A stretch of DNA of 35,563 nucleotides. Source: Candidatus Zixiibacteriota bacterium (GTDB taxonomy: Bacteria > JAAXHH01). The notes under the pieces are model-generated. The model worked only from the letters and a program-made list of their open reading frames with translations. It was not told where the DNA came from and did not search any database. Both the position numbers and the translations under genes were made by a program. Positions 1 through 35,563 of the stretch are shown here, one piece after another (position 1 is the stretch's first letter; every line of letters begins with the position of its first letter). The stretch is from assembly GCA_016867335.1 (NCBI GenBank), contig VGJU01000008.1, positions 1 to 35,563 of the forward strand, read 5' to 3'.

Positions 1-90
1 GATCTACGGCGCATTTGGCGCTTGACGGATGCTTATTTTTATCCCTACATTACGGGTTGCATGTCGTTGGAAGGGCGGGTTAGCCGATAG
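1..90 (+). CDS. Possible C-terminal fragment of an upstream gene
   Basis: Reading frame 1 is open from the window edge to a TAG at 88-90. It gives 29 residues that contain ITGCMSLEGRVSR near the end. The stretch is too short to recognise a family. It could be the tail of a gene lying to the left, or chance. A promoter-like TTGACG lies inside it, which weakens neither reading. Confidence 0.25.
   Translation, partial: DLRRIWRLTDAYFYPYITGCMSLEGRVSR
22..51 (+). promoter_or_regulatory. Candidate sigma-70 promoter for the ilvE operon
   Basis: TTGACG at 22-27 and TACATT at 46-51 are separated by 18 bases, about 105 bases before the ilvE start. The -10 match is only 4 of 6, so this is a weak call from pattern alone. 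Confidence 0.3.
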
Positions 91-155
91 GACGCACCGC
101 CGCAGACAAACGGTTTCAGGGGGTGTCAACCCGCCTACCGCAGAGAGGCATATTC

Positions 156-1223
156 ATGGAAATCAGCGTTACGCTGGGACCTCGTGGCCGTCAGCCGCGT
201 CCCGCCGACTCCGAACTCGGGTTTGGCAATTATTTTACCGATCACATGTTTTTGATGGACTATACGCCGGAACGCACATGGCACGATGCCCGAATCGTAC
301 CGTATGGCCCGCTGGCGCTTGACCCGGCGGCGTTGGTGCTTCACTACAATCAAGAGGTGTTCGAGGGTACCAAAGCCTATCTTCAACCCGACGGCGGCAT
401 TGCCCTGTTCCGACCGTATAGCAACATCGAGCGAATGAACCGTTCGCTTGCCCGCATGGTTATGCCCCAACTTAACGCGGAAGATTTTTTGCACGCGATG
501 AAAGAACTGGTGCGTACGGATCGATCTTGTTTTCCCACATCACCCGGCACGGCGTTGTATCTGAGACCCACGACGATCGCCACCGAGGCGAGCATCATGG
601 TACGGGCGTCAAAAAATTATCTGTTTTTTATCATCATCTCGCCTGTAGGCGCTTACTTCAAAGAAGGACTCCGCGCCACCCGCATCTACGTGTCGGACGA
701 ATATGTCCGATCCGCAAAAGGGGTGGCCGGTTCCACCAAAACTTCGGGCAATTACGGCCCCACGCTCATGGTCGCTCAGGACGCGATGGCAAAGGGATAC
801 GCACAAGTGTTGTGGCTGGACGCCATGGAACACCGGTATGTGGAAGAGGTAGGACAGAGCAACATCTTTTTTCTGTTTGACGACGAGTTGGTCACGCCAC
901 CGCTTACCGGAACCATACTGCCGGGGGTCACACGCGACTCGGTGATCCAATTAGCGCGGCACTGGGGGATAAAGGTCGCCGAGCGCCCCGTCGCCATCGA
1001 CGAAGTGGTGGAAGGGTGTGCAAGCGGACGACTCAAAGAAGCGTTTGCGGCGGGAACCGCCGCCGTGATCTCGCCCATTGGCGGGCTGGGATACAAAGGG
1101 CACGACAACACGGTAGGCAATGGAGCCACGGGGCCTCTAGCGTCACGGTTTTATGAAGAAATCACCGGTATACAGACCGGTCGTCGTGAAGATCCGTTTG
1201 GATGGCGGATCAAAATCGCATAA
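156..1223 (+). CDS. ilvE: Branched-chain amino acid aminotransferase (class IV)
   Basis: PLP enzyme for the last step of leucine, isoleucine and valine synthesis, or the first step of their breakdown, using glutamate and 2-oxoglutarate. The 355 residues match the longer IlvE type. The Schiff-base lysine is K195 in STKTSGNYG, and the phosphate and carboxylate-loop region EEVGQSNIFF is near 230-239. The ATG at 156 is preferred over an upstream in-frame GTG at 123 because AGAGAGG sits 7-8 bases before it and the extra 11 residues look unlike the family. The gene ends 3 bases before the nucleotidyltransferase start, so the two are probably co-transcribed and translationally coupled. The family assignment is firm; the direction in vivo is not visible from sequence. 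Confidence 0.93.
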   Translation: MEISVTLGPRGRQPRPADSELGFGNYFTDHMFLMDYTPERTWHDARIVPYGPLALDPAALVLHYNQEVFEGTKAYLQPDGGIALFRPYSNIERMNRSLARMVMPQLNAEDFLHAMKELVRTDRSCFPTSPGTALYLRPTTIATEASIMVRASKNYLFFIIISPVGAYFKEGLRATRIYVSDEYVRSAKGVAGSTKTSGNYGPTLMVAQDAMAKGYAQVLWLDAMEHRYVEEVGQSNIFFLFDDELVTPPLTGTILPGVTRDSVIQLARHWGIKVAERPVAIDEVVEGCASGRLKEAFAAGTAAVISPIGGLGYKGHDNTVGNGATGPLASRFYEEITGIQTGRREDPFGWRIKIA

Positions 1224-1226
1224 CCT

Positions 1227-1742
1227 ATGACCGATAACGCTTCTATCGTTGCGCTCGAAGAACTGACCGATACACGCGAAAGGCTCGGACGTATCGTATG
1301 CACGTCGGGGGGGTTCGATCCGCTTCACCCCGGCCATGCTTCGTGTCTGATCGCCTCGCGGAATTTCGGGGATACGCTTGTCGTGTTGGTCAACGGCGAC
1401 GGTTTTCTGAGACGCAAAAAAGGCAAACCGTTTATGGACCTTACCGCTCGCTGTCGTGTCGTGGCGTGTATCCGGGGTGTGGGCTACGTGGTTCCGTTCG
1501 AAGTCGAAAACGACGACACCGTCTGCGAGGCCCTTAGGATGCTTCGCCCACACGTATTTACCAAGGGCGGCGACCGTACGGACATCTCCAACATCCCGGA
1601 GTGGACGGTATGCCGAGAACTGGGGATCGAACTGGTGACCGGAGTCGGACAGGCCAAAGCATGGAGCAGTTCCGACTATCTTCGGCAATGGGGCGAGTTT
1701 TGGGCAAGCGTCCACCCGCGCGAAAGCAAAACGCCGGTATAG
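1227..1742 (+). CDS. RfaE/GCT-like nucleotidyltransferase
   Basis: Small cytidylyltransferase-fold protein (171 residues) resembling the adenylyltransferase half of RfaE/HldE and glycerol-3-phosphate cytidylyltransferases. The nucleotide-binding signature GGFDPLHPGHASC lies at about residues 28-40 with the HxGH motif HPGH, and the later part has KGGDRTD and a C-terminal SSSDY segment in place of the usual ISTT-like motif. The family joins a sugar or alcohol phosphate to ATP or CTP. The natural substrate cannot be told here, and no heptose genes are nearby. It starts 3 bases after ilvE and is followed 27 bases later by map, all on the same strand, so an operon is likely. Confidence 0.82.
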   Translation: MTDNASIVALEELTDTRERLGRIVCTSGGFDPLHPGHASCLIASRNFGDTLVVLVNGDGFLRRKKGKPFMDLTARCRVVACIRGVGYVVPFEVENDDTVCEALRMLRPHVFTKGGDRTDISNIPEWTVCRELGIELVTGVGQAKAWSSSDYLRQWGEFWASVHPRESKTPV

Positions 1743-1769
1743 GCTCAGGAGCCATCGACAGGGATAGGC

Positions 1770-2555
1770 ATGGGGATCATTCTAAAGACAGCGGAACAGA
1801 TCGAGACGATCAAAAAAAGCGGACGCGCGGCAACGGAGATTCTTCAGCGGTTGGGTGAAGCGTCGAAACCGGGCGTCTCGACGGGAGAGCTGGACGAACT
1901 GGCGCGGCAGTGGATTAAAAAGTACGGAGGGATTTCTTCATTTCTTGGATACCGGCCCACGTACCATCCTCCCTATCCGGCCACCATCTGTGCTTCGATA
2001 AACGACGAGGTGGTCCACGGCGTACCGAGCCGACGGCGTTTTCTCAAGGAAGGCGACATCATCGGGATCGATTTTGCCATCATCCTCAACGGCTATCACG
2101 GAGATACGGCTTTTACCTTTCCCATCGGACAGATTTCTTCACAGGCGCAGCGCCTGCTCGACATTACCCGCGAATCGTTATACTTGGGTATCGCAGAGGC
2201 CAAGGCGGGTAACCGCATTGGAGACGTGGGGCATGCGGTACAGCATTTTGTCGAGACACACGGCTATTCGACGGTGCGGGATTTGTGTGGGCACGGGGTG
2301 GGGCGTCAGTTGTGGGAAGAGCCGCAAGTACCCAACTACGGTCGTCCGGGGCTCGGTCAGCGGCTCAAACCCGGCATGGTGATCGCCATCGAGCCGATGG
2401 TTTGCATCGGAACCCACGAGGTGCGTGTGCGGGACGACCAGTGGACTACCGTCACCGCAGACGGTAAATGGTCGGCGCACTTCGAGCATACCGTCGCTAT
2501 CCTGTCGGATGGTCCGGAAATCCTCACCGCAAACTTCGAACTATGGGGAAGGTAG
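1770..2555 (+). CDS. map: Methionine aminopeptidase, type I
   Basis: Cytosolic metalloprotease that removes the initiator methionine from new proteins. The 261 residues match the bacterial type I length. All expected metal and substrate residues are visible in order: histidine in VVHGVPS, aspartate in GIDFAI, aspartate in HGDTAFTF, histidine in CGHGVGR, glutamate in AIEPMV and glutamate in FEHTVAI. The ATG at 1770 is preceded by AGGGA at a normal spacing. It is the last gene of the ilvE operon and ends 7 bases from the convergent antiporter stop, with no obvious hairpin terminator in between. Confidence 0.95.
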   Translation: MGIILKTAEQIETIKKSGRAATEILQRLGEASKPGVSTGELDELARQWIKKYGGISSFLGYRPTYHPPYPATICASINDEVVHGVPSRRRFLKEGDIIGIDFAIILNGYHGDTAFTFPIGQISSQAQRLLDITRESLYLGIAEAKAGNRIGDVGHAVQHFVETHGYSTVRDLCGHGVGRQLWEEPQVPNYGRPGLGQRLKPGMVIAIEPMVCIGTHEVRVRDDQWTTVTADGKWSAHFEHTVAILSDGPEILTANFELWGR

Positions 2556-2562
2556 AAAACGG

Positions 2563-4503
2563 CTATGGGGCTGTTGCGGTGGATTTACCCCAGAAGCGTA
2601 CCAGCAGGGTGAGCGCCGTCGCGCCCAAAAGAAGAGACACCCACGGATTGACACCGTATGCCGACGGCAGATCGCCGAGCAGAATACCCACCATCCCTAC
2701 CGTCATCGCGTATGGCATCTGGGTGCGCACATGGTCGATATGATCGGCTCCGCAAGCCATCGAAGACATGATGGTCGTGTCCGAAATGGGAGAGCAGTGA
2801 TCGCCCCATACCGCGCCGCTCAACACACCGGCGATGGTCCCTAAAAGCAGTGTATGCGCTTCGCCGCCCGTGATCCCTGCGGCCTGCGCAACCCCCACGC
2901 AAAGCGGAACCACTAGCGGCGTAACCAACGCCATCGTTCCCCACGACGTTCCGGTGGCAAAACTGACCAGACAGGCAATGACAAACGTCAGCGTCGGCAC
3001 AAGGTGCGGCGACAGAAACCCGGTGGCTACCGACACGATATACCGGGCCGTTTGCATCTCCTCACACGCCGCCACAAGCGCCCAGGCCAGCACTAAAATC
3101 ACCACAGCCAGAAACACCGACTGCGCCCCGGCCAGCCAAGCATTCAGACAGTCGGTAAGACGCATCTGGCGCAGACCGACGGTTATCACAAAAGCCAGCA
3201 GGGTGCCGATGAGGGAACCCCATAGCAAAGCCCTGCTTCCGTCCGCCTTGCCAAAAACCGTCCACAGGTCCGCCGTGGCCGTATCCGCTCCACCTGCGAC
3301 AAGCGCATCTCGCCCCGTAGCCCACATCCCCCAAAACGTCACCAGCATGACCGTCAGCAAGGGTATTGCCGCGTATATCCAGTGACGAACCTGCCCGTCT
3401 ACGGGTTTGAGTTGGCTGTCGGCATCTCCGCTCAACGGCGCGGCTCCGTCGGCGAGGAGCTTGCCTGTCGTCCGCGCTCTGCGCTCGGCGGGAAGCATGG
3501 GACCAAAGTCGCGTTGCATCACGGCGATCAGGACCACGAAAAACATCATCAAGAGTGGATAAAAACGGTAAGGGATCGTCTCCAAAAAAATCTGATAGGC
3601 GTTATAATCCAGTTGGACGCTTCTCAGGGCATCTCCGATCAACCCCACTTCGAAGCCTATCCAGCCGGAAATAAGCGCCACACTGGCAACCGGCGCGGAG
3701 GTGGCGTCCACGATAAACGAGAGTTTTTCGCGGGAGATACGCAACCGGTCCGTAATCGGGCGCATCGTGTTGCCGACGACCAGCGTGCTGACAAAGCCTT
3801 CGAAAAAGATGATCATGCCAAGCGCCCATGTCGCCAAATGGCCGGAGCGCGGGGTTTTTGCCCATCCCGTCACCACCTCGACCACACCGTAGACCGACCC
3901 GTTACGGGCGATGATGCCGATCAGCCCGCCAAGAACAAGGATGACAAGCAGTACCGAAGCATTCCAACTTGAGGAAAGACTTCCGAGGATCAGTTGATCG
4001 CCCCAGCGCAAAACAGCCAGAAACGGGTTGTATCCGGCGATAAACAGCGCGCCTAAAAGACCGCCTGCGGCGAGTGCCGCAAGCACCTGACGAAACGCCA
4101 CCGCCACCACGATGGTCAAGAGCGGGGGAAGAAGCGTCATCCATCCGGGCAGGACGCGCAACGACCGATCCACGATCTCCTCGCCGATCTGCGTTTGAAC
4201 CGTATACACGCCTGCCACCGAAACCAAAAGCGTTTCGGGAGGCGAAGGCTGTGCGCCGATCAGAAGCCCGGTGCGTGCCGTTGCTTCCACCTCCTGGCCT
4301 TTGTCGTCAAAAACCCGGAACGTATAAGGCGTCACATCCGTCGGTTGCTGCGCGGGCGTCTCGATCGATACGGTAAAAGGGATGTCGGACACCCCCATGC
4401 CGGGCAGGTGTACGATCGGCGAACCGGTCTGTGCGTACACGACGTCCGGAAGAACGAGCAACGCGGTGGCGATCCCGGCGGAGAGGACTGCGGATTTTAG
4501 AAT
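2563..4503 (-). CDS. NhaC-family Na+/H+ antiporter with N-terminal exported domain
   Basis: Polytopic inner-membrane sodium/proton antiporter of the NhaC (COG1757) type. After a leader of about 25 residues ending DVVYAQT there is an extracytoplasmic beta-rich segment of about 80 residues. Many hydrophobic helices follow from PGWMTLLPPLL onward, with family-like motifs GTSWGTMALVTPL and GDHCSPISDTTIMSS. No ATG or GTG gives a proper leader. The best fit is ATT at 4503, six bases after a perfect GGAGG, which yields a typical signal peptide (ILKSAVLSAGIATALLVL). TTG at 4461 is the fallback start but cuts the leader and has no ribosome site. The start and ribosome site lie inside the left copy of the 23-bp repeat that bounds the carotenoid block. 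Confidence 0.85.
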   Translation of the reverse strand: MLKSAVLSAGIATALLVLPDVVYAQTGSPIVHLPGMGVSDIPFTVSIETPAQQPTDVTPYTFRVFDDKGQEVEATARTGLLIGAQPSPPETLLVSVAGVYTVQTQIGEEIVDRSLRVLPGWMTLLPPLLTIVVAVAFRQVLAALAAGGLLGALFIAGYNPFLAVLRWGDQLILGSLSSSWNASVLLVILVLGGLIGIIARNGSVYGVVEVVTGWAKTPRSGHLATWALGMIIFFEGFVSTLVVGNTMRPITDRLRISREKLSFIVDATSAPVASVALISGWIGFEVGLIGDALRSVQLDYNAYQIFLETIPYRFYPLLMMFFVVLIAVMQRDFGPMLPAERRARTTGKLLADGAAPLSGDADSQLKPVDGQVRHWIYAAIPLLTVMLVTFWGMWATGRDALVAGGADTATADLWTVFGKADGSRALLWGSLIGTLLAFVITVGLRQMRLTDCLNAWLAGAQSVFLAVVILVLAWALVAACEEMQTARYIVSVATGFLSPHLVPTLTFVIACLVSFATGTSWGTMALVTPLVVPLCVGVAQAAGITGGEAHTLLLGTIAGVLSGAVWGDHCSPISDTTIMSSMACGADHIDHVRTQMPYAMTVGMVGILLGDLPSAYGVNPWVSLLLGATALTLLVRFWGKSTATAP

Positions 4504-4516
4504 GTGTATCCTCCGT
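4494..4516. repeat. 23-bp direct repeat, left copy
   Basis: Identical over 23 of 23 bases, in the same orientation, to 9232-9254. It covers the GGAGG ribosome site and the ATT start of the antiporter. Together the two copies bracket the carotenoid genes, as expected for an insertion that duplicated its target or a site-specific attachment core. Confidence 0.85.
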
Positions 4517-4636
4517 TTCTGGCTAACTATTGGCGATAGCGGTCATCCATAGTTTGGCTATGAGGACAGAAAGCCGGGTTGGAAGAGGGAAATTCGAAGA
4601 AACAGGTAGCAGCCCGTTAGCGTATACAAAAACATG

Positions 4637-6106
4637 TTACCCACGTTCGAACCTTTGAATCAGCTCGCAAGTGATCTGCGCTGAAAGAAGCACGGTGGGG
4701 GTCCCACCGCCAGGGTGCGAACTCCCACCGACGCGGTACAACCCGTCATACCGGGTGGACTTATTCGACGGACGTAGAAAGGCATTCCGCCAGCCATGTG
4801 AATGTGCGCCGTATATCGCCCCGCCAGGCATTGAGTAGGTCCCGGCAATTCGGCGTGGCGTCCAGACATCGCTCACGACGATGTCCGATTCGATATCCGG
4901 AAAGCCACTTCGGCGGAGACGCTCGAAAACACGGCACCGCGCCGTACCGATCTGCTCCTCATCCCACAGATCCCCATCATTGGCCGGGGCATTGGCCATG
5001 ATGAAAAGCGTTTCGCCTTCACCAAGCACGAGAGATCGGTCACTGCGGCTCGGGGTATTCACGTAAACCGTTGGGTCGTCAGGAAAACAACGTTCGTCGA
5101 ACAGTTGAGCGAACTCGCGCCGGTAATCTGCCGAAAAATACAGCGAGTGATGGGATAGTCCGGGGAGTTCCCGTCGGAGTCCCAACAGGAAAACGAGTCC
5201 GGACATGGAGCGATGGGTGGAAGGCATACCCTGCGCGTTGGATTCACCGAGCAGTTTGGGTCCCTCCGAAGCGTCGCCATTCATGACGACTACATCGCCA
5301 GGTAAACGATTGCCGTCGGCCAGATGTACGCCTTTCACTTTGCGGTTCTCGTGTTCAATACGCACAACCTGCGCCCGGGGGATCAGGTCTACACCCATTG
5401 TAGTGGCCAGCTCAAGTAACCCTTGAACGATCCGATACAGGCCACCACGCGCATACCAGCCGCCGAACGCGAACTCCAAATAGGGGATGATGGCGAGCGT
5501 CGCTGGCGCAGCGTATGGCGAGGAACCTACATAAGTCGGATAGCGGTCATAAAGCTGTTGCAGATAAGGACTCTGGAAATGGGCGGCGACCGTTTTGTGG
5601 TAATTACCCCAACCATAGCGAAGGGGCAGATGCCGTAACACACCGAGGTCCGTTGCACGAGGCCTATCAAGCGGACGGCGCTTGAGAAAGGTTTGCCGCG
5701 AAACGTCATAGAGACGCGCACCCAGTCGCAGAAACTTGAAGAAGCCTTCTACATCACGTGGCTCAATCATACGCACGGTTGGCAGCCACTCAGGCAACGA
5801 GGAGGTGTAGGTAAAGCGCACCCCATCGTCGTAAACATACTGGGCAAGCGGGTGCATCTGTATGAGTTCAACGTGATCCTGCAAACGGCTGCTGGCTGTC
5901 TCGAATAATTCTTGAAACACCCAGGGCATGGTAATCAGCGACGGTCCGGTGTCAAACTGAAAGCCTGCCTGGCTCCAGTAATTCATTTTGCCACCGAAAG
6001 TGTCACCTTGCTCGCAGACGGTAACCTGCCAACCGTTAACTGTCAGCCGTAAGGCCGTTGCCAACCCCCCCAGGCCCCCGCCAATGATCACCGCACGTTT
6101 CTTCAT
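4637..6106 (-). CDS. CrtI/CrtD-type carotenoid desaturase (paralogue 1)
   Basis: FAD-dependent phytoene-desaturase family protein (489 residues from ATG 6106). The dinucleotide-binding GGGLGGLATAL is at residues 9-19, followed by the family motif FDTGPSLITMPWVF and a C-terminal FAD-proximal segment GGSSHPGGGTPTVLLSAQ. The SSHPGGG form resembles CrtD, CrtN-b and isomerase-like members more than plain CrtI, so it may act on a later, already desaturated or hydroxylated carotenoid. This is inference. The start at 6106 is chosen over upstream in-frame codons because the flavin motif then begins at the usual place and GAGGCG precedes it. It is the last gene of the SRPBCC-crtB-crtI-desaturase operon, 81 bases after the previous gene. 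No lycopene cyclase is in the block. Confidence 0.88.
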   Translation of the reverse strand: MKKRAVIIGGGLGGLATALRLTVNGWQVTVCEQGDTFGGKMNYWSQAGFQFDTGPSLITMPWVFQELFETASSRLQDHVELIQMHPLAQYVYDDGVRFTYTSSLPEWLPTVRMIEPRDVEGFFKFLRLGARLYDVSRQTFLKRRPLDRPRATDLGVLRHLPLRYGWGNYHKTVAAHFQSPYLQQLYDRYPTYVGSSPYAAPATLAIIPYLEFAFGGWYARGGLYRIVQGLLELATTMGVDLIPRAQVVRIEHENRKVKGVHLADGNRLPGDVVVMNGDASEGPKLLGESNAQGMPSTHRSMSGLVFLLGLRRELPGLSHHSLYFSADYRREFAQLFDERCFPDDPTVYVNTPSRSDRSLVLGEGETLFIMANAPANDGDLWDEEQIGTARCRVFERLRRSGFPDIESDIVVSDVWTPRRIAGTYSMPGGAIYGAHSHGWRNAFLRPSNKSTRYDGLYRVGGSSHPGGGTPTVLLSAQITCELIQRFERG

Positions 6107-6187
6107 GTTGCGTTCGCCTCGCTCGAATGACCGCCAGTGTGACAGATTTAGCCGCCCGGCCCGCACCACGTGACGCCTCAATCACAG

Positions 6188-7753
6188 TCAGGTGCTGGGA
6201 AATGGCGAAGTGGGAGATTCTAATGGCGCGTTGTGCATCGGAGCAGGCACTTCAGTTCCAGGGTCTGAAACCCTTTGCCGAATCCTTTCTGCTGTCAGCT
6301 TGCCACTTAACACAACCATCGGCAGGCCAGTGCCAGGCGTGGTACTGGCCCCGGTATAATAAAGGCCATCCACCTCTCTCGCGTAGTTGCGTGGACGGAA
6401 AGGACCAACTTGGAACAAGGTGTGTGCAACGCCGAAGGCCGAGCCGTCATAGAGACCGAAGCGCTCTCGCCAATCATGCGGCGTATAAACTTCCTCTACC
6501 ACGATGCGTTCTGGCAAGATGACTATCCCATGCTGACGCAACCGCTCCAGTATTTGCATTCGGACGGCTTGAGTGGTGGCTTGCCAGTCCACGTCTTTCA
6601 GCTTGCTCAGGACTGGCGTCGGTGTCAGGATGAACAGCGTTGTGTCTCCTGGTGGTGCAAGGTCGGAGTCCGTTGCCGAGGGGACGCTCACATAGAAAGG
6701 TAGATCACCCGGAATCTGGTTGCGTTTGAACAGGTCACTGTACGTGGCCTGACTGTCTTTTGGCAGGAATATCGTGTGGTGCCCAAGGTTTTCAATGGCG
6801 CCGCGGATACCCCAGTAAAAGGTCAGCACACCAGGCGTCATGGGAAGACGGCGTGTTTGGCGGTGCTGTTGTTTCGAAAAGACCTCCTTCGCGATTAAAT
6901 CTGTGTTTGTTGTTGGTAAATCCACGTTGGAGACGACTATCGGCGCTTTGTGTGTGTGACCGTTGGATAGCTCCACACCGGTTATCCGCCTGTTCTCTAT
7001 GAGAACCCGTCTTACTCGCTGTCCCGTGTGAATCACAGCGCCAAGTTCGCAGGCAAGTTTTTCTATCCCGGTGACCAGACTGTAGATGCCACCTTTCGGC
7101 ATCCACAACCCGTAAGCCAGTTCACCATAAGGTAAAATTGAAAAAAGCCCCGGTAGCCTGTAGGGCGACCCACCAAGATACATGCCGTATGAACCGAGGG
7201 CTTCGAGCAAATAGGGACTGCTAAAGAATCGTCGCAATTCGCCGTCGAGTGATCGCCACAGGCTCAAGCGGCGCAATTCGGAGAGTGAAAGCGCTTTTAA
7301 CCATTCGATTGGATGATCAACATTTCGGTTGATTAGCCGACCGAAGGCCATCTGGTACTTGGCCTCCGCATCGCTCAAGAAGGCCAGGACAGAGGTCCTC
7401 GACCCGGGCGCGACCCTTTCGCACTCCTCCAGCAAGCGTTGCAGATTGCTCGACAGCGTGAATCGGGTTCCATCCCGCCATTGAAAACTCACGGAAGGAT
7501 CTACCGGCAGCAGCGTCACGTAGTCGGAAAGCTTACGACCGGCAGCCTCGAACAGTTGCTCAAAAACCCAGGGATAGTTAAGCAGTGATGGACCAGTGTC
7601 AAATCGAAAGCCTTCGCGCTCAATCAAATTGGCACGACCACCGACGCGCTCGTTAGCCTCATAGAGCGTTACGGCAAACCCGGCCAGTTGAAGGTGAATC
7701 GTCGCACTCAGACCCCCCAGCCCACCGCCAATAACGAATACGCTGTTATCCAC
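6188..7753 (-). CDS. crtI: Phytoene desaturase CrtI
   Basis: Flavoprotein that introduces double bases into phytoene, giving neurosporene or lycopene. It has 521 residues, normal for CrtI. GGGLGGLSATI lies at residues 9-19, FDTGPSLLNYPWVF follows near 52-65, and the C-terminus carries the CrtI signature YTGASTTPGTGLPMVVLSG. A proline-rich tail of about 25 residues follows the conserved core. The start codon is GTG at 7753, since the fold begins immediately there; no strong ribosome site is visible. It lies 34 bases after crtB and is presumably co-transcribed. A C30 (diapophytoene) substrate cannot be excluded from sequence alone. Confidence 0.92.
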   Translation of the reverse strand: MDNSVFVIGGGLGGLSATIHLQLAGFAVTLYEANERVGGRANLIEREGFRFDTGPSLLNYPWVFEQLFEAAGRKLSDYVTLLPVDPSVSFQWRDGTRFTLSSNLQRLLEECERVAPGSRTSVLAFLSDAEAKYQMAFGRLINRNVDHPIEWLKALSLSELRRLSLWRSLDGELRRFFSSPYLLEALGSYGMYLGGSPYRLPGLFSILPYGELAYGLWMPKGGIYSLVTGIEKLACELGAVIHTGQRVRRVLIENRRITGVELSNGHTHKAPIVVSNVDLPTTNTDLIAKEVFSKQQHRQTRRLPMTPGVLTFYWGIRGAIENLGHHTIFLPKDSQATYSDLFKRNQIPGDLPFYVSVPSATDSDLAPPGDTTLFILTPTPVLSKLKDVDWQATTQAVRMQILERLRQHGIVILPERIVVEEVYTPHDWRERFGLYDGSAFGVAHTLFQVGPFRPRNYAREVDGLYYTGASTTPGTGLPMVVLSGKLTAERIRQRVSDPGTEVPAPMHNAPLESPTSPFPST

Positions 7754-7787
7754 AAACCAGTCCCATGGGTTGAAATGGCCGCTCTAC

Positions 7788-8819
7788 CTACCAGGATAGA
7801 TACGCGAACGGCAGACGCCAGTACTTGCTCGTCGGTAGTCCTCTGAACTTGTCCCTAAAGGGTACACGCTCTCGATGCTGTATCCCAAATGGACTGGCTA
7901 TAATACGCGTGTTGAGCTGCCGATAGACCGTGATACAGGCCTGAACCGCTGTTCGACTGTCTGGTGCAAACGCATCGAGATCAGCCAGAGCCTGATCATA
8001 GTGATCTTCCGCCAAGTTGGCCATATGGCCGATCACACGGTGTATGGCGGCCTGTTGCCCTGGATTCATGGTGTCGAGTTCGTTGATCCCTTCCTCACGC
8101 AGAAGATCGAGCGGTAGATACAATCGCCCGCGCTTCTGATCCTCTGCCACATCACGGAGGAAATTCGTCAGTTGCAGGGCTGTCCCCAGATGGCGAGCAC
8201 TCGTCAGAGCTCGCTCAAAATCGTGACTTCCGTTGGAGCCGTAAACATAGGTTAAAAAATAGCCGACAACAACCGCGCTTCCATAGACATAATGGTCTAT
8301 CAGATCATCCATGGTGCTGAAAACGCGGGGTGTGACATCCTGACGCATCGCCATAAGAAACGAGCGATAGTGTTCCGACGGGATTCCGGCGTCCCGCACG
8401 ACTTGTGTAAACCCGGCCAGAAAGCAGGGGGCATGCGCCGCTAAGGCAGTTTTGATGGATCTGGCCCCAAGAGCAGTTTCATAGTCCTCAGCCCACCGGT
8501 CAAGGCGCGCTGTACGTTCCTCGGGTGTGAGCGCAAACGTGTCCACGATCTCATCCGGATACCGGACGGCGGCATAAATGGCTTCCACCCTGGCGCGCTT
8601 GTCGGGCGGCAGAAAACGGGTAACCATGAAAAAGCTGGTACTGTAAGTGCGTAGCGTGCGGCGCGCCTGTCGGACAATGATGTCCCATGCTGCAGTCTCG
8701 GATGGGGTTTGAACTGCGAGGTGGTGCGTCCGCTGTTCAAGCCGGTTCCACTCGGCATCGCTCCAGGCTTCACGAGGCCGTACGTTCAGAATGTTACTCA
8801 AAAGCGTTTGAATCATCAT
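7788..8819 (-). CDS. crtB: Phytoene synthase (trans-isoprenyl diphosphate synthase fold)
   Basis: Head-to-head prenyl synthase that condenses two C20 (or C15) diphosphates, the entry step to carotenoids. The first aspartate-rich motif is RYPDEIVD and the second is QLTNFLRDVAEDQKRGRLYLP, both intact. An in-frame ATG exists at 8924, but the extra 35 residues look non-homologous and overlap the SRPBCC remnant. ATG at 8819 or 8816 follows a GGAG, so a product of about 343 residues is preferred. It is followed by crtI and the second desaturase on the same strand. CrtB versus squalene or diapophytoene synthase is not settled by the motifs, though the two CrtI-type partners favour carotenoid synthesis. 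Confidence 0.9.
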   Translation of the reverse strand: MMIQTLLSNILNVRPREAWSDAEWNRLEQRTHHLAVQTPSETAAWDIIVRQARRTLRTYSTSFFMVTRFLPPDKRARVEAIYAAVRYPDEIVDTFALTPEERTARLDRWAEDYETALGARSIKTALAAHAPCFLAGFTQVVRDAGIPSEHYRSFLMAMRQDVTPRVFSTMDDLIDHYVYGSAVVVGYFLTYVYGSNGSHDFERALTSARHLGTALQLTNFLRDVAEDQKRGRLYLPLDLLREEGINELDTMNPGQQAAIHRVIGHMANLAEDHYDQALADLDAFAPDSRTAVQACITVYRQLNTRIIASPFGIQHRERVPFRDKFRGLPTSKYWRLPFAYLSW

Positions 8820-8913
8820 CAGCTCCAAGGCTGTCCCGGTAACCTTCCCTAAAACCTTTTCGCCCGTCCGATCTCCATCCGTACACACCGCATAGCGAAT
8901 GGTGAAACCAGAA

Positions 8914-9180
8914 TCAGCCCACATTCCCGTTATTGCAGCCTGTCTGTTTAGCCTCCTGCTCCACAGTTCCCAGCAGACGCGCCGTCATTGTTGAACGGTA
9001 GTCAAAATGAGATTTAGCCAACGGCGAATAAAAAAGGTGTGGGCGATCCGGCCGAGGACACCGTACGGAATCGCATACTCAACCACGTCCCGCATCAGAA
9101 CCCCGCCCCCAGCTCCTGGAAGGATAGCGCATTTTTATGTTCTTCTGATATGAAATATCGCTCTTTCACCCTGCGGGATC
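8914..9180 (-). pseudogene. Decayed SRPBCC (START-like) ligand-binding protein
   Basis: Reading the minus strand from about 9180 to the TGA at 8914 recovers an SRPBCC-like C-terminus only by switching frame. One frame gives YFISEEHKNALSFQELGAG, then stops. The next gives MRDVVEYAIPYGVLGRIAH and FFIRRWLNLI. The third gives FDYRSTMTARLLGTVEQEA and runs to the stop. The VEY-P-G-LGR and FDYR signatures are typical of the family's C-terminal helix. The shifts fall in a GGGGGCGGGG run near 9101-9110 and a TTTT run near 9003-9006, so slippage mutations or homopolymer sequencing errors fit equally. The N-terminal half is not recognisable. SRPBCC genes often sit beside carotenoid or other lipid genes. 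Confidence 0.6.
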
Positions 9181-9231
9181 TACGGCTAATTCAGCGAAAA
9201 ATCTGTCTCATTAAATATAGGCACACAGGGA

Positions 9232-9254
9232 ATTTTAGAATGTGTATCCTCCGT
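9232..9254. repeat. 23-bp direct repeat, right copy
   Basis: Identical to 4494-4516. On the minus strand it still carries a GGAGG followed six bases later by ATT CTA AAA, but the frame then runs into a TGA after 16 codons. It therefore looks like the severed 5' end of the antiporter gene left on the ctaA side of the inserted carotenoid block. Confidence 0.85.
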
Positions 9255-9337
9255 CTCGGGGGTGCGTGGCCCCTTGATGTCGCCGCAGATGTAGCGGGGG
9301 ACCTTCTTCTCGATCTTCGGCTTCCCGTGTCTCGCCC

Positions 9338-10285
9338 TTACGGAGCCGTCGTCCTTGCCGGTTGCGCCCGAACGACCAGTATGGCGTATATCTGGATGCA
9401 AATCAACACCGAGGCCCCGGTCAGATGCAACACTTGCGCCGGTGGCGGCAGTCCGGCATACGCCAGCACGACGCCCAGCCCGATCTGAACGACGACACCG
9501 CCCAGCAGGATACGGCTAAGCTGTGATATCGGCCCGGTGATACGGCGTCGGTACATCTCGCGGAACAGCCATCCGGCCGCGATCAGTACCACCCAGGACG
9601 ACGAACGGTGGATATAATCGATAGGGCCTACCTTCGCCAGCCATTCGGAGCGTGGCAGTCCACCGGGATCCTTGATAAACGGGTCGATGCCCTCGCGTAC
9701 CTGCGTGCCGAGCACTGTCTGAATAACGGTAAGCGCAAAAAGCACCATGCAGAGCCAGTATGCTGTTTTTTTTGCTTCCGGCGGGAGACCGGCATCCGGC
9801 GCAGGGTACGCCATAAACACCGCATACAGCAAGACGCCGATCAGTACGATGGCCAGCAACATGTGCGCCGTTACCACCACCGGATGTAACTCGGAGCGTA
9901 CCACCTGCCCGCCCAGCCAGCCCTGAAAGGCCACCAGCACGACGCTGAATACCGCACACCAAAAAATACGCGGATGAACACGTCGATGCGGAAACGCAGC
10001 GATGGCCGTCCCCAGCACAAGAAAGCCGATCAACACGCCGACCATCCGGTTTAGGTACTCGGTCCACATTTTGACCGGGTTAAACTCCCGGACGTCGTAT
10101 CCTTTTGCCTCTACATAGGCCATATCCACTTCGGCAAGACTGGACGGCGGAAACCAGCACCCCCAGCATTTGGGCCAGTCCGGACACCCAAGTCCCGCAC
10201 CCGTAACCCGTACGAGACCGCCGATGGAGATAAGAACGACCGTGGCGAGCACCGTGATCAGCGCAATTTTTCGAAAAGCGTTCAT
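9338..10285 (-). CDS. ctaA: Heme A synthase (CtaA/COX15)
   Basis: Integral membrane enzyme that oxidises the heme O methyl to heme A for aa3-type cytochrome oxidases. It has 315 residues and about eight hydrophobic helices. GAGLGCPDWPKCWG near the N-terminus is the family's conserved cysteine-containing loop. The LHPVVVTAH, YIHRSSSW and VLHLTGAS segments hold heme-ligand-type histidines. The ExxH motif of the first helical bundle reads EYLN, so one classical histidine is replaced by asparagine. ATG at 10285 is chosen over GTG at 10321 because the first helix starts right after it. No oxidase subunit lies nearby. Its stop is 84 bases from the repeat, suggesting it once directly preceded the antiporter gene. 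Confidence 0.93.
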   Translation of the reverse strand: MNAFRKIALITVLATVVLISIGGLVRVTGAGLGCPDWPKCWGCWFPPSSLAEVDMAYVEAKGYDVREFNPVKMWTEYLNRMVGVLIGFLVLGTAIAAFPHRRVHPRIFWCAVFSVVLVAFQGWLGGQVVRSELHPVVVTAHMLLAIVLIGVLLYAVFMAYPAPDAGLPPEAKKTAYWLCMVLFALTVIQTVLGTQVREGIDPFIKDPGGLPRSEWLAKVGPIDYIHRSSSWVVLIAAGWLFREMYRRRITGPISQLSRILLGGVVVQIGLGVVLAYAGLPPPAQVLHLTGASVLICIQIYAILVVRAQPARTTAP

Positions 10286-10325
10286 GGAAGACCTGTGTAT
10301 GGGGTTGCTCGAACGTCCCACGCCG

Positions 10326-11072
10326 TTATGCGGATGGGAAATTCAACGGCGTTTTACCCCCGACACAGGGCGGACGCAGCAAGTCGCGCTGAAGATCGGT
10401 GGTCGCCTTTGCCCTAAGCGCTTCCAAATGGTCCAGACTGGCCCACGTGGAATGTCCGGGAGAATACTTGTACAATAGCGCACGCCGCCGGTTTTTTTTT
10501 GACATCCATGTTGTGGTCCCGTGTATGAGCGCCTCGGTAAAAATGAGCATATCTCCCGCGCGAAACGACGGATTGACCACAAGATGCGAATCGACCGGCG
10601 GAAGAAAATATCGGTTGGCCTTATGGCTTCCCGGCACGCAAATAAAGCCTCCGTCACCCGGATGGATGTCTTCGAGCGCATAGATGGCGACGATAAGACC
10701 GTTGTGCATCTTTCCGTCAAACCACTGATACTGGTGCTCGCCATGATCGGTACGCGGACCGCCGTGCAGGTTGGGCCGAGCAAGACCGCGCTCCACGGTT
10801 CCGGTATCCATTTGGAGACCGTAGGCGTGGTCGTAGCGCATCCAATCACCGATCATCTGACGCATGATGGAAAGTGTGCGCGGATGTGCCATCAATTCGA
10901 GAAAACAGGGATCCAAATCTATAAACCCAAAGCTAAAAGTGTCCTCCTTACCCAGCCGTTTTAGGTCTTCGTCGATGATCGCATTCATCCTGCGGACATC
11001 GTCCGGCGAGATAAGATCGCGATAGACGATCACACCGTTCAGGTCAAACTCGAAAAGTTCCGCCTCGGTCAT
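10326..11072 (-). CDS. Phytanoyl-CoA dioxygenase (PhyH) family protein 1
   Basis: Probable Fe(II)/2-oxoglutarate-dependent oxygenase of the PhyH family (248 residues). The core GDGGFICVPGSHKAN and the distal histidine region ALIHGTTTW plus RRRALLYKYSPGH are clear. The usual HxD metal pair is not: the region instead reads LHGGPRTDHGEHQYQW, so the first metal ligands are uncertain. ATG 11072 follows AGGAGG by six bases, a strong ribosome site. It is the last gene of the leftward catabolic arm, 37 bases after the second PhyH gene and 40 before ctaA. The substrate is unknown; bacterial members hydroxylate or demethylate diverse small molecules. Confidence 0.85.
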   Translation of the reverse strand: MTEAELFEFDLNGVIVYRDLISPDDVRRMNAIIDEDLKRLGKEDTFSFGFIDLDPCFLELMAHPRTLSIMRQMIGDWMRYDHAYGLQMDTGTVERGLARPNLHGGPRTDHGEHQYQWFDGKMHNGLIVAIYALEDIHPGDGGFICVPGSHKANRYFLPPVDSHLVVNPSFRAGDMLIFTEALIHGTTTWMSKKNRRRALLYKYSPGHSTWASLDHLEALRAKATTDLQRDLLRPPCVGGKTPLNFPSA

Positions 11073-11109
11073 ACCCTGCCTCCTGAGGATGCACTGTTTC
11101 CCAGCCTGT

Positions 11110-12009
11110 CTACCGGATGCCCCCATTTTCTTTGAGCTTTAGTTGCTCCTCATACCACGTTTTGACGGGAAGGTCTTCCTCGCGTGGACGCCAGTGCCGC
11201 GAAATCGGATGCACGGGATCGTCACCCATGTAATTCTTCGCGCCGCCGTTCAACTCGCCGAGCAACTGGAGTTGAACGGGCGTACACCGAGCCAGCAATT
11301 CAGGCGATTGATGCAGATAGTCCGCGGGGCGTATCCAGCGATGGTGATACCCGTAATACAGACATTTTCGGGTTTTTACGGACAGGTTGGGCGTCAGACA
11401 GTGCCACAGCGCGGTACGCCACAACATCGCCGTTCCGGGTTTGACGTTGACCTCGAAAATCCGCGCCGGATCGATCGGATGTTCGGGGTCGTGGATACGT
11501 TTGGGAGACATAAGATGACTGCCCCGCACCACGCATATCGCACCCGCATTATGCTCCGAAAGGTCGGTAAGATAGTACCCTACTTTGACCTCTACAAAAG
11601 GTACGGCTCCGTTGGTGACCGGGTATCCAAAATCGGGGCCGTCCGAATGCCATGGGAAAAAGCTGTCCTTTGCGCCGAGTGGCTGATTGGCAAACTCCGC
11701 CGGACAGGGCGGTCTCACATCCATGTGCGAGGTGCGTATCTGGATGTTGGGACCGATCGCATCTACCACCATGGGAAACAGTACGGGGTGATCGATCAGA
11801 CGGAACAGTTCCTCGTGATGCGCCAGCGCGTTGCGCACCTGAAACGCCGCATCCGGTGCGATGTTCTGCATCTTCCGGTATCGGGTGTCCAAGTCGTTTA
11901 CCACTCCGACCAGCCGGTCTACCGTGTCCGGTGTCAGGGCGTTTTCGACAAGGACAAAGCCGTCTTCGTCAAACTGTCGCTGCTGGGATTCCGTCAGGAC
12001 AAGAGACAT
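11110..12009 (-). CDS. Phytanoyl-CoA dioxygenase (PhyH) family protein 2
   Basis: Fe(II)/2-oxoglutarate oxygenase family protein of 299 residues. The iron triad is visible: H121 and D123 in PWHSDGPDFG, and H203 in LWHCLTPNLS. R214 in SVKTRKC is a candidate 2-oxoglutarate carboxylate anchor. VVRGSHLM is the conserved turn before the distal motif. The ATG at 12009 is preceded by AGGGG. It starts 9 bases after the enolase-superfamily gene stop, so the two are tightly linked in one operon. The four PhyH proteins here are clearly divergent from one another, which suggests separate steps or substrates rather than recent duplication. Confidence 0.88.
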   Translation of the reverse strand: MSLVLTESQQRQFDEDGFVLVENALTPDTVDRLVGVVNDLDTRYRKMQNIAPDAAFQVRNALAHHEELFRLIDHPVLFPMVVDAIGPNIQIRTSHMDVRPPCPAEFANQPLGAKDSFFPWHSDGPDFGYPVTNGAVPFVEVKVGYYLTDLSEHNAGAICVVRGSHLMSPKRIHDPEHPIDPARIFEVNVKPGTAMLWRTALWHCLTPNLSVKTRKCLYYGYHHRWIRPADYLHQSPELLARCTPVQLQLLGELNGGAKNYMGDDPVHPISRHWRPREEDLPVKTWYEEQLKLKENGGIR

Positions 12010-12018
12010 AAAAAACCC

Positions 12019-13281
12019 CTAACTCCACAGCCGGTCCCATGGGCGGTCCTCGTTCCATTCGTCCGTCGTTTCGAAGAAACCGGGTACAGCCGGGTTGATA
12101 TGCGCCCGGACCGCCTCTTCGTTGAGGTCGATACCCAGCCCTGGGGCTTCGGGTACGTCGATAAAACCTCGCTGACAAATCGGGTTGGGCAGTCCGGTGA
12201 CGATATCGTTCCACCAGGATGCGTCCACATAGTGGTGTTCGAGACACATAAAATTTTCCGTAGCGGCGGCGCAATGTACGCTGGCCATCTGTGCTACGGG
12301 CATGGCGGCCATGTGCATCGCCATGGCGATGCCGTGTTCCTGTGCGAGATCGCCGATGCGTTTGGTTTCGAGAATACCGCCGGAAGTGGCAAGATCGGGG
12401 TGGCAGACCGACAACGCCTTTTTCTCGAACAGGTCGATAAACCCTTCTTTGAGATAGATGTCCTCACCCGTACAGATCGGGGTGTCGCACGAGTTTTTGA
12501 GACGCACGTACTGATCGGTAAATTGCCAGGGAATCATGTCTTCGAGCCAGGCAAGATTGTATCGGTCCAGCGCTTTGGCCAGCCGTATGCAGTCTTCGAC
12601 ACCGATATGTCCGAAATGATCTGCCGCAAGGGGAATCTCGTAGCCTACGATACTGCGGACCGTGCCCACGTAGTCGGCCAGCATGGAGATCCCCTTGTCC
12701 GTCAGCCGAATCCCGGTAAACGGGTGCATCACCGAATAGGTGTCGAGCATGCCGGACGGGGCGGCAAGTGTCCCCGGTTCGCGCTGTACCAAGTCGATGC
12801 CTACGTCCATTTTGAGAAAAGTAAAACCTTCGTCCATACGCGCCTTTAGTCGTCGGCCCATTTCGTGCGGATCGGGTGAACTGGTCGTATCGCAGTAAAT
12901 ACGGATTTTGTCGCGGAATTTGCCCCCGGCAAGTTGATAGGCGGGGACCCCGTATGCCTTGCCGGCCAAATCCATGAGCGCCATTTCGACGCCGCAGACA
13001 CCGCCGCCCTGCCGCGCATGGTGACCAAACTGTTTGATCTTGCGAAACAGTTTGTCCACGTTGCAGGGGTTTTCACCAAGGAGACGGCTTTTGAGCATGA
13101 GCGCATACCGCTTGCTCGCGCCGTCCCTTACTTCGCCCAGACCGTAGATGTCCTGATTGGTGTACAGTTTGATGAGGTTGCAATTTCCGATGGTTACCGT
13201 CCGCATGTCGGTAATTTTGAGCTCGCTCGGTCTTGATGCGGTACGGAGGCCTGCTTCTGTGGAATGACTGGCTGTGGACAT
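12019..13281 (-). CDS. Mandelate racemase/muconate lactonizing (enolase) superfamily enzyme
   Basis: TIM-barrel enzyme that abstracts a proton alpha to a carboxylate; many members are sugar-acid dehydratases. It has 420 residues, normal for the family. The three Mg2+ ligands lie at the ends of successive strands: aspartate in LAADHFGH, glutamate in AWLEDMIPW and glutamate in ICTGEDIYL. FLKMDVG holds the second-strand lysine, and MAMHMAAMP supplies a histidine near the seventh strand. ATG 13281 follows GGGAG by five bases; a GTG six bases upstream is less likely. It sits between two PhyH genes, which fits breakdown of a hydroxy or sugar acid. The exact reaction is not predictable from the visible residues. 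Confidence 0.9.
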   Translation of the reverse strand: MSTASHSTEAGLRTASRPSELKITDMRTVTIGNCNLIKLYTNQDIYGLGEVRDGASKRYALMLKSRLLGENPCNVDKLFRKIKQFGHHARQGGGVCGVEMALMDLAGKAYGVPAYQLAGGKFRDKIRIYCDTTSSPDPHEMGRRLKARMDEGFTFLKMDVGIDLVQREPGTLAAPSGMLDTYSVMHPFTGIRLTDKGISMLADYVGTVRSIVGYEIPLAADHFGHIGVEDCIRLAKALDRYNLAWLEDMIPWQFTDQYVRLKNSCDTPICTGEDIYLKEGFIDLFEKKALSVCHPDLATSGGILETKRIGDLAQEHGIAMAMHMAAMPVAQMASVHCAAATENFMCLEHHYVDASWWNDIVTGLPNPICQRGFIDVPEAPGLGIDLNEEAVRAHINPAVPGFFETTDEWNEDRPWDRLWS

Positions 13282-13353
13282 GAACACTCCCTGAGGGTTT
13301 CTGGGTTGGTTCCCCGTTTAATCGGCGGTTGTATTGGGGGGTTGAACCTGCCC

Positions 13354-14199
13354 CTACGATCCGGGGGACCATGAGGCGGGTGGGGTGATCGGTCCGTGAT
13401 CCCACACGGTCGGGAAAAAATGCCCCTTCAATTCCTCGCCGGGTTTTACGGTCACCCGGTGCTCCATTATATGCGTGCGGTTGGGTTCGTACCGCGTCCA
13501 TCCCGGCATGTAGTGGACCGCAATGGCGGGTCTTCCTTTTTGGGAGGGATTGGTCGGGCTGCCGTGCCACGTCAGACAGTGATGAAACATGCACTCTCCC
13601 TTTTTGACTTCGCACGGCACGATTTCTATTTTTTCCCCTGTCGGGACAAGCGACAGATCGGGGGTAGGAGAAAAATCGTCCGGATTCGTGCCGATGGTTC
13701 CGCCTTTGTGTGGCCCCCACAGATGGCTACGGGCCACCATGCGCATACATCCGTTTTCCGTCGTGGCGTCGTCAAGCGCCACCCATGCGCTGATCAGGTC
13801 CGCCGGTTGGATGATGGGCCAGTACGGGTGATCCTGATGCCAGTCGGTCGTCCCGCCCCGGACCGGGGGCTTGTACTGGACCTGATCGTGCCACACGCGA
13901 AGCACGTCCGTGCCGATCAACTGTGTCGCCATCTCGCAGATTTGCGGGTGATACAGATGCGCGCGGAACATATCGTCAGCTTGCCATGTGTTCACGATTT
14001 GGATCACCACAGGCTTGTCGCGATCGTCTTCTCCACCACGCATATTGCGCACCGCTTCGGCCTTTCCGCGCGACGTACCCGCGATGACCTGCATCATGCG
14101 TTCAAGGAGCCGGTCGGCCTCCTCGTCGTTGTATACGCGGCCTACGTTCAAAAAACCCCGCTCTTTGAACTTTTCGATCTGTGTCTCGCTTAACCGCAT
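13354..14199 (-). CDS. Phytanoyl-CoA dioxygenase (PhyH) family protein 3
   Basis: Fe(II)/2-oxoglutarate oxygenase family protein of 281 residues. H121 and D123 in TDWHQDHPYW form the first part of the iron triad. H212 in LTWHGSPTNPS is the distal ligand, followed by KGRPAIAVHYMPGW. ATG 14199 is preferred to ATG 14205 because GGGAG lies at a workable distance only from the former. It is 18 bases from the beta-propeller gene's stop and 72 before the enolase-superfamily gene, on the same strand. Confidence 0.9.
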   Translation of the reverse strand: MRLSETQIEKFKERGFLNVGRVYNDEEADRLLERMMQVIAGTSRGKAEAVRNMRGGEDDRDKPVVIQIVNTWQADDMFRAHLYHPQICEMATQLIGTDVLRVWHDQVQYKPPVRGGTTDWHQDHPYWPIIQPADLISAWVALDDATTENGCMRMVARSHLWGPHKGGTIGTNPDDFSPTPDLSLVPTGEKIEIVPCEVKKGECMFHHCLTWHGSPTNPSQKGRPAIAVHYMPGWTRYEPNRTHIMEHRVTVKPGEELKGHFFPTVWDHGPITPPASWSPGS

Positions 14200-14217
14200 A
14201 ATCATTCTCCCTTGTGC

Positions 14218-15726
14218 TCAGCAAAAGCGAAAAGCATACATCCGCATAGCGCGTATCCGGATATGAAGACGCACCGAGCCGCGTGGAACGTCGTCACCGA
14301 TCATGGTTTCTCCCTGCCACATCACAGGCAGACCGGTTCCGTCTTCTCGAAGAGGTACGCAGTCTTCGAACGTATAACCGGGTAACGGCTGGTGCGTTAC
14401 GGATGAGAGCAACTGGACTCGGATTTCCGGATCGGGGCCGACTGGTTCGGCGTTTATGATTAGTCGATCTCCCATAAAGGAGATCGGACGGGTAGAAAAA
14501 TGTCCGCCTTCAGGGGCGCCTTCGATACCCGTGACGCGGTCGCGTTTGGTGGTAACACGCGAAACGCGGCTTTGCGGAGTATAGGAAAGAGTGATAGGAT
14601 GAGAGCCACCGTGCGGACCGTCACCACTTCGATAATATAGCGCCCAAGTGTCGGTATCGATGGGGACAATACCGGGGGCTGTGGAAATGATAAAACTGTC
14701 AAATGCGCCGGGTTCGCCAAGCGGGATAAATGTATCGCGGCACTGCCGCCCCCAGCGCCGGTTGTCTCGGCTTGTCAGCGCCTGTACCTCGAACGTGCCT
14801 TCGTAGTGACGATAAAAGCTGGGAAACAGGTAATGGGCATGGGGGGTGTCGGGATGACGGGCGTAACCGTTGTTGTAGATATCGGTGTTGAGTCCGTCTG
14901 TTTCGTCCGGTACAAGGGAGGGCTCGGAGCGGCTCCAGTTCCGAAAATTGTACGACTCCATTCGGGCCAGACTGCGGCCTCTGTGTTGCGGACGCACGCG
15001 AGTATCTCCATATTCGAGACCGCCAAAGTCGCAGGACGCCCGATGATACGCTACATAACGCTCCAACACCGAATCCCACATAGCGCAGTTTTGCGAGTCC
15101 GGGTAGCCCCCCGTAAAATCTTCGATATACCGTTTCCACCGGATCCCGTCGGGTGAATACGCGCCACGCAACGTGCCGGTCGTGCCATTGTGTTGCAACA
15201 AAAAGATCGACGGATCCTGCCAGTCGGCATACACCATTTTGTAGCGTTCCGCGTCCGATGCTGTCGGATCGACAAATACATTACCAAGTTCGGGGCTTAC
15301 ACCGCGAAATCCACCTTCGAACACTACGTTATTTGCCATGGCCCCGTCAACGGCAACTCGGTTTACCAGAGGTCGTTCGAAATGGAATCCATCCGAAGAC
15401 TCGGCATAGCTTACCCGCAAACCCCGCCGGTCGGCGTGCGCCGAATTGTACCACATCCGATAACGATTTTCTTCCCGAATCACACACAGCCACGCGGTTC
15501 CAGTCTCCCATGGCGCATCCGCATAAAACAGCGGCGAGCCGTGTTTGGTTACCCGCCCATTGGCAAATTTTATCCGATACGCCAGTTGATCCCACTGGGC
15601 ACGTCCGGCCATCACGAGAAAAAAATCGTCAAAAAGCAGTTGCCGCTCACTGCCTATGGAAACAGGCGGCTGAGGCCGCGTATCGCGTTCTCCGTGAACG
15701 TCGTACTCGATGGGAGCATGACTCAT
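14218..15726 (-). CDS. Beta-propeller glycosidase-like protein
   Basis: A 502-residue protein resembling five-bladed propeller glycoside hydrolases and related uncharacterised proteins (GH32/GH43-like). Blade repeats are suggested by recurring aromatic and aspartate patterns: ENRYRMWYNS, SYAESSDGFHFERP, YKMVYADW, AYSPDGIRWKRY, TSRDNRRWGR and WALYYRSGDG. The opening ERQLLFDDFFLV is common to this group. I see no secretion signal when starting at ATG 15726, and a TTG start 63 bases upstream would add an unconvincing leader. It heads the leftward arm next to the divergent regulatory gap. Catalytic residues cannot be assigned with confidence, so hydrolase activity is inference. Confidence 0.7.
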   Translation of the reverse strand: MSHAPIEYDVHGERDTRPQPPVSIGSERQLLFDDFFLVMAGRAQWDQLAYRIKFANGRVTKHGSPLFYADAPWETGTAWLCVIREENRYRMWYNSAHADRRGLRVSYAESSDGFHFERPLVNRVAVDGAMANNVVFEGGFRGVSPELGNVFVDPTASDAERYKMVYADWQDPSIFLLQHNGTTGTLRGAYSPDGIRWKRYIEDFTGGYPDSQNCAMWDSVLERYVAYHRASCDFGGLEYGDTRVRPQHRGRSLARMESYNFRNWSRSEPSLVPDETDGLNTDIYNNGYARHPDTPHAHYLFPSFYRHYEGTFEVQALTSRDNRRWGRQCRDTFIPLGEPGAFDSFIISTAPGIVPIDTDTWALYYRSGDGPHGGSHPITLSYTPQSRVSRVTTKRDRVTGIEGAPEGGHFSTRPISFMGDRLIINAEPVGPDPEIRVQLLSSVTHQPLPGYTFEDCVPLREDGTGLPVMWQGETMIGDDVPRGSVRLHIRIRAMRMYAFRFC

Positions 15727-16015
15727 GGCCGAGTTTCTTGTAAAGGTAAGAAAATAGGTTCCGAAGCAAACCGACGGCGGCGTATACAAAACCCGACCGC
15801 CCCCAAGACAATTTTGTCTATTCGCCCGTCATCCGGTCATTTTGAACGAAAAACTATGTCTCCCAATCCAAATTGTCAAGCCTTCTTCTCGGCTCAAATC
15901 GCTTGACGACGACGCACTCGAAACGTTATTTCCGGAACGGAAATTCCGGATAGCTAGTCCGCAAGATATGTCGCGGGCTTTTCGTAGATAAAATAAACCA
16001 AAGAAAGGAAGGACG
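15727..16015. promoter_or_regulatory. Divergent intergenic control region of the catabolic cluster
   Basis: This 289-base gap separates the two outward-reading arms and is the only sizeable gap in the cluster. It is AT-richer than its flanks. An inverted repeat lies at 15931-15950, and a TAAAAT box at 15989-15994 could be a -10 for the rightward arm. No coding sequence is convincing in it, and no regulator gene is adjacent. Confidence 0.5.
15931..15950. promoter_or_regulatory. Inverted repeat, candidate operator
   Basis: TCCGGAA at 15931-15937 and TTCCGGA at 15944-15950 form perfect 7-base arms with a 6-base spacer. An overlapping shorter palindrome, CGGAAATTCCG, occupies 15938-15948. The size and placement suit a dimeric repressor or activator site controlling both arms. 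The regulator is not in the window. Confidence 0.45.
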
Positions 16016-16825
16016 ATGACCGCCGCGTCCGGAACAGGCACGTTCGAAACGTTTGATGAAAACCGAACCGGGGAAATTGTTTCGGCTTTTCACCGCGACG
16101 GCTTTGTCCACATCCCGAACGTGCTTTCCGCCAAAGAGGTGGAGGCGCTCAAAAAGGCGGCGGACAGCGTATTTGCAGATCCACGCTGGAACGAAAACGA
16201 CAATCTGTACGGATTTGTAGCCGTGCGGTTGTTCGAAGCGGACCCGATTTTCGAATCCATGCTTACCCGCGAACCGATTATCGGACTGGTCGAACATATC
16301 CTCGGCAAAGACTGTCATCTAGTTGCCGAAAATCTGGTACGCAACGAACCCGGCAAAGCGATCGATTCGTTTCACGTAGACGATCTGTTGGTGTTTCCGC
16401 TTCCTCCGGAGATTCCGCGTTTCGATCCCCGCATCACCATGCCCGTTCATATCTTGACGGTTCAACTTCCGCTCACCGATATCCCCTCGATCGAGTACGG
16501 TCCAAGCGAATACGTGCCGGGCAGCCATTATTCAGGCAGAGAGCCAAATGATAAGCACCACCCGGTTTTTGAGGACACCCCCCCAGTTCCGGTCTTTTGC
16601 CGCGCCGGAGACATCTATCTGCACAACGGCCAGTGTTGGCATCGTGGTGCCCCCAACGGGTCGGACCGGACTCGGTATCTCTTTCAACTGGCCTATTCGC
16701 GGCGATGGGTTTCTCAGCGTTTTTATCCATTTGTCAACTACCGCTTGCCGGCGGAAGTGTATCACCGGGCGGACGAACGGCGTCGGCGGGTGCTGGGGTT
16801 TCATCCCAAAGGTGCGTACGGATAA
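16016..16825 (+). CDS. Phytanoyl-CoA dioxygenase (PhyH) family protein 4
   Basis: Fe(II)/2-oxoglutarate oxygenase family protein of 269 residues and the first gene of the rightward arm. H120 and D122 in DSFHVDDLLVF and H209 in QCWHRGAPNGSDRTRY complete the iron triad; the arginines after it could hold 2-oxoglutarate. The ATG at 16016 follows AAAGGAAGG by three or four bases, a strong though close ribosome site. The next gene, a Gfo/Idh/MocA dehydrogenase, begins 38 bases downstream. The oxygenase product could be the substrate of that dehydrogenase, but this is inference from order only. Confidence 0.9.
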   Translation: MTAASGTGTFETFDENRTGEIVSAFHRDGFVHIPNVLSAKEVEALKKAADSVFADPRWNENDNLYGFVAVRLFEADPIFESMLTREPIIGLVEHILGKDCHLVAENLVRNEPGKAIDSFHVDDLLVFPLPPEIPRFDPRITMPVHILTVQLPLTDIPSIEYGPSEYVPGSHYSGREPNDKHHPVFEDTPPVPVFCRAGDIYLHNGQCWHRGAPNGSDRTRYLFQLAYSRRWVSQRFYPFVNYRLPAEVYHRADERRRRVLGFHPKGAYG

Positions 16826-16863
16826 AACACGGTACGCCGTGTCTCCGAAAATGAAAGGTTTCC

Positions 16864-17880
16864 ATGACGGTCGATCCCAAACCTCTTCGCATGGCTCAGT
16901 ATGGAACGAAACACGGTCATGCCGCCGGAAAACTCCAGTCGATGCTTACGCATCCGGACGTGGAAGTCGTGGGTGTGTACGAACCTGACATGGAACGCAG
17001 AAAAACACTTCGTAACGCCGACGGTACGTTTCGTCACGTAAGATGGTTTGACACACCCGACGAGATGCTAAACGACCCGTCCATCGAAGCCGTCGCCTCG
17101 GAAGGACTAAACGCCGAAAGCCTCGATCAGACCGAGGCCATCGTACGCGCAGGAAAACATGTCTGGTACGACAAACCGGCGGGAGACGACTGGCCGCAGT
17201 GGCGTCGGGTCGTAGCGCTGGCCCGCAAAAAGAAATTGCATCTTCAGATGGGCTATATGTTTCGGTATCACCCCGGTTTCCGAACGATTGCCGATTGGGC
17301 GCGGTCAGGTCTGCTTGGCGACGTGTTTTCGATTCGCGCCCACATGTCCACAAATATCTCGCCCGCCGCGCGCGAGGTGATCGCCGTACACCGAGGGGGT
17401 ATCCTCTATGATCTGGGAGGCCACATGCTCGATCAGATCGTCTGGATACTGGGGCGACCTACACGGGTTTCCGGTTTTTTTCGAAACGCGGCCGGTGTGG
17501 TTCCGCAGTTTATGGACAACACGCTCGGCGTACTTGCATACGACCGTGCGCTCGCTTTTGTAGACATCGCGGCCATGGAACCCGGCCCGGCGGCTCGGCG
17601 TTTCGAAGTGTACGGAACACGCGGAACCGCCATCCTGCTGGAGCCGTTCGAACCCGGCGCGGTCATCCGTCTCGTGCTGACCGAACCCGCCGCCGGTTTT
17701 TCGGCGTGCGAACAGCGCATGTCGGTAGAGGTGCGAGACAGACAGGCGCAGTACGACCACGAGCTGGAAGCGTTTGTGGCGACCGTTCGCGGCCGACGCC
17801 CGCCGGACCGTCCCTACGAACACGATCTTGCCGTCCAGGAAACCCTGTTGCGCATAACTCGTTTGGATCGACGCCGATGA
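16864..17880 (+). CDS. Gfo/Idh/MocA family oxidoreductase
   Basis: NAD(P)-dependent dehydrogenase of the glucose-fructose oxidoreductase, inositol dehydrogenase and rhizopine catabolism family (338 residues). An N-terminal Rossmann domain runs to about residue 120 and includes the hallmark (E/D)KP in VWYDKPAGD, with K104. The C-terminal half has the catalytic GGILYDLGGHMLD, with D183 and H187. The nucleotide loop near the N-terminus reads GTKHGHA rather than GxGxxG, as in some family members. The stop overlaps the next gene's start as ATGA, so translation is coupled. The substrate is unknown; sugars, inositols and amine-linked polyols are all used by relatives. Confidence 0.9.
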   Translation: MTVDPKPLRMAQYGTKHGHAAGKLQSMLTHPDVEVVGVYEPDMERRKTLRNADGTFRHVRWFDTPDEMLNDPSIEAVASEGLNAESLDQTEAIVRAGKHVWYDKPAGDDWPQWRRVVALARKKKLHLQMGYMFRYHPGFRTIADWARSGLLGDVFSIRAHMSTNISPAAREVIAVHRGGILYDLGGHMLDQIVWILGRPTRVSGFFRNAAGVVPQFMDNTLGVLAYDRALAFVDIAAMEPGPAARRFEVYGTRGTAILLEPFEPGAVIRLVLTEPAAGFSACEQRMSVEVRDRQAQYDHELEAFVATVRGRRPPDRPYEHDLAVQETLLRITRLDRRR

Positions 17881-19031
17881 CCCAGTATGATGTAATCGTT
17901 TTGGGGGGTGGGGTTGTCGGCGCGGCGACGGCGTGTGCCTTGGCACGGCGCAACCTACGGGTGGCGCTCATCGAGCGGTTTTCTCCCGCGCACGACCGAG
18001 GCAGTTCGCACGGCGACGGGCGCATGATCCGCTACGACTACAGCGAACCGATATACGTGGAGATGGCCGCAGCCTCGTATATCGCATGGGATGCGCTTGC
18101 CGTACGCGCCGGGGAACCCCTTGTCAAAAAAACCGGTCTTTGCAACTTTGGTCCGGCGGACAACCCGCAACTGGCCGAACTCGAATCTACCATGCGGACG
18201 TTCGGTCTTGCCTGCGAACGACTCGACGCGGCGCAGACCCATGCAAGATTTCCCCAGTACCGTATCGAACCGGGCAGCGAGACCGTGTATCAGCCCGACG
18301 GTGGCGTCGTATTCGCGGACCGCGCCGTGCTGGCCCTGTGGCGATGCGCAACGAAAAACGGCGTGGAAACGATCGAACAGGCGTATGTACGAGATGTCGA
18401 AGTCCATGCGGACCGGGTGACCCTGTGCGACACAACCGGTCGGTCGTGGACGGGCGCGCGGCTGGTGCTTGCTGCCGGCGGATGGACCGCCCCCTTGCTT
18501 CGCGACCTCGGAATCGTCGTGTCTCTTGAAGTCACACAAGAACAACTCGCCTATTTCCCGCCTATAAGCGACATCGATCATCGTGTCGGGACCATGCCCA
18601 ACTGTATCGACTATCACACCGAACAGCCGTTTTACTGTCTGCCTATGGTCCGTATTCCCGGTGTAAAGATCGGATGGCATCATACCGGTCCGGTCATCGA
18701 CCCTGACGCCCCCCGTACCCTCAACACGGACAACATTCATGGCGTGCAGGATTTCGTCCGTCGGCGTTGTCCGCATCTTGACCCGCATCCCATACAGACC
18801 GTACAGTGTTTGTATACCAATTCACTCGACTATCATTTCGTACTGGACCGCGTGCCGGGCCATCCGCATATCGTCGTGGCCGCCGGGTTTTCCGGACACG
18901 GGTTCAAGTTCGGGCCGGTGCTGGGCGAAATGCTGGCGGCAAAACTACTGGACGAAACCCCACCGATGGACATGTCGATATTCTCGATCCACCGTTTCGA
19001 ACAGGCCGTATCGCGCCGCACGACCGCATAA
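17877..19031 (+). CDS. Monomeric sarcosine / N-methyltryptophan oxidase-like flavoenzyme
   Basis: FAD-dependent amine oxidase of the MSOX/SolA type (384 residues). The Rossmann motif GGGVVGAATA lies at residues 10-19. The substrate-side segment GSSHGDGRMIRYDYSEP matches the family's SSHG..R motif. The region around CLYTNSLDYHF contains the cysteine used for covalent FAD attachment in sarcosine oxidases, and GFSGHGFKFGPVLGE is the characteristic C-terminal flavin motif. Its start ATG at 17877 overlaps the preceding stop. The enzyme would oxidise an N-methyl amino acid or related secondary amine, giving hydrogen peroxide. In context the cluster may degrade a methylated amine compound, but that is inference. 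Confidence 0.9.
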   Translation: MTQYDVIVLGGGVVGAATACALARRNLRVALIERFSPAHDRGSSHGDGRMIRYDYSEPIYVEMAAASYIAWDALAVRAGEPLVKKTGLCNFGPADNPQLAELESTMRTFGLACERLDAAQTHARFPQYRIEPGSETVYQPDGGVVFADRAVLALWRCATKNGVETIEQAYVRDVEVHADRVTLCDTTGRSWTGARLVLAAGGWTAPLLRDLGIVVSLEVTQEQLAYFPPISDIDHRVGTMPNCIDYHTEQPFYCLPMVRIPGVKIGWHHTGPVIDPDAPRTLNTDNIHGVQDFVRRRCPHLDPHPIQTVQCLYTNSLDYHFVLDRVPGHPHIVVAAGFSGHGFKFGPVLGEMLAAKLLDETPPMDMSIFSIHRFEQAVSRRTTA

Positions 19032-19079
19032 GAGAAGCGTTCGAGACGCTCTTATAAATTTGCTATATCACGCAACTTA

Positions 19080-19095
19080 TATGCCATACGGCATA
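19080..19095. promoter_or_regulatory. Short inverted repeat before the amidohydrolase
   Basis: TATGCC and GGCATA arms with a 4-base spacer lie 15 bases before the amidohydrolase start, just after an AT-rich stretch containing TATAAAT. This could be an operator. It has no T-run, so a terminator is unlikely. Confidence 0.3.
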
Positions 19096-19109
19096 AACGG
19101 ATAACATAC

Positions 19110-20831
19110 ATGATACACGGTCGCATGTGGAAAATGTGGTTGCTTGCCGTTGGGATGGCAACGGGCGGATGCGCGGAGCGGATACTCGAAGATCCGGGGC
19201 TTTTGGTCTTTGGCGGTCCCATCGTAACGATGGACGAGGCACAGCCTGAAGCCGAGGCGTTTTTTATTCAGGACGGCAAAATCAAGGCGATAGGCAGCAA
19301 GGCGGACCTCGAAACAAAGTTTCCTGACGCCCAACGCCATGATTTGCAAGGCAGAACTGCGATTCCGGGTATCGTGGACTCCCATGTCCATGTGCATGAA
19401 CTGGGGCACGACCGGCGCAAGGCCGATCTGACGGGTATTACGACGGTTGCGGGGATCGTGGAGCGGTTAAAGGCGTTTTATCCCGCTCCCGAACCCGGCA
19501 AATGGCTCACCGGTCAAGGGTGGGACGAGGGCGTATGGGCGTCTCAAGGGTATCCCGACCGGGCGGAATTGGATCTGGCGTTTCCCGACAACCCGGTTCA
19601 CTTGGAGTCACTTCATGGGTTTGCCGGTTTTTACAACGGCAAGGCACTTTCTTTGGCTGGCATAGACCGGAGTACACCCGATCCGGAGGTAGGCAAAATC
19701 CTAAGTCGCGCTGACGGAGAGCCGACTGGCGTGATGGAAACGCTTGCACAGAATCTCGTCAACCGCCATATCCCTGCACCGACACTTGAGGACATCGAAG
19801 ACAACATCGTGGTGGGTTTGGAGACCATGGCGTCGGCGGGGGTCACTTCGGTACACGAGGCGGGAATGAGACCGGACCGGGTGCAGGCGTTCAAAAATCT
19901 CGCCGCCGCGGGCCGACTGCCCATACGGGTATATGGAATGCTCGACGGTAACGACGAAACACTGATGAACGAGTGGTTTGCCACCGGCCCCTTGATCGAT
20001 CCGGCGGGCCTGTTTACCGTGCGTTCGATCAAGGTATTTTACGACGGGTCGCTTGGTTCACGCACCGCCTTGCTTGCCGCGCCGTATGCCGACAAACCGG
20101 AGGCGGCGAACATGACCGAGCGTATCACCCCAGAGGCTGTCGCATCGCTGGGTGAGCAGGCCGTCCAACACGGGTTTCAGATGTCCGTCCACGCCATCGG
20201 CGACGAGGGAAACAACCGTACGCTCGGCATCTACGAAAAGATTCTGAAAAACCATCCCGGACTTGATCATCGCTGGCGGGTCGAACACGCGCAAGTCGTG
20301 TTGCCCGATTATTACGCGCGAGCGGCAACGCTTGGCGTGATTTCCAGTATGCAGTCGAGCCATGCGGTCGGTGACAGCAAATGGGCGGAGGATCGGCTGG
20401 GACCGGACCGGATTCGATATGCCTACGCATGGCGGCGGGTGTTGGAGGCAGGCGGTCGGCTTGCCATCAATTCGGACTTGCCCGGTGAGCCATGGGAGCC
20501 GATGCAGACACTCTATTTTGCAGTAACGCGAAAATCGCTCGACGGCGTGCCGGCAAATGGCTGGTACCCGGATCAGGCGCTTCGTGTGGAAGAGGCGCTT
20601 CGCGCCATGACGCTCGGCGGCGCATACGCCGCGTTTCAGGACTCAGCGATCGGGTCGCTAGCTACCGGGAAATGGGCCGATTTTGCCGAACTGGAGCGTA
20701 ATCCTGCGGTCACGGAAGCGGATGGACTCAAGGATATCCGGGTTATACGGGTATGGGTAGCGGGAACGGTCGTGGCAGAAAACGGGAAGATAAGGGTCCG
20801 GCCCCAAACGCAGCAGAAAGAAAAACGATAA
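19110..20831 (+). CDS. Amidohydrolase family 3 (YtcJ-like), probably exported
   Basis: Metal-dependent hydrolase of the amidohydrolase superfamily, 573 residues. The N-terminal metal motif is in DSHVHVHELG, and SVHAIGDEGN, RVEHAQ and INSDLPGEPWEPM are the later metal-site segments typical of the YtcJ group. A C-terminal beta-sandwich ends WADFAELERNP and VWVAGTVV. The N-terminus has a basic start, a short hydrophobic stretch and ATGGCAE. This may be a lipoprotein signal, but the position three before the cysteine is T instead of the usual L. Starts at 19110 or 19125 are both possible. It follows the amine oxidase by 78 bases and may be separately transcribed. The substrate is unknown. Confidence 0.88.
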   Translation: MIHGRMWKMWLLAVGMATGGCAERILEDPGLLVFGGPIVTMDEAQPEAEAFFIQDGKIKAIGSKADLETKFPDAQRHDLQGRTAIPGIVDSHVHVHELGHDRRKADLTGITTVAGIVERLKAFYPAPEPGKWLTGQGWDEGVWASQGYPDRAELDLAFPDNPVHLESLHGFAGFYNGKALSLAGIDRSTPDPEVGKILSRADGEPTGVMETLAQNLVNRHIPAPTLEDIEDNIVVGLETMASAGVTSVHEAGMRPDRVQAFKNLAAAGRLPIRVYGMLDGNDETLMNEWFATGPLIDPAGLFTVRSIKVFYDGSLGSRTALLAAPYADKPEAANMTERITPEAVASLGEQAVQHGFQMSVHAIGDEGNNRTLGIYEKILKNHPGLDHRWRVEHAQVVLPDYYARAATLGVISSMQSSHAVGDSKWAEDRLGPDRIRYAYAWRRVLEAGGRLAINSDLPGEPWEPMQTLYFAVTRKSLDGVPANGWYPDQALRVEEALRAMTLGGAYAAFQDSAIGSLATGKWADFAELERNPAVTEADGLKDIRVIRVWVAGTVVAENGKIRVRPQTQQKEKR

Positions 20832-20836
20832 GCCGT

Positions 20837-21508
20837 CTATTCCTTCGGGTCGAACAGCCGGTTTTTTTTCGATAGGTTGACGGCATTTTCAATTTCGGGT
20901 TTTACGATGTCTTCAAAACACTCCGGGCATATACCGTGGCTAAACTCGGCGTCCGAGTTTTCGGAGATGTAGCACTCCATCGGACGCCATGCGGATTTGT
21001 CGTCGCGAATTTTTTTGCAGTAGCTGCAAATCGGCAGAATCCCTTGTAGACGTTTTACATGTTTCAAAGCTTCCTCAAGCTCGGCGACGCGTTGGGTCAG
21101 TTCGTCTTGCAACCGAACGATCCGTTCTCCTGCACGGAGACGCGCGGCAAGTTCCTGCAAATCAGGTGGCTTGGTCAGATAGTCGTCCGCACCGGCGTTT
21201 AGCCCTTCCGCAATATCCATTTTTGTATCTCGCGTCGTCAGCAGAAGCACGTAAAGCGCCCTAAGCGCCGGTGTGCGGCGGATGTGTCTGCACAGTTCCA
21301 CCCCATCCTTTTCGGGCATCATCCAGTCCAATACCGCCATTCGGGGGGCATCTTCCCGACAGAGTACCTCCCATGCGGCGGAACCGTCTCGCGCGATGAC
21401 CACATCGAATCCAAGTTTTTCGAGTTGGAACTCAAGAAAAAGACAGGTGACGGGATCGTCTTCGGCAATCAGCACACGCACCGGCGTTTCGTCCTTCTCT
21501 ACGCTCAT
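20837..21508 (-). CDS. Response regulator with C-terminal zinc-binding domain
   Basis: A 223-residue protein. Residues 8-125 form a receiver domain with acidic pair ED/D at 16-18, phospho-acceptor D61 in VLDWMMPEKDG, threonines at 91-92 and K113 in LTKPP. A coiled coil of about 30 residues follows. The end is a small cysteine domain: C161 and C164 in ICSYCKKIRDD, then H191, C194 and C197 in FSHGICPECF. This tail is found on many bacterial receiver proteins, but its function is not established. There is no DNA-binding domain, so output is probably by protein contact. The start ATG overlaps the zinc-ribbon gene stop (ATGA). No partner kinase is adjacent. Confidence 0.88.
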   Translation of the reverse strand: MSVEKDETPVRVLIAEDDPVTCLFLEFQLEKLGFDVVIARDGSAAWEVLCREDAPRMAVLDWMMPEKDGVELCRHIRRTPALRALYVLLLTTRDTKMDIAEGLNAGADDYLTKPPDLQELAARLRAGERIVRLQDELTQRVAELEEALKHVKRLQGILPICSYCKKIRDDKSAWRPMECYISENSDAEFSHGICPECFEDIVKPEIENAVNLSKKNRLFDPKE

Positions 21509-21672
21509 TCGATCTCTTTTACCTCCGAGTCTTCCCTTTCGGACTCTTCTATCACGCCGACAGCGCGAAGTTTACCACCACAATCCTCACATTCGAGTTC
21601 CGATTTGTTCTCCAGTTGCCATTCTTCTCCGCATTCGATGCAGATAAACGTTCCCGTGTACTGTCTTGCCAT
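21505..21672 (-). CDS. Small zinc-ribbon protein
   Basis: A 55-residue protein with two CxxC pairs, C11/C14 in FICIECGEEW and C28/C31 in LECEDCGGKL, followed by a very acidic tail (EESEREDSEVKEIE). The fold is expected to be a rubredoxin-like or zinc-ribbon knuckle. Its stop overlaps the response regulator start by four bases, so the two are co-translated. ATG 21672 is used because sequence upstream of it looks unrelated; a GAGG lies ten bases before. The role is unknown, but the coupling suggests it works with the regulator. Confidence 0.75.
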   Translation of the reverse strand: MARQYTGTFICIECGEEWQLENKSELECEDCGGKLRAVGVIEESEREDSEVKEIE

Positions 21673-21784
21673 GAGGTGTTGTCCTCTATATGGAGCGAAA
21701 GGAAGGAGATCGGAAAACATGTGAAATCCGGGGATACGCTATTTTACACCACTCTCCGCCGGATGTCAATAGCAAGGAATGGGC

Positions 21785-21817
21785 TTGACATACGCGGACT
21801 TCGGGGTTATCTATAAT
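21785..21817 (+). promoter_or_regulatory. Candidate sigma-70 promoter of lpdA
   Basis: A perfect TTGACA at 21785-21790 is followed by TATCTATAAT at 21808-21817. TATCTA gives a 17-base spacer and the perfect TATAAT gives 21, so the first pairing is more likely. The position, 43-75 bases before lpdA, is suitable. Confidence 0.6.
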
Positions 21818-21859
21818 CGGTTTTCGACAATCCGATCCTAAGTTATCCGGAGAACTATC

Positions 21860-23260
21860 ATGACTTCCAGCAAATTCGACGTAGCAATAGTGGGCGGTGG
21901 TCCGGGCGGATATGTAGGGGCGATACGCGCGGCACAACTGGGTCTCAGCGTGGCCGTCATCGAAAAGGAACAGCCCGGCGGAGTGTGTCTCAACTGGGGT
22001 TGTATCCCCACAAAAGCGCTTTTGAAAAACGCCGAACTCGTTCTAACGATGCGTCATGCCGCCGACTATGGCATTTTGTGCGACAATCTGCGCTTTGACA
22101 TGAGCAAGGCGGTCGAACGCAGCCGAAAAGCCGCAGACACGCTGGCAAGCGGTGTCGCCTTTTTGCTCAAGAAAAACAAGGTGGAACTCATTTCCGGACA
22201 CGGGCGTTTGTCTTCCCGATCCACCGTCGAGGTGACGGATGGCGGGGGGAGCAAGCGTGTCATAGAGGCGTCTGCCATCATCATAGCGACCGGATCGCGG
22301 TCCAAAGCCATTCCTGTGGTTCCGGTTGACGGAACCCGCATCATCACCAGCTCGGAAGCGATGTTGCTCAGAGAGCCGCCTGGTTCGATGACGATCATAG
22401 GCGGCGGAGCCATCGGGGTGGAGTTTGCCTATTACTACGCGGCCTACGGAACCAAAGTGACTATCGTGGAGATGCTGCCGCATATACTGCCGCTCGAAGA
22501 CGCGGAAATCTCCGAAACGCTCGAACGCGCGTTTAAAAAACTCGGTATGGTGATCAAGACGGGCGCACGGTTGGAAAAGGCGGAAGCGGGTACAGCGGGA
22601 ACTACGGTAACGGTGACGGCAAACGGACAGACCGAAGCCATCTATGGCGACATTACCTTGTTGGCGATCGGGCGGGATCCTAATACGCAGGATATGGGAC
22701 TGGAAACGGTCGGGGTCAAAACCGAGCGTGGATTTATCACGGTAGACCGGGAAAAGGGCTATCAGACTTCGGTTCCGGGCATATACGCCATAGGGGACGT
22801 CATCGGAGCGCCGCTTTTGGCGCATGTAGCATCCGCCGAGGGCATCCATGTGGCGGAGCGGTTGGCGGGTCATCATCCTGCCCCGATCGACTACGGCAAC
22901 ATACCGGGGTGCGTGTACTGCCAGCCTCAGGTGGCCAGCGTAGGCATGACCGAGGAAGAGGCGAGGAAACACGGGGAAATCAAGGTGTTCAAGATGCCTT
23001 ACCGCGCCAGCGGCAAGGCGGTGGCGCTCGGTGAAACCGAAGGGATGGTAAAACTGATCGCCGACGCCCGGTACGGAGAGATTCTCGGCGCCCATATCAT
23101 CGGCGCGGAAGCCACCGAGATGATCGCGGAAATCTGCACGGCCCGCACCCTCGAAACCACCGCCACCGAGTTGCACAAAACGGTCCACGCACACCCGACC
23201 CTCTCCGAACTGATCATGGAAGCGTCGGCCGGTATAGATGGGGCTGCGATTCATATCTGA
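21860..23260 (+). CDS. lpdA: Dihydrolipoyl dehydrogenase
   Basis: FAD-containing E3 subunit of 2-oxoacid dehydrogenase and glycine cleavage complexes; it reoxidises dihydrolipoamide with NAD+. The 466 residues are normal. GGGPGGYVGA at 12-21 is the FAD motif. The redox cysteines are C43 and C48 in CLNWGCIP. GGGAIGVEFA is the NAD motif, and YAIGDVIGAPLLAHVA is the second FAD motif. The C-terminal active site HAHPTLSE is intact. The start has GGAG at seven bases. No E1 or E2 gene lies in this window, so it probably stands alone with its own promoter. A convergent small gene lies 38 bases away. Confidence 0.96.
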   Translation: MTSSKFDVAIVGGGPGGYVGAIRAAQLGLSVAVIEKEQPGGVCLNWGCIPTKALLKNAELVLTMRHAADYGILCDNLRFDMSKAVERSRKAADTLASGVAFLLKKNKVELISGHGRLSSRSTVEVTDGGGSKRVIEASAIIIATGSRSKAIPVVPVDGTRIITSSEAMLLREPPGSMTIIGGGAIGVEFAYYYAAYGTKVTIVEMLPHILPLEDAEISETLERAFKKLGMVIKTGARLEKAEAGTAGTTVTVTANGQTEAIYGDITLLAIGRDPNTQDMGLETVGVKTERGFITVDREKGYQTSVPGIYAIGDVIGAPLLAHVASAEGIHVAERLAGHHPAPIDYGNIPGCVYCQPQVASVGMTEEEARKHGEIKVFKMPYRASGKAVALGETEGMVKLIADARYGEILGAHIIGAEATEMIAEICTARTLETTATELHKTVHAHPTLSELIMEASAGIDGAAIHI

Positions 23261-23298
23261 TACGACGACAGGCGCAGATCGGATGCAAAACGGGAAGG

Positions 23299-23565
23299 CT
23301 ACGGAGCGACGGGCCGCATGGCGTCTTCGGGTTCGTAGGTGTAGGTAGCGATACCCGATGCTTCGAGACGACGACGCAGGTTGTCGATACAGCGTGGATC
23401 GCCCCAGGCAAGGATGGTCTTGCCTTGATGCAACTCACGCATGATACGACCCAGACATTTGGTTACCATCGGCATGGCCGGACACAGTACGGTGATCCGG
23501 TTTTCATTTTCCCGTGCCCACAGAAAAACGAGGTCGGCATTAAACTCCGGATAGATCAAAACCAT
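23299..23565 (-). CDS. Uncharacterised 88-residue protein
   Basis: I do not recognise the family. The gene is supported by a strong GGAG six bases before the ATG at 23565 and by its placement in a gap between lpdA and the iron alcohol dehydrogenase. Residues 1-35 contain an NENRITVLCPAMPMV segment. The C-terminal half, KTILAWGDPRCIDNLRRRLE followed by SGIATYTYEPED, looks like a small alpha/beta fold with one conserved-looking cysteine in each half. There is no signal peptide or membrane segment. It reads away from the divergent alcohol dehydrogenase and could share its control region. Confidence 0.65.
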   Translation of the reverse strand: MVLIYPEFNADLVFLWARENENRITVLCPAMPMVTKCLGRIMRELHQGKTILAWGDPRCIDNLRRRLEASGIATYTYEPEDAMRPVAP

Positions 23566-23690
23566 GCTGTTCTCCTATTGGCTCGCAACCACTTAGGCAT
23601 ATATAACTGAAAATAATGGTAGATATTCCTAATGTCAAGGGGAAAAAGAAGATAGCGGCGTAGAGGCTCCGCAGAGGATAAGAAACGGTT

Positions 23691-24863
23691 ATGGGTGCTG
23701 GATATTCTTTTATGTTTCCGGAGCATATCCGTTTTGGCTCCGGTGTTGCAGGAAACGTCGGGGATCTGATTCGAAACCGCTTCTGGGTAAACCGCGTCCT
23801 GATCGTCACGGACGTCGGTGTCGCCAAGGCGGGGCTGCTTGCGCCCGTCCTTTCGAGTTTTGACGCCGCAGACATTCCCTTTGATGTATGTGACGGGGTC
23901 ACGGCCAATCCGACGGACGATCTGGTAGAGATCGTCGCCGGGAAGTACCGGTCGGACGGTCATGATCTGCTTGTTGCCGTCGGCGGCGGAAGCACCATCG
24001 ACACGGCAAAGGCCGCTCAGGTCCGTATCACCCACCCCGGTCATATCCGGGATTACTTTGAGGACGGTATCGGCGCTAAAAAAATAATCGCCAATATGCC
24101 ACGCCTGATCGCTATTCCCACCACCGCAGGCACGGGAAGCGAGGTCAGCGCCGTGTCGGTGATCACCGACACCCGGGACGGGACCAAAAAGGGCGTCTAT
24201 TCTCCCTTTTTGCGACCCGCGTTGGCTGCGGTCGATCCGGCGCTTACCATCGGTCTTCCCCCCCCCCTGACCGCCGCGACCGGTCTGGATGCCCTTACCC
24301 ATTGTATCGAAGCGTATGTCTCGAAGGCGTACGGGCCTATCGGAAAAGCCATTGCCATAGCGGGTATCGAATTGATCTTCGGCTCGCTAACACGGGCGTA
24401 CGACTGCGGTGACGATCTCGAAGCGCGAACCGACATGTCTATGGCCGCAGTCATGGGCGGCATGGCATTTGGCGCGGGACTGGGACTTGGTGCGGCGCAT
24501 GCGCTCGCGCACCAGCTTTCTACCGAATACAGCATTCCACACGGTGTTGCCAACGCCCTGATGTTGCCCGCCGTCATGATGTTTAACGCAGAGCGCGATC
24601 CTACACCGTTTGTCCGTATCGCCCAGGCCATGAACGCCCCCGGCGATCTTGCCAACGCGCCAAACGCGGCAGCCGCAGCTATCGAAAAAGTCCGCGAACT
24701 ATGTGGGCGTCTTCATATTCCATCGTCTCTACAGGCCGTCGGTGTCAGCGAAGACCGTATCCCGAAAATGGCAACACAGGCCCTGCGCGACAGTTGCCAC
24801 CGCCGTAACCCCCGTCCCTGTACCGAAACGGACATGCGCATGTTGTATCGCGCCGCGTTCTGA
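23691..24863 (+). CDS. Iron-containing alcohol dehydrogenase
   Basis: Group III metal-dependent, NAD(P)-linked alcohol dehydrogenase (390 residues). The nucleotide motif VGGGSTIDTAKA, the conserved TAGTGSEVSA, the metal-region GLDALTHCIEAYVS and the histidine motif GAAHALAHQLS followed by IPHGVANALMLP are all in place. The N-terminus FPEHIRFGSGV is typical. ATG 23691 follows AGAGGA at a rather long spacing; ATG 23712 is an alternative that keeps the whole fold. The substrate could be a butanol-type, lactaldehyde-type or other short alcohol. It lies 32 bases before the exporter gene. Confidence 0.92.
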   Translation: MGAGYSFMFPEHIRFGSGVAGNVGDLIRNRFWVNRVLIVTDVGVAKAGLLAPVLSSFDAADIPFDVCDGVTANPTDDLVEIVAGKYRSDGHDLLVAVGGGSTIDTAKAAQVRITHPGHIRDYFEDGIGAKKIIANMPRLIAIPTTAGTGSEVSAVSVITDTRDGTKKGVYSPFLRPALAAVDPALTIGLPPPLTAATGLDALTHCIEAYVSKAYGPIGKAIAIAGIELIFGSLTRAYDCGDDLEARTDMSMAAVMGGMAFGAGLGLGAAHALAHQLSTEYSIPHGVANALMLPAVMMFNAERDPTPFVRIAQAMNAPGDLANAPNAAAAAIEKVRELCGRLHIPSSLQAVGVSEDRIPKMATQALRDSCHRRNPRPCTETDMRMLYRAAF

Positions 24864-24895
24864 CTGCGTATCTCCTTTAAGACGGAATCCCATTT

Positions 24896-26647
24896 ATGCC
24901 CGTCCCATTTCCCCGTTTTTCGCTGCGCTGTCTTACTGCCCTGCTCGTATTTCTACTCCTCGCAGTAGCCTTTCCCTTCTTTGCCCATGCCCAGCGTGGC
25001 ATCATGGAAGGTGTGCTGCGTGACGGTGAACGCCAGAATACTCGCCGCACTCCGACCGCTACAAGAGGACTTACCCCGTCGTTGTTCGACCCCAACGTCA
25101 TGCAACAGGATATCGCCGACCTGCGGCTTCTTACCCCGCCCTTGGAGCGCCCCATCGATCCCGATACCTACCGGCTCGGACCGGGTGACCATCTGTTGAT
25201 CAGCATGACCGAGATAGGCTCCGGGTTTGCCGTCACCGTTACGCCGGAGGGGCTGTTGGCCGTTCCTACGGTGGGGGAGTTTCCCGTGGCGGGTCTTGCG
25301 CTGACGGCGGTCAAAAAACTGGTAGAACAACGCGCCCGCCCCAAGTTCCATACTGGCAACATCTCGACTATCCTGCTCTATCCCCGCCAATTTCGTATCA
25401 CTGTCGCCGGTTCGGTAAACAACCCCGGTCAGATCGTGGCCACGCCGATAGACCGTGTGTCGGACATTCTTTATTTGACCAACCGCATCCCGGAGGAAAT
25501 GGGCCGGATGGCGGCCTCCGATTCCTTGTTTGTCTTTCCGTCGGCGCGCGGGTCGGACCGCAATATCCAGATACGGCGACAGGACGGCTCTTCTGTGCGG
25601 GTGGACCTGCGGCGTTATCTGACATCCGGACGTCTTGAAGACAATCCGCCTCTTACAGACGGCGATGTCGTTTTCGTTCCCGTACGAAATGCGGAAAACG
25701 GTACGGTTGCGCTTTCCGGGGCCGTCAACTTGCCGGGAATATACGAATATGCGGAAGGGGACAACCTGAGGCTTTTGTTAGACCTTGCCGGCGGTCTGTC
25801 CGATGTCGCAGACCGGTCCAGAGTCGAAATCGCCCGGACGGTTTTTCGCGCAGATGGTACGGTGGTCACCGAGACGATAAGCGTAGACCTTACGCAGGGA
25901 CAGCGTGCACTTGACACACCGATTCAGGCACGAGACCGTATCTTTGTCCGCACCGCGGTCGCAAGCCGTGCTAGGCACGTGGTGACGGTCAAGGGCGAGG
26001 TGCGCTATCCCGGTGTCTATCCTACCCCACCGGACGGCGTCTTGCTGACCCGTCTCATAGACCTTGCCGGAGGCTTTACCGAAGATGCCTATATCGCCGG
26101 AGGAAAAGCGCTGCGTCCGCTCGATCCCGGCGCGTCCGCAAACGATCCGACGATGGAAAAGATCGCCCGGCTTCGTATGAGTCGTATCGACCCTCAGGAA
26201 ATCGCCGACTTCGAAACACAGGCCGTATTTCGCCAGCAGGCGCTCGTGGCCGACTTCGACAGGCTGTTCCGGAGTCAAGATTTCAGCACCGACATCCGGC
26301 TCCAGCATGGCGACATCGTGGTCATTCCCTCCCGAAACGAAACCGTACGCGTGGCCGGACAAGTAGCCAGCCCGGGGCAAATATCGTTCGGGCCGGAGAA
26401 AAAACTGGATGATTATATCCGTGAGGCGGGCGGACTGGGTAAACATGCCCGACGCAGCCACATCCGCATCATCAAGGCGGAAACTTTCGACTGGATGACA
26501 CCCGACCGAACCTCGATAGAAATCGGCGATATGATCTGGGTCCCCCGAAACCCTCGGCGTGACTATTACGCTATCTTCAAAGAAACGCTCTCCGTAACCG
26601 CCACCCTGACCACGCTGTATCTGGTTCTCCAGCAGATCGCCAAGTAA
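24896..26647 (+). CDS. Wza-like polysaccharide export protein with SLBB repeats
   Basis: Outer-membrane/periplasmic polysaccharide export protein (583 residues). A signal peptide covers about residues 1-32, ending FAHAQ. The Poly_export domain begins at YRLGPGDHLLISM near residue 90. Several SLBB-like units follow, seen in FRITVAGSVNNPGQI, NGTVALSGAVNLPGIYEYA, HVVTVKGEVRYPGVYP and ETVRVAGQVASPGQI. A C-terminal hydrophobic helix, TLSVTATLTTLYLVLQQI, may span a membrane as in other Wza-like proteins. There is no lipobox cysteine. No polymerase, flippase or tyrosine kinase gene is adjacent, so the exported polymer is unknown. It ends 11 bases before lysA. Confidence 0.9.
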   Translation: MPVPFPRFSLRCLTALLVFLLLAVAFPFFAHAQRGIMEGVLRDGERQNTRRTPTATRGLTPSLFDPNVMQQDIADLRLLTPPLERPIDPDTYRLGPGDHLLISMTEIGSGFAVTVTPEGLLAVPTVGEFPVAGLALTAVKKLVEQRARPKFHTGNISTILLYPRQFRITVAGSVNNPGQIVATPIDRVSDILYLTNRIPEEMGRMAASDSLFVFPSARGSDRNIQIRRQDGSSVRVDLRRYLTSGRLEDNPPLTDGDVVFVPVRNAENGTVALSGAVNLPGIYEYAEGDNLRLLLDLAGGLSDVADRSRVEIARTVFRADGTVVTETISVDLTQGQRALDTPIQARDRIFVRTAVASRARHVVTVKGEVRYPGVYPTPPDGVLLTRLIDLAGGFTEDAYIAGGKALRPLDPGASANDPTMEKIARLRMSRIDPQEIADFETQAVFRQQALVADFDRLFRSQDFSTDIRLQHGDIVVIPSRNETVRVAGQVASPGQISFGPEKKLDDYIREAGGLGKHARRSHIRIIKAETFDWMTPDRTSIEIGDMIWVPRNPRRDYYAIFKETLSVTATLTTLYLVLQQIAK

Positions 26648-26658
26648 GAGAGAACGAC

Positions 26659-27888
26659 GTGACTTCCATCCGGGACAATCGTCTCTATATCGGTGTCTTT
26701 TCGGCGGATGAACTGCTGGAACGGTTTGGCAGCCCGCTTTACGTATACGATGCCGCTACGATCCGCGAGCGGTTTCGCGTTTTGCGCGATGTGCTGATCT
26801 TTCCGGATACCGATCTGCACTATGCCTGCAAGGCCAATACAAATGTCGCTATCCTGCGTCTTTTGCGTGAGGAAGGCGCGTGTATCGATGCCGTGTCCCC
26901 CGGAGAAGTATATCTTGCCCTTTATGCCGGATTTGCTCCCGACCGTATTCTGTTTACCGGCAACAATGTGACCGACGAAGAGATGGCCTATCTGCTCGCG
27001 CAGCGCATTCTTATCAACATCGACTCGCTTTCCCAACTCGAACGTTATGGCCGTATGGCTCCCGGTACGGATATTTCGCTACGCATCAACCCGGATACGG
27101 GGTCAGGTCATCACGACCACTGTATCACCGGAGGGCCGGACAGCAAATTTGGTCTATGTCTCGATCAGTTGGACGAAATACGTGCCTTATCGGATCGGAG
27201 CAAGCTACAGGTGGTGGGACTTCACGCGCACGTAGGGTCGGGCATACTCGACGCGGAGCCGTTTATGAAGGCGGTGGACGCCTTGCTCGGCGTAGTCCCT
27301 TATTTTGCACATCTGACGTTTGTAGACTTTGGCGGCGGGTTTGGCGTACCCTACGCACCGGACGAACGTCCGCTCGACATCCGGGATTTTGGAGACCGGC
27401 TTTCGTCCCGCTTCAGGGACTTCTGCGCCGCCTATGGGCGTTTGCTGCGGCTCAAATTAGAACCGGGGCGTTATCTTGTGGCGGAGGCGGGAACACTTCT
27501 TACTCGGTGCAATACCGTCAAGACAAATCGGCTAAAGACCTTTGTCGGGGTCGATTCCGGGCTTCACCACCTGATTCGTTATCCGCTGTACAACGCCTAT
27601 CACGAAATCGTAAACGCCAGTTGCGTTTCCGGTGAACTGCTGGTATACGACGTCTGTGGTCAAATCTGTGAAAGTTCCGATTTTTTCACTCGAAACCGCT
27701 CGATTTCCTGCATCCGGGAGGGGGATACGCTGGCCATACTCAATGCAGGTGCGTACGGGTTTGCCATGAGTTCGAACTACAACAGCCGGCCCCGTCCTGC
27801 CGAAGTGCTCATAGACGGCGACAAAGCGCAACTCGTCCGTCGCCGCGAAACGTTTGAAGACCTGCTGAGAAGTCAAATAACGGACTGA
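26659..27888 (+). CDS. lysA: Diaminopimelate decarboxylase-like PLP enzyme
   Basis: Fold-type III PLP decarboxylase that makes lysine from meso-diaminopimelate. The 409 residues fit. K58 in HYACKANTNV binds PLP, and GGGFGVPY, EPGRYLVAEAG, CGQICESSDFF and GAYGFAMSSNYNSRPR are the phosphate, substrate and dimer-site motifs. The start is GTG at 26659 with an AGAGAG upstream. It follows the exporter gene by 11 bases, an unusual partner. A related ornithine/carboxynorspermidine-type decarboxylase is less likely given the CESSD and YNSRPR motifs. Confidence 0.93.
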   Translation: MTSIRDNRLYIGVFSADELLERFGSPLYVYDAATIRERFRVLRDVLIFPDTDLHYACKANTNVAILRLLREEGACIDAVSPGEVYLALYAGFAPDRILFTGNNVTDEEMAYLLAQRILINIDSLSQLERYGRMAPGTDISLRINPDTGSGHHDHCITGGPDSKFGLCLDQLDEIRALSDRSKLQVVGLHAHVGSGILDAEPFMKAVDALLGVVPYFAHLTFVDFGGGFGVPYAPDERPLDIRDFGDRLSSRFRDFCAAYGRLLRLKLEPGRYLVAEAGTLLTRCNTVKTNRLKTFVGVDSGLHHLIRYPLYNAYHEIVNASCVSGELLVYDVCGQICESSDFFTRNRSISCIREGDTLAILNAGAYGFAMSSNYNSRPRPAEVLIDGDKAQLVRRRETFEDLLRSQITD

Positions 27889-28150
27889 GCGGCTCTAGAC
27901 TCTTAAAATTTGGTTTTATGCTTGTCGAACCCTTCAAAACGGCATATTTTAAACTGGATTGCAAGGAGGTTAGTACGCACACAATAAGGCGTCCGGATAA
28001 ACCGTTCGTCTTGCGTCCTTCGGCAAGGCTATTGAACACTTTTTTATGTAGACGGTTACTTAGTTTGTCTTCCTGTATAGCCTGCTTGTCGCCCGACCTA
28101 TCGTTATAGCCCTACGCTCAACCGTCCGGCAGTTTTTGCGGGAGGGATGC
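27889..28150. other. Intergenic leader between lysA and mgtE
   Basis: This 262-base gap holds no convincing gene. A possible 7-bp stem (28008-28014 with 28023-28029) is followed ten bases later by a T-run at 28040-28045, which could be a poor terminator for lysA. A TTGAAC at 28032 might be a promoter element for mgtE. I do not see the conserved blocks of the magnesium M-box riboswitch. Confidence 0.35.
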
Positions 28151-29563
28151 ATGTCCGACATTCCGATCTCTCCTGACGACGTCCTTGAAGAGGGCGATTT
28201 TCAGCGCCGACGTAGCGATTTGCTCGATACCACGAGAGAACTTCTCGCCGAAAACGATCTCCCCGCGTTGCGGTTAATTCTGAACAACCAGCATCCGTCT
28301 GACCTTGCCGATCTGTTGGGGCAATTCTCCGAAGAAGACCAACCCCGTCTTTTTGAGTTGTTAGCGACTACGTTGGGGGCCTCCACGCTTTCCGAATTGG
28401 ACGCTCCTGCGTTGCACAGCCTGTTCGAGCATCTCGACGATCGGACGATTTCCCGCTATGTAGAGCGGATGGAGCCGGATGATGCCGCCGATCTGCTGGG
28501 TGAGTTGTCGGAAGAGCGTCGCACGGGTGTCATAGCGTTTTTGGCGGAACAGACGACCGAGACGGTAGAGGAACTGCTTCCCCACGCCGAGGATACCGGC
28601 GGCGGGATCATGACATCGCGTCTGGTGGCGTTGCGCGAGGACATGACCGTCGAAGACGCGGTAAACCATATCCGCGAGTGGGGACATGGCGATGAGGTCT
28701 TTTATTTATATGTAGTGAGTGAAAACCATCGGTTGGTGGGAACGGTTCCGCTTAAAAGGTTTGTAGTGGCCTCTCCTGGGACCAAAATCCGACAGATCAC
28801 CAAACCCGACCCGTTGTCCGTCCGTCCCGACATGGATCAGGAGGAAGTGGCACATATTTTTGCCGACTACAACCTCCTGGCGCTTCCGGTGGTAGACGAC
28901 CAAGGGGTGCTGATCGGACAGATCACCGTAGACGATATCGTGGATGTGATCAAGGAAGAGGCGACCGAAGACTTCTACGAAATGGCCGCCATCAGTTCGG
29001 AAGAAATGGAAGAGCGTTCGGCGTTTGGGGTCGTCAAACGCCGTTTGCCGTGGCTGCTGGTTTGTCTCGGAGGGACGTTTCTGTCGGGCGCGGTCATCGA
29101 TCTTTTTTCGGATTCGTTGTCAAAACTACAGGGTATGGTACTGTTTTTACCGGGCATCATGGCGATGGGTGGAAATTCCGGTGTACAGACCTCGACGGTG
29201 ACGATCCGCAACATCACGTTGGGTTCTTCGGTAGCTTTTGGAAACATCCTGCGCGGTATTCTGCGCGAATTGCGTATCGCGTCTACCATGGGGATTCTGC
29301 TCGGTCTACTTGTGGCCGGCGTCGCCCGGCTGTGGACCGGAGACACGGTTATCGGCGGGTGTGTAGGGCTTGCCATGTGTTCGGCCATCGTGGTGGCTGC
29401 GGCGCTTGGCGCGCTTATCCCCGTCGTGTTTTACCGTTTCGATATCGACCCCGCGGTAGCCTCCGGGCCTCTTATCACTACGATGAACGACGCGCTGTCG
29501 CTGATCATCTACTTTGGCGTGTCTATTGTCCTGTTACATTTTTTCCGACCGGGGTTTCTGTAG
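28151..29563 (+). CDS. mgtE: Magnesium transporter MgtE
   Basis: Inner-membrane Mg2+ channel (470 residues). The N-terminal helical domain (LADLLGQFSEEDQPRLFELL) comes first. Two CBS domains follow (ILPH-like HAEDTGGGIMTSRLVAL, then NLLALPVVDDQGVLIGQIT), and then five hydrophobic helices. The pore-side signatures GGNSGVQTSTVTIRNI and SGPLITTMNDALSLIIYF are intact. The N and CBS domains sense magnesium and close the pore. ATG 28151 is preferred to the TTG at 28136 because GGGAGGG lies immediately upstream at a good distance. Confidence 0.95.
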   Translation: MSDIPISPDDVLEEGDFQRRRSDLLDTTRELLAENDLPALRLILNNQHPSDLADLLGQFSEEDQPRLFELLATTLGASTLSELDAPALHSLFEHLDDRTISRYVERMEPDDAADLLGELSEERRTGVIAFLAEQTTETVEELLPHAEDTGGGIMTSRLVALREDMTVEDAVNHIREWGHGDEVFYLYVVSENHRLVGTVPLKRFVVASPGTKIRQITKPDPLSVRPDMDQEEVAHIFADYNLLALPVVDDQGVLIGQITVDDIVDVIKEEATEDFYEMAAISSEEMEERSAFGVVKRRLPWLLVCLGGTFLSGAVIDLFSDSLSKLQGMVLFLPGIMAMGGNSGVQTSTVTIRNITLGSSVAFGNILRGILRELRIASTMGILLGLLVAGVARLWTGDTVIGGCVGLAMCSAIVVAAALGALIPVVFYRFDIDPAVASGPLITTMNDALSLIIYFGVSIVLLHFFRPGFL

Positions 29564-29583
29564 GGCCGGGTCGAAACCTGCCC
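29563..29583. other. Imperfect hairpin upstream of the sigma-54 promoter
   Basis: GGGC...GCCC outer arms with inner GG/CC pairs span 21 bases right after the mgtE stop and end two bases before the sigma-54 promoter. There is no T-run. It could be a weak terminator or part of the promoter's upstream region. Confidence 0.3.
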
Positions 29584-29585
29584 TC

Positions 29586-29600
29586 TGGCACGAATGTTGC
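29586..29600 (+). promoter_or_regulatory. Sigma-54 (RpoN) promoter
   Basis: TGGCACG at 29586-29592, four bases, then TTGC at 29597-29600. The invariant -24 GG (29587-29588) and -12 GC (29599-29600) are exactly ten bases apart, matching the RpoN consensus. It sits 73 bases before the usp start, which has AGGAGG at 29662-29667. An NtrC-type activator gene lies in the same cluster. Confidence 0.85.
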
Positions 29601-29673
29601 GATATCATAGCATTGAAGAGGCAGGCCAAACGAGTAGACGCTACAACGATCCTACCCTAGCAGGAGGTCCGTC

Positions 29674-30129
29674 ATGGTTGCCATCAAAAAGATTCTGTTC
29701 CCGACCGATTTTTCCCTGTTTGCCGAACATGCCCTCAAGTATGCGGTGGCCATGGCACGAGAGTTTGACGCCACGCTCTATATGCTATACGTGGAAGAAC
29801 TACTTCCTTATGTGCCCGGCGATCCGGACCGTAAGTTTCCCGATCCGGAAACAGGCTAGCATCGAGCCATGGAGGAGATGAAAACCTCGATGTCGTCCGA
29901 AACCGAAAAAACCATCGAGTTAAAACGGTTTGTGGCGCGTGGGATACCCGCCGAGGAGATCGTCGATTTTGCTCGAAACAACGAGATCGATCTGATCGTC
30001 ATGTCCACGCATGGCAGGACCGGGTTGAAGCATGTGCTGATGGGCAGTACCACCGAAAAAGTGGTACGCAAAGCGCCCTGCCCCGTACTCAGCATTCGCC
30101 ACCCGGAACACGAGTTTGTTATGCCGTAA
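29674..30129 (+). pseudogene. Universal stress protein (UspA family), interrupted by in-frame TAG
   Basis: The frame gives a full-length single-domain UspA protein (151 codons) except for a TAG at codon 62 (29857-29859). Before it, ILFPTDFSLFAEHALKYA is the classic N-terminal strand and helix. After it, ARNNEIDLIVMSTHGRTG and the ATP-binding GRTGLKHVLMGSTTEKV, then PCPVLSI, are intact. A CAG to TAG change would explain the stop. ATG 29869 downstream lacks a ribosome site, so re-initiation is doubtful. It lies directly behind the sigma-54 promoter with an excellent AGGAGG and is followed 19 bases later by the sensor kinase. TAG ends intact neighbours such as mgtE, so recoding is unlikely. Confidence 0.8.
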
Positions 30130-30148
30130 TACGGACAGGAAACACCGT

Positions 30149-31669
30149 ATGTCTGGGGAAATGGAAAAACTGATTGCCGATTTGCTCGAAACCTCGCCCG
30201 ACGCCTTGGTGGGGGTTGACGAAGAAGGATATATCGTATTTGTAAACACCCAGGCGGAAGGCATGTTTGGATACGAGCGTGCGGAGATAATGGGACAGTC
30301 TGTCGAGATGTTGATTCCGGATGCTATACGCGAGCGGCACAGGGAGCATCGCGCCGAATACCGAAAAGCCTTTCGAAGCCGACCTATGGGCATCGGTATG
30401 GAGTTGACCGCGCTTCGCAGGAACGGTCACACGTTTCCCGTCGAGGTAAGTCTCGGTCGGAGCGACTTGCCTGCCGGTCCTGTGACCATCAGCGTCATCC
30501 GCGATATTACCGAGCGAAAAAATCTCGAACTCCAGTTGCGGGAATACGCCGGAGAATTGGAGCGGCTGGTGGAAGCGCGTACAGCACAGTTGCGCAACGA
30601 GCGGGATTTTACCCATGAGGTGATCGAACACGCCAACAGCCTTGTGCTTACCTTGTCGGCGGACGGACTCGTGCGATTGTTCAACCGGGACTGTGAAGAG
30701 ACATGGGGATACAGGGCGGAGGAGGTGGTTGGAAGTGAGTGGGTGTCTACCTTGTTGCCTGAGGACGCCAGACCCCAGGTCGATGCGTTGATGGAGGCCG
30801 TGCGCCACCACCGAACACCCGAAACATGAGCATGTTCGATACGGACCAAAGAAGGGGGGATACGCCCCGTTGTGTGGCGTATCGGCGTTGTTCGTGACGA
30901 ACGACAGCGATTGTCGAGACTGGTAGCTATCGGACGCGACGTGACCGAGGAGCAGCGTCTTCAGGAACGGGTCATCCAGTCGGAGCGGCTGGCGATGGTC
31001 GGACGCATGGCGGCGCAGGTGGCGCATGAAATCCGAAATCCACTCAGCGCGATCGGTTTGAATATAGAACTCCTTACCGATTTAATCGACGAATTACCCG
31101 AAGCGGACAGAGACGAAGCCAAAGAACTCATTCGCATTACCATGTCAGGTATTGAGCGGCTCAACGGTGTAATCGGGGACTATCTGCGTTTTGCCCGTAT
31201 GCCGGTAAAACAACTTCAGGAAGAGGCGGTCAACGACATGATGGAGGAGTTGATCCATCTTATCCGCTCGGAAATGCATCCTGCCCATGTCGATCTATCC
31301 GTAAGGCTCGACGGCAATCTTCCGTCGGTTAAAGCCGACCGGATGTTGATCGGTCAGCAGGTACTCAACTGCGTGCGCAATGCGCTGGAAGCTATGCCGG
31401 ATGGCGGTGTGCTTACCCTTGCCACCGATATCGAAGAAAACGAGGTACGCATCTCGATCTCGGATACCGGCGACGGCATCTCGCCGGAACATGTCGAGCG
31501 GGTTTTTGATCCGTTTTTCAGCACCAAGGAAAACGGTACGGGGTTGGGACTTCCCTATGTTCAGCAGATCATGCAGGAACATGGCGGGCGACTCGACCTT
31601 AACAGCGTGCCCGGTGCGGGAACGACCGTCACCCTTCTATTTCCGGCTTCGACACCGGAAGTATCCTGA
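30149..31669 (+). pseudogene. PAS-domain sensor histidine kinase, interrupted by in-frame TGA
   Basis: One frame of 506 sense codons broken by TGA at codon 227 (30827-30829). Domains in order: PAS 1 (SPDALVGVDEEGYIVFVN), a coiled-coil linker (LEARTAQLRNERDF-type), PAS 2 (SLVLTLSADGLVRLFN), then, past the stop, the end of PAS 2 (IRPVVWRIGVVRDE). The HisKA motif AAQVAHEIRNPLSAIG follows, then the ATPase boxes CVRNALEAM, DTGDGISP and GTGLGLPYVQQIM. There is no transmembrane segment, so it would be cytosolic. CGA to TGA fits the context. The second half has only a poor GTG restart at 30872. ATG 30149 has AGGA eight bases upstream. It is probably co-transcribed with usp and is the likely partner of the convergent NtrC-type regulator. 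Confidence 0.85.
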
Positions 31670-31792
31670 ACGTGACATACACGCTCAGGGCGCCAGATGC
31701 CAGAATGCCGAGTGGTTTGCGACAGGAGACCGGAAGACGAGTGGCGTTTTGTCAAATTGCCGTTTTAATCGGGCACATGGAAAGACAAAATG

Positions 31793-33163
31793 TCAAATGC
31801 TTTCGTGATCGGCGGTTTTATCCAGCTTGCGGTATATGGTACGGCTGGCGATTCCCAATAGTCCCGCCGCCACATTCTTGTCCCCACCTACCTGTTCGAG
31901 CGTGGCACGGATGACTTGCAGTTCGATTTCTTCGAGCGGCGTTCCGATAGGAATCGTCAAATGTCTGGTCGCCGTCGCGCCTGCGTTGAGATGTGCAGGC
32001 AGGTCGTCCACTCCGATTTCGGCGGCGGTGGTCAGCACGACCGCGCGCTCGATCACGTTTTCGAGTTCCCTTACGTTGCCGTGCCAGCGATAATTGGTCA
32101 AAAGATGCATGGCCACTGGTGAAATGTGTTCTATCTTCTTTTCGTTTTTACGGCCGAAGGTACGCAGAAAATGATGGGCCAGCAACGGTATATCGTCGGT
32201 CCGCTCGCGCAGGGGTGGCAGGGTCAGCGAGATGACGTTGAGCCGGTAATAAAGGTCTTCTCGGAAATTCCCCGTCTTTATCGCCTCTTCGAGATTCCGG
32301 TTGGTCGCGGCGATCAGACGCACATCGACCTGTATGGTTTTCGTACTCCCCAGACGCTCGAACTGACCTTCTTGGAGCACACGTAACAGTTTGACTTGCA
32401 TGGACGGACTCATCTCGCTTACCTCGTCCAGCATGAGCGTACCGCCGTGCGCGGCCTCGAACCGCCCGATGCGGCGCGCAGTAGCGCCGGTAAAGGCGCC
32501 TTTTTCATAGCCGAAAAGTTTGGCTTCGAGCAGATTTTCAGGTAGCGCGGCGCAGTTGACTTTGAGAAACGGCTGGTCTTTGCGCTGGCTACACTGATGA
32601 AGTGCGTCGGCGATGCGTTCCTTTCCGGTGCCGCTCTCGCCCTGAATAAGCACGGTGGCGGTGCTGGGTGCTACCTGTCGGACGATTTCCATCAGCCGTT
32701 TCATGGCAGAGCCGGAGCCGATAACATGACGCGGCTGTTCCAGCGCGTCGAGCCGTTACTTGAGCCGCTGGTTTTCCATGCTCAGCCCGCGACGCTCCAG
32801 TGCCCTTGCCACCACCTGCTCGATCAGCGCCTTGCGCGGCGGTTTGGAGATAAAATCGTATGCACCGGTTTTGATGGCATCTACGGCTTCTTCCACACTG
32901 CCGTAGCCGGTCAGGATAACCACCTCGATATCGGGTCGATTGGCTTTGGTAGCCTTGAGAAGTTCCAGACCGTCCATGCGCGGCATACGAAGGTCCGCCA
33001 ACAACTCGTCTACGGAGCGTGTCTGGATGATGTCCAACGCTTCCCGTCCATCTGCCGCAAATAAGGTCTGAAGCCCTTGGCGTGTCAATATGCGCGCCAG
33101 CGCGTCCCGAATTTCAGGCTCGTCGTCGGCAATGAGTATAGTGGAATCTTCGGAAGACGACAT
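31793..33163 (-). pseudogene. NtrC-family sigma-54 response regulator, interrupted by in-frame TAA
   Basis: The frame from ATG 33163 (AGGAG eight bases upstream) encodes receiver, AAA+ and Fis-type HTH domains, but TAA at codon 136 (32756-32758) splits receiver from AAA+. Receiver: acidic pair DDE at 13-15, D57 in LADLRMP, and K in FISKPP. AAA+: Walker A GESGTGKE, sigma-54 contact loop GAFTGA, Walker B LDEVSE and arginine-finger region FREDLYYRLN. The HTH is KNVAAGLLGIASRTIYRKL. CAA to TAA would explain the stop, within the linker LK-stop-RLDALEQ. The residue before LFGYEKGAFTGA is K where E is usual. It is convergent with the kinase gene and would activate RpoN promoters such as the one before usp. 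Confidence 0.85.
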
Positions 33164-33228
33164 ACACACCGCTCCTGTGAGATGTGTTTCGCTCATGAAC
33201 TTTGACAATCAAAGCCGGTAATCGTTTT

Positions 33229-33299
33229 GTCATTCCTCCGGAAGCAGGAATCCAAGCGGCCTTTCAGGTAGAACATGGATTCCCGCTTGTGAGAATGAC
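33229..33299. repeat. GTCATTC-type palindromic extragenic repeat
   Basis: The 71-base element begins GTCATTCCTCCGGAAGCAGG and ends GATTCCCGCTTGTGAGAATG plus AC, so its ends are inverted copies with GGAATCCA/TGGATTCC inside. This matches the widespread family of mobile-like intergenic repeats of this form. The arms are partly decayed. I cannot count other copies from this window. Confidence 0.6.
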
Positions 33300-33441
33300 C
33301 GCCTTGCCTTGTGTCACCAAGTGCTCTATTTTGATCGTCAAAACGGATTAGAATGACCGTATGCCCGATTGTTTTTGCAATACCCGTGCCAATCCGGTAC
33401 AAATCGGTTTCTTTTGTCGAGACAACATAAAAAATACTGAC

Positions 33442-33457
33442 TCCGATCTTGATCGGA
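33442..33457. promoter_or_regulatory. Inverted repeat before the MDR dehydrogenase
   Basis: TCCGATC and GATCGGA arms, 7 bases each with a TT spacer, lie 31 bases before the ATG. A compact operator for a small dimeric regulator is possible; a hairpin with a 2-base loop would be strained. Confidence 0.4.
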
Positions 33458-33488
33458 TAGCAAGCGCAATAAGAAAAAGGAGTGTAGT

Positions 33489-34499
33489 ATGAAGCGTGTG
33501 GTCAAACCCGAAGGCAAGTTTCGCATTTTGCTCGAAGAGGTTCCGGTTCCGGCTCCGGGACCGGGTGAAGTACGGATCAAAGCCGTATGCAGCCTGATCA
33601 GCCGAGGGTCGGAACTTGGCGGGCGGTATACGCGCGAACACGCCATAAATCCGGACATTATGGGGTATTCACTGGCCGGCATCGTAGACGAAACGGGTGA
33701 AGGAGTCGAACATCTGGCCGTGGGTGACCGGGTAGCGGCGCTTGCGCCTCACGCCGAATACGTCGTTCGGTCTGCCCGTGTCGCAGGTCCGGAGGATCAG
33801 GCATGGGTAGTCCCCTTGCTTCCGGCCATCTCGTTCGAACAGGCGACCTACTATCCCCTTGTAGCCAGCGCGGTCACTTGGGTGGAAATCGAGGCCATAC
33901 GCCCCGGTGATACGGTAGTTATCGTGGGGCAGGGGTTGGTCGGAAGCCTGATCCTGCAGGTTGCCAAAGCCGCCGGTATCGGGCGGCTGGTGGCAATAGA
34001 CACCTTGGACAGCCGATGCGCACTGGCTGAGGAGTTTGGGGCGGACGTGGTAATCGACGCCTCGCAGGAAAATCCCGTGCGGGCGGTGCGCAAACTCACC
34101 AGCGGGGTCGGCGCCGAGATCGTGGTGTATGCGGTAGGCGGACCGGCAGGCCCCACCGCCTTCGAACAGAGCCTCGACATGTTGGCGACCGGGGGCCTGC
34201 TCCATCTGGTCGGGCTGTACGAAGATCAGGCGCTTCCCTTGCTTTCGGGCAAGATACAGCGACGCCGACTGCTGGGTGGTCACTACGGTCTGACCAACGG
34301 AACCCGACAGTCGCTTCGCGCGATGCAACTTATCGCTTCCGGCTCGATCCACACCGACCGTATGACGACACACCGGTTTTCGTTTGTCGAAACGGCGGAG
34401 GCGTTCGATCTGCTGTATCGCCGACCGGCGGAAGCCTTTGGCGTGGTATTGGACTGGACCGCAGCAGGCCGGGATGTCAGGACAGGCCAAGCCGGGTAA
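33489..34499 (+). CDS. MDR-family (zinc-type) alcohol dehydrogenase-like oxidoreductase
   Basis: Medium-chain dehydrogenase/reductase of 336 residues. The N-terminal GroES-like domain contains VCSLISRGSE, where many zinc ADHs have the catalytic cysteine followed by GTD. The SRGSE form is also seen in BchC-like and related sugar-type members. The Rossmann motif VIVGQGLVGSLILQVAK lies near residues 140-160. The four-cysteine structural zinc cluster is absent. The ATG follows AAGGAG at a good spacing. Its 3' end overlaps the convergent aldolase gene by 23 bases. The substrate is unknown, but a sugar or polyol step feeding the neighbouring aldolase is a reasonable guess. Confidence 0.87.
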   Translation: MKRVVKPEGKFRILLEEVPVPAPGPGEVRIKAVCSLISRGSELGGRYTREHAINPDIMGYSLAGIVDETGEGVEHLAVGDRVAALAPHAEYVVRSARVAGPEDQAWVVPLLPAISFEQATYYPLVASAVTWVEIEAIRPGDTVVIVGQGLVGSLILQVAKAAGIGRLVAIDTLDSRCALAEEFGADVVIDASQENPVRAVRKLTSGVGAEIVVYAVGGPAGPTAFEQSLDMLATGGLLHLVGLYEDQALPLLSGKIQRRRLLGGHYGLTNGTRQSLRAMQLIASGSIHTDRMTTHRFSFVETAEAFDLLYRRPAEAFGVVLDWTAAGRDVRTGQAG

Positions 34500-35370
34500 G
34501 CAAATCGTTCAGATCGGCGACGGTATCCGCGTCCATCGGTGTATACGGTGCACGCGGACACGCCGAGGCGATCGCGCCTCGCAATCTATATACGTACTTG
34601 CGAATCGAAAGTCCGATACCGGGCTGATTTTCGAAACGGATCAACGGACAGTATCGGTAAAACACCTCGGCGGCGCCGTCCGCATCTCCCGCAAAATGAC
34701 GGGTACGGATATCCCGGAGAATTTCCGGATAGGCAAAGCCGGTCATCGTGCCCATGGCTCCGTGACGCAGTTCTTCGAGCAGCATGTTGCCGCCAAGCCC
34801 TCCAAATATCTCGACGCGCGGATTGGCTTTGCGAACCAGTGTCACCTTGCGGGGGGAAGGTTCCTCTTCCAATTTGAGAAATCGGCACGATGGGGCTTCG
34901 TCGGCAATGGCCGCGATAAAGTTTACACTCATGAACACACCCGAACTTGCCGGGTGATCCTGTACCACGATGGGCAGGGCCACCGCTTCGGCCACACGCA
35001 GATAATGCGCCCTTAGTGCCTCGTCGGTTCCTCTGGCGAGTTTTGGGGGAGCCACCATAAGTGACGATGCGCCAAGATCACGGGCACGTCGACTGTAGTC
35101 CACGCAACCGTCGGTTCCAGCGTGCGAGGTTCCCACGCATACGGGGATACGACCCGCCGATGCCTCTACAACACCCGCAATAACCCGGTCTCGTTCCGTG
35201 TCGGTCAGCTTTCCCGCCTCGCCCATCACACCCAAAATCGTTATGCCGTCCACACCGACGCGATACAGAAAATCCGTGAGGGTTTTCAAACTTGCCTCGT
35301 CAAGACTGCCGTCTTCATGAAACGGTGTCGGGGCTATGGTATATACACCGTGCAACAGATGATCTTGCAT
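34477..35370 (-). CDS. Dihydrodipicolinate synthase/N-acetylneuraminate lyase family aldolase
   Basis: Class I aldolase of the DapA/NAL superfamily (297 residues). The pyruvate-carboxylate motif GVMGEAGKLT is at 48-57, where DapA has GTTGE. The Schiff-base lysine is K166 in RFLKLEEEPS. The tyrosine expected in the YNVP segment is replaced by QDHPASSG (138-145), which argues against a true lysine-pathway DapA and for a catabolic sugar-acid aldolase or dehydratase. ATG 35370 follows AAAGGAG by four to five bases; longer upstream readings add unrelated sequence. Confidence 0.9.
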   Translation of the reverse strand: MQDHLLHGVYTIAPTPFHEDGSLDEASLKTLTDFLYRVGVDGITILGVMGEAGKLTDTERDRVIAGVVEASAGRIPVCVGTSHAGTDGCVDYSRRARDLGASSLMVAPPKLARGTDEALRAHYLRVAEAVALPIVVQDHPASSGVFMSVNFIAAIADEAPSCRFLKLEEEPSPRKVTLVRKANPRVEIFGGLGGNMLLEELRHGAMGTMTGFAYPEILRDIRTRHFAGDADGAAEVFYRYCPLIRFENQPGIGLSIRKYVYRLRGAIASACPRAPYTPMDADTVADLNDLLTRLGLS

Positions 35371-35437
35371 GGGACTCCTTTCCTGAGAGCACGTGTACGG
35401 GAAGTGCGGTCGTGGGGCGAAGAGCGAGCGAAAATGG

Positions 35438-35563
35438 TTAAGGCAAGGGTTGAAAATTGCGCAGGGATCCCAAACTTTTCCTAAGCAGTATCTCGGCGTG
35501 TCCTTCCACAATATAATCGGTCAGTTCGCCTATTACGGCATATCCCAACCGTTCGTATAGCCG
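35438..35563 (-). CDS. GNAT acetyltransferase, C-terminal fragment
   Basis: The frame enters from the right edge and ends with TAA at 35438. It gives 41 residues, with RLYERLGYAVIGELTDYIV and GHAEILLRKSLG typical of the last strands of GNAT N-acetyltransferases. Substrate and start lie outside the window. It runs in the same direction as the aldolase, 67 bases ahead of it. Confidence 0.75.
   Translation of the reverse strand, partial: RLYERLGYAVIGELTDYIVEGHAEILLRKSLGSLRNFQPLP

Follow-up and report, generated by a model that had tools for sequence, protein, structure and literature searches.

How does a carotenoid operon come to lie between ctaA and a Na+/H+ antiporter gene that may once have followed it directly, and can the manner of its arrival still be read from the DNA? 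We examined this in 35,563 nucleotides of a contig from Candidatus Zixiibacteriota (VGJU01000008.1, assembly GCA_016867335.1; hereafter the window). Transferred operons mostly carry no trace of their entry route, and here the scar of entry seems to have survived down to the single nucleotide, one leader being preserved both as a dead and as a working copy; 16 genomes of the phylum were available for comparison. The locus is therefore a testable case of cargo-gene insertion without element-coded enzymes, a process so far argued mainly for restriction-modification genes. The repeat that bounds the block is confirmed, the insertion of the block is supported, and duplication of its target is plausible. 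The features are collected in Table 1.

Table 1. Features of the carotenoid block, its bounding repeats and its flanks in the window
Feature	Positions	Strand	Remarks
Na+/H+ antiporter (PF03553), flank	2563..4503	minus	ribosome site and apparent ATT start inside left repeat
Left repeat copy, 23 bp	4494..4516		holds GGAGG and ATT 4501-4503 (minus), apparent start of antiporter frame
Block between repeats	4517..9231	minus	4,715 bp
crtI2, CrtI/CrtD-type carotenoid desaturase	4637..6106	minus	TIGR02734 337 bits (cut-off 238); at most 68% identity to Pyrinomonadaceae
crtI1, phytoene-desaturase family	6188..7753	minus	TIGR02734 440 bits; 60-67% to Acidobacteriota / Hydrogenedentota
crtB, squalene/phytoene synthase family	7788..8819	minus	PF00494 E 5.6e-59; about 57-61% to closest clusters
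SRPBCC-like gene remnant	~8950..9113	minus	last third only, frameshift near 9010; N-terminal two thirds missing
Right repeat copy, 23 bp	9232..9254		GGAGG and ATT 9239-9241 (minus); frame closes after 16 codons
Spacer, ctaA stop to right repeat	9255..9337		taken as native
ctaA (COX15-CtaA), flank, native	9338..10285	minus	MR-PhyH2-PhyH1-ctaA order also in G015

The block is enclosed by two copies of the 23-mer ATTTTAGAATGTGTATCCTCCGT. An earlier note on this DNA had described them as identical and in the same orientation, and this was borne out: both copies are perfect and their edges are sharp, with matching extending 0 bases to the left and 0 to the right of the limits in Table 1. On the minus strand either copy reads ACGGAGGATACACATTCTAAAAT, with a GGAGG and, six bases on, an ATT. 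When up to 3 mismatches were allowed, the organism's own genome (4,379,653 bases in 431 contigs) held these two copies and no third, the window gave the same two matches only, and the 15 other genomes of the phylum (16 searched including its own) held none. Two simple accounts of the repeat were rejected on these counts, namely a common ribosome-site leader, many unrelated copies of which the earlier note had named as evidence against an insertion, and a leader conserved in relatives (0 of 15). None of 200 order-3 Markov simulations of the window produced an exact direct repeat longer than 19 bp. In 463.6 kb of the genome's own sequence, taken as 23 pieces, no exact direct repeat other than the 23-mer reached 20 bp with more than 2 kb between its copies within a piece. 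In a 36-nt extension of the repeat, 8 of the 13 bases outside the 23-bp core match and all 5 mismatches lie outside it. We rejected a longer, decayed duplication on this pattern, which would arise with a chance of 0.003 if mismatches were evenly spread, a rough figure for an extension picked by the tool.

The antiporter gene has its ribosome site and first codons within the left copy. The earlier claim that the left GGAGG and ATT are in use and the right ones a dead end agrees with the reading frames: the frame of the right-hand ATT ends in TGA, and no further antiporter sequence stands beside that copy. To judge from the ribosome site and from the antiporter orthologue in genome G002, which has ATG at the position matching ATT 4501-4503, the antiporter start appears to be ATT. 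The next standard start downstream is a TTG, which would truncate what we read as a signal-peptide-like stretch in the first residues. The distance from the ctaA stop to the antiporter start without the block, put at about 90 bases in the earlier note, is near that value and computes to 96 (from 9338 to the right-hand ATT).

Between the repeats there are only crt genes, a gene remnant and shadow ORFs. The reading frames of crtB, crtI1 and crtI2 are intact, and the three form a crtB-crtI-crtI operon of squalene/phytoene-synthase and CrtI-family genes in one direction, with both desaturases above the NCBIfam TIGR02734 cut-off; the 7 other ORFs of at least 80 aa in or reaching into the block had no Pfam match. 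The remnant lies about 120 bp inward of the right block end, upstream of crtB, and was recognized by tblastn (49% and 46% over 37 aa) and by a profile match in two frames. "SRPBCC" is our assumed label for it, and the relative in locus L097 has no Pfam match. Its decay may have come before or after insertion. On contig C53 of the same genome (L218:9536-11470), an epimerase-like gene is followed by an SRPBCC-like gene that is intact and 45-50% identical to its crt-linked counterparts; this gene is a separate relative with no DNA match to the remnant.

The block looks foreign in its relationships. The other phylum members, 15 genomes that were searched within sets of 59, gave at best a 26% match to CrtI1 (E 1e-22, in G015) and 31-32% matches to CrtB, the latter in a two-copy pattern that we take to represent hopanoid synthase genes. 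Relatives that keep the crt genes in place without the repeat, which the earlier note had named as evidence against an insertion, did not appear among the phylum genomes searched. Of 194 pattern matches in named genomes, 109 encoded a relative; the top ones among the best 80 of these 109, which were kept, belong to Acidobacteriota and Hydrogenedentota (60-66%). In a CrtI1 tree of 49 rows, the window sequence clusters with L092 (Acidobacteria) and L098 (Hydrogenedentota), and the group around them consists mostly of Acidobacteriota. The branch joining these three has a support of 94/80, below the tree tool's star, and we therefore claim no single donor phylum. The crtI homologues on plasmids were distant, at most 34% among the matches listed (15 of 241 records).

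Composition also sets 4517-9231 apart from its flanks, a comparison that the earlier note had proposed. In tetranucleotides, the chunk bounded by the repeats was the most deviant of 63 windows of the contig and third of 92 against a genome sample (2 of 91 native windows were higher). Taken together, the three crt genes deviate in codon use with a chi2/df of 5.0, a value that none of 191 triples of adjacent native genes attained; the flanking antiporter (chi2/df 1.25) and ctaA (0.83) are native-like. Taken singly, CrtI1 was equalled in deviation by 7 of 237 genes, CrtI2 by 24 and CrtB by 19, the last two being only mildly deviant, and the codon signal is thus strong jointly and moderate gene by gene. 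A boundary score trained on the block is circular and serves as illustration only. Four lines of evidence thus give good support to the insertion of a foreign block: its distribution, its nearest relatives, its joint codon use and a change of composition that matches the repeats.

The block is a rearranged crt fragment and not a complete cluster. We compared 80 crt loci, 44 with a CrtI1 of at least 43.5% identity (L092-L134 and L169) and 36 more distant. The 44 closer loci, of Acidobacteriota/Hydrogenedentota type, likewise have homologous crtB, crtI1 and crtI2 in one direction. At least 43 of them carry crtB, at least 40 an alpha/beta hydrolase of the L097 type, at least 40 a family-2 glycosyltransferase and at least 34 a CruF-like gene, all lower bounds because some loci end inside the cluster. 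crtI2 is present in 36 of the 44, in every case 1.6-3.7 kb from crtI1, and 29 of the 36 more distant loci have both genes with a gap of 1.0-2.6 kb. Whereas the two are separated by 81 bp in the window, they are adjacent in none of the 65 related loci that have both, and the genes that stand between them in related clusters are missing from the block.

For the cluster glycosyltransferase, the organism's own genome gave generic matches only. At L213:4712-6385 its contig C104 carries a CruF-like gene (PF04240) and, after it, an epimerase-like gene (DUF1731), the latter of a kind that also neighbours the L097 cluster. With this CruF homologue lying away from the block, the carotenoid pathway of the organism is split between at least two places. 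Moreover, CruF was found in this genome alone of the 16 in the phylum and has native-like codon use, so that the genes of the pathway may have arrived on more than one occasion. Internal relocation from C104 is possible in view of the CruF and epimerase-like pair, but C104 shares no DNA with the block and the pair is native-like in codon use.

As for the insertion site, G015, a genome of the same taxonomic order, keeps MR-PhyH2-PhyH1-ctaA at 53-76% identity, with an opposite-strand ORF after ctaA. It has an extra gene between PhyH1 and ctaA (L084:2364-3179), presumably creatininase-like, where the window has 40 bp. Among 13 other genomes searched (9 in the phylum, with G008-G013 left out), close antiporter homologues occurred only in G002 (65%) and G015 (58%). 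The direct ctaA-antiporter junction that the earlier note expected in relatives without the crt genes is absent from both, the sole phylum members found with a close antiporter: in G002 the ctaA contig ends 280 bp past the gene and the antiporter contig has another gene upstream, and in G015 a gene other than ctaA precedes the antiporter. No empty site was found among the genomes searched, which include none of the same genus. With ctaA and the antiporter apart in G002 and G015, a direct ancestral junction is something that we infer from the repeat alone, and the ancestral gene order could have been different, given that no relative shows the adjacency.

Traces of a mobile element were sought in and around the block. 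The earlier note had seen no integrase or transposase and no clear inverted ends, and our searches concur: none of the 28 window ORFs tested had a match to a family of transposases or integrases, and a search for inverted ends yielded nothing convincing. Thus neither the terminal inverted repeats and transposase of a DDE or composite transposon, nor the inverted ends, Cas1 or PolB of a casposon, are present in the block; among the 28 ORFs there is no integrase in or beside the insert, as in an island moved by a tyrosine or serine recombinase; and the window contains no tRNA. A viral origin was rejected, viral contigs having no exact 23-mer and phages no DNA match to the block; the right part of the block had none in plasmids. 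Rfam gave no match at E up to 1 over 4400-9500, and scans for promoters and terminators (3 versus 2.7 expected and 6 versus 5.3 expected, respectively) showed no excess over shuffles. Classical Ku end joining was rejected, no Ku gene having been found in the genome.

On balance, we think that a foreign, already rearranged crt fragment was inserted in the antiporter leader by a host-mediated route, with duplication of a 23-bp target. The fragment (SRPBCC remnant, crtB, crtI1 and crtI2) would have entered the 5' leader and first codons of an antiporter gene that then stood 96 bases after ctaA. Because 23 bp of the leader would have been duplicated on insertion, the antiporter would have kept its ribosome site and start, and the dead copy would have stayed beside ctaA. 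No element-coded enzyme would be left or needed. The 23-bp repeats, together with the lack of inverted ends and of a recombinase, limit the choice of mechanism. The likeliest route would be host-mediated: a staggered break filled around a captured fragment, a template switch re-copying 23 bp, or capture of a circle. As classical end joining is disfavoured by the missing Ku gene, template switching, alternative joining and circle capture would remain; we infer both the duplication step and the enzymes. All genes run in the same direction, and the antiporter is therefore probably now transcribed from the crt operon, a co-transcription suggested by this arrangement. The event was probably recent relative to the 53-65% protein identities to members of the family and order, since the dead copy on the right still matches the working one at all 23 positions.

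The same repeats might instead be the attL and attR of an eroded mini-island, a circle integrated site-specifically whose integrase was lost or acted in trans. We regard this as possible but rather unlikely. Islands are typically flanked by short direct att repeats, and integrase-less examples exist, according to the available text of PMC3191183 and PMC5426353; the start of the target gene was left intact, and the 8 matching bases of 13 outside the core might be arm remnants. Since the block lacks the genes that lie between crtI1 and crtI2 in related clusters, it is not hard to picture an integrase having been lost with other genes. Against this reading, the ORFs tested hold no trace of one, the window has no tRNA, and no further 23-mer was found in the rest of the genome or in the 15 other phylum genomes; viral contigs had no exact copy. 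Neither the right part in plasmids nor the block in phages finds a DNA match. Of the insertion of about 4.7 kb with target duplication that the earlier note proposed, the insertion stands on the four lines of evidence given above, and the duplication is not separable from an attL/attR pair.

We think it improbable that the repeat and the block arose independently of each other. A change of gene order would then have brought the antiporter, and an older local rearrangement would have copied or shuffled its leader. Such a history would suit a ctaA-antiporter order unseen in relatives and antiporter surroundings that vary among genomes; however, the repeat edges coincide with the change of composition, the right copy has no further antiporter sequence alongside, and a dead copy identical over 23 bp means that the copying was not old. 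An assembly artefact, in which the contig fuses two genomes or misresolves a repeat, has to be considered for a 431-contig draft with an estimated contamination of 5.26% and a block of foreign composition, but it would require two false joins sharing one rare 23-mer. There is no N in the contig, the three crt frames are intact, and the flank order is that of G015, and we consider an artefact very improbable.

Target duplications of ordinary insertion sequences and transposons are shorter than 23 bp. The perfect, sharp-edged repeats found here are longer than this usual range, and insertion with long target duplication fits the locus better than casposons or ordinary insertion sequences do. Insertion with long (variable) target duplication comes from a comparison of H. 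pylori strains (Nobusato et al. 2000, Gene 259:99, as cited in PMC1643837, PMC3031569, PMC3154945 and PMC4978471). In the available passages of these citing papers, the cases are likewise gene blocks between direct repeats, with a proposed insertion that duplicates the target; they are mostly restriction-modification genes, and two strains were compared, whereas the present block carries a carotenoid operon as its cargo and its empty site is a reconstruction. For casposons, the accessible part of PMC4046053 gives target duplications of 1-27 nt with a median of 15, a range that includes 23 bp, but terminal inverted repeats are present in almost every one of them, and casposons carry Cas1 and PolB; no such feature was seen here.

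The microcin H47 island of E. coli, as the available text of PMC3191183 and PMC5426353 describes it, is also a small block between direct repeats with no recombinase gene of its own. Its repeats are 148 and 144 bp long with 76-77% identity and a longest perfect stretch of 20 bp, in contrast to the single perfect 23 bp here, and its excision was detected by PCR, whereas the window block is known from sequence alone. Transposed genes in Arabidopsis likewise often lie between direct repeats of genic host sequence, and insertion of a circle was proposed for them; they differ in being eukaryotic, in having many repeats of more than 30 bp and in that donor sites were identified for some (PMC2869330, in the part available). 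The mobility of carotenoid genes is already known, with horizontal transfer reported in several lineages in the accessible text of PMC2889829; a literature search joining carotenoid genes with direct repeats, insertion and genomic islands found no paper on the scar at this site. It is a long shot, but a transposase-free bacterial process may have put a whole operon into a ribosome-site leader and duplicated exactly that leader, keeping the downstream start under new transcription, and such duplications of leaders might be a widespread, unrecognized mark of operon capture.

Two further features were observed. A GAAG/TTTGAAG motif is repeated in intergenic-looking stretches of at least two of the genome's own contigs (L174:16009-17252 and L213:3545-3570). 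In the window itself, 10326-14205 holds an enolase-superfamily gene set among three phytanoyl-CoA dioxygenase-like genes, all on one strand, the gene at 13354-14205 being named from its sequence and not by a Pfam match; another such dioxygenase-like gene lies at 16016-16825.

Follow-up and report, generated by a model that had tools for sequence, protein, structure and literature searches.

Three neighbouring signalling genes in the window (the whole stretch of DNA analysed here, 35 563 nucleotides) are each interrupted by one in-frame stop, and we consider them very probably real, recent pseudogenes within a continuing, function-biased loss of two-component and sigma-54 signalling. The genes encode a universal stress protein (Usp), a PAS histidine kinase and an NtrC-type regulator. 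The genome is of the Latescibacterota; among named records, those nearest to the kinase come from Candidatus Latescibacterota.

Contig C8 of a fragmented metagenome assembly (G000, genus g1; 4.38 Mb in 431 contigs, with 5.26% contamination) makes up the window, and the assembly was compared with its relatives through family searches and sampled stretches. G011 and G012 represent other families of the same order, G002 the same family but genus g3, and twelve further genomes a third genus, g2; no same-genus (g1) genome was returned among the relatives searched.

Three interrupted signalling genes

Usp gene. Read through, usp (29674..30129, + strand) has 151 codons, and its product, 68% identical to an intact Usp in G012, matches the Pfam Usp family at residues 4–142 (1.7e-34). 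A TAG at codon 62 (29857..29859, +), where the nearest homologue, a G012 Usp, has Glu (GAG), cuts the domain, and the G-x2-G-x9-G-S/T motif of the ATP-binding type sits downstream, so that no complete domain with the motif is left. The Usp product is dead, as a mid-domain cut of this kind is beyond rescue by downstream re-initiation.

Kinase gene. The two-PAS sensor histidine kinase (30149..31669, +) reads through for 506 codons, with two Pfam PAS domains, HisKA and HATPase_c, and over almost its entire length shares 55% identity with a G011 kinase that is intact. A TGA at codon 227 (30827..30829, +), within the second PAS domain, parts the sensor from the kinase, leaving no single frame in which the H-box and HATPase_c motifs follow a sensor PAS domain. 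At this position the nearest homologue, a G011 kinase, has Trp (TGG), the least certain of the three homologue residues because the alignment near the stop is weak, with few identities on either side.

Regulator gene. On the opposite strand lies an NtrC-type response regulator and sigma-54 activator (31793..33163, − strand; 456 codons read through) with Response_reg, Sigma54_activat, lid and HTH_8 domains. Its translation holds the receiver, the sigma-54 AAA+ domain, with GESGTGKE and GAFTGA, and the Fis-type HTH expected of the type, although they do not stand in one uninterrupted frame: a TAA at codon 136 (32756..32758, −) interrupts the linker that joins receiver and AAA+ domain, where the nearest homologues, in G011 and G012, have Glu (GAA, GAG). 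With intact orthologues the regulator shares about 72–73% identity (G011) and 72% (G012), and in a tree the three proteins form one clade with 100/100 support, which fits an order-wide gene.

TAG, TGA and TAA thus stand exactly where the earlier note on this DNA had placed them, and its description of the three genes as full-length family members apart from one stop each agrees with the Pfam results; a second lesion is absent from all three, and the key catalytic motifs are kept in all three read-through proteins. The surroundings are largely in order: among 25 other ORFs of the window scanned against Pfam, 22 have a family match in an unbroken frame (enzyme, transport or other) and three have no Pfam match. 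An intact response regulator of 223 aa is encoded at 20840-21508, so some signalling genes here survive.

Mutational origin. The earlier note had traced all three stops to C-to-T changes on the coding strand (from CAG, CGA and CAA). The nearest homologues carry GAG, TGG and GAA/GAG instead (Glu, Trp, Glu), codons from which G-to-T, G-to-A and G-to-T would explain the stops no less easily than C-to-T, and a coding-strand bias is further at odds with the lesions elsewhere in G000, which include frame changes and all three stop codons. Judging from the codons of relatives, C-to-T may still account for the regulator stop, a position where more distant regulators have Gln, but CAG/CGA/CAA would be just one of several possible origins overall.

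Functional splitting. The kinase and regulator, the Usp being excluded, could conceivably function now as split genes through downstream re-initiation, giving a PAS protein and a sensorless kinase, and a free receiver and a free AAA+/HTH activator. Predicted frames exist for both downstream products: one from a GTG (30872..31669, +; 265 aa), just after a purine-rich stretch, that keeps HisKA and HATPase_c and lacks the PAS domains, and one from an ATG (31793..32704, −; 303 aa) that keeps AAA+ and HTH; the linker position of the regulator stop also suits such a split. The AAA+ part, however, has its first in-frame start within the domain, at the cost of the first seven profile positions, the kinase stop falls within a PAS domain rather than between domains, and the only domain of the Usp is cut through its middle. 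Many other kinases of the genome have stops and frame changes inside their catalytic domains, which makes loss the better reading. Functional halves, already ranked low in the earlier note, therefore seem to us very unlikely.

Signalling lesions across the genome

Stops in domains. When stops were read through, 6 of the 45 HATPase_c domains of G000 had one inside (on C116, C133, C41, C74, C40 and C54; that on C116 is only ~13 codons short of the domain end). As controls we took a limited set of three non-signalling families, with internal stops in 0 of 67 ABC_tran, 2 of 136 PhyH and 1 of 72 GFO_IDH_MocA domains. The difference between 6/45 kinase and 3/275 control domains (Fisher's exact p=0.0003) means that lesions are enriched in kinases over other gene classes of the same genome. 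PhyH (phytanoyl-CoA dioxygenase) is itself an expanded family here: four of its 136 domain matches are in the window (10326-14205, 16016-16825), and it is present in only one of 14 well-known control genomes.

Lesion survey. Intact kinases and activators of other genomes served as tblastn queries in a survey that was neither blind nor identical in every relative, whose denominators are approximate, and in which some frame changes scored as lesions could be separate genes; Fisher values calculated from its hand-made counts are accordingly rough. Further kinases proved to be frame-shifted, namely those on C44, C21 (two) and C6, and the C40 kinase to have a stop together with a frame change, so that kinases with stops and/or frame changes are now known on C40, C54, C74, C133, C41, C44, C21 (two), C6 and C116. 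Besides the window regulator, 4 of ~11 sigma-54 activators are broken, those on C155 and C193 by a stop and a frame change, and those on C53 and C91 by a frame change, with truncation; apparently intact ones lie on C190, C48, C25, C3, C43, C40 and C227. One core kinase/regulator pair, that on C190, is intact, and the tree places orthologues of its regulator in G002, G004 and G006. G000 retains dozens of kinases and around twelve sigma-54 activators, roughly a third of them broken by stops or frame changes, while hardly any of the transporters and enzymes are; relaxed selection is the presumable cause.

Other scans. A codon-usage scan for stops within coding sequence was abandoned because its signal was too weak and GC-rich antisense frames dominated. 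When every ORF was compared by tblastn, unfiltered, with the sampled stretches, shadow ORFs swamped the result; restricting the queries to non-overlapping ORFs yielded few true stops in the random stretches, though at too small a coverage.

Sequence error. The stops might have been introduced by sequencing or assembly error or by a damaged template. An assembly in 431 contigs with 5.26% contamination leaves room for this, as do the frame changes among the lesions elsewhere, and the preserved catalytic motifs of the three proteins would also fit errors at the stop sites. Our main argument against artefact is that random sequence error is blind to function, whereas the stops favour kinase domains over controls. 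The nearest homologues, moreover, lend no support to a uniform C-to-T damage signature, and ORF coverage in the sampled G000 stretches (~0.91-0.93) is close to the values of relatives. We regard error as unlikely. The degraded or mixed template proposed in the earlier note is accordingly disfavoured, since lesions cluster in signalling genes and are nearly absent from the ABC, PhyH and GFO/IDH families.

Read-through. Translation across the stops, by a suppressor tRNA, selenocysteine or recoding, would account for the retention of all the catalytic motifs, which recent decay also explains. Against it stand the use of three different stop codons and the near absence of internal stops from non-signalling families, and no suppressor tRNA was found in ~767 kb of sampled stretches (less than a fifth of the genome). 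The earlier note had likewise placed tolerated read-through among the less likely explanations, and we give it hardly any credence.

Pseudogenisation is then the reading we keep. The recent loss of a sigma-54 stress circuit that the earlier note suggested is supported, as part of a wider loss across the genome, while of its other two suggestions biased C-to-T mutation is unsupported and a poor template is disfavoured.

A putative sigma-54 circuit and its promoter-like sites

Promoter-like sites. Two sites of the sigma-54 (−24/−12) type flank the trio. The first, TGGCACGAATGTTGCG (29586..29601, +), precedes the start codon of usp by 73 nt and has one mismatch to TGGCACGN4TTGCW; the second, TGGCACGGGTATTGCA (33376..33391, −), is a perfect match aimed at the regulator gene from a distance of ~210 nt. 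Sites with up to one mismatch number 16 in 803 kb of sampled G000 sequence, and ~0.004 correctly oriented sites would be expected by chance in the two gaps, where two were observed. A window-wide tally at up to two mismatches showed no excess over chance, and our case for the promoters is therefore built on position, orientation and the stricter threshold of up to one mismatch.

Circuit. The sigma factor gene rpoN is intact (Sigma54_DBD in a 527-aa frame on C47), and its loss is thereby ruled out as the cause of the decay. With rpoN present and sites upstream of usp and of the regulator gene (at 29586 and 33391), the trio qualifies on sequence alone as part of a sigma-54 circuit. Similar contexts recur: in G012 a like site, TGGCATGCCGATTGCA, precedes a Usp pair; on C28 of G000 a perfect site is just upstream of the likely start of an intact Usp paralogue; and in G011 the orthologous regulator is likewise convergent with a PAS kinase, with a two-domain Usp nearby. 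From these Usp contexts, the two sites and the intact RpoN we infer a kinase–regulator–sigma-54–Usp circuit, in which the kinase-regulator partnership, the signal and the regulon are all putative.

In its intact state, the two-PAS kinase would have phosphorylated the NtrC-type regulator, which together with RpoN may have activated its own gene and the usp-kinase operon at the flanking pair of −24/−12 promoters. One nonsense mutation per gene would then have inactivated the circuit recently.

Another perfect sigma-54 promoter-like site was noticed on C91 of G000 (L182, complement of 2760), ~430 nt upstream of another broken activator.

Probable loss among relatives, and known systems

Relatives. 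Internal stops were found in 0/37 HATPase_c matches of G011, 2/43 of G012 and 4/32 of G002. The sigma-54 activators of G011 are long open frames with no stop. In G002 (g3), the stretches around kinases and activators (loci L198-L215) contain truncated fragments, frame changes and stops, so that both gene classes show a similar decay there; a kinase on C256, for example, is split over three frames. Genomes of g2 have 11-17 HATPase_c matches each (twelve genomes), compared with 45 in G000 and 37-43 in G011 and G012, and three clear sigma-54 activators each in the two genomes examined. Searches for the trio in other genomes of the family gave best matches of at most ~45% identity, and in most of them no Usp match turned up. 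The simplest history has the trio in the ancestor of the order, absent from g2 and g3, and struck by nonsense mutations in g1.

We would put at about even the chances of a broader reading, that a Latescibacterota family is at several stages of stripping two-component and sigma-54 sensing while RpoN, promoters and a large metabolic repertoire are kept. The genus g2 would be furthest along, with g1 and g3 half-way; regulation would go before metabolism, and sigma-54 usp promoters would be left without an activator.

With genera of one family at apparently different stages, it could be read directly in what order sensor, regulator, target and sigma factor are lost, which makes the family a test case for the loss of sensing in bacteria. 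For annotation, tallying kinases by their domain matches in metagenome-assembled genomes of this kind exaggerates their capacity to sense.

Latescibacterota that live with sponges have been described (PMC12993501), and a host-associated lifestyle would fit the decay pattern. The terms two-component, histidine kinase and pseudogene do not occur in that study, and our literature search found no paper describing such decay.

Known systems. The window kinase and regulator have their best NCBIfam scores with AtoS/AtoC, with ZraS/ZraR among the next, but these scores are far below the curated cut-offs. Two PAS domains in the kinase and a Usp in the partner operon also set the window genes apart. A further counterpart is a convergent Latescibacterota HK/NtrC pair in G011 (JACQVL010000164.1, L033), where the regulator with about 72–73% identity to that of the window adjoins a PAS kinase and has a Usp gene nearby. 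There, however, all genes are intact, the adjoining kinase is not the same as that of the window (36% identity), and the Usp has two domains. By eye, L033 at 7718-10933 resembles L158 (G000 C28) at 4405-8656, both with a TonB-like protein, a two-domain Usp and a formate-THF ligase; after that block comes the HK/NtrC pair in G011, and in G000 the Usp with the perfect sigma-54 site.

At the scale of the genome, the nearest parallels are the Sodalis-like SOPE (PMC3914690) and Mycobacterium leprae (PMC2753549), which like G000 have many pseudogenes with premature stops and frame shifts in a genome that is still large. Both belong to a comparison class of young host-associated bacteria, a lifestyle that G000 may or may not share. 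The genomes differ in the reach of the decay: in G000 the ORF coverage is still ~0.9, and the decay, instead of affecting half of all genes, is centred on those of two-component and sigma-54 systems. The mechanism, pseudogenisation, is ordinary, a known process rather than a new system, in a setting that is unusually clear, function-biased and lineage-wide.
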